Shown here one piece after another: positions 1-64,000 of a stretch of 64,000 nucleotides of DNA (its first letter is position 1; every line of letters begins with the position of its first letter). A program made the position numbers and the translations under genes. The DNA lies in NCBI GenBank assembly GCA_029582155.1, contig CM055901.1, positions 46,311,228-46,375,227 on the forward strand, given 5' to 3'. This DNA comes from Panopea generosa (lineage: Eukaryota > Mollusca > Bivalvia > Adapedonta > Hiatellidae). The notes below the pieces were generated by a model. The model worked only from the letters and a program-made list of their open reading frames with translations. It did not search any database and was not told the DNA's origin.

Positions 1-527
1 AAGTTAGGAATTGAGTGTACTTGTCCATTGGCAGTAATGTTTGGATTGATTGTACTTGTCCATTGTCAGTAATGTTTGGATTGATTGTACTTGTCCATTG
101 GCAATAAAGTTAGGGACTGATTGTACTTGTCCATTGGCAGTAATGTTTGGATTGATTGTACTTGTCCATTGGCAGTAAAATTGGGACCAATTGTACTTGT
201 CCACTGGCAATAAAGTTAGGGACTGATTGTACTTGTCCATTGTCAATAAAGTTAGGGACTTATTGTACTTGTCAACTGACAGTAAAGTTAGGGATTGATT
301 GTACTTGTACATTGGCAGTTAAGTTAGGGACTTATTGTACTTGTCCATTGGCAGTTAAGTTAGGGATTTATTGTACTGTCCACTGACAGTAAAGTTAGGG
401 ATTTATTGAACTTGTACATTGGCAGTTAAGTTAGGGATTTATTGTACTTGTCCATTGGCAGTAAAGCTAGGGATTGACAGTATATGTCCATTGGCAGTTA
501 AGTTAGGGATTGATTGTACTTGTCCAT
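1..527. repeat. 35-36-bp tandem repeat, about 15 units
   Basis: Units have the core TTGTACTTGTCCATTGGCAG followed by TAAAGTTAGGGA. Successive GTAC motifs lie 35-36 bases apart (17, 52, 87, 123). Units differ by a few substitutions. The array is cut by the window edge, so its true length is unknown. Open frames on both strands here only translate the repeat. Confidence 0.95.
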
Positions 528-2458
528 TTTTACGCATTACATGATTAACACACAATTCAATCCCCCCCCCCACTTTGGCACTACTTTATCCATTAAAGTA
601 TACAATAAACAATTAGCTTGAACATAAAAAAATGAAAATTGATGTGCAATAAACAAGACTATATTGTTTGTCAGCCCAAATCAATTAAATGTTTATAACC
701 ATAAGTAGCTATTAAGTCAGATTGATTTATATAGGTGTAAATGGTGCACAAAGACATGGTCAAAGTTGGCAAAAATGCAGCAAGCTTTTTAAATCAATTC
801 ATCAATTGTTTAAACACAATCTTTTAATAAATAATTGAAAATATTAATATTAAATTTGGGATGCATATAAAAAAAAACATGTATCAAACTGCATAATATC
901 AGGACAACAGTGTAAATTATATCACCAGTTATTTATTTAATCAAAAAGACAAAAGCAAACATCTCAGTACCATTTCCTTGTGATAGCTGCATTGTTTTGA
1001 TCTACTGGAATGTGAGGCCCACCAAGTGCATGATGTCATACAAATGTTATACTTTGTAGCCTGACATATTTTCGTTTTTGTTTAAGACTATTTCCGAAGT
1101 TTACAGGATCAAAGGTAGGATAAAGTGGGATCAGATGATTTTACAACAAGACATTGAATATTAGTGTTTTTAAAATAAATGAAACAAAAAAAAAAAATAT
1201 GAAAAAGACTGGTATATATTTTTTTTTAAGGTCTTACAAAGCAACTGTCCTGTTAATCCAGTTGTAACGACATAGTGTCATAGTAGAAATTGATCTTATA
1301 TTATTAAAAAGTTTCTTTCATTGCCATTGTGCACAAAAAAAAATATTATGCAAGGATTGTGCATTATATCCTTTTTCCCCAGCAAGTTAATAAATTCAAT
1401 AATAAATGTAAGATTTGCTTTATCACATAACTCAGGAAATATTAGCATTTACCATTTATTTAACAGATCACCTCTGTAAGAAACGATAAAAGAATCTGGT
1501 GTATTAGTTTCCGTGAGTCTTCATAAGTATGATGTAACATCTCAAAATAACGTCATTTAATCATGGCAAATCAACGTAATTTATATATTCGGGCAAGTCA
1601 GAAAGTACTACGGCAATTTACGTACGAAAGCCGAAAAACACTGAGTGTGAATTGGAAGTGAAATTACACTAGGACAAATGCACCATAAACTATGTGATAA
1701 AAAAAAAATGTGTGAAATGTTATGCATTGGCCATTAACACCCACCCCCCCCTGCTCCTTCCACCCCTTTGTAAATGTCAGACAAAAAGCACATAAAAACA
1801 ATAAATATATTGTTAAAGGACAACATTTTATACATAATTGAACCATTGTCAATCCTTAAATTAAATAAGGACCATTTCTCCTCACCACATGGGAGCCTGG
1901 CAGGTCGTCAAACTGACTGAAACTCAATAAAAATACAGATTTATATCATTTTTTTATTGACATAGCCTTTCCTTGACATAGAATGTCAGAGCTTGATCAC
2001 AGCAGCTTTTAGTATGAATAATAATGGAGACATCCAGCTACATAAAAAATAATATGCATATTCAATTACTGCTGAACTCTCGGAAACACAATATCCTGAT
2101 ATCAGAAAATCAATGACTATTTGGTCATTATTTACATAAAAAAATGAAAACAATGTTTGTTTTAATGCAGCAAGTAACATGATAGTGCAACTATTTAAAT
2201 TCTAAAATTTTGACATTTTTAGAACTTTACCTTTCCCAGAAAACCTGTTAATTTTGTTACCATAGAAAATAGCTCTAGACAGATTTTCACAAAAAGAATA
2301 AAATTGCATCTTAGAGACTGGCACATTATGGTTTCTGAGAATCCATAAATAATTTAATTACATTTCTACAGACATTCCGAAGCTTGACAAATTGTTTCTT
2401 AAACAAAGCCAGAGACTCTAGAAATGGATGATGCTGCCATTGCTCTGCTCACTCTCCT

Positions 2459-2489
<31 letters not shown>

Positions 2490-3050
2490 CTTGGTGTTAT
2501 GCAACATATTTAACTTTTGAAAGGATTAACAATGATGTGAGGATTTTGCCATGTAGTTTGCCCAATCAACATTAGTTAGTTTTAACTAATTGTTGGCTTA
2601 GAACTCAATGGGCATCAATATAGTTTACCCCATAGTTCCCATAGTTACAAGTAGCTTTTTTTCATTTAGCAATACGACCTTTGTACCACCATGTGTGAAA
2701 ATTACGTGATAAAACCTGACCTGACATGAGTTCATGATATCAACTGAATGGTATTTGACTATACATATTTTAAACAGTTATCCACTTATAAAAGACTAAA
2801 ATGTACCATGAAAAAATGTACCAACCAATACACCTTTAGCTAGAACAAGTACCACGGCCAATCATGATGCATGCAACATTTCTATTTATCACTTATAAAA
2901 GACTATCTCCTAATTTTGGAATTTATATATAATAATTATAATATAATGCAAAAACTCCATTTCCGTAAATAACTCATAACTTTCCCACTTGAATCAGTGG
3001 TGAAAGACAAATGATAATGAGATGCAATGCCGTATACCAATCATCATGGA
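528..3050. other. AT-rich non-coding DNA, no gene seen
   Basis: No open frame has coding character on either strand. The stretch has many homopolymer A and T runs, a C run near 560 and 1746, and a (CT)n microsatellite at 2467-2488. If the signal-peptide exon at 35227-35371 starts a leftward gene, this is intron or flanking DNA of that gene. Confidence 0.6.
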
Positions 3051-3140
3051 GACTGTGGCAAGGCAGGGATCCGTACTTGCAACCTCTGGATTAATAGTCA
3101 GATGCGCTACCAACTGAGCTAATGAACTGAGAGGGTCATA
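3045..3140 (-). repeat. tRNA-derived SINE head fragment (family B)
   Basis: Read on the minus strand it has an A-box-like TAGCTCAGTTGGTAG, an anticodon-arm-like stretch, and a B-box-like segment ending in GTACGGATCC, in tRNA order and spacing. The B box is degenerate. It resembles the heads at 58563-58785 and 21033-21225. It is more likely a SINE remnant than a functional tRNA, because I cannot pair a clean acceptor stem. Confidence 0.55.
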
Positions 3141-4149
3141 TCACCATTTACTTTCCCAAACCTTCCAAATCAGTCAAATCACATGTTTGCATTCAATAAA
3201 TGACATATAAAAAAGAAATTACATTCATTCATCCAATAATGTAACATAAAAAAGAACAACTTTATAATTTTAAACCTGCACTACTTGATAAATCTTAAGA
3301 TTTCTTAAAGGCCTTGTTATCCTTTAATAAATGTTTGTTTGCACTGTTGGGATCCAGCTTTCATGATCTTAGCTTGATCATAAAGTAAGCTTAAAGCTTA
3401 TTATGAAACAAGCTTTATTTATAAAATATATATCATAATCTAAAATATAATTATTACTATAATTGAACAGTTTGACTGCCATACGCTCTATTGCTGTTTG
3501 CATTTGCCTTAAATGATGATAATTAATTGTATGTATGGTGCTGAAGTCAAATATTCTGCATTTATAAAACATTTGAAAACATTTTTTTTTTTTGAAAAAG
3601 CTGTTGACAAAACCGCTATGGCATCCCATTTCACAAAATATCTAAAAAACACTGCATTAGTCATTATATTTAGTCACTTTTACGGAAGCAAGCATCAATT
3701 AGGAAGCCATAGAAAACTCTGAATCCAATTTTCTCATCTCATTTTATCCTTAAAAAAAAAAAATATTATCTCTATCCAGTCTGCATTTTTGATGGAATTC
3801 TTTTTTTCTTTCATTTTTGTGCTTTTTGCCCCTTTAGTCTTCATAGAAAAGTTTTGCATTTAATGAACACTGGCCGAGGAGTAAATTATTGTCTTTACTG
3901 GATGAATACGGCACTGGGAAAAACTGAATTGAGAGAGTTCATAAAGGCTTAATCATTTATGTGTTGGTTCCCAGCTTTCTTTTCCAGGAAACCAGCACAT
4001 ACAACACACATTCAGGGAAATTGACATTTAGCCAGTATGTTTTATATCAATCTTAAAATGGTTTTATACAGTAAGACATGCTGGGATATCTAAGGTTTTT
4101 TACTCAGTACATAGATCACTCATTTGTAGATAACATTGTCTGTGGTTAA

Positions 4150-4440
4150 TCTTTTTCCATACAAAGGAGAAAGTGTCTGTGCAAGTTTTGTGTTCGTCAA
4201 CTTTTTTACAATATGTGTCTGTGTCATTCATTTTTATGTTCAATCAACTTTTTTTACTATATGTGTCTGTGTTTTTATAGTTCTGAACTTCATCAACATT
4301 TTTTTTTATGTGTCTGTGTTGGTTTTTTTTGGCGTTATTAGTCAACATCAAATGTGTTGTTTTATTCTGTCCATTTCTGTGTCTAGTTTGTGCTTGTATA
4401 AAAAATAGTCTGTGTGTGTGCATGTGTGCATGCATTTGAG
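4150..4440. repeat. degenerate TGTGTCTGTGT-containing tandem repeat
   Basis: About four imperfect units of roughly 50-60 bases share ATGTGTCTGTGT and a T run following CAACTT. It ends in a short (GT)n-rich stretch near 4410-4430. Open frames here are low-complexity translations. Confidence 0.65.
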
Positions 4441-4492
4441 TTGCAAATTTGTTTCTTACACCCTATATTATTCTGTTTTATTCATATCACCA

Positions 4493-4790
4493 CAGCGGTG
4501 GTCTAGTTGTAGGTATTTCGCCTTGCATGCAGAACGTCCTGTGTTGGATACCCAACCGGGTCATAAAAAAAATTGAAAAATGGTACTAGAAGCATCTTTG
4601 CTTGGCGCAAAGCATTTAGATGACAGTTCTCAGTCTGGTTGTCTCTGTGCCAGTATAATGTGACTGGGTGGGGTATCATACCACAGGTGACAGTGCTAAG
4701 AATACTGTATAAAGATAAACAGCATTGAGATATGACTGAAAATTTGCTGAAAGTGAAGCTTAACACATTACTACAACAACATCATCATAC
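4493..4790 (+). repeat. tRNA-derived SINE, family A, copy 1
   Basis: A tRNA-like head (GGTGGTCTAGTTG as A box, degenerate B box before CCGGGTCAT) is followed by the family body with GGTACTAGAAGC, CTTGGCGC, the TGTGACTGGGTGGGGTATCA block, and a (CAA)n-like tail. The same body occurs at 6262-6567 on this strand, and at 18644-18957 and 33145-33463 on the opposite strand. Boundaries come from that comparison. Confidence 0.85.
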
Positions 4791-6261
4791 TGTATCTTAC
4801 TAAGCATCAAGATGAACATTCAAAACAAAATCAGTCCCCACTGCAGTTATCTCAAGAAACCATCTATATATAAATAATTACACAACAATAATCATCCGCA
4901 GTCTCAATATATAACACGGTTCTAGGAATGCTAGTGCGGACTGTGTTTGTTTTTTCCAAACTTTCCTACTAATACAATCATGTACGACAATATAAAGCTA
5001 CTCAATTCGGAGTACCAGTCAATCATGTAAAAAAAAAAAATTTGATTAAATAATCTAGATTCCTTCCGATTCTGATTTATACAGTATCCTGTGTTGGTGA
5101 ATTAGTTTCTTCAGCAGCTTTGATTAACTTTCTAACCCTATCTTTTTTATTATCTGTTTGCAATGAAGTAAAAGTGCAATACTTAGTGTACTGTTTAAAG
5201 ATGAAAATAAAATGCACATAGTGACAAACTTTGTCAACATGACTTACTCTAGTGATATTTGTCAAATCACAGACTCAACCCAGGTGCAGACGCTCGTCTT
5301 TATTTTAAAGTCCATTAATGAATATGTGTTTATGAAGTTTAATCACTATAACATGAGTAGTTTGTTCAGAAAAAGAGAAAAAGCTGAGCCAAAATGTAAA
5401 CTTTCACGGGAAAATGCAAGTTTTACGGAGTCCATTAATAGGTCAGGGTCAGTGCTATAAATTTTTTTGGTTGGTGATCAGTTTACAGTTCTAATCAATA
5501 GAATACCTAAAAAATAAAATAAATTTAAAAAAAAATAAATTGAATTTTAAAATAAAAGCCAACCCTATGTAAACAAAAATCTTTAACGTAAGGTTTTAGA
5601 TTTAGAGCCCATTTAAGTATAGAAATTTTGGTAATTTAACTATATACATTGTTACAACTTTGAGCCGGCAGCTTACATCATATGGCTACCATGGTTGACC
5701 TTTTCCACTCTCGGTTCAGTTATTTGTTACTTGATGCATCACAACTCAAAGGTCTACATCAGATGGCAAATTGTTATCAAATTGCCTTTGCAGCGATTAC
5801 AACAGGGGGCGGAATAGCTGACATCCACTTAAGATCACTAAACCAGGGGAGGAATAGTTGACAGACACCAGTTGATTTGAATTCCCGCTCCACCCTCGCA
5901 TGATTATACGCCATTTACGCGTCATCTAAATTGAAATCCTGAGCAAAACACAGAAATGTAATTTCCGGCGAAGATATGTTTCATAGTGATTTAATGGGGG
6001 TGACCACTGTCATTTGCAAATTTCGTCTTCATCAAAATGACACTGATGCAGTCCTTGATGCAATAAATTGGCAATAAACGGAAGCCCAATGCCAACAATT
6101 AACTATCATATTAGTCACTGCTGTTTGTTATGGATCAATGACATGACATGTATGGTATTTATAAATTTGAACATTTCAATTATTATGCCAAGCACTAAGC
6201 CATCCTCAAAAAAACTGTTTGCTGTGCACCGATCAAGACCTTTTGCTATGGATAGTATTTT
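4791..6261. other. AT-rich non-coding DNA
   Basis: No coding exon is evident. A short stretch at 5380-5460 resembles pieces of the degenerate repeats further right. The 5640-5940 segment is less AT-rich but has stops in all frames. Confidence 0.5.
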
Positions 6262-6567
6262 TTATTTTAAGGGGTTGGGGGGTCAAACTGCAGAAGGTTG
6301 GGGTTCGATCCCCATTCTGGTCATATCAAAGACTTGAAAAATGGTACAGTACAAGAACCTTGTTTGCTTGGTGCTCAGCATTTAGAGTATAGTTCTAGGT
6401 CTGGTCAGCCCAGTGTCAGCATAATAAGACTGGGTGGAATATCATACCATGTGTCTGCGGCATGCCACTCCAGTGTGTCAGCAATCAAAATACTGTCTAA
6501 AGTAGAAACCATTGCATATGACTGAAAAATTGTTGAAAGCACAGCTAAACAGCATACAACAACATTA
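6262..6567 (+). repeat. SINE family A, copy 2, head truncated
   Basis: It contains a good B box (GGTTCGATCCCC near 6302), GAAAAATGGTACAG, the GTCTGGTCAGCCCAGTGTCAG block, ACTGGGTGGAATATCATACC and a (CAA)n-like end. The A-box part is damaged. The two overlapping open frames here are translations of the SINE. Confidence 0.85.
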
Positions 6568-7439
6568 ATAAAGTAGAAAATATCATATATAATTTTTTAG
6601 ACCTTATGAAACGCGTCTTAATATTCGAATCCTCACTCACCCTCACCCAGCTATCATCTCTGTGATCTTACGGCCATCATTCAAGTCCTAAGAACAAAGA
6701 CAAGATGCACTGACCACTGTTAAATAACTGAAATATTGTTGATAAAAGGTGCAAACAAACCAGACAAACAACAAAGACAATAAAAAGTTTGAGAGGCTGC
6801 TTTTAGATTGGAATGGTCTGAGCACAGCAAACAATTCATTTTTTTAAGGATGGTCTAAGAGAACAAAGAAATAATTTCCAAGTCAAGTTTTAGTACTCTT
6901 TAAATGAACGCTGCAGAAATAAAACAGAATACAACTTGTGGTTATGAAACTCTGAAACTGTGTACGGATACTGCTTGGTATTGATCAAGCACCGGAAGAG
7001 TTCCAAATACAAATTTGTTTGTACAATAATTTCACACTTTTAATTTGTATAGATCCTATTGCCTTGCATAACAATTAATCAATCTGGACTTTACTTTATA
7101 TTACATCAGTATGAAAAGGAAATGTGTATGAGATGTACATAAACCTATTATCTCAATCATGCTACTGGCCAATTCAAATTAGCTGAAATATTAGCCAATA
7201 TACATAAATGTAATTTACACCGACCAAGGTCATATATCGTAAACTTCATTCAGATAGGACCTATATTCAAGAGATATCAAAGTGCAACACATAAAGAGAT
7301 ACATTGTTAAGAGGCTACTTACCTGAAAATGAAAAAGTGACACCAATGCAGGAGGTACCAGATTATTAACTCCTCAAGTAAACAACCAAAAAAGTCAACA
7401 GACAACATTAACTGTAGGATATGGATATATATAGGATGT
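6568..7439. other. non-coding DNA with a candidate splice signal
   Basis: It is AT-rich, without a convincing exon. The only notable item is the minus-strand splice-like junction at 7307-7339, listed separately. Confidence 0.5.
7307..7339 (-). other. candidate recursive splice site (minus strand)
   Basis: On the minus strand a pyrimidine-rich run ending TTTTTCATTTTCAG is directly followed by GTAAGTAG, with the junction between plus-strand bases 7323 and 7322. This is the shape of a zero-length exon: a 3' splice site fused to a perfect GTAAGT donor. It lies about 28 kb downstream of the donor at 35227, in the orientation of that gene. Alternative: it is the donor of an ordinary exon at 7323-7406, which has an acceptor-like CCTACAG upstream. 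That exon would hit a stop in the phase set by the known first exon. Confidence 0.35.
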
Positions 7440-7616
7440 AGAATTTCTACATATATGTAGTTTGTATATGTATTCTACATATATGTAATTTGTATATGTA
7501 TTCTACATAAATGTAGTTTGTATATGTATTCTACATATATGTAATTTGTATATGTATTCTACATAAATGTAGTTTGTATATGTATTCTACATTATATGTA
7601 GTTAGTAAATGTAGTA
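7440..7616. repeat. 28-bp palindromic minisatellite, segment 1
   Basis: Units are about 28 bases: TAGTTTGTATATGTATTCTA followed by CATATATG. Each intact unit contains the palindrome CTACATATATGTAG. It is interrupted at 7616 by a small transposon, with further segments at 8413-8540, 8795-9561 and 14050-14175. Confidence 0.9.
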
Positions 7617-8412
7617 CACTCGGGTCCCATTATAACGCTGTTCTTGGGGTCCACAAAATGAAACCGCGTTATAAGAGGACCGCGTTATAGCAATAATTAC
7701 CTCGAAAAAAATCTATGTCGGTTATTCACACCTATCGTGCAGTCCGACTCTAAGTGAATGGTATTGTTGGCATTGTAATATGATACAACGCGTATTTGGT
7801 TACAACAGATACACTTACATATATACAATATTAATACAAAGAAGAAAGAAAAACGTTTTCGTGTTTTGATTATTTTAAAACTGGCAGCCATTTCAATTTA
7901 ACCCGGAAGGAGAAACAACGGTGTCTATATAAAAAATTGCGCTTCAATTTAAACTCAACGCTGTTAAGTGTTAAAATATTAAAAATGTATATCTGAAGTA
8001 TTAACAACAATAAAATAACAAAAATAAGTTTGTGTTTACGATCCGCTTCATTGCTTGATCACGTGATCACTTGATAAGTTTGCATATGGCTTCCGTGTTT
8101 GGCGCGTGACAGCATTTATTGAAGCACTTGGGATTACAAACTGTTAATAGTCAATGCTGGCATGAATCAATCACTTAAACTATCCTTTAAACCACCATGA
8201 GGTTATGGTTATAATAGTTTGTTATAATCAAGGGTAATTGGTCAGTAGAAGAAGGGTGGTTATCCAATCAAAACATGGTGATGATCTATTGTTTGGTTAT
8301 CATTTGCGCAGATTTTCAAGTTTTATATCACGACTTTTCCAACCCGTCGAAAAAATGGGAGCCAAGCAAAAACCGCGATATAACGGAATTCGCGTTATAT
8401 CGGACCGCGTTG
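7617..8412 (-). mobile_element. Tc1/pogo-like non-autonomous element, copy 1
   Basis: This 796-bp insertion splits the 28-bp minisatellite. It is flanked by TA on both sides (7615-7616, 8413-8414). The ends are imperfect inverted repeats of about 20 bases: CA, then GGTCC, then ATATAACGC at one end and ATTATAACGC at the other. TA duplication and CA-starting ends fit Tc1/mariner/pogo. It encodes no transposase. It carries a 64-codon minus-strand frame (7697-7891) with a hydrophobic N-terminus, followed by a donor-like CGAG|GTAATT. A diverged, inverted copy lies at 24838-25636. Confidence 0.75.
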
Positions 8413-8540
8413 TATATGTAGTTTGTATATGTATTCTACATATATGTTGTGAGTAAATGTAGTATATGTAGTTCCTATATGTATTCTACATATATGTAGT
8501 TAGTATATGTAGTATATGTAGTTTGTATATGTATCCTACA
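8413..8540. repeat. 28-bp palindromic minisatellite, segment 2
   Basis: It continues the array of TATGTAGTTTGTATATGTAT units between two insertions. Confidence 0.85.
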
Positions 8541-8794
8541 TACCGCATATTCCCTTATTAACGCCCCCCCACCCCCTCTAATAAACACCCCCCACCTATT
8601 TTTCTGGAAAATTAAAAAATAAAACGTATATGCGAGTCGAGTGTGTATTCGCCCATCTTTCCCAGATCGATTATTTTGTTACACAGACAACAATTAGCAG
8701 AGTGTTTATCACTTTTGAACTCTCTAACCCATTGTTTATATCTTGGGTCACTTAACCACTTTTGGTTGAATATACACTTCCCAATATTTGCCTT
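8541..8794. mobile_element. transposon-like fragment interrupting the minisatellite
   Basis: A non-repeat stretch begins ACCGCATATTCCCTTATTAA followed by a C-rich run, and lies between minisatellite segments. A similar start (CCGTATATTCCCTTATTAAC) occurs at 16912, which suggests the terminus of a dispersed element. The family is unassigned and the right boundary is approximate. The open frame inside is not convincing. Confidence 0.45.
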
Positions 8795-9561
8795 ACATAT
8801 ATATGTAGTTAGTAAATGTAGTATATGTAGTTTATATATGTATCCTACAACTATGTAGTTTGTATATGTATTCTACATATATGTAGTTTGCATATAAATT
8901 CTACTTATATGTAGTTTATATATGTTTTCATGTAAATGTAGTATATGTAGTTTGTATATGTATTCTGCATTATGTAGTTTGTATATGTATCCTGCATATA
9001 TGTAGTTTGTATATGTATCCTACATATATGTAGTTTGTATATGTATCCTACATATATGTAGTTTGTACATGTATTCTACATATATGTAGTTCGTTCGTAC
9101 ATGTAATCTACATATATGTAGTGCGTACATGTACTCTACATATATGTAGTTAGTAAATGTAGTATATGTAGTTTGTACATGTATCCTACATATATGTAGA
9201 TTGTATATGTATCCAACATATATGTTGTTTGTATATGATTTTTACATATTTGTAGTTTGTATATGTATTCTACATTTATGTAGTTCATATATGTTTTCTA
9301 CATAAATGTAGTTAGTAAATGTAGTATATGTACTTTGTATATGTATTCTGTATATATGTAGTTTGTATATGTATTCTGCATATATGTAGTTTGTATATGT
9401 TTCCTGCATATATGTAGTTTGTTTATGTATCCTACATATATGTAGTTCATACATGTATCCTACATATATATAGTTTGTAGATGTATCCTACATATATTAA
9501 GTTTGTATATGTATTCTGCATATATGTATATGTATCCTGCAAATATGTTGTATATATATAT
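8795..9561. repeat. 28-bp palindromic minisatellite, segment 3
   Basis: This is the longest surviving stretch, about 27 units of TATATGTAGTTTGTATATGT plus a variable ATTCTACA or ATCCTACA. It is interrupted on the right by the 4.5-kb transposon. The minus-strand frame inside is a repeat translation rich in Thr, Tyr and Ile. Confidence 0.9.
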
Positions 9562-9734
9562 GAGCCGCTCTCCAGGAAAACCGGGCTTATTGACATAGTT
9601 ATGACGTCGAGGAAATCCCGGCCAAAGTAACGACGTCATAAAACACGTAGCATTTCGCTAACATAAACTTTGAATGTGTCTTTACAACTTGAATTTATAT
9701 TATAAATTTATCAAGGTTAACTCGGATTTTCTAG

Positions 9735-12700
9735 ATGGACAGTGATATAGAGGTAAGCAACTAAGTTTACATTTGTATTTTATAAGTAAATATTTAATTT
9801 TACATAAGGACTTTAATGTTAATAGTGTTTTACACTTTGCGATACTGGCCAGTAAATTGTCGATTCATTTCCACAATGTCATGTATGGTAAATTTGTTTG
9901 TTATAAAATAAAAATCTGCGATGTTATCTGATAAATTATAAACTAAGGAATTAATTCAATTTGAAATCGTGTAGCTATAAACTGTCTTTAAAATGACACT
10001 AATATATTTCAAAATGGCATTGAAATGATAATGAATCCTAGCACTCCCCCACCCACCAACAATGCAGTATGTAAAATGTACAAAATCGTGTTCATTAGAC
10101 CAAGTAGAAAGTTAAATCGTGCCATCGTTAAGATTTTAAAGGAAACATTTTTAATTGTAAATGTAATGTATATTAAAAAAAAAATGAAAAACGAAACTTC
10201 ATATGAATTTATGACGTGCCGTTACATCTGTACGTAATATCATCGTTAACGATTCCATTTTGACGTAATAGGCGCGGTGGTGTAGTGGTTATAGACATGG
10301 ACTATTGTCCAGGAAAGCCAAGTTCGGATCCCGTGAGACGCAAATTCTTCTTTTTTCTTTCTTTTTTTCTTTTCATATCCCAAACCCTAATTAGTTTTAT
10401 AATGACTCATTTTAAATGTTAATATGTGGCATTTGATTCCTAAATATAGATTATGAGTTTCGTTAGCACATCTAACATACTATCGATTTCGATTACATAT
10501 TGTATCAGTCTTTTATTTGTTTCTATTTTAGGAGCTAGAGAGTTTGTTCTCCGAACATTTTGGGAAAACACCAATTTCTACCCCATTTGCTTCACAGGCC
10601 AGTGACAGTGAGGACAATGAAGCCGTTCATGATGATGGTATCATTGACGAAAATGACCTGCAACTGAATGTTGATGAACGAGCAAGACACTTTCTAACAA
10701 TCGTATGTGAAGAAAGGGCGGATTCAGATAGTAACGATGGAAGAGAGCATGACCCTCAAGATGATAATGTAATGTTAGAGGGTGACCAAGATGTACAGAG
10801 AATTAGGCAATTTATGTTTACTGGGTGTGATTGCCATAACAACTGTCATACACATTTTAAAGAGCGAGATATTTACAAACACGTATTGGATGTGCGTGAA
10901 ATGGAGAAAAGTGACAAAGAAATGTATATTATGGCAACACTGGTTGATAATTCAGACAATGAATCAACAAAACGTGGAAAGAAAAGACAGAGAGTAAGGT
11001 ATGAGTATTTTTTTCTTGGAAAACATGTATGTAAGAACACATTCAAACTTGTTTTTGACATAGGTAAACACAGCCTTCAAAACATTATGACACACATCAG
11101 TTAACACGGCGCAACCACAAGAACACATGCAAATACAGGACGGAAACCAGCTAAGTCCCTTAAATTTGATGACATCAAATTGGTCGTTCAATTCATTTCA
11201 AATTACGCAGACGAATTTGGGATGCCACAGCCAGCTGCTCCAAGGGGACGAGACAATATACCTCCAATTTATTTGCCAAGTGATACAACAAAAAAATGTG
11301 TCCATGAAAAATATGTTGCTGGTTGTATTGAAAAAAGCCCAGAATGCCGTTCTGTAAAATATACCACATTCTGCAATGTATGGAATACATGTCTTTCTCA
11401 TGTAAAAATAGCGACACCTAGAGACGATGTATGTGCTTCTTGTGAGAAAATGAGAAAAGCCATAATGGATTCTGTTACTGAAGAAGAAAAGCTGGAATCT
11501 ACAAACAAAATGAAAGAACATATATTGCAGGCGCAAAAAGAAAGAGAAGTATATAACACATGTATTAAACTAGCCAAACAAGCCCATGGCATCTCTGAGG
11601 CAGAACAATATGTACACTATACGTTTGATTTCAGCCAAAATGTATGTTTACCCCATCACGCCAGGCAGATGGGCCCATTGTATTTTACAACGCTTAGAAA
11701 AATACAGATATTTGGATTTCGTCTGGACGGAGTTCCCCGGCAATTGAATTTCTTAATCGATGAAAACGAGACGACTGGAAAAGATGGAACATCAACTCAC
11801 GGTCCGAACTCTGTAATATCGATGATCGACTGGGCTTTACAGTCGCACGGCAGTGGCGAGACAACTTGTACTATACATGCAGACAACTGCCCAGGTAAAT
11901 TTTAGATTTTTTTCTTTTATGTCTGACTTATTTTTCATCATTACTATATAGCATGTTAAATTCATTTTGACTTATGCTTATTTATAAATGTATACTATGA
12001 TAATGAACTTGGAGTACAACGAACATATTGGCTAATGTATTACACTATTTCTATAACTACATGTTATTGGAAACACGCATGTAAATTTACTCTGTAAGTT
12101 TGCAAGGAAAAACACTATTATTTAATGATAAGTGAACTAACAAAATATGTAAATTTTAAAAAAATTATTATTTCACATACTTTAACTTCAGGTCAGAACA
12201 AAAACCAGTATGTACTTGGTTATTTTATGTGGCGAGTAATGACCGGAAAACACCAACGCATAGAGTACATGATGCAAGTGCCCGGCCATGCACGCTGTTT
12301 GGTGGACAGCGGCTTTGCCTCTTTGAAGAAACTCTATCGGCGTACTGACTGTGATACGATAAGTCAGCTTGAAGAGGTTGTCAACAAATCATCGTCAACA
12401 AATGTTGCGGTCCGGTATCCATCATGGCAATGGCGTGACTGGAAATCGTTTCTCGGACCAGTATTCCGCCCGTTACAAGGAATAAGGTATAGCTTACCTA
12501 AACATTTACTTCATGCACACAGTATGTGTTCCTAGTTATATACTGAGTAATGAGAAAACGTATTTCAATAGCATAAAACCAAAAAAGAAAAATACTTAAA
12601 CGCTTGTAAACACATAAACGTCGAATGTGTTAAATTTTAGTTACTTAGGTTACATGTTTTTATTAGTTTTTAGTGAAACACCATAATAGATTTGACAGAA

Positions 12701-13230
12701 AAATAAATGTCATTAGACTACTAACCTTTGTCGTTTAAAAAGTGAAGTTCGACAACTAAATTCAGGTATTATATTTTAAAAATATAGCTTTTATTTTATA
12801 GACCTTATTGAAAGAATTCCTTATGAAAAATAAAGACATGATTTATCACTTAAAAAATAGTGATATTATTTTATCAAAATAAATGCTGTTATGACGGATC
12901 TAAAATGGAAAATATAATTTGATTATTTCACCAGATTGCGTTTTTTTATTGTTTGAAATAATCTATTCATACAGGCAATACCAGTACTTCATGATGTCGT
13001 CTGCAGAGCCCGGTGTTGTGAAAGTAAAGAAAGCCTTCGACGCCAACGAGACTTCATTGAATTTATTAAAGTCTCGTGACTTCACCTTCGAAGAAGATGC
13101 TATGCCAGATATTATCGCCCGCGAGGGCTTGTCAAGGGAGCGTCAAGACTACTTCCATAGAGTTGTCAGACCGTTTGTTCGACCGGCGTACCAGGACATA
13201 ACGTGCCCAGCGCATATTAAAAAACTTTAA
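9735..13230 (+). CDS. transposase-like protein, 4 exons, one internal stop
   Basis: Proposed exons are 9735-9752, 10532-11894, 12192-12486 and 12975-13230, all with GT-AG introns. They join to 1932 bases (643 codons plus stop). The start gives MDSDIE, then an acidic N-terminus, a Cys/His cluster GCDCHNNC (residues 104-111), HANTGRKP, CASCEKM, FDFSQ, HADNCPG|QNKNQY across the second splice, PGHARCLVD, and a C-terminal RPFVRPAYQDITCP. The candidate acidic triad is D372, D457 and D499. From memory this pattern resembles the widespread DUF7869-type proteins; I could not check. A single TAA (11102-11104) breaks the long exon, with both sides in the same frame, so the copy is nearly intact. AATAAA occurs at 13285. 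Its position inside matched TIRs suggests it mobilises this element. Confidence 0.75.
10271..10342 (+). repeat. tRNA-like sequence or SINE head within intron 1 of the transposon gene
   Basis: TGGTGTAGTGGTTA (A box) and AGTTCGGATCC (B box) are spaced as in a tRNA of about 72 bases. The acceptor stem does not pair cleanly and no SINE body is recognisable, so it is probably a tRNA pseudogene or SINE head. Confidence 0.5.
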
Positions 13231-14014
13231 AAGTTTATCTAATTTATATGGCCAATGTCACCATGATCACTTGGTTTCGTTCAAAATAAATCAATATCAA
13301 TTAAAACTACATTAAACATGATGCATTTCAATATTTTAATTTATAAATAAACGTTTGAATTAAGTCAGTAACATACACATAACTACATCGAGTATATGAG
13401 CATCCTCTACGCGATTGGGTAGTTATGATCTGAATGTGAAATTTATGCAAGCCTCGTTTTCATTATAACTCACTTGGTAGTTTGAAAATATCGGGAATTG
13501 TACTTTTGATTTCAGACGTAAATGTTATCTACCTTCTGTGAGATAAGTGGGTAAATGTGAAGTGAAATTATGTTGAGCGTTGATGGTGTTTTGGTTATTA
13601 TAAACAGCAAAACCTATATGTATTGTCATCTTGTATGTTTATATATAACTACAGTTATGATCGTTGAAGAAATACAAGTACCGTTTTGATTATTTTTTAT
13701 TCACATCTCTGAATTTGTGCTTGATTCGATACGTTGTGCTAATTTCTTTTCAATCAGCAAGGTATACAGAATAACTAAGAGTTGTTATTGCCATTGCGGT
13801 ATTGTTTGCGCGCAAAATTACCTCGTTTTTTTCTGAAACATAACGTAAAACGTCGTACATTAACGTCGCACATTGACGTCATGCATTATTATACCTCTCG
13901 CAGGAAAACGTTTATATTAGAAAAAGTAATCGTCGTACAATAAAAATGAAAGCAGTTTTATGTTCAGGAAACTTTGTTTAATACGAAAATAAAAAAAAAC
14001 TAAATTGTCAAAAA
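13231..14014. other. 3' non-coding part of the transposon
   Basis: This is AT-rich DNA after the transposase stop. It has AATAAA at 13285-13290 and, near the end, three contiguous 13-mers AACGTCGTACATT, AACGTCGCACATT, GACGTCATGCATT (13849-13887). Subterminal repeats like these are often transposase-binding sites. That role is inference here. Confidence 0.55.
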
Positions 14015-14049
14015 ATGTCATTAAGCCCGGTTTTCCTGGAGAACGGCCC

Positions 14050-14175
14050 ATATGTATCCTACATATATGTAGTTTGTATATGTTTCCTACATATTATATG
14101 TTGTGCGTATATGTATCTTACATATATGTAGTTTGTATAATGTATTCTACATATTTGTAGTTTGTATATGTATCC
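14050..14175. repeat. 28-bp palindromic minisatellite, segment 4
   Basis: The array resumes directly after the transposon end (ATATGTATCCTACATATATG) and fades at about 14175. This confirms the transposon landed inside the array. Confidence 0.85.
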
Positions 14176-14617
14176 TGCACATAAGATAAGTGTATATGTT
14201 TGCCTGTGAAATGTTCTAGCAATAAAGCACCTTGCCATCTGTTAAGACAAACTTTTTATTCTAATCACCAATTTACCTAAAAGCTTTTATCATAATTGAG
14301 TTCAGACTAATCCAATTTTAAACAGTTAATATATAACTTGGCATTGAAAGTAATATAATTCTTATTAAAATTTTTCAAATTTTTAAACATTTTTCCCCAA
14401 ATATATCATACATATATTATATACTCATTGAATCCATATTGTCAAAACAATACCTATTTAAACATGCCAAACTTACATATTGAAAATGGATTTCCTAACT
14501 TTGGCTTTGTGCCTAGGTTAGACTAATATAGAGGTCCCACTTAAAATTGTAACATATTTTGTGACATATTAAATGAGTCACGTGATTTTATATTTATTTC
14601 AGTTTGATCCGTCATAT
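14176..14617. other. AT-rich non-coding DNA
   Basis: Nothing recognisable lies between two tandem arrays. Confidence 0.5.
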
Positions 14618-14928
14618 ATGTTTACACTCCATCATAAAGGTTTACACTCCATCATAAAGGTTTACACTCCATCATATAGGTTAACACTCCATCACATAGG
14701 TTTACACTCCATCATATAGGTTTACACTCCATCATACATATAGGTTTACACTCCATCATATAGGTTTACACTCCATCATACATATAGGTTTACACTCCAT
14801 CATATAGGTTTACACTCCATCATACATATAGGTTTACACTCCATCATATAGGTTTACACTCCATCATACATATAGGTTTACACTCCATCATACATATAGG
14901 TTTACACTCCATCATATAGGTTTTCATC
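14618..14928. repeat. 20-26-bp tandem repeat (TTTACACTCCATCATATAGG)
   Basis: About 13 units of TTTACACTCCATCATATAGG, some lengthened by a CATACATA insertion to 26 bases. The long and short forms alternate in the second half, so the two-unit block has itself been duplicated. Confidence 0.95.
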
Positions 14929-16911
14929 TTAGAAAAGGCTCAGTCAGAATGACAATGTAAAGGTCATCAAGCAGTAATTAAGTGCAGTCTTTTGTTAGAA
15001 TGGGGATTTTGTAAGTTTGCAACTCCTATTGAAACAACAATTTTGTCACATTTCTGAGGATTTGATATACCATTTTTAACCATTCAGATTTTATTTACGA
15101 TTATGAGTTGTTTTTTATCAATTTTAAAAGTAATTTAATTATTTAAAACATTCATGGCATTTTTTTTACTGACATGAAAATTCAAAATACAACAGACAGG
15201 ACAGAAAGAAACGGACGCACCAACAGCATGTCAGCTGGATCAATATAGCTAAAGGCTTGATTTTTCATTAACACTTTATTAAAATGTTGATTAAACCTGG
15301 CAGCAGCACTTAACAGTTCTGAAAATGTGTGTATGGAAACAATCAAGTTACCCTTATTTTTATGCTTCATTATTTTGTGGAAGTGACTTTGCGGAGAACA
15401 ATACTTGTCTTTCTTCAAAAGACAGCCATGACAAAAGAACTGTTTTCTTTTAACATTATTGACAAGAATACAGTAAATTAAATGGGAGCCCTCGCTCTAG
15501 TTTCCTCTGTGCTGTAAATCACACAAACCTGAACTAAATCAGTGATGGTAAATAGTGTCGCTGACCATCACGCTGGCACAATGGAAGCTTGAATCAATTC
15601 TGCCAATTCCATGCACATGTTTTCCCTCACATAATATCTAAAGGATTCAAGCAACACAAGCAATTGAATTCATCACATTGATTAGAACTTCTTGAGCAAT
15701 TTGGCGTGCGATTCTGACATCTCAAAACTGAATAGTAGCTTTTACTGAAGAAAAACAACAACAGTGTTTTTTGTTTAACCACTCATCGTTCATAAAATCC
15801 TCTCTTCCAGTTATTTGACAGTAAAATCAATGTTTTATTGGGAAATATCTTAAAGAAATGTAAATTAACTATTTGCGGGCATCATTTTGAAACTTGTAAA
15901 TTAGCAGTTACCCAGCACTGGCTCTGTTTCGGCAAGCATGAAATATCAATTAAAGGATTTTTGTATAATCAATTAAAATACAAAATAAATCATAGCGGGG
16001 AATCAGGAAATGCAAGATTTGTGACATAAGGGGTCAAATAATACTTTCATTGAAAATTAATGTTTTTTTATCAATATCATGCAATAAATTTAATGAATTT
16101 GTGAAATGGACTCTGTCAACATTTATCTGCAATTTTCATGGAAAATAAAGAATTTGCACAAAATAAACCTCAAATGTTGATTTAGCTGCCTTTGATAAAT
16201 CAAACAGGAATATGGAATTTTGTTGTAGAACAGTCATCATCTCTGCATTTAAACACTTATATAAAGGCACAGCACCACCATTGGAAACAGGAAATGCTTC
16301 CGTGGGAGAGTTGCAAAATGGTAATAAATAATCTGTTGCTTCTTCTTTGAAAATGCATTTTCCTTATTTTAATGCTCATTTTTTTTAATTTGAATGGCAT
16401 TATTGATGTATTTTGAATATTTTGTAAGCATTGTCATGACTGAATGTTGAATTTAGAAAAAAATATTGGGGTATAAATACATTATTTCGGAAGTCTACAT
16501 TCACTTTTTCAACAGTGTACTACACACTGAACAGGAAAACTGTTAAATGCTTTTCTTATCATATTTTGGTAGTGCAGAGGTTGATAAACAATAAAATGTA
16601 AATTTCACTTCTTTCATTTTGGTCTCTCTATGAATGGCAAGCATGCAAACTGTTTACTGTAGAATATAGATAAAAAAAAATGGTGGGCTTACAACTATAG
16701 ACACCAGTCATATTCTTGCCATCACACAAAGGCACCCTAAAAACTTGATATTATGTTCGTTTCGCAGACAATACAACAGTGGCAGTGTAAAGGTTTAACA
16801 AATTCCTTTCTTACATTCAAACTTAAATTCTTATTTTGGCACGTAATATATGATTTATGCAAGTACTGGGTATATGTAAGTTAGCTATAGACATTATTTC
16901 TACAACACACC
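14929..16911. other. non-coding DNA, no gene seen
   Basis: There are scattered short open frames without splice context or recognisable protein similarity. No RNA gene is evident. Confidence 0.5.
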
Positions 16912-16985
16912 GTATATTCCCTTATTAACTTCCCCGGGAGCGTTACATTTTACAAGGTGGGAGCGTTATAATTAAAGATAAAAAA
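16912..16985. mobile_element. dispersed-element terminus similar to 8541
   Basis: CCGTATATTCCCTTATTAAC followed by GGGAGCGTTA twice within 50 bases matches the start of the fragment at 8541. It is a probable old element end. The family is uncertain. Confidence 0.35.
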
Positions 16986-17329
16986 AAAGCAAATTTAACA
17001 ACAGTTTATGGAACTGAAATGTATGTTTAGTGTTTAATTGGTATAACTTACATGCGATATTTAGTGAGTTTGTGCTTTTTAAGTATCTGGATTAAACATG
17101 GTTCGCACAGAACTTGAAATACCCTTGAATTTGATGCCCGTCTTGAATAACCCTTGAAAAAACAAATTTGCCTTAAAAATACAATAAAACCACTGGAAAA
17201 ACCTTCAATCCAATTTAAATTCCCAAACAAGAGTTGTCAGAAGACAACAAAGCTTGCCAATGGGATGAAACTCACCACCCACCCATGCAAAGACTGAAAT
17301 TGGATGCAAACACCAAAACTAAATGCAAA

Positions 17330-18035
17330 AGTTTAACCTGGGTGTCTACAGACGAAAAAAAAAGTCCAAAAGGGCCATAACTTTGCCAAAATGCAACCCT
17401 GAGTTATGGTTCTTGTCTCTGTGTGTTCCATTGATGATGGTGGACATACATGCGAGTTTTCATTCATATCCATTAAGTGGTTGCATAGATATGTTACCTG
17501 ATTAAAAACTTCAATCTGAAAAATTAAGTCAAAAAAGGGCCATAACTCTGCCAAAATGCAACCCCGAGTTATGGTTCTTGTCTCTATGTGTTCCATTGAT
17601 GATGGTGAATACACTTTCGAAGTTTCAATCATATCAATGAGTAGTTGCATAGATATCTTACCTGATTAAAAAACTTTAACCTGAAAAATTAAGTCGAAAA
17701 AAGGGCCATAACTGTGAACACACATGCGAAGTTTCATTCACATCCAATGAGTGGTTGCAAAGATATCTTAAACTTTAAAGTTTAGCCTGGGTGTCTAAGT
17801 CCAAAAAGGGCCCATAATAACTGTGCCAAAATACAATCCAGAGTTATGGTTCTTGTCTCTGTGTTCCACTGATAATGGTGAACACACGTGCAAAGTTTCA
17901 TTCACATCCAATGAGTGGTTGCATAGATATCTTAAAGTTAAATGCATAAGTTAAACCTGGGTGTCTACAGCTGACAATGCCGACAACACCGGGGTCATGG
18001 CAATAGCTCTCCTTAGACTTCATCCCAGCAAGCTA
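17330..18035. repeat. degenerate ~165-bp dispersed repeat, four units (GGGCCATAACT type)
   Basis: The block AAAGGGCCATAACT, then GCCAAAATGCAACCC, GAGTTATGGTTCTTGTCTCT and GTTGCATAGATAT recurs from about 17369, 17529, 17700 and 17810; the third unit is internally deleted. It ends with GGGGTCATGGCAATAGCTCT and GCAAGCTAAAAA. I associate repeats of this style with bivalve genomes. The 105- and 60-codon frames here are repeat translations. Confidence 0.8.
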
Positions 18036-18221
18036 AAAAGTGGTTCTGAATTATTTGAGAGTGAATGAAATAATCGACATTGGATGAAAAAAGCTGAAAA
18101 TCTGTATGAAACTACTACTCCGCGTACTGGAATATCGGAATTTATGGTCAGTGTACTCTTCACTTTAAATCACTTGGACGCTTGCTCTTATCAACGTAGA
18201 ACAATGAGGTTTCAGTGTAGT

Positions 18222-18240
18222 GGGGGGGGGGGGGGGGGGG
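18222..18240. repeat. G19 homopolymer
   Basis: There are nineteen consecutive G. The downstream sequence (18241-18370) resembles the end of the 17330-18035 repeat, including ATGACAATAGCTCTTCGTTT. Confidence 0.9.
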
Positions 18241-18643
18241 TTGTTCATTCAGAAACAGAGAAAAGCTGAGCTAAGCATAAAACTTTAACCAGCAGACGAT
18301 GACGACACGAACACCAGGTTCATGACAATAGCTCTTCGTTTATAAATCTCAAAAAGAAGAGCTAAATAAATGATATCCTGTTTTGTGCAGTTTATCAGAT
18401 TAGCCTGTTATACTAACAATGACCTTGTATTCAAAAAAGGGCCTGCCCTGGTGTAATATGGTTAATACAGCAATTCTAATTAGTGCCAGGGCATAAACTC
18501 TTCATGGAATTTTGTCTGCACCACAAATTTTATGTTAGGAGCAGTCACACTTGATGTAAAGATTCAAATCAATCGCCGACTCTAACCTAAAGAAAAGCAA
18601 ACCAACGGACTAAAATCCATCTACTTAGGAATCTTCTTACAGA

Positions 18644-18957
18644 TGTTGTTGTTGTTTTATTGTGTTTAGCGTCGCTTTCAACACTTTTTCAGTTATATTG
18701 CAATGGTGCCAGTTGAGACAGTATTCTAAATGCTGCCACACAAGAGTATCATGATATGATACCTGGGCTACCCACTCACATATAAATTCTCTGACACCAG
18801 GCTGACCAGACCTAGAATTATCCTCTAAATACTGAGTACCAAGAGAGAAATCTTCTCGTACCATTTTTATAGTTTTAAGTACCAGGGATTGAAACCATGA
18901 CCTTTCGCATGGCAGTAGGCGGACACTCTACCTCCAGACAACAGCTATGGTGTTATT
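18644..18957 (-). repeat. SINE family A, copy 3
   Basis: On the minus strand the order is: tRNA-like head with a B-box-like GGTTTCAATCCC, GAAGATTTCTCTCTTGG, CTAGGTCTGGTCAGCCTGG, ATCATACT-type block, and a (CAA)n-like tail at the low-coordinate end (TGTTGTTGTTGTT on the plus strand). Confidence 0.85.
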
Positions 18958-21030
18958 AAGACTCCTTGCAGAACCATGAACAGATCAGCACTATTTTCGA
19001 AGTATTTAATTAAGCATTGAAATTTCGGAATACATAAATAAAAAAAGAATAACAGCTGTAAAAAATGTATTGGATATAGAAAATTTAAGTGTTGATTAGT
19101 TTATTTTAAATACCAATCTGATGAACCTTTATTTTACCCTGAACAATCTTTTAGAAAGAAAAAATGGTCCCTGTTTCACAAATCTTCTCAAGTTGAGATT
19201 TTCTTCAACTCTAACTTTTTAAACGTTATAACTTCATTTACACTGATAATTTAGCTTGATACCCTTTACCAATGAGTAAAGATGTGTTTCTTTACTGATT
19301 CTGTGTGGCCCTTTAGTGTGACTGTGGTCCTTTAGTGTGACTGTGGTCCTTTCATGTCCAAAGAGTTGGAGAAAGGCTTTACGGAAATTGAGAACTGCAT
19401 CCCAACATTTTGTAAGTTCAGAGTCTGTTACTGACTGTATCACTGCCAGCGAGAGATGTGAGCGGCCAATGAAAGGCGCAAAAAGCAACAAAGGACATTG
19501 CTTTTTCAACCTTCTGACCTCTTGAGCCCACTGTTAGCCTGTAACTTCAAGAGAATTATAACTTATTCAGTCATATTATTATTCATTTGGGAGCTCTCAT
19601 ATAAACATAGAAAACAATGTTGTAATTAATTTCCAGCCAGCTCCTTTCATTTGTTATGGATTTCTGGCTGTAATTACTCCCTTAATAATTGGCGGAATTA
19701 CTCTGCCTGTATACCAAGGTAAAGTTCTAACCCACAAAGCACTACAAAAACCATCAACAGCTTGACAGAACTGAAATATTCATGAAAACTGCAACATAAC
19801 ACTGTTTGCTTGAAAAATGAACATTTTGGTTCAGTGAGCACAATTTATTTTATGATTTAGTACTCTTATCAATCAATAAATAATTAAGACAAGCGTTACC
19901 AAACTCTAGGCAAATATAACTTTAGTTTTGAGCCATTAACATTCAAAATCTAACAATCAAGTTGTTTATTTTCAGAGGCCAATAACTAAATCCATAGGAG
20001 TATCATAAATTGTCCTGTAAAAAAATGAATATGTTACTTGGCCATCTTACAGGGACACAATGGCAATTTTCATAAAATTTCACTTAAACACAATTTTTGA
20101 AAATTATGTGTGTACACATGATGCAAATTTGAAGACAATGCTTCAGATCTCAAACTGAATATAAATCATTGCAGAAATGGGTGAAAAAAAGTGAGATATG
20201 GAATTCCTATGTAAATATCGGACACAGCTCCCCTTATAGGTTCCCAACGGAACCTAGCCCCTTAGGCTAAGGCAATTAATAAAGATGATGGATGATTGTT
20301 TACCTCTGTAAAAATGTAGGAAACCATGGAAATTTTTATCATTTTTTATTATATTTTTACATGTGGTTCCAGTCAGGCCTTCTTAAATTATAATATATAT
20401 AATATAATGAAAATTATTCAGTAACGCGGAAACATAATGTCAGTCATTAAAATGTACACATTGTGGTAAAATATGTTATAAATAATACACAAATAAACTT
20501 GAAATCGTTCCCTATTAATAAACAAATGGAGAAAATACATGATGCAGCTGACATGGTGGGTGGGGTATGCATACATGTAAAGGCATAATGTAAGGCAATT
20601 TTAGTGATTTTTTAAAAAAAATAAGTGTGATTCTTACGGTAGTAAAAAAACCTGGACCGATTTGCATTTTGGAATTTTAGAAGGCCTGATGTGTACATAA
20701 TGGCAAGAGTTAGGCCCAATAAAGCTTGATCATGCATGCAGTATAAAGAACTTTCTGAAACTCTGCAATTCTGCAGATATCAAGTTTCTAGACTTCTGTA
20801 TATTCATAAGATCATAGAATGATGATGTGTTTTTTTTCTTTCCTATCTTAATGTCAACTTGTTTTTGTAATTGCAGGAATCTTCTTCTCTGTCTGCATTA
20901 TAAAAACCTTTTTGAGCCGGTATGCCATAAAAACCTCATTCATGCATTCATTATTAACAACAGTGTAAATGTTGATTTTTTGTTTGTATGGGAATTTGCT
21001 AATTTTTTTAGCAATATTTCAGTTACGTAA
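18958..21030. other. non-coding DNA, no gene seen
   Basis: It includes a 20-bp triplication at 19312-19355 (GTCCTTTAGTGTGACTGTG). Opposed open frames at 19234-19525 have no splice context and I do not accept them as genes. Confidence 0.5.
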
Positions 21031-21032
21031 TG

Positions 21033-21225
21033 GTGGCAAGTGGACTTGACCCAACGTTTCTGGGATCCACTTGGCAATTAAACTGTACTAGACACATCTT
21101 TTCTATTCAAGTCACTGACTACTTCCCCATAAATTCAGATGTGGGAGAGCCATGGGATAAAATGCACTCACAACCCCTAAATTGACAGTTACTGACTGAG
21201 CTAGCAGTGCCTGGCAAGAACAACA
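21033..21225 (-). repeat. SINE family B, degraded copy
   Basis: AAGTCACTGACTACTTCCCC, AGATGTGGGAGAGCCATGG and a tRNA-like head (ACTGAGCTAGCAGTGCC at the high-coordinate end) match the better copy at 58563-58785 in the same order. Confidence 0.65.
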
Positions 21226-24200
21226 CTTTGAAGAGACTACTGAACATATTCTAGAGATTCAGCTATTTACTGGTAAAAAAGTTAACTATTTGTCCAAACT
21301 CGGCATATAAATAGACACGGAGATGACATAAAAATTTTGATTTGGATATTATTAAGTGCATTTCAATGATCGTGAATTTCAGAAATAAACATTATTATCT
21401 GGGCAAATAGCCTGCTGTCAAACAGTTATATGAGTGAAAGCACTTAATCACTGTTTTAACAACTGTTATGTAAATACAGCGGAAATTAAAACCTATTCAA
21501 CTCTATTTCATCTAAATTACTTTTATTCAAACCCAAGTAATCCTGCACAATGCAAGGGCAAACATTTGTTATTTCATTCTTCAAACCGATCAATTACTGA
21601 TCTAATCATTTCCAGTATTAAGTTTGTTTAATGGAAAGAAACACCTTGAATGACTTCCATAATTATACCTCTCCTTCAATTAAACCAGATCTGTCCAGCC
21701 CTTTTATTGGAAACTCCTTGAGGGTAAGCAAACAGCAAGAGTCACAAATGACCATTTCTATTAAACAAACTGACCAGGGAAAATGACCAGCATGCCAGCC
21801 ATCTGTCACAATAAATGATACTGACCAAATAAATTTGGATGAATTAAGAGATACCACAAAGAAATTGGCACAAGATCAATTTTGCAAGCTACACTAATTG
21901 AAGGGATGTTCATGCATAAACTGAACAGTTATCAACTGATCTTAACAAAGCTACCGAAAATGTCAAAGAACCTCAGTTATACCAATATCATTACTTGTTA
22001 TGTCCAAACCAATAAGAGATAATTATAAGAAAGCATGTTAAATTAGATTTCACGGAGTACATATTTAGGTTTCCTTAAAATGTGTTTCTAAGACAACAGT
22101 TCACTTCAAACTGAATAAACTAAAAGCATTAAGAACAATAAAATTCAACACACATTACCTTTATGTGGGTTATTAAAGTCTTAATTGTCTTACACGAGAC
22201 AGTGTAGATTTAAAAGGAATGTTTAACAGTATTGCCTCATCTGACCTCTAATGAAATTGTACATGAGATGTCTGTCTTACACGAGGTTGTACATGAGGTG
22301 TCTGCCTTACACGAGGTTGTACATGAGGTGTCTGTCTTACATGCAGTGTCTGTCTAGATTTTTAAGAACAGGGGCTCATTTCACTAACCGTCGTAAGTCT
22401 TAAGATTTTTGTAAGATGAAAATGTGACACCTAGGAACTATTCATTTGCGCAGTATTTTTCCAAATTTTAAAAAGAATACTTTCTACCAGGCTTACGAAA
22501 GTTATTTTTAAAATGATGTAAGCGAAACACTAAATGAAATTCCTGATTAATTTTTTTGTAATTAATTTTAAATTAATAACTGTCCTTTGCACTTGCTATA
22601 CATAACAATATAATATACTGATGTTTTATAGGATAGGTGAACCTCATTTATCCACATTTATTTACCCAGTTGGAGCTGGAAGTAAGGTCAATAACTCTAC
22701 CAGATGAAGTCAGGGTTTTTCTCTAATTAACAAAGAAAACAATACCACAACAGATAACTCTCGTTATGCTTACCCGCTATTTTTCACAAACAAGAAAAAA
22801 AAAAAGTATTTTGTATTTCCAGACTAATCCTGACAATGTGACTTTCATGTTGTACTTGTCAACGAGTTTGATCTGTTATCACAGCAATAACCACCACTGG
22901 AGTACCTGGATGTGTACAGTTTACACAAATTACAGCACATCAAACATTATCAATCCAGAAATCCCAAATACTTCAGAGTTGCCAAGGTGTTCATCTTATC
23001 AATGGTTGACAACCAGAATCAAGGGGCATATTTTGTCATTTAGGTTCTACTGTCTTCCAAAAAGTAAACTTTATTAAAAGAGAAAGATAGAAAATACCTT
23101 TATCATTATTTAATCTATACATCTATACTTGATCCAAAGCAGAATCTATAATGTTCTGCATGTATCTACCTGTCACACCAAAGAACAAAGTGGATACCCA
23201 CGACAATGAAAAGTTAGCGATTCTAAAACTGTCTGACACCCAATTTAGGACAGCATATACATGTACTAGTCAAGTATCTTTAATGGGTTTGAGGTGCAAA
23301 TGGAAAATTCTATCTGCACTGAAAACCCCATGAAAGATACGTTTTCTTACATACAACACTGTGTGACTTTTTATTTTTTTATTCCAATCAATTTTTTTTT
23401 ATTATAACTGCGGAATAGATACACCATAGCACAAGGTATTTGCGAATGAATATATCACATTGATTTACATCATAGTGCGAAGGTAGGATGAATGCATGGA
23501 GTGGGGTATAGGATGAAAATACTGCAGAAATCCTTGTCCAGAATACAAGAATTCCTTTTTTTACCTTACATTCAGAACAATATTGGTATCAACCCATGTA
23601 CCCATCAAATTGGGAGGTTTTATCAAAATGCTACAAGACTGTTATTGGGGCACGGTGGTGGTACAGGTTGGTGGTGGTGGGGACATTTATTATTTTGCAC
23701 TTTAAAAAATTACTGATCCATTCCTTCTAGAACCAACTTCTAACAGTTTTTAATCAATAATATTTCTAAGAATTCCATTGGAAAATCATTAAAAATTTAA
23801 GTAACACAATAAAAAAGTCTTCATCAATTGAGAACTTTGCAATGTCTCTTGGGTAAAATACTATTTTCAACTGCGAATAACACTTTTTATAAGCGTCACT
23901 ATAGATATACATGTATAAAGAAATGCATTAATGCTGTGTTTAAGAGACAATGAGTTTCATTATAAACATGTTAGGCCAACATTAAAATAATGTTTGTTTG
24001 CTCTTCCCCAATCTTAGTAAATTCTAAATTTGGTAGATGTGTTGTTAGGGAAAAAATAAATGTCTATAATGCAAGGAATGTCATAAAAAAAATGTTTTTT
24101 TAGTATTTGTATTTGAATTTGTATTTGTATACAAACATGCAAACACCTGGATGGGGGAAGTAATAATGTCTCCATAATATGAAAAATATTATGATGAGTA

Positions 24201-24341
24201 GGCAATGTTTAAATGGCTATTGAGGTAGGGAGAAAGAAAACAAACAATATTTTAATTATAGATTTATATAGAGGACTTGTGGTTCTCTTGTAAAGCAATA
24301 CCATTCATTCCGGAAAAATGTGCATTGTTTGGTGCAGGTGA
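21226..24341. other. AT-rich non-coding DNA with a small tandem triplication
   Basis: A unit of about 30 bases (ACACGAGGTTGTACATGAGG TGTCTGTCTT) is repeated about three times at 22255-22350. The stretch 22370-22530 has weak palindromic ends (TCACTAACCGTCGTAAG against TTACGAAAG and GCGAAACACTAA) and could be an old MITE. No exon was recognised. Confidence 0.45.
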
Positions 24342-24600
24342 TCTCCTTGGCTGAGTGGTCTACGGCACTGTCTTCAAATGATTCCTTAGGAATAGGTCGT
24401 AGGTCGACTAAGGTCGTAGGTTTGAATCGCACTCGATCCAAAATTTTATGTGAAGAAGTTGGCCAGTTACTTGCGGAAAGCAATGTTTTCTCCAGGTCCA
24501 ATTTTTTGGGGGTCACTGATGACCCACTGACTAAAAATCTGCAGGTCATTTTCAAAATCTGGGGGTCATCAGTTGACTTAAGTTTTAAACTTAATCAACA
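24342..24600 (+). repeat. tRNA-derived SINE-like element (family D)
   Basis: TTGGCTGAGTGGTCTACGG (A box, Ser/Leu-tRNA-like with a long variable region) and GTAGGTTTGAATCGCACTCG (B box) are about 75 bases apart. They are followed by a body containing GGGGGTCACTGATGACCCAC. The 95-codon frame across it is a SINE translation. Confidence 0.55.
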
Positions 24601-24837
24601 TGAATAAATGGAGTTAAAAAAAATACATATTTTACTAAAACAGTTTTACTTCCTGTTTCACACAAACTTCTCCATCAAAACTGCAACTTAAGTTAACAAC
24701 TTCAAAACAATTTAACTTCAAACGAATGTTTCAATTCTGGCAATAAGTTACAACAACTAGAAACTTGGTAGTTGTTTTTATGATCATGGCCACACGGCCA
24801 TGAACTTTTTAAATGTCATGACCACATGGGGGGTGGG

Positions 24838-25636
24838 AGTCATGATATAAAATTTGAAAAACTGCGGGAATGATCAAATGACAACCAAACAAATGACAAT
24901 CAAACAACAGATCGTCGCCATGTTTTGATTTGATAATTGCTCATCTTCTACTCACCAATTAACCTTGATTATAACAAACTGTTATAACCATTACCTCGTG
25001 GTGGTTTAAAGGATAGTTTAAGGGATTGATTCATGCCAGCATTGACAATTAACAGTAACAATAATGTAATAATCCTGAGTGCTTCAATAAATGCTGACAA
25101 GCGCCAAACATGGAAGCTATATGCAAACTTTGTTATTATCGAGTGATCACGTGATCAACAACGAAGCGGTTGACAGGTATTAATATATTACGGGTATCTT
25201 ATCGGATCGTAAACACAAACTTATTTTTATTATTTTATTGTTGTTAATACTTCAGATTAATATTTTTAATATTTTTATACTAAAAGCGTTGAGTTTAAAT
25301 TGAAGCGCGATTTTTTATATAGACTCCGTTTTTTCTCCTTCCAGGTTAAACAGAAATGGCTGCCAATTTTAGTATAATCAAAACACGAGAACGTTTTTCT
25401 TTCTTTTCTTTTTTAGTATTAATTATATACATATCTAAGTGTATCTGTTGTAACCAAATACGCGTTGTATCATATTACAATGCAAACAATACCATTTACT
25501 TAGAGTCGAACAGCACGATAGGTGTGAATAACCGACAACGATTTTTTTCGAGGTAATTATCGCTATAACGCGGTCCACTTATAACGCGGTTTCGTTTTGT
25601 GGACCCCAAGAACCACGTTATAATGGGACCCGAATG
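24838..25636 (+). mobile_element. Tc1/pogo-like non-autonomous element, copy 2
   Basis: It is an inverted, diverged copy of 7617-8412. It lacks roughly the first 100 bases at its low-coordinate end and finishes at 25636, followed by TA. The intact end shares GGTCCACTTATAACGCGG and AATGGGACCCGAATG with copy 1. It carries the same small frame (25356-25556, 66 codons), starting MAAN, with a hydrophobic signal-like segment and then CICCNQIRVVSYYNANNTI. The frame is followed by CGAG|GTAATT, a splice-donor-like sequence. Differences between the two frames are mostly amino-acid changing, so protein-level selection is not evident. Confidence 0.75.
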
Positions 25637-26000
25637 TATAACTTTAATAAAGTAAGCCCCCATCCCAAGGGCCAAACCATGAGACCCAGGGACATGCAAT
25701 TCACATTTTTATAAAGGACACATATACATCCATAGTCATGTTCACCATCTGTTTCAAAGTGCCTCCTAAAGTTAGAAGATTTTCAAAGTTTACCTTAAAT
25801 TTGACTTTTTTGCCCCCAAGGCCCCAGGAGGGTAGGGGACCATGCAATTCATAATTTTGTTTCATCCTTAAGTACAAAAGCTACATACAACTTTTCATTA
25901 CAATTGAGCATACGGTTTTTGAGAAGAAGTCGAAAATGTCAATTGTTTACGGGATGCTGACGGACAAACGGTCCCTGGAGACCAAGTCTCTGCTGACCTA
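25637..26000. repeat. degenerate dispersed repeat (GGGACATGCAATTCA type)
   Basis: Two diverged units share CCCAGG, GGGACATGCAATTCAC or GGGACCATGCAATTCAT, and AAAG-rich parts. The block ends in ACGGGATGCTGACGGACAAACGG. The ACGGAC-rich ending resembles the ends at 27450 and 47890. Confidence 0.6.
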
Positions 26001-26348
26001 AAAGTAGGAAATTGATTTAGTGCACTGCTAAATTATTTTACAATCATCAGATCTGTTAGTCCTATAAAAAGTATTCTTTCTAAAATTTGCAATAATACTA
26101 TGCAAATGAAATAAAATGGCGCAATTTGTTTGTACAAAGTTCTTAAGAATTACAAAGGTTAATAAAACAGGCCCCTGCGTAGTGATAGAAAGTTTGGTCT
26201 CATTCTGCCAATAAGACACTTTAAACAATTATAACTGAACAAATATTGCGTTTGACACAATATTTTTTGCACATGTAAGCATGTCCATGCGGGTGACACT
26301 ATAGTGGGGATGGACCTTACAATATAGTGACACATAACTTTTTTAAGC

Positions 26349-26575
26349 AGGGTCTGTAGTCTAATGGATAGTGTTGGTCACTCACGCTAAAGGTTGCGGG
26401 TTCGATGCCTCTCATTAAACAAGATATTGGTGGAACTGATGGATGCTCCCTGAACAAGTGCTTGATTGAGTAGTAGCTGCATTGTTTGTAAAGGGAAGAT
26501 AATGTTTGGAAGAGATGTTGGGTTCTTCACTCTGCACCACCACACATTGACCTCTACTGCATTATTCATGTTCCA
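26349..26575 (+). repeat. tRNA-derived SINE (family C)
   Basis: GGTCTGTAGTCTAATGGATA (A box, Arg-tRNA-like) and GCGGGTTCGATGCC (B box) lie about 45 bases apart. A body of about 160 bases follows, ending near TGCATTATTCATG. It is the only copy seen in this window. Confidence 0.65.
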
Positions 26576-26621
26576 AGTCTCATTGCACTTCCATGTTCTT
26601 GAAGATCAAAACAATGATGTG

Positions 26622-27505
26622 TGGTAATGGACAGAATCAAAGGACCATAACTCTATGAAAAATTATAGAAATAAAACACAAAGACAATAAATGCACTCTT
26701 CACTTGGTAGTGATGCTTCCTGGCAAGTTTCATAAAATTCCAGCTACTAGATGAGGAATGGAAAGGACAAGGATTTGGTAACGATTGCAATCTAAGGCCC
26801 ACAACTCTGTAAAAAATTATCAAACATAAACACTAAGAAAGTATGCATATCTCCACTTGGTGATGATGCATCATAGCAAGTTTCACAAAATTCCAATCAA
26901 TGGTTCTAGTGAAATAGCCTGGACAAGAATTTGGGGATGGACAGATGCGGCTAAGTATGACAAGTATGTAAAACAAGAATTTGGTCACAGACAGAATCAA
27001 AGGGCTAGAACTCCGTGAACAATCATCCAACCGGAACACAAAGACATTTGCGCATCTGCACTTGGTTATGATACATCTTAGCAAGTTTCATAAAATTCGA
27101 ACCTGAGGTTGTAGAGAAATAGCGCAGACAAGAATTTGGTCACAGACTCAATAAAAGGGCCATAACCCCATGAAAAATCATCAAACCAGAACACAAAGAC
27201 AATATGCCCATCTCCACTTGGTAGTGATGCATCCTAACAAGTTCCATAAAATTCCAACATGGGGTTGTAGAGAAATAGCGCGGACAAGAATTTGGTCAGA
27301 CATAATCAAAGGGCCATAACTCTGTGAAAAATCATCAAACCGGAACACAAAGGCAATATGCACATCTGCACTTGGTAATGATGCATCCTAGCAAGTTTCA
27401 TAAAATTCCAACCAGAGGTTGTAGAGAAATAGCCTGGACAAGAACTTTGGGACGCATGGACTGACGCACGCACAGACAAAGCGGTGACTATATGCTTTGG
27501 GGAAG
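26622..27505. repeat. degenerate ~155-bp repeat, five units (AAAGGGCCATAACTC type)
   Basis: Units carry CAGAATCAAAGG, CCATAACTCTGTGAAAAATC, ACACAAAGACAAT, CTTGGTAGTGATGCATCC, GCAAGTTTCATAAAATTCCA and GAGAAATAGC. Landmark AAAATTC motifs occur at about 26733, 26887, 27091, 27249 and 27400. It ends with a GACTGACGCACGCACAGACA stretch. The minus-strand frames here are repeat translations. Confidence 0.85.
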
Positions 27506-28856
27506 CTAACAACACTCAGTACTAGTTCTATCCAGACAGCGGACTCAGTACTAGTATTATCCCGACAGCGGACTCAAGAGCAGTTCACACAAGCTGTGAG
27601 CTTTCATTGCAATCAAGCTAAAATAAATTATATATAAACTAACTTTTTTAGTTTGGTCTTATATGCGATGGTTACTTCTAAATTGAATGTGGGCGTGCTA
27701 TGATCAAGTGACCAAAAAACAAGGAGCTCTTCAGAAGGTCTTCATTGCTTTTGAAGACAGCGCTTTGTTTAAGATAACATTTTAATATTGATTAAAAAAA
27801 ACTATGAATTGAAACAGACTCCTTTATTTAAAGTATAACATTTAAACCTTAGCCTTTGTAAAGTGAAACCTGTAAACGGAAAATATTTCAAATGGCCATG
27901 TTCTTTGCAATTTATTTGGTACCCTGCACGAAGTTATTTGTTACCATTCCTACATTTAATGCACTCTTTTTGAACAAGCCTATTTCAATTACTAACCAAA
28001 ATGTACATTTTCGTTCCTTCTAATTGCCACCTGTTTATAATCATGACCTTTTTAAAAGCACCCAACTTTTTTCTTTACCAATTCAATATTAAGTTTAACT
28101 CAAATTTGTCAGAAAGCACACAGCGTCTTAAATATGATTAATAGTCAGACACTACAGGAACCAGCAAAAGTTTCATAAATTATTCCAAACTTGTCCTTAA
28201 AAAACACCAGTCTTAAATTACATTCCACATTCTTCCTACATTGTTCTTCTTGCAACTACTGTGCTACACACACATTAATTAGACTGTAGTTAATTTAAAT
28301 AAACATGAAAACCAGCAGTGCACCACATCTTGACTTGATGATGCATGTGTGCTAGGATGTGAACATCTTAATTGTCTCAAATGTCACATGACAATGTTTA
28401 CGGGCTCATTAAATGCAGGTAGAGAAAAGAGGTTTGTACAAATTAAAAAGAGTGGTCTCAGGATTCAGGATTTACATGTTCATGTACCGTATTACTTCTA
28501 TTTATCACACCCTCCCTTATTGACGAGGAAAATACATATAAGCATTACTGACAAACTTTCTACAGGGGACTGATCATTTTTAAATATCTTTTGCACTGTT
28601 AGATTTGCATACACATTTATATTTTACATTGTGCTCAAATCATTAAATGGCAACACTGCAGTATGAGTCTCAGACATAATCACCATCAAAATAACCCCTC
28701 TCATCTCTCCCCTCCCATTCCCTAATGAACTAATCCATTATGCAGCTTTGTTGTACAAGGCATCCAGTTTTATTTGATGAAGGAACTGGGAAGATTTCAA
28801 AATGAGAGAGTAGAACAACAGACTGTACTTCCACAAATAACTGACAGACTTTCTCA
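27506..28856. other. non-coding DNA
   Basis: A direct duplication of about 35 bases lies at 27510-27580 (CTCAGTACTAGT ... CCAGACAGCGGA). The rest is AT-rich without a recognisable exon. Confidence 0.5.
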
Positions 28857-31800
28857 AAATGTTTTGGGCAAATGCTGAGCCTGAACCCACAACCTCAAGG
28901 TGAGAGGTAAGCAATCAGGACACAAACCAACAACCTCAAGGTGAGAGGTAAGCAATCAGGAGACAAACCCACAACCTCAAGGTGAGAGGTAAGCAATCAG
29001 GAGACAAACCCACAACCTCAAGGTGAGAGGTAAGCAATCAGGAGACAAACCCACAACCTCAAGGTGAGAGGTAAGCAATCAGGAGACAAACCCACAACCT
29101 CAAGGTGAGAGGTAAGCAATCAGGAGACAAACCAACAACCTCAAGGTGAGGGGTAAGCAATCAGGAGACAAACCCACAATCTCAAGGTGAGGGGTAAGCA
29201 ATCAGGAGACAAACCAACAACCTCAAGGTGAGGGGTAAGCAATCAGGAGACAAACCAACAACCTCAAGGTGAGGGGTAAGCAATCAGGACACAAACCCAC
29301 AACCTCAAGGTGAGGGGTAAGCAATCAGGAGACAAACCCACAACCTCAAGGTGAGGGGTAAGCAATCAGGACACAAACCCACAACCTCAAGGTGAGAGGT
29401 AAGCAATCAGGACACAAACCCCCAACCTCAAGGTGAGAGGTAAGCAATCAGGAGACAAACCAACAACCTCAAGGTGAGAGGTAAGCAATCAGGACACAAA
29501 CCCACAACCTCAAGGTGAGAGGTAAGCAATCAGGACACAAACCCACAACCTCAAGGTGAGGGGTAAGCAATCAGGAGACAAACCCACAACCTCAAGGTGA
29601 GAGGTAAGCAATCAGGACACAAACCCACAACCTCAAGGTGAGAGGTAAGCAATCAGGACACAAACCAACAACCTCAAGGTGAGGGGTAAGCAATCAGGAC
29701 ACAAACCCACAACCTCAAGGTGAGGGGTAAGCAATCAGGAGACAAACCCACAACCTCAAGGTGAGGGGTAAGCAATCAGGACACAAACCCACAACCTCAA
29801 GATGAGGGGTAAGCAATCAGGAGACAAACCAACAACCTCAAGGTGAGGGGTAAGCAATCAGGAGACAAACCAACAACCTCAAGGTGAGGGGTAAGCAATC
29901 AGGAGACAAACCAACAACCTCAAGGTGAGAGGTAAGCAATCAGGAGACAAACCAACAACCTCAAGGTGAGAGGTAAGCAATCAGGAGACAAACCAACAAC
30001 CTCAAGGTGAGGGGTAAGCAATCAGGAGACAAACCAACAACCTCAAGGTGAGAGGTAAGCAATCAGGAGACAAACCAACAACCTCAAGGTGAGAGGTAAG
30101 CAATCAGGAGACAAACCAACAACCTCAAGGTGAGGGGTAAGCAATCAGGAGACAAACCCACAACCTCAAGGTGAGGGGTAAGCAATCAGGAGACAAACCA
30201 ACAACCTCAAGATGAGAGGTAAGCAATCAGGAGACAAACCAACAACCTCAAGGTGAGAGGTAAGCAATCAGGAGACAAACCCACAACCTCAAGGTGAGGG
30301 GTAAGCAATCAGGAGACAAACCAACAACCTCAAGGTGAGGGGTAAGCAATCAGGAGACAAACCCACAACCTCAAGGTGAGGGGTAAGCAATCAGGACACA
30401 AACCCACAACCTCAAGGTGAGGGGTAAGCAATCTGGAGACAAACCCACAACCTCAAGTTGAGGGGTAAGCAATCAGGACACAAATCCACAACCTCAAGGT
30501 GAGAGGTAAGCAATCAGGACACAAACCCCCAACCTCAAGGTGAGAGGTAAGCAATCAGGAGACAAACCAACAACCTCAAGGTGAGAGGTAAGCAATCAGG
30601 ACACAAACCCACAACCTCAAGGTGAGAGGTAAGCAATCAGGACACAAACCCACAACCTCAAGGTGAGGGGTAAGCAATCAGGAGATAAACCCACAACCTC
30701 AAGGTGAGAGGTAAGCAATCAGGACACAAACCCACAACCTCAAGGTGAGAGGTAAGCAATCAGGAGACAAACCAACAACCTCAAGGTGAGGGGTAAGCAA
30801 TCAGGACACAAACCCACAACCTCAAGGTGAGGGGTAAGCAATCAGGAGACAAACCAACAACCTCAAGGTGAGGGGTAAGCAATCAGGACACAAACCCACA
30901 ACCTCAAGGTGAGAGGTAAGCAATCAGGAGACAAACCAACAACCTCAAGGTGAGGGGTAAGCAATCAGGAGACAAACCAACAACCTCAAGGTGAGGGGTA
31001 AGCAATCAGGAGACAAACCAACAACCTCAAGGTGAGAGGTAAGCAATCAGGAGACAAACCAACAACCTCAAGGTGAGAGGTAAGCAATCAGGAGACAAAC
31101 CAACAACCTCAAGGTGAGGGGTAAGCAATCAGGAGGCAAACCAACAACCTCAAGGTGAGAGGTAAGCAATCAGGAGACAAACCAACAACCTCAAGGTGAG
31201 AGGTAAGCAATCAGGAGACAAATCAACAACCTCAAGGTGAGGGGTAAGCAATCAGGAGACAAACCCACAACCTCAAGGTGAGGGGTAAGCAATCAGGAGA
31301 CAAACCAACAACCTCAAGATGAGAGGTAAGCAATCAGGAGACAAACCAACAACCTCAAGGTGAGAGGTAAGCAATCAGGAGACAAACCAACAACCTCAAG
31401 GTGAGAGGTAAGCAATCAGGAGACAAACCAACAACCTCAAGGTGAGGGGTAAGCAATCAGGAGACAAACTCACAACCTCAAGGTGAGAGGTAAGCAATCA
31501 GGAGACAAACCCACAACCTCAAGGTGAGGGGTAAGCAATCAGGAGACAAACCAACAACCTCAAGGTGAGAGGTAAGCAATCAGGAGACAAACCCACAACC
31601 TCAAGGTGAGAGGTAAGCAATCAGGAGACAAACCCACAACCTCAAGGTGAGAGGTAAGCAATCAGGACACAAACCCACAACCTCAAGGTGGGAGGTAAGC
31701 AATCAGGAGACAAACCCACAACCTCAAGGTGAGAGGTAAACAATCAGGAGACAAACCAACAACCTCAAGGTGAGGGGTAAGCAATCAGGACACAAACCCA

Positions 31801-32075
31801 CAACCTCAAGGTGAGAGGTAAGCAATCAGGAGACAAACCAACAACCTCAAGGTGAGATGTAAGCAATCAGGACACAAACCCACAACCTCAAGGTGAGGGG
31901 TAAGCAATCAGGAGACAAACCCCCAACCTCAAGGTGAGAGGTAAGCAATCAGGAGACAAACTCACAACCTCAAGGTGAGGGGTAAGCAATTAGGAGACAA
32001 ACCCACAACCTCAAGGTGAGAGGTAAGCAATCAGGAGACAGTGTCTCACACCACTTTGCAGTGGAGAATTTCAGA
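28857..32075 (-). repeat. 41-bp satellite, about 77 units, inside a split tRNA-like SINE head
   Basis: The unit on the plus strand is GGAGACAAACCCACAACCTC followed by AAGGTGAGAGGTAAGCAATCA, with an exact 41-base period. Variants are ACAC/AGAC, CCAAC/CCCAC and GAGAGG/GAGGGG. The left flank (GCTGAGCCTGAACCCACAAC, 28872) and right flank (AGTGTCTCACACCACTTTGC, 32039) look like the two halves of one minus-strand tRNA-like head. Each unit spans its anticodon-to-T-arm part. A 1107-bp higher-order period is visible. Confidence 0.95.
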
Positions 32076-33144
32076 ACATGAACTTAAAATAGAGCGTAAA
32101 CTGACAAAATAGCATTTTTTATTTGTTTTTGTTTTCTACATGGAATGAACACTTGTACTGTAATAAGGTCTTATTTCATTCTTATTTCGTTACAATTCAG
32201 GCATGCTCTTAACTTGACCTAACAGAGATGACTGATGACTGTTATCAACAGAAAAATGCAGTTAATTAGTGATAAGAAACATAAACAAATTGAAACGCAG
32301 ACATTTATTTTAATTATCACAGTAACTCTGATGGACAATGATGCATATTTAGCATGTCTTTGGTCTGTTTGACATCATGGACAGAATAATGCCCTAGAAC
32401 TATCATAGTGTTCACCACAGGAATGAATGCAAGTGCTGGGGTAGGAGCACGTAATCACCTTCAACACACCATAAGGCACTAATTTAAATATATTTCACTA
32501 GTAAAACTTGTATTAATCAGTTTAAGTCATCACACTTAGTATGTTTCATTTAACCATTTACTCCATAGATACGCGTTTTCCCGCACCAATCACAGACGGT
32601 CATTGAAAACACTTCCTGCACCGTTTTCCACTCTGTCAGTTAATATAAACATAATTCACCCATTGCTGATACGTGGTGAATTAATGCTTTCAATATTAGA
32701 GGTGTCCAAAGGCGTCTATATGAAGTAAAGGGTTAAGGCATTAAACTGAAAAAAGATATGCAAAGGGAAATAATGATTTAGAGGAAAGTAAGCTTTTGCA
32801 AAATTTTGTTAAAGAATTCAAGCACTAGGGGAATACCATAAAAATTTCTGATAGTCAAGTGCTGGGGTTCCCCTGTGCTTAAATGGCCTGTGGAGAAATA
32901 ATGGTAATAATCATACTTCATATAAGTCAAATATTTGCAACAGAACTACCCTACTTAATGCCAACTGAATAATGGTAAAGAATTTTTGAACACATTGACA
33001 ATTGACAATGAATACCAAATAAAACCATAGAATGTCTGCACTCAAATTTAGATAAAAATAAAATGCCCAAGAAATCTCTTACATTGTATATGGCTTATAT
33101 TATTATGAGTGAATTAGATAATTGTGTTGCATTTAAAAGATTAA
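32076..33144. other. non-coding DNA
   Basis: Nothing recognisable. Some CpGs occur at 32570-32700, without open frames. Confidence 0.5.
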
Positions 33145-33463
33145 TTGTTGTTGTTGTATGGTGTTTAGCATTGTTTTCAACAATTTTTCAGTCATATGGC
33201 GACGGTGTCTGCTTGAGACAGTATTCTGAGCACTGTCACACTGGAGTATCATGCCGCAGACATATGGTATGATACCCCACCCAGTCACATTATACTGACA
33301 CCGGGCTGACCAGACCTAGAACTCTCCTCTAAATGCTGAGCGTCAAGCGAGGAAGCTTCTAGTACCATTTTTAAAGTCTTTGGTATGACCCGGCTGGGGA
33401 TCGAACCCACGACCTTCCGCATGCGAGGTGGACGCTCTACCACTAGACCACACCTCGGTTTAA
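33145..33463 (-). repeat. SINE family A, copy 4 (best preserved)
   Basis: On the minus strand it starts GAGGTGTGGTCTAGTGGTAG (A box) and has GTGGGTTCGATCCCCAGCCG (perfect B box). The body follows with GGTACTAGAAGCTTCCTCGC, GACGCTCAGCATTTAGAGG, GTGACTGGGTGGGGTATCAT, and a (CAA)n tail at 33145. It is a good family reference of about 315 bases. Confidence 0.9.
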
Positions 33464-34841
33464 AAGATTAAATATTACATAAAAATAGTCAGTGCATCCA
33501 CTCAACGTTCACGTGAATGTGATCTGCTAGGCTGCTAATTTAACCAGCACTAGAGGTGTAGGATAAAAATTTTGTACCCAATAAAAAAATTGGAAATCCA
33601 TATATATCTGGTATGTAAGAAATACTCCTTGCAAGTCACACTACTCGTGGCCCCTTGATTGAAAGTCCAACATGTTACCAACTGAACATTGGCGCAGGCT
33701 TATACATGATGGTTATCATTTACTGCAGTTACTTCTATGGAGAAAATTTCTACTGTGGTTTCAAGTAACACCATGAGATGAAACAACAACATGAACAGAA
33801 ATTAAAATTTTATCATCAATTTTGAAATCAAATTGTTAATGTTCAAATGCTTACAGTGTTTCTTGAACTGTCAAAGTTAAAAAGAAAAATAACTTTCTCC
33901 CATTCCTTCTCATAGAAGATACAGGCTTTACCCTTGGAAGAATATAAGGATCCATCATGGATTTCAAACAGAAACATTAGGCTCTGGTGTGTAGCATGTA
34001 AAAATGTTATAAACGAATGATAGCTTTATCAATTTATGTGTTATGACTGTTTTGGTTTATAAAATGATTCAGACTTAGTTTACAGTTTTTCTCCAAATTA
34101 CAAATTAGTAAATTGTGTAAAAAAAAAAAAAAAGAAGAGAAAAACAATTGATTAGGAATTCATTTGTAATATTGTTAATCATAACAATAAGTTTATGGTA
34201 TAAATACATATTTGTGTTTATGAAGGAAATCTAAGTACATGTTGTTTCTTCCCCATCCTCCTCTCCAATCCACAATACCCGGCAAATGAATTCCATAAAC
34301 TAGACAATAAAAAGGTCTGGGCCTCTGATTCCAAATGCAAAATGCACTAATAACTGAATGTCAATTTTTTCCCCACTTAAAACAATTACTGAAACATTGA
34401 AATTGAGAATGATGTTCTGTTCATGTTAAAATTAATAATGTTCCTCTGTTTTGACAATAGATTGGTTGTCTAATAAGGGTTGTCATTAACAGATTATGAG
34501 AACTGGATCTACCTGCTTTTTTAATTAATACAGCGAGCAGCCGAGATGCTATGATAGCATTTTTGCTAGCTTAAAAATTACAGAGTTTAGGCCATAAAAA
34601 ATTAATAACTAGATTCTCAGCCAAATTTTTCTTAAAAAGGGGGAGCCACTTGTCAGCCACTTCTGTGAACATGTTTAAAGAAGATGGTTTAAAACACTAC
34701 AAAATGAGAAAAATCGGAAAAATAAGGAATGCCGGAAATCATGAGAGCTGTCAATTGTTGCCAAGACACATTTACAAAAGAGATCATATAAGAGATTACA
34801 GTTAGTAAAGGTATAAAACATATGAATGCTTCAAACTAAAT
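33464..34841. other. non-coding DNA
   Basis: It is AT-rich with an A15 run near 34118. No exon was recognised. Confidence 0.5.
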
Positions 34842-35042
34842 GTGGGCCAACCCGATTCAGATCAGATCTGTCAAGCAAAATTAAAGTGTCACGAGTTCAG
34901 TCCTCGATCTGCCACAGTAAAGTATAGTGTCCCAGAGCAAGGCACTTTACCGCATATACTTAGTTCTTGGTCTAACCTGGAACACTTCGAGAATGATTTT
35001 TGTCCAAGTTGTAAGAACTTATTTCACAATTGATGTAAAAAA
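34842..35042 (+). repeat. tRNA-like SINE remnant (family E)
   Basis: A B-box-like CGAGTTCAGTCCTCG is followed by GTGTCCCAGAGCAAGGCACT and an A-rich end (GATGTAAAAAAAATAAG). The A box is too decayed to identify. The 63-codon frame over it is not a gene. Confidence 0.4.
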
Positions 35043-35226
35043 AATAAGTTAATAAAAGTCACGCAAGTTCCACCCTTAAAAGAAAAAAAAAACCTTAAAT
35101 TAATTTTGGCCAGCAACAATTATAATTTCATGCTGACATCAATGCTGACATTTTATCCTATATTTACATTTTATAACAAAAACAACTTTAATTAAAAGTA
35201 TTTTTACGGAGTGAAAACTATCTTAC

Positions 35227-35371
35227 CTTGGAAGAAGGCCTGCACTGGTGGGTGCTTGTGTCGTCTGCTGCAATGGGAAGGAACAAGTTGTGTGCACAGT
35301 ACTAAAACAATACACCAAATACATATCAATTTAATCCGTGTGTATTGACGAGGATCAAACGACACCGCCAT
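35227..35371 (-). CDS. first coding exon of a secreted or membrane protein (signal peptide)
   Basis: The minus-strand ATG at 35371 sits in AAGAAAATGG (A at -3, G at +4). It opens 48 codons plus one base and ends at a consensus donor CAAG|GTAAGA (35226 downwards). The product begins MAVSFDPRQYTRIK. A strongly hydrophobic segment follows (LICIWCIVLVLC, residues 15-26), then SHCSRRHKHPPVQAFFQ. Charged N-terminus, hydrophobic core and polar follow-up are typical of a secretory signal peptide. The exon ends in phase 1. The family is unrecognised. No next exon was identified to the left, so the first intron could exceed 35 kb. No in-frame stop is seen in the bases I checked before the ATG, so an upstream start cannot be excluded. 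Confidence 0.65.
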
Positions 35372-35660
35372 TTTCTTCCGTAGATTGTCACACCTTGATT
35401 GTCGACTACTTTCAATTTATTGCCGGTAACATGTTTATAAACCTTTAAATTCTGTATGTACCGTGGTCAAATAATATTACACAGTAAGTTCCCAATGTTT
35501 ACAAACACGAATGACACAAGGACCTAAACACATTCACATTGTGAGAGCGTGTGACGATTCAAACGCATCAGGTCGCATCTGTGTATAGAATTTCGATTGA
35601 TGTTTTACCGCTGATGCGTGTTGAACGGCGAATTGGACGGAACCATTATTTTTAAGGGGG
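35372..35660 (-). promoter_or_regulatory. putative 5' UTR and promoter region of the signal-peptide gene
   Basis: Directly upstream (minus strand) of the first exon, CpG dinucleotides are clearly denser than in the surrounding AT-rich DNA, for example GTCGAC, GCCGGTAAC, GAGCGTGTGACG, CGGCGAATTGGACGG. No TATA box can be assigned with confidence. The promoter role is inferred from position. Confidence 0.4.
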
Positions 35661-36194
35661 ATATTGATCGATATTGATTTCTAACTAAGTCAGGTGTAAT
35701 ATTGCATACGTTTGCTTAGTAGAGCATTTTCAATTAAGTCGTAAATAATTCATAAATAAAGGCATTGTAACTGTTCTGTTAAGATAAAACGACGGGAAGT
35801 GTGAGCTATTGTAAACTGATCCAACCCATGCAATTTAATGGAGCAATATTTTCCGTGACAAGAACGACAACTTTGCCAAAACTCTGATTGAGAAAATTCA
35901 GAGTACCTATTGTACTTGAACTTTGGAATAAAATATAGCTCCTTGATAAGTTGAATAAATGTTTTACCAGGGGCGTTACATATTTTCTTTGCTTATGTCT
36001 CTATAGTAATATTCGTTTTTTTCTTCGTTTTTTTTTTTTTTTACCAAATTGCCTTAGCTCTGTCACAAGTTTACAACTGGCAAGAATTAAGTTGTCTTTT
36101 CTCTCATTTGAGATGCAGTGCCAGGGAAATGCTTGGCATCCATTTCACTAATTCCATGTTTAAAGCCTTGAACATCAACTCAAGCTCAAGTTAG
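35661..36194. other. intergenic DNA
   Basis: It is AT-rich, with a T-run near 36015-36041. No gene is seen. Confidence 0.5.
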
Positions 36195-39100
36195 CATGCA
36201 TTCAAAGATAAATGTGTTCCAGAGAACTTGGCAATGGCAGGTAAACCATCTTGACATGCAGAGCTGAAGAGAACTTGGCAATGACAGGTAAACCATCTTG
36301 ATGTGCAGTGTTCCAGAGAAAAATGGTAATGACAGGTAAACGATCTTGACACGCAGAGCTCCAGAAAACATGGCAATGACAGGTAAATCACATTGATGTG
36401 TAGTGTTCCAGAGAACTTGGCAATGACAAGTAAACCATCTTGATGTGCAGTGTTCCAGAGAACTTGGCAATGACAGGTAAACCATCTTGACGGGCAGAGC
36501 TCCAGAGAACTTGGCAATGACAGGTAAACCATCTTGACATGCTGAACTCCAGAGAACTTGGCAATGACAGGTAAACCATCTTGATGTGAAGTGTTCCAGA
36601 GAACTTGGCAATGACAGGTAAACCATCTTGACATGCTGAACTCCAGGGAACTTGGCAATGACAGGTAAACCATCTTGATGTGAAGTGTTCCAGAGAACTT
36701 GGCAATGACAGGTACACCATCTTTATGTGCAGTGTTCCAGAGAACTTGGCAATGACAAGTAAACCTTTTTTAATATGCAGTGCTCAAGAGAACTTGGCAA
36801 TGACAGGTAAACCACCTTGATGTGGAGTGCTCCAGAGAACTTGGCAATGACAAGTGAACCATTTTTAACATGCAGTTCTCCAGAGAACTTGGAAATGACA
36901 AGTTAACTATTTTTAACTGGAAGTGTTCCAGAGAACTTGGCAATGACAGGTAAACCCTTTTATTTACATGCAGTGTTCCAGATAACTTGGCAATGACAAG
37001 TGAACCATTTTAAACAGGCAGTGTTCCAGAGGACTTGACAATGACAGGTTTACCCTCTGTAAAGTGTTTCAGAGAGCTGGTAAACCTTCTTTTAAGTGTT
37101 AACACTATTTTTAAAGTGTTCCAGAAAGCATGACAATTGTAGGTAAACACTTTTAAAAGTGTACCAGAGAGCTTGACAATGACAGGTAAACCCTGTAAAG
37201 TGTTCCAGACAGTTTGGAAATAGCATGTGAATCATCTTAAAGTTGGGGTGTTCCAGAAAGCATGGCACTTGCAGCTAACCCCCCTTTTGCAGCAAGCTTG
37301 GTAATAGCAGGTAAACACCCTGTACGGTGTGGTGTTCCAGAGAGCTTGACAATGACATGTAAACCTTCCTTAAAGTGTTTCAAAGATCCTGGCAATGGCA
37401 GGTGAACCCTCTTTAAAGTGTTCCAGAGAGCTTGGCAATGACAGGTAAACCCTCTCTAAAGTGTTCAAGAGAGCTTGACAATGGCAGGTAAACCCTCTCT
37501 AAAGTGTTCAAAAGAGCTTTACAATGGCAGGTTAATCCTCTCTAAAATGTTCCAGAGAGCTTGACAATGGTAGGTAAACCCTCTCTTAAGTGTTCCAGAC
37601 CACATGACAATGGCAGGTAAACCAACTCAAAAGTGTTCAAGATAGCTTCACAATGGCAGGTAAACCCTCTCTAAAGTGTTCCAGAGAGCTTCACAATGGC
37701 AAATAAACCCTCTCTAAAGTGTTCCAGAGAGTTTGACAATGGCAGGTAAACCATTTCTAAAGTGTTCCAGAGAGCATGACAATGACAGGTAAACCCTCTC
37801 TCAAGTGTTCCAGAGAGCTTGGCAATGGCAGGTAAACCATCTCTCAAGTGTTCCAGAGAGCATGACAATGGCAGGTAAACACTCTTTTAAGTGTTCCAGA
37901 GAGCTTGGCAATGAAAGGTGAACCCTCTCTAAAGTGTTCCAGAGAGTTTGACAATGGTGGGTAAACCCTCTCTCAAGTGTTCAAGAGAGCTTGACAATGG
38001 CAGATAAACCATCTCTAAAGTGTATCAAAAACCATGACAATAGCAGGTAAACCCTCTCTCAAGTGTTCAAGAGAGCTTGACAATGGCAGGTGAACCCTCT
38101 CTAAAGTGTTCGAGAGAGCTTGACAATGGCAGGTAAACCTTCTTTCAAGTGTTCCAGAGAGCTTGACAATGGCAGGTAAACACTCTCTAAAGTGTTCCAG
38201 AGAGCATGACAATGGCAGGTTTACCATCTCTTAAGATTTCCAGAGAGCATGACAATGGCAGGTAAACACTCTCTCAAATGTTCCAGAACGCTTGACAATG
38301 GCAGTTGAACCCTCTCTAAAGTGTTCCAGAGAGTTTGACAATTGCAGGTAAACTCTCTCTAAAGTGTTCCAGAGAGCTTAACAATGGCAGGTAAACCATC
38401 TCTAAAGTGTTCCAGAGAGCTTGACAATGGCAGGTAAACGCTCTCTCAATTGTTCCAGAGAGTTTGACAATGGCAGGTAAACCCTCTCTCAAGTGTTCCA
38501 GAGAGTTTGACAATGGCAGGTAAACCATTTCTAAAGTGTTCCAGAGAGCATGACAATGACAGGTAAACCCTCTCTCAAGTGTTCCAGAGAGCTTGGCAAT
38601 GGCAGGTAAACCATCTCTCAAGTGTTCCAGAGAGCATGACAATGGCAGGTAAACACTCTTTTAAGTGTTCCAGAGAGCTTGACAATGAAAGGTGAACCCT
38701 CTCTAAAGTGTTCCAGAGAGTTTGACAATGGTGGGTAAACCCTCTCTCAAGTGTTCAAGAGAGCTTGACAATGGCAGATAAACCATCTCTAAAGTGTATC
38801 AAAAGCCATGACAATAGCAGGTAAACCCTCTCTCAAGTGTTCAAGAGAGCTTGACAATGGCAGGTGAACCCTCTCTAAAGTGTTCGAGAGAGCTTGACAA
38901 TGGCAGGTAAACCTTCTTTCAAGTGTTCCAGAGAGCTTGACAATGGCAGGTAAACACTCTCTAAAGTGTTCCAGAGAGCATGACAATGGCAGGTTTACCA
39001 TCTCTAAAGATTTCCAGAGAGCATGACAATGGCAGGTAAACACTCTCTCAAATGTTCCAGAACGCTTGACAATGGCAGTTGAACCCTCTCTAAAGTGTTC

Positions 39101-42100
39101 CAGAGAGTTTGACAATTGCAGGTAAACTCTCTCTAAAGTGTTCCAGAGAGCTTAACAATGGCAGGTAAACCATCTCTAAAGTGTTCCAGAGAGCTTGACA
39201 ATGGCAGGTAAACGCTCTCTCAATTGTTCCAGAGAGCTTGACAATGGCAGGTAAACCCTCTCTCAAGTGTTCCAATGAGCTTGACAATGGCAGGTAAATG
39301 ATCTCTAAAGTGTTCCAGAGAGCATGACAATGGCAGGTAAACCCTCTCTCAAGTGGTTCAGAGAGCTTGGCAATGGCAGGTAAACCCTCTTTAAAGTGTT
39401 CTAGAGAGCGTGACAATGGCAGTTAAACCCTCTCTAAATGTTCCAGAGAGCTTGACAATGGCAGGTAAACCCTCCGTTAAGTGTTAAAGTGAGCTTCACA
39501 ATGGTATGTAAACCCTCTGTAAAGTGTTCCAGAGAGCTTCACAATGGCAGTTAAACCCTCTCTAAAGAATTCCAGAGAGCATGACAATGGCAGGTAAACC
39601 ATCTTTAAAGTGTTCAAGAGAGCTTCATAATGGCAGGTGAACCCTCTCTAAAGTGTTCCTGAGAGCTTGACAATGGCAGGTAAACCCTCCGTTAAGTGTT
39701 AAAGTGAGCTTCACAATGGTATGCAAACCCTCTGTAAAGTGTTCCAGAGACCTTGACAAAGGCAGTTAAACACTCTCTAAAGTGTCACAGAGAGCATGAC
39801 AATGGCAGGTAAACCATCTCTAAAGTGTTCCAGAGAGCTTGGCAATGGTAGGTAAACCTTCTCTTAAGTGTTCCAGAGAGCTTGACAATGGCAGGCAAAC
39901 CCTTTCTAAAGTGTTCATGAGAGCTTGACAATGGCAGGTAAACCCTCTCTAAAGTGTTCAAGAGAGCTTGACAATGGCAGATGAACCTTCTCCAAAGTGT
40001 TCAAGAGAGCTTGACAATGGCAGGTAAACCCTCTCTAAAGTGTTCAAAAGAGCTTTACAATGGCAGTATAATCCTTTCTAAAATGTTCCAGAGAGCTTGA
40101 CAATGGTAGGGTAACCCTCTCTTAAGTGTTCCAGACAGCATGACAATGGCAGGTAAACCATCTCAAAAGTGTTCAAGAGAGCTTCACAATGGCAGGTTAA
40201 CCCTCTGTGAAGTGTTCTAGAGAGCTTCACAATGGCAGATAAACCCTCTCTAAAGTGTTCCAGAGAGCTTGACAATGACAGGTAAACCCTCTCTCAAGTG
40301 TTCCAGAGAGCTTGGCAATGGCAGGTAAACCATCTCTCAAGTGCTTAAGAGAGCATGACAATGGCAGTTAAACACTCTTTTAAGTGTTCCAGAGAGCTTG
40401 ACAATGGCAGGTGAACCCTCTCTAAAGTGTTCCAGAGAGTTTGACAATGGTGGGTAAACCCTCTCTCAAGTGTTCAAGAGAGCTTGACAATGGCAGATAA
40501 ACCATCTCTAAAGTGTATCAAAAACCATGACAATAGCAGGTAAACCCTCTCTCAAGTGTTCAAGAGAGCTTGACAATGGCAGGTGAACCCTCTCTAAAGT
40601 GTTCAAGAGAGCTTGACAATGGCAGGTAAACCTTCATTCAAGTGTTCAAGAGAGCTTGACAATGGTAGGTAAACCCTCTCTCAAGTGCTCCAGAGAGCTT
40701 GGCAATGGCAGGTTAACCATCTCTAGAGTTCCAGAAAGCATGACAATGGCAGGTAAACACTCTCTAAAGTGTTCCAGAGAGCTTAACAATGGCAGGTAAA
40801 CCATCTCTTAAGTGTTCCAGAGAGCTTGACAATGGCAGGTAAATGCTCTCTCAATTGTTCCAGAGAGCTTGACAAAGGCAGGTTAACCCTCTCTCAAGTG
40901 TTCCAGAGAGCTTGACAATGGCAGGTAAACGATCTCTTAAGTGTTCCAGAAAGCATGACAATGGCAGGTAAACCCTCTCTCAAGTGTTCCAGAGAGCTTG
41001 ACAATGGCAGGTAAACCCTCTCTTAAGTGTTCCAGAGAGCGTGACAATGGCAGTTAAACCCTCTCTAAATGTTCCAGAGAGCTTGACAATTGCAGGTAAA
41101 CCCTCTCTAAAGTGTTCCAGAGAGCGTGACAATGGCAGTTAAACCCTCTTTAAATGTTCCAGAGAGCTTGACAAAGGCAGGCAATCTATCTCTAAAGTGT
41201 TCAAGAGAATTTGACAATGGCAGGTGAAAAATCTGTAAAGTGTGCAAGAGGTCTTGACAATGGCAGATGAACCCTCTGTAAAGTGTTCCAGAGAGCATGA
41301 CAATGGCAGGTAAACCCTCTCTCAAGTGTTCAAGAGAGCTTGACAATGGCAGGTTAATCCCCTCTAAAGTGTTCAAGAGAGTTTGACAATGGTAGGTTGG
41401 TAGGTAAACCCTCTCTCAAGTGTTCCAGAGAGCTTGACAATGGCAGGTGGTAAACCATCTGTAAAGTGTGCAAGAGAGCTTGACAATGGCAGGTGAACCC
41501 TCTCTAAAGTGTTCCAGAGAGCTTGACAATGACAGGTGAACCCTCTGTAAAGTGTTCCAGAGAGCTTGACAATGGCAGGTAAATTCCCTCTAAAGTGTTC
41601 CGGACAGCTTGACAATGGCAGGTGGTGAACCATCTGTAAAGTGTTCCAGAGAGCTTGGCAATAGCAGGGAACTTTGCTAAAGTGTTCCAGAGAGCTTGGC
41701 AATGGCAGTTGAACCCTCCCTAAAGTGTTTTAGAGAGCTTGGCAATGGCAGGTTAACCCTCTCTTAAGTGTTCCAGAGAGCATGACAATTGCAGGTGAAC
41801 CCTCTCTAAAGTGTTCCAGAGAGCTTGACAATGGAAATTAAAACCCTCTCTGAAGTGTTCCAGAAAGCTTGACAATGGCAAGTAAACCCTCCCAGAAATG
41901 TTCCAGAAAGCTTCAAAATGGCAGGTAAACCCTCTGGCTCTCTAAAGTGTTCCAGAGAGCTTGACAATGGCAGGCAGTAAACCATCTGTAAAGTGTTCCA
42001 GAGAGCTTGACAATGGCAATTAAAACCCTTTCAAAAGTGTTCCAGAGAACTTGACAATTGCAGGCAAACCCTCTCTAAAGTGTGCCAGTGAGCTTGACAA

Positions 42101-45100
42101 TGGCAGGTTAACCTTCTCTAAAGTGTTCCAGAGAGCTAGACAGTGGCAGGTAAACCCTCCCTAAAGTGTTCCAGAGAGCTTGACAATTGCAGGTAAACCC
42201 TATCTAAAGTGCTCCAGAGAGCATGACAATGGCAGGTAAACCCTATCTAAAGTGTACCAGAGAGCATGACAATGGCAGGTAAACCCTCTCTCAGGTGTTC
42301 CAGAGAGCTTGACAGTGGCAGGTAAACCCTCCCTAAAGTGTTCCAGAGAGCATGACAATTAAAGGCAAACCCTTTCTAAAATGTTCCAGAGAGCTTGACA
42401 ACGGCAGGTAAACCATCTCTAAAGTGTTACAGAGAGTTTGACAATGGCAGGTGAAAAATCTGTAAAGTGTGCAAGAGGTCTTGACAATGGCAGGTGAACC
42501 CTCTGTAAAGTGTTCCAGAGAGCTTGAAAATGGCAGGTAAACACTCTCTCAAGTGTTCAAGAGAGCTTGACAATGGCAGGTTTATCCCCTCTAAAGTGTT
42601 CGAGAGAGCTTGACAATGGTAGGTTGGTAGGTAAACCCTCTCTCAAGTGTTCCAGAGAGCTTGACAATGGCATGTGGTAAACCATTTGTAAAGTGTGCAA
42701 GAGAGCTTGACAATGGCAGGTGAACCCTCTCTAAAGTGTTCCAGAGAGCTTGACAATGGCAGGTAAATTCCCTCTAAAGTGTTCCAGAGAGCTTGACAAT
42801 GGCAGGTGGTGAACCATCTGTAAAGTGTTCCAGAGAGCTTGGCAATAGCAGGGAACTTTGCTAAAGTGTCCCAGAGAGCTTGACAATGGCAGCTGAAACC
42901 TCCCTAAAGTGTTTTAGAGAGCTTGGCAACGGCAGGTGAACCCTCTCTTAAGTGTTCCAGAGAGCATGACAATTGCAGGTGAACCCTCTCTAAAGTGTTC
43001 CAGAGAGCTTGACAATGGAAATTTAAACCCTCTCTGAAGTGTTCCAGAAAGCTTGACAATGGCAAGTTAACCCTCCCAGAAGTGTTCCAGAAAGCTTCAA
43101 AATGGCAGGTAAACCCTCTAGCTCTCTAAAGTGTTCCAGAGAGCTTGACAATGGCAGGCAGTAAACCATCTGTAAAGTGTTCCAGAGAGCTTGACAATGG
43201 CAATTAAAACCCTCTCAAAAGTGTTCCAGAGAGCTTGACAATTACAGGCAAACCCTCTCTAAAGTGTGCCAGTGAGCTTGACAATGGCAGGTAAACCTTC
43301 TCTAAAGTGTTCCAGAGAGCTAGACAGTGGCAGGTAAACCCTCCCTAAAGTGTTCCAGAGAGCTTGACAATTGCAGGTAAACCCTATCTAAAGTGCTCCA
43401 GAGAGCATGACAATGGCAGGTAAACCCTATCTAAAGTGTACCATAGAGCATGACAATGGCAGGTAAACCCTCTCTCAAGTGTTCCAGAGAGCTTGACAGT
43501 GGCAGGTAAACCCTCCCTAAAGTGTTCCAGAGAGCTTGACAATTGCAGGCAAACCCTTTCTAAAATGTTCAAGAGAGCTTGACAATGGCAGGTAAACCCC
43601 ATCTAAAGTGTACCAGAGAACATGACAATGGCAGGTTAACCCTCTCTCAAGTGTTCCAGAAAGCTTGACAATGGCAGGTAAACCCTCTCTAAAGTGTGCC
43701 AGTGAGCTTGACAATTGCAGGCAAACCTTCTCTAAAGTGTTCCAGAGAGCTTGACAGTGGCAGTTGAACCCTCTCTAAAGTGTTCCAGAGAACTTGACAA
43801 TTGCAGGCAAACTCTCTCTAAAGTGTTCAAGAGAGATTGACAATGGCAGGTAAACCCCATCTAAAGTGTACCAGAGAACATGACAATGGCAGGTTAACCC
43901 TCTCTAAAGTGTTCCAGAAAGCTTGACAATGGCAGGTAAACCCTCTCTAAAGTGTGCCAGAGAGCATGACAATTGAAGGCAAACCCTTTCTAAAATGTTC
44001 CAGAGAGCTTGACAACGGCAGGTAAATCATCTCTAAAGTGTTCCAGAGAGTTTGCCAATGGCAGGTGAAAAATCTGTAAAGTGTGCAAGAGAGCTTGACA
44101 ATGGCAGGTGAACCCTCTGTAAAGTGTTCCAGAGAGCTTGAAAATGGCAGGTAAACACTCTCTCAAGTGTTCAAGAGAGCTTGACAATGGCAGGTTAATC
44201 CCCTCTAAAGTGTTTGAGAGAGCTTGACAATGGTAGGTTGGTAGGTAAACCCTCTCTCAAGTGTTCCAGAGAGCTTGACAATGGCATGTGGTAAACCATT
44301 TGTAAAGTGTGCAAGAGAGCTTGACAATGGCAGGTGAACCCTCTCTAAAGTGTTCCAGAGAGCTTGACAATGGCAGGTAAATTCCCTCTAAAGTGTTCCA
44401 GAGAGCTTGACAATGGCAGGTGGTGAACCATCTGTAAAGTGTTCCAGAGAGCTTGGCAATAGCAGGGAACTTTGCTAAAGTGTCCCAGAGAGCTTGACAA
44501 TGGCAGCTGAAACCTCCCTAAAGTGTTTTAGAGAGCTTGGCAACGGCAGGTGAACCCTCTCTTAAGTGTTCCAGAGAGCATGACAATTGCAGGTGAACCC
44601 TCTCTAAAGTGTTCCAGAGAGCTTGACAATGGAAATTTAAACCCTCTCTGAAGTGTTCCAGAAAGCTTGACAATGGCAAGTTAACCCTCCCAGAAGTGTT
44701 CCAGAAAGCTTCAAAATTGCAGGTAAACCCTCTGGCTCTCTAAAGTGTTCCAGAGAGCTTGACAATGGCAGGCAGTAAACCATCTGTAAAGTGTTCCAGA
44801 GAGCTTGACAATGGCAATTAAAACCCTCTCAAAAGTGTTCCAGAGAGCTTGACAATTGCAGGCAAACCCTCTCTAAAGTGTGCCAGTGAGCTTGACAATG
44901 GCAGGTAAACCTTCTCTAAAGTGTTCCAGAGAGCTAGACAGTGGCAGGTAAACCCTCCCTAAAGTGTTCCAGAGAGCTTGACAATTGCAGGTAAACCCTA
45001 TCTAAAGTGCTCCAGAGAGCATGACAATGGCAGGTAAACCCTATCTAAAGTGTACCAGAGAGCATGACAATGGCAGGTAAACCCTCTCTAAAGTGTTCCA

Positions 45101-46412
45101 GAGAGCTTGACAGTGGCAGGTAAACCCTCCCTAAAGTGTTCCTGAGAGCTTGACAATTGCAGGCAAACCCTTTCTAAAATGTTCAAGAGAGCTTGACAAT
45201 GGCAGGTAAACCCCATCTAAAGTGTACCAGAGAGCATGACAATGGCAGGTAAACCCTCTCTCAAGTGTTCCAGAGAGCTTGACAGTGGCAGGTAAACCCT
45301 CCCTAAAGTGTTCCAGAGAGCTTGACAATTGCAGGCAAACCCTTTCTAAAATGTTCAAGAGAGCTTGACAATGGCAGGTGAACCCCATCTAAAGTGTACC
45401 AGAGAGCATGACAATGGCAGGTTAACCCTCTCTCAAGTGTTCCAGAAAGCTTGACAATGGCAGGTAAACCCTCTCTAAAGTGTGCCAGTGAGCTTGACAA
45501 TTGCAGGCAAACCTTCTTTAAAGTGTTCCAGAGAGCTTGACAGTGGCAGTTAAACCCTCTCTAAAGTGTTCCAGAGAGCTTGACAATTGCAGGCAAACTC
45601 TCTCTAAAGTGTTCAAGAGAGCTTGACAATGGCAGGTAAACCCCATCTAAAGTGTACCAGAGAACATGATAATGGCATGTTAACCCTCTCTAAAGTGTTC
45701 CAGAAAGCTTGACAATGGCAGGTAAACCCTCTCTAAAGTGTGCCAGTGAGCATGACAATTACAGGCAAACCCTCTCTAAAGTGTGCCAGTGAGCTTGACA
45801 ATGGCAGGTAAACTTTCTCTAAAATGTACCAGAGAGCTTGACAGTGGCAGGTAAACCCTCCCTAAAGTGTTCCAGAGAGCTTGACAATTGCAAGCAAACC
45901 CTCTCTAAAGAGTGCCAGTGAGCTTGACAATGGCATGTAAGGTTCTCTAAAGTGTTCAAGAGAGTTTGACAGCTGCAGGTAAACCATCCCTTAAGTGTTC
46001 CAGAGAGCTTGACAATTGCAGGCAAACCCTCTCTAAATTGTGCCAGTGTGCTTGACAATAGCAGATAAACCTTCTTTAAAGTGTTCCAGAAAGCTTGACA
46101 GTGGCAGGTAAACCCTCCCTAAAGTGTTCCAGAGAGCTTGACAATTGCAGGCAAACCCTTTCTAAAATGTTCCAGAGAGCTTGACAATGGCAGGTAAACC
46201 CCATCTAAAGTGTTCCAGAGAGCTTGACAATTGCCGGCAAACCCTCTCTAAAGTGTTCAAGAGAGCTTGACAATGGCAGGTAAACCCTGTCTAAAGTGTA
46301 CCAAAGAGCATGACAATGGCAGGTAAACCCTATCTAAAGTGTTCCAGAGAGCTTGACAATGGCAGGTAAACCATCTCTAAAGTGTTCCAGAGAGTTTGAC
46401 AATGACTACCTG
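36195..46412. repeat. 10.2-kb satellite of 47-bp then 43-bp monomers
   Basis: The left part (36195-36800) has 47-base units: CCATCTTGATGTGCAGTGTT, CCAGAGAACTTGGCAATGAC, AGGTAAA. The rest has 43-base units: CCCTCTCTAAAGTGTTCCAG, AGAGCTTGACAATGGCAGGT, AAA. That is roughly 235 monomers. Nested higher-order repeats are visible, with periods of 774 bases (18 monomers), 1614 bases and 172 bases (4 monomers). The many minus-strand frames (with SLEHFREGLPAIVKLSGTL-like phrases) arise because 43 is not a multiple of 3 and the unit lacks stops. They are not genes. Confidence 0.97.
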
Positions 46413-46639
46413 CCATCTTAAAGGTGTGGTGTTCAACAGAGCTTGACAGAGACAGGTAAACATTTTTTTTGAGAATTGGTAGCCATTATTAAGTTTTAAA
46501 AAATCCAAGAAATGTCACTGGCAAGTGTTGCATGCCCCCTAAATGGTCTGTGAAAATAACAATATATGTTACAATAGGTAGTGATGTATCTATGAATATC
46601 AGGAGTAATGGACTGACATTTAAGACTAGACATGCAGTT
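46413..46639. other. transition between satellite and degenerate repeat
   Basis: There is decayed satellite sequence to about 46460, then unique DNA. Confidence 0.5.
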
Positions 46640-47950
46640 TCATGGGTTTTTTTGTTACATTAAATCATGACCTTGACCTTGACATCTGATGTAATGGTCT
46701 TGGTATTTCTACAGGTAAATGCAGATGACACATAAACATGACATGCTGGTCACTTGTGTCAAGCTATTTTAAAATCCTTCCATGTAAGACAAAATTCAAA
46801 CCGGACATGAAATATCAAACAAACTGAAAGTGTGACCTTGAGGTAAGGTTCTGGATCTTAACATGACATGTCATGTTGATCAATTGATAAATTGAGCCAA
46901 GTGTTTTTGAAATCCATCCATGTATGATAAAGTTACAGGATGGACTTGAACAGACTCCAAATGTTGTCATACAAACTCGAAGTACGACCTTGACCTTTGA
47001 GGTACGGGTCTAGGTCTTACGTGTATAAAGTTGTCATGTCAACTTGATCAATTGAGCCAAGTAAAAGACAGTTACAGACCAGACACACATTATCAAACAA
47101 ATTGAAACTGCGACCTAGACCTTTGAGGAAAGGCTCCGGGTCTTGCATGCAACACTTAATTATGTTATGTTGATCAACTGAGCCAAGTGTTTTTGAAATT
47201 AATCCATAGGTGACAAAGTTACAGACCGGACACAAAATCTCAAACAGACTGAAAGTGTTGTCAAAGTTAAATTGTGACCTTGACCTTTGAAGTGGAAGTC
47301 TGGGTGTTAAGTGCAACACGTTGTCATGTCATGTTGATCATTTGTAGCAAGTTTTTATAAAATCCATCTATGCATGACAAAGTTACAGGCTGGACAAGAA
47401 ATCTCACACAGACTCAGTGTGATCTTGACTTTGGAGGTATGCATGTGGGTCTTTCACATGACACGTCACCATGTCATGCTGATGAATTGATCCAAGAGTT
47501 TTTGAAATTCATCCATAGGTGACAAAGTTACCGACTGGACACGAAATCTCAATCAGAATGAAAGTGTCATCAAAGTTAAATTGTGACCTTGACCTTTGAA
47601 GTGGGAGTCTGGGTGTAACATGCGACTTGTTGTAATGTTATGTTGATCAGTTGTAGCAAGTATTAACAAAATCCATATATGCATGACATAGTTACAGGCT
47701 GGACACAAAATCTCACAAAGACTCGAAGTGTTGTCAGACAAACTCAAAGTGTGACCTTGACCTTTGAGGTACAGGTGTGGGTCTTACTCGCAACACCTTG
47801 TTATGTTGATCATTTGTAGCAAGTATTAACAAAATCCATCTATGCATGACAAAGTTACAGGCCAGACACGAAATACCAGATGGAATGATGGACAGACGGA
47901 TGGACGCTGCGCTATATGCCACCAAAAATATTTGGGGGTGAAGGCATAAA
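46640..47950. repeat. degenerate ~190-bp repeat, about seven units (GACCTTGACCTTTGA type)
   Basis: Each unit holds GTGACCTTGACCTTTGAGGT, GGTCTTAC-like, TGTCATGTTGATCA, GAGCCAAGTGTTTTTGAAAT, CCATCTATGCATGACAAAGT and TACAGACCGGACACGAAATC. The last unit ends GATGGACAGACGGATGGACG, then GCTATATGCCACCAAAAATA. Frames on the minus strand are repeat translations. Confidence 0.85.
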
Positions 47951-49704
47951 AAGAATTGAGTTGTGAACTTGAAACAAAAATAAAGCAAAACATTGACTGA
48001 ATACCAAAATACATTTATTTCATGATATACAGTTACACCATGATGCTCATATATATAAATACAAAACACAGCAGATAGATGGGTATATTGTGCTATCATA
48101 ATCCATATAACGAAACTGCCATTAGAAAATGAGGTTTCGTCCAATAATTCTTATAAATGTCAGCTAACAGAACTGGTGTTATGACATTTGAGGCTAGTTT
48201 GTCTGTATTCAAAATGAGAAAAGTAGTATTCTGATTTTGTCCACTTTTATTTCATATCAAAAAGAAAAGTAGTATTCAAAATTTCTATATTATTACTTTT
48301 ATCACATATCAAAAATATAAAAGTAGTATCCCAAATTTTATTTCAAAATTTTTATTTTACTTTCATTTCATATCAAATATTATTTCATTAAAAGAAAGGT
48401 ACAAAAGATAAATTCACTTAGGCATCTCTCCATAACTGGTAATGTCTCAAATGTAAAGCAACAGACAGTGTGTGTTTTATTTGTACTAGTATTATTGAAG
48501 AGTCACTGTTCTCGTCAAAAAGTCCGACTGCATCAACGATTTTATTTGATAATGTCAAGTCACATTTTATCATGGCAGCACATTGAATATATATCTCTGA
48601 TAATAGGCGTCATGGATATTTAATAAGGCATAAAAATAGCACGAAAAGGAATACATATATATGATATGGTTTGATGATATTAAAAAATAAGCATAAGGAA
48701 GTTCATTGATGTTTTACTGTTTAAAAACAATATAGATTTTTTTCATTTACTAGCATATAATTTCTACCATTTTTTCCCTTTACTTCAAACAGGCAAGTAT
48801 AAAAAAATCAGAAAAAATAAGGAAATACAACTATTAAACTCTATAACAAAAGTCAGTTAGTTTAGGTTAAATATGTCAATTAAAGGCAGTGTGTCGGGAA
48901 AAATATTAAAAAATCTTAAAAAATGTTTAAAATGAATATAAAGTATCTGACTACTAGTCGTATTTTAAACTGAAATACAAACGATTTGGAATTTCAAATA
49001 TGCCAAAATTTTTATGACCAATCAAAACCACAATATTTTCATTTAAATAGTACAATTGAAATGGAATCCATTTTCTAAAACTAAATATCACACATGCAGT
49101 TTTGATTGCCTTAATCTCTTCAAACAGATTCTTTTTATTGGCGGATCAAATTGAAATCAAATTAAGCACACAAATCATATGATTTACCGTATTCCAAAAT
49201 GCAATGCAATTTAAGTGGGAATTATATTTTAGTCCGACTTGGGCGTGTAGGCCAAATAAGGAAATACAAGGTTTCTTTTAATAGATATACTGATGAAAGT
49301 AAGGTTAAAGTGAGTATATCTAAAATTTTGAGAGAGAAAAACTACATACTGCCTTATTTGTTCAAACAAGTTCTCTAAAATATACTGCCGTCTTATTATC
49401 ACTCTTATTTCATTAATATTTGATAAATGTAACTTCTCATTAATAGATACAAGTAGATTATTAATTGATCGAAACTAATTTCTCAAATACATGCACAATT
49501 TATTATTTTATTTGTGAATAATGTAATAGATAACAGATTAAGAGTATATATTAAGTTATAATAGAAGTAACAGATTAAATATATAACTGCTATCATATAT
49601 AAATAAGTTTCAGATACCATATATGTAATACATGTCTATAAACACAATCATATATGTTTTACATATATTCCTCATATAAACATGCAGTGAATTTTGGGGT
49701 TTAC
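47951..49704. other. AT-rich DNA with a short degenerate repeat
   Basis: At 48213-48385, about three units of roughly 60 bases share AAAAGTAGTAT and CTTTTATTTCATATCAAA. No gene is seen. Confidence 0.55.
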
Positions 49705-50735
49705 AGACAAGGTTTAGCAATGCTTTTGCTCTTGCCAGGAAATCACACAGACAAGGTTAAGCAATGCTTCTGTTCTTGCCAGGAAATCACACAGACAAGG
49801 TCAAGCAATGCTTAGTTCTGTTCTTGCCAAGAAATCATTCAGACAAGGTTTAGCAATGCTTAGTTCTGTTCTTGCCAAGAAATCATTCAGACAAGGTTTA
49901 GCAATGCTTATGTCTGTTCTTGCCAGGAAATCACAAAGACAAGGTTAAGCAATGGTTAGTTCTATTCTTGCAAGGAAATCACATGGACAAAGTTAAGCAA
50001 TGCTTCTGTTCTTGCCAGGAAACCACAGACAAGGTAAGCAATGCTTAGTTCTGTTCTTGCCAAGAAATCATTCAGACAAGGTTTAGCAATGCTTATGTCT
50101 GTTCTTGCCAGGAAATCACAAAGACAAGGTTAAGCAATGGTTAGTTCTATTCTTGCAAGGAAATCACATAGACAAAGTTAAGCAATGCTTCTGTTCTTGC
50201 CAGGAAATCACAGACAAGGTAAGCAATGCTTAGTTCTGTTCTTGCCAAGAAATCATTCAGACAAGGTTAAGCAATGCTTCTGTTATTGCCACAAAATCAC
50301 ACAGACATGGTTAAGCAATGCTTCTGTTCTTGCCAGGAAATCAAACAGACAAGGTTAAGCAATGCTTCTGTTCTTGCCCGGAAAGGTTAAGCAACACTTC
50401 TGTTCTTGCCAGGAAATCACACAGACAAGGTTAAGCGATGCTTTTGTTCCTGCCTGGAAATCATTCAGACAAGGTTAAGCAATGCTTCTGTTCTTGCCAG
50501 GAAATCATTCAGACAAGGTTAAGCAATGCTTCTGTTCTTAACAGGAAATCACAAAGACAAGGTTAAGCAATGCTTAGTTCTGTTATTACCCAGAAACCAT
50601 ACAGACCATGTTAAACAATGCTTCTGTTCTTGCCTGGAAATCACATAGGCATGGTTAAGCAATGCTTAGTTCTGTTATTACCCAGAAACCATACAGACAA
50701 GGTTAAGCAATGCTTCTGTTATTAGAAGGAAATCG
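49705..50735. repeat. 44-bp minisatellite, about 23 units
   Basis: The unit is ACAGACAAGGTTAAGCAATG, CTTCTGTTCTTGCCAGGAAA, TCAC. Many units have a TAG insertion (CTTAGTTCTGTTCTTGCC). A three-unit block (near 49851-49990 and 50042-50170) is itself duplicated. Confidence 0.95.
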
Positions 50736-53700
50736 CACTAGTAGTAAAAAACTCTATCAAAGAGATCTATATAAAACAAAATCTACATCTAATTTACTAT
50801 AACAATAATAGTTTGTTACAAAAATCAAAATTAATAATAATTAATTAAATGAAACAGTAACAAATAACCCCCAAAATCAGGGGAAAAATAGACAGCAAAA
50901 GTGAAACATTTTACAAAGTTTGAGAAAATTATAAAACAGGTACCGGGCATAAACAAATTACATGTATCTTAAATAGTTTTTAATAATTTAAAAATTGAGA
51001 AACAGAGAATGAAGTCTCGACCAACCACATATTAATTCCTAAAACATTAGTTTTGCTGTCAGATATAAATGCAAAATTTTAATTTAAAAAATGAAAATGC
51101 ATGTTTAATGTGATGTTTACAATGCAAAATGCATTTGAAAACAGCTACAGCTACAAGATTATTCACTGTCAGGCAAATGCTTTCAGCACTTCAGTGTAAA
51201 ATTTGATGATAAATATGACAAAACAAACACTTATTAACAGTTCAACCACACATGCTCAAATCTAAGCAATATACAGGCATAAGTAAAACACAACATTTAA
51301 ACAAATGGTTATAATGTTTCCATGGAAACAGATCATACAAAATTAACATTGTTCAAAATCGAATTTAAAATCAACACTATAACGTCTATATTACATAATT
51401 AAACCTATTTGACCGAGCTGTACCTGCCAAGAACTAATGCTTATGCTGTCTTTTTATCTCTTGTATTCTTGATTACAAACAAGTTATTTACAAATTTATG
51501 AACAATTTATAGACAAGAAATACAGTACTTAAAAAAATTAATATTATGATTTTTTATCTAAACATAATGAATAATTCTAGAACTCTTTAATGTTTTTCAG
51601 TTTGACTCTTGTTTATTCTTTTGATAATCTTTAATATTTGATTTTGAATTTTAAAAAATAAAAAGCTCTAATCAGATCATTCATTCTAGGTGAATCTATG
51701 ACAATTTTATGGTTCTTAGACCTAAATTTCCATAAGACAATCTACAAGCACAGTTAAGATTCAGTGTACTACCCTGATTTACCACTATTATCATTAATTA
51801 TATATTAATTAACACCGATCGGTGCACCATGTAACGTCAAGCAACAATCACTGTTTCAACTCCAACAGTCAGTCCAATTGCATCTACATTTCTTGAAATA
51901 CATCTTTGCTATGATTTGTTTTTCTTAGACCACAAATATATGTATCAGGTATTTAGGTTTGTTTTGCTATGGATTTGCTATGGATGAATGTGTGGATTAT
52001 TAATTTTAGAATATATTTGTGTTTTAAAGGTGTATATGTCCATTTGCTAGATTTGTTATTTATTGAAAAATCATTTTTAGCTTTTATTTGTTAGATTACA
52101 TGTTCATTAACATCTATATTTCCTTTTTTTTTAAGAAAACTTAATCTTCTTGGTAATTTTTATAAATATAATTATCACATAATTTATGGTGCAGGAGTGT
52201 AATATAACCTTTAAATAACTTTTTTATATAAACCTAGTGTAATATCACTACCAATTCATTACTTGTTGTTTTCCATAATGGTCAGCTCTCGTCCATACAA
52301 TGCCAAATTGCTTTCCCACTTCCCCAAACATCTAAATGATGTTAATTGATAATTGAAAATGACATTGTTATGACAACATCCAGTCATACGATGAATGACT
52401 GATGGTAACCAATATATTATTTATAGCATCTTGGAAAACTGATTTTTTCTGGTTCCTCATCGATATGAAATCAAAAATAAATGGTAGATCTAATAAATAA
52501 TTATGTACATCTTTTGTTTCTTGCTTGATAAAAAGAACCTCATATTTGTGCTTATCTTTATAATTAAACTCTATGCCAAAAAGTATATTATAATAACTCA
52601 GTAAAGCCTCGTATATTATATTTTTGCCAATTCATTTAATAAATTCAATAATAAAACAAGCCCTCATAAGATCCTCTATATATCACATTGCTTGACTTAT
52701 ATTTCATAGAACTTGATTAGTACTTATTTTTAGATACATGTTAATTAACTAGATATGCATTTTATCTGAATTTGTAACTCATAGGACACATATTATCAGC
52801 TCATTAAACTAGATTGATACATTTTAGAACATAGGTATATGGACATGTATGTTAAAAAAAAAATTAACTAAAATTTTTAGTTTTTAAAATTGAAGACCTT
52901 AGTCTTTTTTTTACACACTTTCCTGGAATATTTATCTTCTACTGAAACAAAAGTTGCACTGATATTTACCAGAAATTTTAAACAAAATGTAGGTAAAAGT
53001 CATTAATTTTTCACCATACAGTATGGTTAAGATGAAGATGAATGCGAAGGAATCTTTCATACAGCGCAAATGGTACAAAGTGATATTAAAAAAGATATTA
53101 AATAATAAAGAAAAATAAATGAGTATACAATTTGTATGTACAAGTTTATTTTAAAAGAAATATTCTAAACTAAGATGTCTTAGAAGGAAATCTTTTTATT
53201 AATTCAATATTCATTTCAAACAATTTCTATTCGACTTACGAAAAGCAACAGATGATAGAACAAAAAAGGTCTTGACTATCATGAAATTGTAACTTTAATT
53301 AAATATTTGTAATAAATTTACTCTATGTTTAATTAATTGCATGTTGGTAATTATCAAATAAGAAATTAAAAAAAATTGTTTGTTTAACTGAATTTTAGAG
53401 AGTAGTTTGTAAAGACTTGTACATCTTCCATGTTACCTGCTCACTCACCCTTATATTTAATCAATCAAGAAACAATTCACAAATTTTGTTTTATTTATAA
53501 AGAGATATAAATGATCTAAAAAAATAAGCACCAAATGCTAAATAATCAATAATTGTTCTCTAATTATAAAACTAAAAAAAGCAGTACACATAAAAGGGGG
53601 AAAAACTCTAAATTAAAAAAAAAAGCAAGTTATAAATAGGTTCCTTCCCTTTTTATGATTTTATTAATTATACAAAAACTAGCACCATATTAATTCATCT

Positions 53701-55290
53701 CCAAATCAGCAAATATAAAATATCCATCTCTGTATAAAATCTACAGCTTATATTTGTCGAACATGGACAAAAAATGCAAATATAAAACAACAAATAACAA
53801 TATAAATCAACAAACACATGAAGATAATTAGTAATTAAAGAAACATCCCTATTAACTATTATTTAACAGTTAAATGACCAAAATAACTCTTGAAACATAG
53901 GAGTTTGTTTTAACCATATTTTTTTTTTTTTAAACATTCATGAACAATACCGTTAACCAATATTTAGTTCTCATAATTTGCTTCTTTCAGATAAACAAGA
54001 GAAAAAATTGGGAAATCTAAGCTGTAAATAAGCAAAATTTCTAACCAATCAACATAATAATTATTTATGTATGCATATATCCATAAAGACGATATCTTAC
54101 ACATGTAAATTTGGCACATTTAACTAGTACACAGCTTTCATCTGACATGATCTCTCGGCATATATTTTGTCCTTCAAAACATATTGGGCATTCAATGCAA
54201 AACTCAATGTACAGTATCTACATATGAGATACAAGACTTTCACAATGAATGCTCAATTTGCACAAATCGTATATTAATAATACCGTGAATGTTAATAACA
54301 CGGGATTTTTACAACAAATGCTTCATGATACATCATTTATAAATGCATATTATATATTAGCAACAAAATATGTATGGTCAATGGCTCTAACATTCTTTTT
54401 AAACTATATTTACAACTCTATTTATCACATTAAGCTGCTGAATATGTTTTACAACTAAGCCTTGAAATTTACAGGCAAACATAATATTATTTAAACTACA
54501 GTCGGATGCTTTCAATATAGTTTATTACAAGAACATGTATATAAAATTATGATCATAAATATTCTAATCTGGGTAAATGGCTAGACACCAGATGTAACAC
54601 TTTTAGCATAAATGTATATACAATGTATGTGTTTGTTGAAAATTTGTTCATAAAGTTACAAAAAGCTACACCAACTTCCATATCCGATTCTGATATAATG
54701 TGAAAAAAAACACACACACACACGATCTTAATTTACTGATGGTTAGTAAGTTTATAGCATTGTATCACCGAGCCCCTTCAATTCTTTTATAAATATATTC
54801 CAAAGGTATTTTTATTCCAGTCTTGTTTTATCCTACTTGGATTTTTATTGGAAATACAATTCATACCATCTCAAACTTCACATGCTTCGTTTGCTGACTT
54901 TGTACACATTTTTATTATTTCCATAACAAAGAATATAAAATATGTTGTAAGATCCACACACATAATCACAATTACATCTATTTCTATACTTCAACTTCAT
55001 ATATTTATATAGCCATCTTTTTCAAATTTTCAATAAACTATTCTTTTCTTTGAATCTTACTTCATCTCGAGGTTTACATCAAGTTATATTTAAAACCTCT
55101 ATTTGTATAAATTGATCAATTTTGATTTAAATATTATGGTTGTATTTTCTGGGAATATTTTTATGTTTCAATAATTAACTTTTAACCTCACGTTAAAATG
55201 TTATAAAATGCAGATATTACTCCAGTATCCATGATGATGTAAATAATCTCAGACTGGTACAGTTCCTCTTGTTGATTGGTTCTCTGAGAC
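50736..55290. other. very AT-rich DNA, possibly including the FRRS1-like 3' UTR
   Basis: About 4.5 kb without repeats of note or credible frames. On the minus strand it lies immediately downstream of the FRRS1-like stop codon at 55291. Many AATAAA signals on that strand (TTTATT on plus, for example near 54810, 54845 and 54910) could end the transcript, so no single poly(A) site can be chosen. Confidence 0.5.
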
Positions 55291-58200
55291 TTAAGATACG
55301 GCAACTACGATGACAGATATTATAACTACGATGAGGCACACAATAAAATGGGTGTAGAGAACATTGCGCTTGAAATTTCTTCCCTGTAAAGATAAATAAG
55401 TATGATTATCAAAAATGTTTTTTTAAAAAATAAGATATTTAGAAATTAGTATTTTTTATTTGATATTCTGTCTGGTTTACTGACCTTCAAGTTTTGATAG
55501 TAAAAAAGCAGTTCCGGCACATTAGTGTTTTTTTTCTTCAAAATTTTAGAATGAGCAGTACAGGAATTTAAGAAATAGGGGGGGGGGGGGGGGGGGGCAT
55601 TGCGAGTCCCTGAACTACTAACCTCCCTCCCCGGGTTGACTGATTTGCCCCCTACAGAAAGATAAAGTTTATATATGCATCCACACCATTCAGTTGGAAC
55701 TTATGTAAAATACATGATGTAAAAACTGTTGATGATGATAATGTGATTTTGATTATAAACGAGATTAATTTGATGATGATGCGTACTGATTACGATAGTA
55801 ATGATGTATAAGCTTGATCATCACTGATGATGGTTATATTTGTGATGATGATGACGATGATGATGATGCGTACTGATTATGATAGTTACGATGTATAAGC
55901 TTGATCATCACTGATGATGGTTATATTTGTGATGTTGATGATTTTGATGGAATGATATAATGAAGACGATGATGGTGGTGGTGATGAATGATGATTTATG
56001 CCAATTCCAACAAATGATGGGTCACATATGGCATATGTAGTTTTTTTATTGAGGAAAACCTCAGAATGAACTTGGGTTGATTCATCATCCTTTTGCAAGT
56101 AGCTGGCAAACTTTTTCACATGAAGGTTTTGGACAGAGCTGGACTCAAACCCACAACTTCTGCGATGAGAAGTAAGAGGTCATTAGATAACAGCACCTCA
56201 GATCGTGGTGATGGCAGTAATTTATTTATAGTTTTTCTAGTTAACTTCATATGTTTACAAAGTAGATACATACAGCAGGCCATGGTTCCGGAATATGCAC
56301 ATTTGGGTTTTCCTTCTTCTGCAATTCCCATTTCTTCCTTCGTTCTGTAAATAAATGAAGAATGAACTTAAAACTCTTAACAAATTAACACAGAAAACAA
56401 TGTCTTTCGATCAACGAACTTATTCATGCTCATTCACAACTTTTTTTGTTTTAATTAAAACAATTTATCTTTGTAGATATATTAAGACTTTTTATTATTT
56501 GAATTCCAGTATTAGTTTTTCCTTTTGATGAGACTAAAAAGTAAAATAAATGTTTGCCTGATTGGAAAATGTCATGGTAACATATGCTCATATACATGCT
56601 AAGACTACAGATTACAGGAACCTTGATAATAATGTGAGGGTAGATTAGAACACAAGTATGTGGATCATTTACAATTTAGTAATCAGATTCCACTTAACTG
56701 TGCAAGTGGCAGGTTGTAAATCTAATCTAGGAAATCTGAATAATTCTCCACAATAAAATAAAACATCTATCTGATCATGATTTGAGATTGGATCCCGCTG
56801 AATTTATTTACACAAGACTGATAGATAAAATATTTGGATCAACTCTAGCAAAACTTTCCATTTTTCCATTCACTTCTATTAATATCTGATTTATTTCAGG
56901 CTTCCTTGTAATAAGGACAATCAATAATTGAAATAAACAAGAACTAGCTTTTGTAACTATTTATAAACATTATGGTATGCACATAACAAAGAATTTACTT
57001 TACCTGTAATTTTGTGTTTTCTGAGGAGGTATTAAAGCAAATTCAATATAATGTATGTGCACTCAGTATATAAAAGTCATGTTTTATAACTCATGATGGG
57101 TCACTGCTAATTCATACTGCACCAAAAGAAATGCATCATTATTAACACATACCCTTGTTCTTCTTGTGAGTGCAGCACTGGTGGACTTCCAAGATGACCT
57201 CACAGACAAGGCTAAATAAGAAGAAAATACACAGTATCCAGGTCAGCCACCATGGCACCATCGCCTTCCCAAAGTCCATGCCAATGAAGATGTTGGGAAC
57301 TGAAATGGGAACCATTGATATTGAGTATACACACCCAGATGTACCCTTGATTAATATATACATATACACTGGCTAATTAAAAGGGATGATGCATGGGTCC
57401 TGACCCCATTCAGTGAATTTATTTTATTATTGTATAAATAGCATTTGTTAGAAAGACCAAATTCATTATTCTTGGAACTATAATCTGCTGTTCTTGAGGT
57501 TAAAATAAAATCATTCATAGGTTTTAAATTGAGATGAAAATATTGCCATATTGTATAAGATCTTGGTTTCGCCTAGGCTGCTACCGAAACAGTGATACAG
57601 AAGGTTGGAATCTCACGATCTATTATATCTTTATGATTGTTTCTTATTTTGAATACCGCTAGAACTCTTTATATTTCTTCTGAACAAATTTGTTGATTTA
57701 TTATTTTCTGTGAATAGCTTGATGTTGTATTAGAACGTGCTGTTCATGAGTGCAAGAATTTGATCCTGCCCTTTAGGTGAGATTGATATTTCTTGCACAC
57801 CGGATAGGTTATTTGCAATTTTACCAGGGTGAGATATATTTCTATCTCACCCTAGGGCTGCAACATTGGAACCTTCTAGATGACGTAACGTATAAAATAT
57901 ATGACTAACTCACATAATTTAACGTCTTAAAAGCAGTTGTTGTAAAATATATATATATAATAACAAATTAGGTTAAAACAATTATTTGATATGTTTGGTA
58001 TACAAGAAAAAGAATCATTCGTGGCATTTTCTGTTTGGATAGAAAATTCCGTCCTGAGGGATAACCAGTACAATGGCTGATATCTTTGTTTGGTATGAAA
58101 GAATTGTTGGTCTCACAACCTCCAGATTTCATCAAGGTCACACAAACTCAGCTTTGCATGTTTATGGGAGTGTTTCATACAAACATAACTGTCTGTTTCA

Positions 58201-61200
58201 TAGTTATTGTGTGACAGAGGCCAGTTGATGATTTAGTTGAAATACTATTTAATAGTTGTTGTGTGTCGTACTACCTTTTACCTTTATAAATGTTTAATAT
58301 TTTATGTACAATAAGTAATAAAGAAGGGTTGTCTTACTGGCCAGACAGAAGGCGATGGTCCAGAAGAGCCAGTAGAACCAGTTACCCACTGGGCGACAGG
58401 TGTGGTTCTCCGGGCACCGGATCAGTGCTATGATGGGCTGTAATAGACAATGTATGTAACATAAGTAACAGTGTTCTACTTTACCCCCAACTCTTATTCA
58501 CATTATGTTTTTTGGTACCTATTTTCAACAGTATTTCATTTATTTAATGGCAGTCAGCACACCTAACTATCCTTCCTGGATTCGCTAGGCAGTTAACCAT
58601 AACCAGTACTAGATACACCTTATCTCTGGAAGTCAGTGACTACTTCCCCACATATTCAGAGGTGAGAGACTCATGGTCATAGAATAAATAACCAATCACC
58701 ACTGAAACTGGCCAGGTGAGGATTTGAACTTGCGACTCCTGAACTGACTTTCAGACACAATACCCACTGAGCTAAAATCAGTAAAATATCATCCTTAACT
58801 TAATTACAAAGTAGATATTTATTCTCTTAAACAAAAGCACAAACTCATTCACAGTTTTTAGAGGTCATTTTACGTTTTTCTGCATGATTGGATAACATTA
58901 ATTTGGTCCCATTCAAATATGTATAACATCTACACTATGATAGAATGGGAATATGAATATTATTTCATCTGAAAATGGTACAATGGGAATACTATAATAA
59001 TGACTATCCTGGGCAGTAGGAATTCTTGTACCAGGGCCAGTTGTTCAAAGCTCTGTTAGCTTAACGCTCCGTTGGGTGAAATCTTGTATGTTCAATATCT
59101 TTATAATTCAAAGTTTTCATAACAAGTGTTATGACTGCCTGTAAGTTATTACCTTGAATGCATTAAATCTCAAAATACAATGATTAAAAAATTTATTTTT
59201 ACATGGCGTTCATTGTCAAGTACCCACGCGTAATCCATTCCGATACTCTACATTTATCACTCGTGGGATATAACACTAGCTTTGCGTTGTTTCTACCAAG
59301 CCATGATGCAACCGTATGATTGGTTCCTTCACGATTGCATGAAGGGAACGTTATCCAATCGCAACGCAAGTTTCTTGCAAACGTCGTTTTGATAAGACGT
59401 TGTTAACGTTAGCTGTATTTTGTTCTGTTCTGTTCAAATAAAATGAAGCAGACCAGGAGTAATTTCCCACAGATGATGATGGATGGAGAGTATCGAAATT
59501 GACGCCTGTGGGTATCCAACGATGCATGGCATTAAGTTAACAGCGCTTTGAACAATCGGGCCAAGTCTGCTATTAGTCAAAGTTGAGATTAACATGTATA
59601 GAAGTATATTTTTAATACTACGTTATGCACCCAAAAAAACATGTGCAACACAAATTACACAGTTTGAGGTTTTCTTTTTTTTTCTAAAATATAAATTTTA
59701 ATGTACTTTTTTTGAGTGAAATAAAGTTCAGGTTCTTTATTTTTTAATAAGAACAAAACAAAATAACAAAGATTTGTTTCCCTTTACAGTAAAAGATGGG
59801 TAAAAATCTTAGATAAGACTTAACGTTTTACATCCAGATTTAATTTTAGTAAAATTATTTATATATTAAAAATTGAGATTTGTCAGGTCTATCAATTCTG
59901 AGGACAGCTTAGTATTAAGATTTCAAGACTAGTAATGTATATACTCAAACACAGTAGAATGGGTATATTAAACTTACAATCACAAGCACACAAATGAAGA
60001 CGATTATTCCCAGGATTGGATGCGCCCTCTGCGGTAGGTCCGGAAACTGAAATTATGGGTAAGATGAAAAATAATTACCAGTAACACATCATTGTTTAAC
60101 AGACAAGTTTCAGACACAAACAGTTAAAATTAAGAATTGAAGATTGAATTTTGATCATTACAATATAAATATCATATGAATATTGTTTAATGAAATAAAT
60201 AATACCAAACAAGAAATATCACTGAAGATAATAAATTATTGCACTCTTTCACTGCCCACTTTGTCACAGTGAACCTGAAGATAATAAATTATTGCACTCT
60301 TTCACTGCCCACTTTGTCACAGTGAACCAATTAGAGTAACCAATCACTTTTGTGAAGTGTCATTGAATTCCAGCCAATGGTTGCTGAGAAACAGTGACAT
60401 GCCGACAACTACAAAACTAGGCTTGGTTCGAATGCATGGGACCGCCTTATTTATCTCACCTTCCCATATATAAATAGAAATGCCCAGTATGGCTGATTTA
60501 GAGGGTGCACAGTGGGCCCTGACCTGTTGGAGATTTTGTACAGCGTTATAATCCATTGTAATGAATTTTGGTAAAACTTACACTGCTCCAACCATCTGCT
60601 TCAATGAAGATGAGGATCACACCAATAACTACCAGCAACACCACCCAGAATGTACAGTTGAAATGGGCCTGAAACCATGTAACAAAACATGTAATATATG
60701 TCCATGGTTTCAGCATGGGTCGAACTGCATGTAAGTCCACATTTTTCTACTTTCCATATCCATGGTTTCAGTATAAATCAACAAGTATTAATCATTCATT
60801 TTTTTCTACTTACTATATCCAAGGTTTCAGTATAAATCAACAAGTATTAAGTATTCATGTTTTCTACTTACCATATCCATGGTTTCAGTATAAAGCAACA
60901 TGTATTAAGTATTCATGTTTTCTACTAACCATATTCATGGTTTCAGTATAAATCAACATGTATTAATCATTCATGTTTTCTACTTACCATATCCATGGTT
61001 TCAGTATAAATCAACATGTATTAAGTATTCATGTTTTCTACTTACTATATCCATAGTTTTAATTAAAATCGTCTTGTTTTAAATATCCACATTGTCTATT
61101 TCTTATGTCCATGATTTCAGTACAAATAAATATGCATCAAGTATCCACATTTTCTACTTATAATGTTCATGGTTTCAGAATAAACCGACCAGCATTAAAC

Positions 61201-62190
61201 ATCCACATATTTACTTCTCATTTTCATGGTTTCAGTACAAATTAGCCTGTACTAAAGTTTCACATGTGTTCTTCTCATGTTCATCGTTTCAGACAACTTC
61301 AACCTGTGTCGAGAATCCACACTATTCTACTAACAATGTTCATGGTTCCAGTATAAATCAACCTGCATTAAATATCCATTATTTTACTTTTCTTTTTCAT
61401 GGTGTCAGTACACTTGCAGGGAAATTGTTTGCTACAACTTTTTGAAAGGTTCTTAATGCTTATTTATTACCAATCTACAGTAAAGTAAATGTTGAAAACT
61501 GAAATACTCACCACAAACCAATATCTCTCTCCAAGGAAGCGACTGTTTGGCCACATGGTGGTGTAGTACTTCATCCAGATAAGACCAATTGGAGCAAAGA
61601 AGACCCAGGCCAGCAACATCAAACATGCTGAAAAAGGATACACATACATAGCAACTTTTCACCAGTATGCCAGCCCCATGTATTACAGCAAAGAACATAC
61701 CTTTATAATGTAGAGATGCTGAAACTACTTTTGACTTATCATTAAAACTTAACAGTAAACATAAATCTATCTTTTTCTGCTTTTTTTAAAAAATTTTCAA
61801 CATATTTCAGGTTAATGTTATTAGTACTACAAACTGTATGTAATTTTGGATCACCCCTCGTAAAACCATTTATCAAACCATACATTTTTTAAATAAGTAT
61901 TTAAATTCAGGGATAGAACTGGTCAATGGAATGACGAACTAGTCCATGGAATGACAAACTAGTCTGTGGAATGACAAACTAGTCAATGGAATTTCAAACT
62001 AGTCCATGGAATGACAAACTAGTCCATGGAATGACAAACTAGTACATACAATGGGCTTTGTACATACCATGAGCCTTGACAAGGTGGTAGCGTGCGCGAC
62101 CAGATATGTCATCATATCCCAGAAGGTCAACCTCATCTGATGAAACTGGGGGTAGCTGACCAACAGTCAAACCGTGACGTTTTATCTCAC
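55291..62190 (-). CDS. ferric-chelate reductase 1-like protein, C-terminal eight exons
   Basis: Exons in transcript order: 62068-62190, 61512-61627, 60582-60668, 59978-60046, 58338-58437, 57153-57299, 56274-56344, 55291-55383. All have GT-AG introns and matching phases, giving 267 residues to the stop. Visible features are a linker with DISGRARYHLVKAH, a cytochrome b561-type membrane domain (CLMLLAWVFFAPIG; HFNCTFWVVLLV; RAHPILGIIVF; NWFYWLFWTIAF; IFIGMD...CEVILEVH), a basic KKNKERRKKW segment, and a final hydrophobic helix (FIVCLIVVIISVIVVAV). The order matches FRRS1/SDR2 proteins, which are DOMON plus b561 membrane ferric reductases. Three of the four expected heme histidines are present (H40, H81, H117). 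The fourth position is Tyr153. The DOMON and signal-peptide exons would lie beyond 64000. Confidence 0.88.
55578..55597. repeat. G20 homopolymer in the last intron of the FRRS1-like gene
   Basis: There are twenty consecutive G on the plus strand (C20 in the transcript). It could form a quadruplex on the non-template strand, or be mis-sized in the assembly. Confidence 0.9.
55725..55995. repeat. GAT-rich microsatellite with an ~85-bp direct duplication
   Basis: GATGATGATGCGTACTGATT, then GTATAAGCTTGATCATCACT, then GATGGTTATATTTGTGATG occurs twice in tandem within GAT-repeat DNA, in the last intron. Confidence 0.85.
56118..56210 (-). repeat. tRNA-like SINE head fragment
   Basis: On the minus strand GTTGTGGGTTTGAGTCCAGC is a B box, preceded by TTACTTCTCATCGCAGAA in the anticodon-arm position. 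It aligns well to the flank and monomer of the 41-bp satellite at 28872. It lies in the last intron. Confidence 0.55.
58563..58785 (-). repeat. tRNA-derived SINE, family B
   Basis: On the minus strand TTTAGCTCAGTGGGTATTG (A box) and GAGTCGCAAGTTCAAATCC (B box) are followed by a body with CTCTCACCTCTGAATATGTG, GGAAGTAGTCACTGACTTCC and AGATAAGGTGTATC. It sits in an intron of the FRRS1-like gene, in sense orientation. A degraded copy lies at 21033. Confidence 0.8.
59034..59572. mobile_element. fold-back MITE in an intron of the FRRS1-like gene
   Basis: The ends are inverted repeats: GGCCAGTTGTTCAAAGC ... TGTTAGCTTAA at the left and TTAAGTTAACAGCGCTTTGA ... GGGCC at the right. Inner arms also pair (CCGATACTCTACATTTATC against GGAGAGTATCG; ACTAGCTTTGCGTTG against CAACGCAAG). 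No open frame is present. Target duplication is unclear. The TIR style recalls hAT-type MITEs, but the class is unproven. Confidence 0.65.
60220..60326. repeat. 53-bp direct duplication in an intron
   Basis: CTGAAGATAATAAATTATTG through CACAGTGAACC is present twice head to tail with essentially no differences, indicating a recent duplication. Confidence 0.9.
60695..61412 (-). repeat. 58-bp intronic tandem repeat, 13 units
   Basis: Plus-strand landmarks CATGGTTTCAG or variants occur at 60703, 60761, 60820, 60878, 60936 and on to 61398, a period of about 58. On the transcript strand each unit reads CTGAAACCATG followed in several units by GGATATGGTAAGTAG, a consensus donor-like sequence. The array lies in the intron between exons 61512-61627 and 60582-60668. 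The 3' splice site of that intron reads CATGGTTTCAG|GCC and is complementary to the repeat landmark. Confidence 0.9.
61915..62045. repeat. 20-bp tandem repeat, about 6 units
   Basis: Units are AGTCCATGGAATGACAAACT with small changes. The array begins about 25 bases downstream (transcript sense) of the donor at 62068. Confidence 0.92.
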
Positions 62191-62794
62191 CTAAATCATA
62201 AAACAAACATTTATAACATAATTACTGAAGACATATTTTAAAATTCACAGCTCTTTTATAACTTTTACAAACTATCATGTCTTCCATGCAAATATTTTAA
62301 AATGTTGTTTTTACAAGATACACCATGCCTCATTGATTCTTCGAGTTCATACATACTATAATAAATAAAATGATAATGATAATTATGATAATAATCATAA
62401 TAATATCTTCATTTATAGAAGGTAACACTTGATATAATACTATTGATATCAAGGTACACATCATATTTTGAATATGGCGTTCTGCAACAACATTTAAAAC
62501 ATTACAATATGATATTAACAAATTACAATGTATACATACAACTATACTTGTGATAAACACTCAGTTTAGCAAAGCATGCATCTAGCATTTATACAAATGT
62601 ACATTTATACTATTTTATTCAACAATTACAAATATCATTTATTATGTGATTTCTATATTGACATTTAAATGAGTGAATATTTGACGCCTTATAGATACTG
62701 GTATAGCATCTTATATTAGTGTACTATAATAACTAAAGCTATTTTTTAAATAATTGCTGCAAGCCTTTTGAGAAACGAGATCTTTTCTATCAAT

Positions 62795-63491
62795 AGATCA
62801 TAAGTTATATGATGTATAATTCGAAAATGTCAAAAGGTTTGATATAAAGGGTGGTGCTATATTATTGATAGCTTTAAATACTACAACAGAAGTGTGATAA
62901 AAACATCTTTTGGAAAATGGAAGCCATTGCAATTCATTGAACATTTCTTGAAAATTTGTTTTCAATGGCTTATTTAGTATTATTCTCACTGCTCTTTTCT
63001 GAGATTTATATATTGTATTTTGTATATGTTTGCCTTTGTCCCAAACAATACAACAATAATCAAATGTAGACATTATGTAGATACTGTAAAACAATACCTT
63101 TATTTCGCATGTTAAATAATATGATATTCTTTTAAGAATGGCTATTTTTTAGTTTAATTTGGCACAAAGTAAGCTGAGTTTTCCATGATAGGGTATTTTC
63201 TATATAAACACCTAATAATTTCCGAGTGGTAACATTTTCTTCAAACACATTGTTAATGATCTAATTTAGTTCCTTTTTACTTCTTAATTTGTATTTCGTA
63301 GCAATGACCATACATTAATTTTTTTCCAGTATGTAAAGACTAAGTTATTATTTGTACACCATCTACATATTGAATTTTATCTGTTCTGCAGTTGAATCTG
63401 TATTTCTTATAAATTATTCAATGTTTCACATATTGCGGTATCATCAGCATAGAGATCAGTACTTTCAGTTTCAGAAATAAAAGCGATGTCA

Positions 63492-63533
<42 letters not shown>

Positions 63534-64000
63534 AGTGGTCCTAAGATAAACCCTTGTGGTATGCCAGATTTAATCGAAAGTATGTCTGATTTTAGATTTT
63601 TCACTCTATTTAATTGTTTTCTATTGAAGAGATATGACTTAAACAGCTGAACAGCTAATTTAGAAAATGGTAAAGTTTCAATTTGTGAATTAATACATCA
63701 AGATCAACCAGGTTGAAAGCTTTACGATATCGAGAATACAGCACCAACATAATTTCCTTACTCTACACATCATTAAGCCATGTGTCTATGATACAAGTCA
63801 AAGCAGTCTGGCAAGAGTGATTTTCCCTAAATCCTGATTGTGTATCATGATAATTTTATGCTTTTTAAAATGGTCTTTTATCTTGTTTGCTATAATGTTG
63901 TTCAAAATATTTTTATATTGTCAACAATATGGATATGGGACGGTAATTATTAGGATTATTTCTATCTCCTCCCTTGTAAATGGGAATTATACATGCTTTC
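62795..64000 (-). pseudogene. decayed non-LTR retrotransposon (LINE), reverse transcriptase region
   Basis: On the minus strand, reading from the window edge leftwards, pieces of a LINE reverse transcriptase appear in order: ACIIPIYKGGDRNNPNNYRP, ENHSCQTALTCIIDTWLN, RKAFNLVDLDVLIHKLKLY, IKSGIPQGFILGPLL, LYADDTA, TRKLLGVYIENTLSWKTQL, and the post-RT FDYCCIVWD ... IYKSQKRAVRIILN. Several stops and frameshifts separate them, so the copy is dead. The style fits a CR1/L2/Jockey-like clade; exact placement needs alignment. It sits in sense orientation in an intron of the FRRS1-like gene. Its 3' UTR may extend to about 62340, where an ATA/ATC-rich tail lies. Confidence 0.85.
63495..63539. repeat. 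(AT)n microsatellite inside the LINE reverse transcriptase frame
   Basis: About 22 AT dinucleotides lie exactly between the segments encoding LGPLL and MNDI, and are read in frame as alternating Tyr and Ile. Confidence 0.95.

Follow-up and report, generated by a model that had tools for sequence, protein, structure and literature searches.

A young family of inverted-repeat elements with a DUF7869 gene and 4-bp target duplications in the genome of Panopea generosa, probably related to Sola2

Introduction

The window analyzed here is a stretch of 64,000 nucleotides from the bivalve Panopea generosa (GenBank assembly GCA_029582155.1, contig CM055901.1, positions 46,311,228 to 46,375,227 of the forward strand). 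It contains a gene with predicted introns, enclosed by two terminal inverted repeats (TIRs). This raises the question whether the gene encodes the transposase of the surrounding element and, if so, to which superfamily the element belongs. A first-pass annotation, made from the letters alone, had described a nearly intact transposon with a possibly undescribed transposase. The domain found in its protein, DUF7869 (Pfam PF25273), has no assigned function; the present data link it to TIRs, to a 4-bp target duplication and to putative active-site residues. Our analysis indicates that the window copy is very likely a stop-disabled member of a recently active cut-and-paste family of 4.1-4.5 kb, with a DUF7869 transposase carrying a putative DDD site and with 4-bp duplications, for which Sola/Sola2 is the most likely affiliation.

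Results

The element and its copies

The extent of the element had been given as 9562..14049 with 35-bp TIRs. These coordinates hold: the two terminal 35-bp stretches, compared in inverted orientation, match at 32 of 35 positions, and ATAT is present on both sides. The outer features are as follows.

9558..9561, no strand: left target duplication ATAT (from the flanking letters; the length of 4 comes from end pairs and an empty site)
9562..9596, plus strand: left 35-bp TIR, which begins GAGCCGCTCTCCAGG... (TIR comparison, genome end matches)
14015..14049, minus strand: right 35-bp TIR (TIR comparison, genome end matches)
14050..14053, no strand: right target duplication ATAT (from the flanking letters; length of 4 as on the left)

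The window copy is inserted within a 28-bp minisatellite, with arrays at 8822-9535 and 14050-14183. When its flanks are rejoined minus one ATAT, the 28-bp pattern continues, with irregularities. Taking out 4 or 6 bases fits equally; hence the site of the window copy alone does not tell how long the duplication is.

The host genome (1.47 Gb, 39 contigs) was searched with the first 79 bp of the element. This query gave 106 first-look candidates; 40 were scored and all of them, window copy included, were 99-100% matches. From 39 selected copies we read 20 further ones. All were among the highest-scoring matches to this 79-bp query, and because copies were chosen by their match to one end the sample is biased to young copies. 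Both TIRs and the gene are present in all 20, with the TIRs 4.1-4.5 kb apart; a search for such copies was one of the checks proposed in the first-pass annotation. The mean pairwise identity among the 21 copies, window copy included, is 97.5% (range 95.2-99.8), and individual copies deviate from the column majority by 0.7-3.6% (1.2% for the window copy).

A search of the host genome with exact end patterns found 49 left and 62 right ends, counts that are lower bounds because exact matches were required. Either pattern read backwards, used as a control, gave no match in the same genome, so the ends exceed chance. The termini are GAG on the left and CCC or CTC on the right. These exact matches form 33 left/right pairs genome-wide, with a spacing of 4.1-5.4 kb.

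The gene and its reading frame

The splice model, checked in the alignment of the copies, has four exons.

9735..9752, plus strand: exon 1, start codon, 6 codons
10532..11894, plus strand: exon 2, with the Cys clusters, D372 and D457
11102..11104, plus strand: in-frame TAA at codon 197, in the window copy only among 21 copies
12192..12486, plus strand: exon 3, with D499
12975..13230, plus strand: exon 4, including the stop codon

The joined frame is in phase and comprises 643 residue positions, of which position 197 is TAA in the window copy. The description 'nearly intact, 643 codons' was therefore right in phase and length and overlooked the TAA; the frame of this copy is broken, not intact. 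An intron spanning the TAA (splice from about 10998 to 11121) was considered and rejected: the same frame runs on both sides of it, the codon is K in 18 of the 21 aligned copies (T in 2, a stop in the window copy alone), and the alignment with paralogous families continues across this stretch. The predicted introns 1 and 2 preserve GT/AG in all 21 copies; for predicted intron 3 the donor is preserved in 21 and the acceptor in 20.

An open frame of 643 codons occurs in 4 of the 20 other copies (L037, L041, L044 and L050), and L039 has an open frame of 637 codons. The remaining 15 and the window copy are interrupted or frameshifted, L046 only near its end. With the window copy and the 20 others aligned, dN/dS relative to the column majority is about 0.51, which reflects mild coding constraint; the value is 0.75 when restricted to differences present in a single copy. 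The family is young, many-copy and very likely recently active, and copies with an open frame exist.

Target duplication and insertion sites

The flanking 4-mers are identical in 30 of the 33 end pairs, and identical 3-mers or 5-mers occur in none. The unlike 4-mers are AGAT/ATAT once and AAAT/ATAT twice; among the 20 copies read, two have unlike 4-mers (AATT/ATAT and AAAT/ATAT). Matches at 2 bp (32/33) and at 6 bp (22/33) are frequent because the site nearly always lies within an AT repeat. Since most sites are ATAT in such repeats, where 2, 4 and 6 bp are indistinguishable, the length is set by the small number of sites of other sequence, together with the empty site found for a single copy. 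One end pair, on contig C22, has ATCT on both sides, and there 4 bp is the sole fitting length. AAAT/AAAT flanks occur in two further copies, L039 and one at C8:38698422.

The empty site belongs to copy L031, which is nested in another genomic repeat; among 190 candidate loci, the 40 that were scored match the rejoined flanks over the point of junction, and five of them were read. Joined with one ATAT, the flanks align gapless with four empty loci of 236 bp (L084-L087) at 98.7, 97.9, 97.9 and 92.4%. A fifth empty locus (L088), one base short as compared, aligns with one gap at 91.5%. The empty-site check suggested in the first-pass annotation thus gives a gapless fit at 4 bp. For L039, a search for an empty site found none; besides its own two flanks it returned only relatives at 70-83%. 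Lengths of 2 and 6 bp do not fit the ATCT and AAAT sites, the L031 empty site, or an ATGT site of the second family described below, all of which agree with 4 bp alone. The target duplication is 4 bp.

The flanking 4-mers are of the AWWT type in 104 of 111 cases, and 7 depart from it. An AT run of at least 10 bp is found at 16 of 21 insertion sites (window copy and 20 copies). As a baseline, such runs surround 21 of the 510 ATAT 4-mers that the window has beyond the element, and 43 of the 463 that lie in the copies' outer flanks. The family has a strong insertion preference for AT-rich sites, mostly (AT)n runs; repeat growth after insertion could add to the apparent preference for AT runs.

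The DUF7869 protein

The protein features are listed below.

10826..10846, plus strand: N-terminal Cys cluster C105, C107, C111 (copy alignment; aligned with paralogous families)
11432..11443, plus strand: second Cys pair C307 and C310, P..D.C..C (copy alignment, paralogue profile)
11627..11629, plus strand: D372, putative first catalytic Asp (conservation across copies and paralogues)
11795..13023, plus strand: DUF7869 match, residues 428-575, in exons 2-4 (hmmscan; coordinates from the exon table)
11882..11884, plus strand: D457, putative second catalytic Asp (conservation as for D372)
12305..12307, plus strand: D499, putative third catalytic Asp (conservation as for D372)

Comparison of the spliced protein with Pfam by hmmscan identified DUF7869 at residues 428-575 with E 2.2e-16 (60.4 bits, cut-off 26). 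This is the sole family above its cut-off; three more stay below theirs (best E 0.043, DUF5814). The first-pass annotation had called the gene DUF7869-like, and the profile agrees. The motifs FDFSQ, HADNCPGQNKN and PGHARCLVD, with D372, D457 and D499, are present as first described. Among the 21 copies D372 is found in 20 (one gap), and D457 and D499 in all.

An exon-by-exon search of the host genome gave at least 135 DUF7869 matches at E <= 0.001, with 150 of 224 candidates scored. The matches come in part from the window family and in part from other families. Ten sequences from paralogous loci (L051-L061, with L059 excluded because it is broken into short pieces) were aligned as A1. Two aspartates of this alignment, D378 and D420, are invariant, and a third, D301, is conserved in at least 90%; E344, E418, H423 and E427 are also invariant. 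The motif types are FDLQ..L..P, YSD[NGA]C..QN[KR]N and GHT..E.DS.H..IE. When the spliced protein of L041 was compared with the A1 profile by hhalign (E 1.2e-9, probability 96.4, 447 columns, 19% identity), FDFSQ, HADNCPGQNKN and VDSGF fell on the three motifs and the three Asp were aligned. In a MAFFT alignment of A1 with part of window exon 2, D372 and D457 share columns with their counterparts. There E419 falls on E344 of the profile and is a further acid, as well conserved. E418 and E427, invariant in A1, are not retained in the window family, which singles out D499 as the third acid; H423 is not retained there either. D372, D457 and D499 would thus form a DDD active site. By inspection, the apparent order of a strand ending in D, two strands, a helix, a strand ending in D, a helix, a strand and a D-bearing helix is the one expected of an RNase-H core, and we infer such a fold for the DUF7869 protein.

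Searches of other collections gave no confirmed relative. In the PDB, a single-sequence search returned two chance-level matches to a ribosomal protein (E 0.11 and 0.14) and a profile search no chain up to E 5. NCBIfam gave no match for 2 proteins, and the best value in PHROGs for 3 proteins was only E 0.0089. In IMG/VR, 2 pattern matches to the window protein and 18 to A1, and in the GTDB contigs 15 to A1, yielded no confirmed match; these scans combined short peptide patterns with tblastn at E 1e-3, so that distant relatives may be missed.

Other DUF7869 families

A second DUF7869 family in the same genome has TIRs of the sequence CGTCGTTGCGAAGT, unlike those of the window family. Two of its members, L062 and L063, are 98.5% alike across 5.05 kb and have the ends CGTCGTTGCGAAGTCAAAACC; the termini are CGTCG. 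Exact end patterns of this family occur as 13 left and 13 right ends, which form 11 pairs. All 11 pairs have identical 4-mers (ATAT eight times; ATGT, ATAA and TATT once each), and a twelfth copy, outside this count, has AAAT/AAAT. The ends of the two families are unlike, yet domain and duplication length agree, and this suggests the DUF7869 protein as their shared cause. For a third family (L089, L090 and L091) a search for the ends found neither a TIR nor the right end, and the family therefore has no bearing on the duplication.

These data also bear on the idea that the DUF7869 gene is a passenger, i.e. a host or other gene caught inside the TIRs, with the transposase encoded elsewhere. Such a gene would be compatible with a catalytic role that is so far putative and with Cys clusters that could fit another type of DNA-binding protein. 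Yet it is the sole gene recognised in the element (from reading frames, with Pfam applied to the spliced protein only), the second family, whose TIRs are unlike, also has a gene with this domain and likewise duplicates 4 bp, and the three Asp are retained across families. We consider a passenger very unlikely. The DUF7869 protein is very probably the transposase of the family. The link between DUF7869 genes and defined TIRs that the first-pass annotation proposed is borne out by copies that share both, and by this association DUF7869 can be regarded as a transposase domain.

Discussion

The termini of Sola2 elements follow the rule GRG...CYC, and the Sola superfamily was reportedly described by Bao et al. 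in 2009. The ends of the window family, GAG and CCC or CTC, would be compatible with this rule; those of the second family are CGTCG. The literature describes Sola elements as having DDD transposases and 4-bp duplications and as mostly 2-9 kb in length (PMC10741241). In social amoebae, Sola2 has AT-rich 4-bp duplications; those of one group are AWWT, while another group has ATAT, AAAT and ATTT (PMC3627910). Bivalves contain Sola1 and Sola2 (PMC10294476), and the Repbase entry Sola comprises the groups Sola1-3 (PMC4455052). Our element shares with Sola2 a 4-bp duplication that is mostly AWWT, a likeness judged by these published descriptions. It is also a TIR element of 4-5 kb, and would share three putative catalytic Asp. 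It differs in its strong (AT)n preference, a feature absent from the cited Sola2 descriptions.

The AWWT duplication and the three conserved Asp agree with published Sola/Sola2 and make membership in a named superfamily probable. For this reason the suggestion of a possibly undescribed transposase was not upheld; a new family of the named group Sola2, within the Sola superfamily, is the reading that we think likely. Alternatively, DUF7869 elements could represent a separate superfamily that is none of the named ones, and their Sola2-like duplications and ends would then be convergent. No named Pfam transposase family reaches its cut-off, although Pfam may have no Sola entry so named. The word DUF7869 was not found in papers of the open-licence PMC text, and the CGTCG ends of the second family are unlike GRG. 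The 4-bp AWWT duplication together with three Asp is nevertheless what published descriptions give as marks of Sola/Sola2, a group known from bivalves, and we consider a separate superfamily unlikely. The broader form of this reading also seems unlikely: the DUF7869 proteins, as DDD transposases, would then make up a superfamily missing among the Repbase names and filed in gene sets as host proteins without known function, with 4-bp duplications and, in this lineage, AT-microsatellite targeting.

Some Academ and Ginger types have duplications of about 4 bp, and piggyBac and Kolobok duplicate TTAA. The ATCT and AAAT duplications of the window family and the ATGT, TATT and ATAA of the second family do not fit piggyBac and Kolobok, nor Tc1/mariner, whose duplication is TA (PMC10741241). 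Banshee duplications are 4 or 15 bp, and Banshee begins with TGT (PMC10045372); the window element begins with GAG. Moreover, hmmscan of the window protein reported none of the integrase-type Pfam families, rve among them, at E up to 1, which argues against Academ, Ginger and Banshee. In passing, no helicase or nuclease partner was noticed. That the element belongs to one of these short-duplication types is highly improbable.

Insertion into (TA)n microsatellites, as in the window family, is described for the plant elements Micron, MuTAnT and Ac-mMITE (PMC8449440). Unlike the window family, MuTAnT and Ac-mMITE are described as Mutator-like, with no link to DUF7869 (PMC8449440). Ac-mMITE makes 9/10-bp duplications and its coding partner was not found, according to the same source (PMC8449440).

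Together, a Sola2-like cut-and-paste element suggests the following mechanism. The 643-residue DUF7869 protein of the four-exon gene would act as the transposase. Its Cys clusters may bind zinc and help to bind the 35-bp ends. The DDD site (D372, D457 and D499), proposed from conservation, would excise the element and join it to the target DNA. Staggered joining, with an offset of 4 bp, at sites that are AT-rich and mostly AWWT would create the 4-bp duplication that is observed. The window copy itself would be mobile only with transposase from an open-frame copy.

With this family DUF7869, a domain of unknown function, gains a testable role. Where a DUF7869 protein is encoded inside TIRs flanked by 4-bp duplications, it is very probably a transposase, and counts of host genes should leave it out. 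As the family is young and many-copy and some frames are open, direct tests are possible both of its chemistry and of how it selects AT microsatellites. If the match to Sola is confirmed, a Pfam entry would be linked to a named transposon superfamily.

Other DUF7869 genes and transposons

The host genome contains a second young family of DUF7869 (Pfam PF25273) transposons, roughly 5 kb in length, and two further loci encode DUF7869 proteins in very long open frames.

L062:375-5429, second DUF7869 transposon, TIRs CGTCGTTGCGAAGT; family also at L063 and L053
L051:3-3593, very long open frame, DUF7869 protein
L052:2-3205, very long open frame, DUF7869 protein

Four-bp duplications were found in all of the second family's end pairs (11/11). 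On visual inspection, the long AT runs of window-family sites are missing from those of the second family. The N-terminal halves of the L051 and L052 proteins are acidic low-complexity repeats, which are followed by the transposase-like part.

Minisatellite arrays in the window

28884-32040, very long minisatellite array, 41 bp x 77
36214-46406, very long minisatellite array, 43/86/129 bp over 10 kb

Repetitive open frames can be read in part of these arrays.

A tRNA-like stretch in intron 1

10264-10345, tRNA-like stretch in intron 1 of the window element, A-box-like TGGTGTAGTGGTTA and B-box-like GTTCGGATCCC

Neither ARAGORN nor Rfam called this stretch. A 30-mer from it has exact matches at 28 genomic places, 27 of which lie within 6 kb of an end of this element. 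Part of the stretch (10290-10319) and 9553-9582, at the left TIR, are 70% identical over 30 nt and have TCCAGGAAA(A/G)CC in common. Either a second end-like binding site or chance may account for this likeness.
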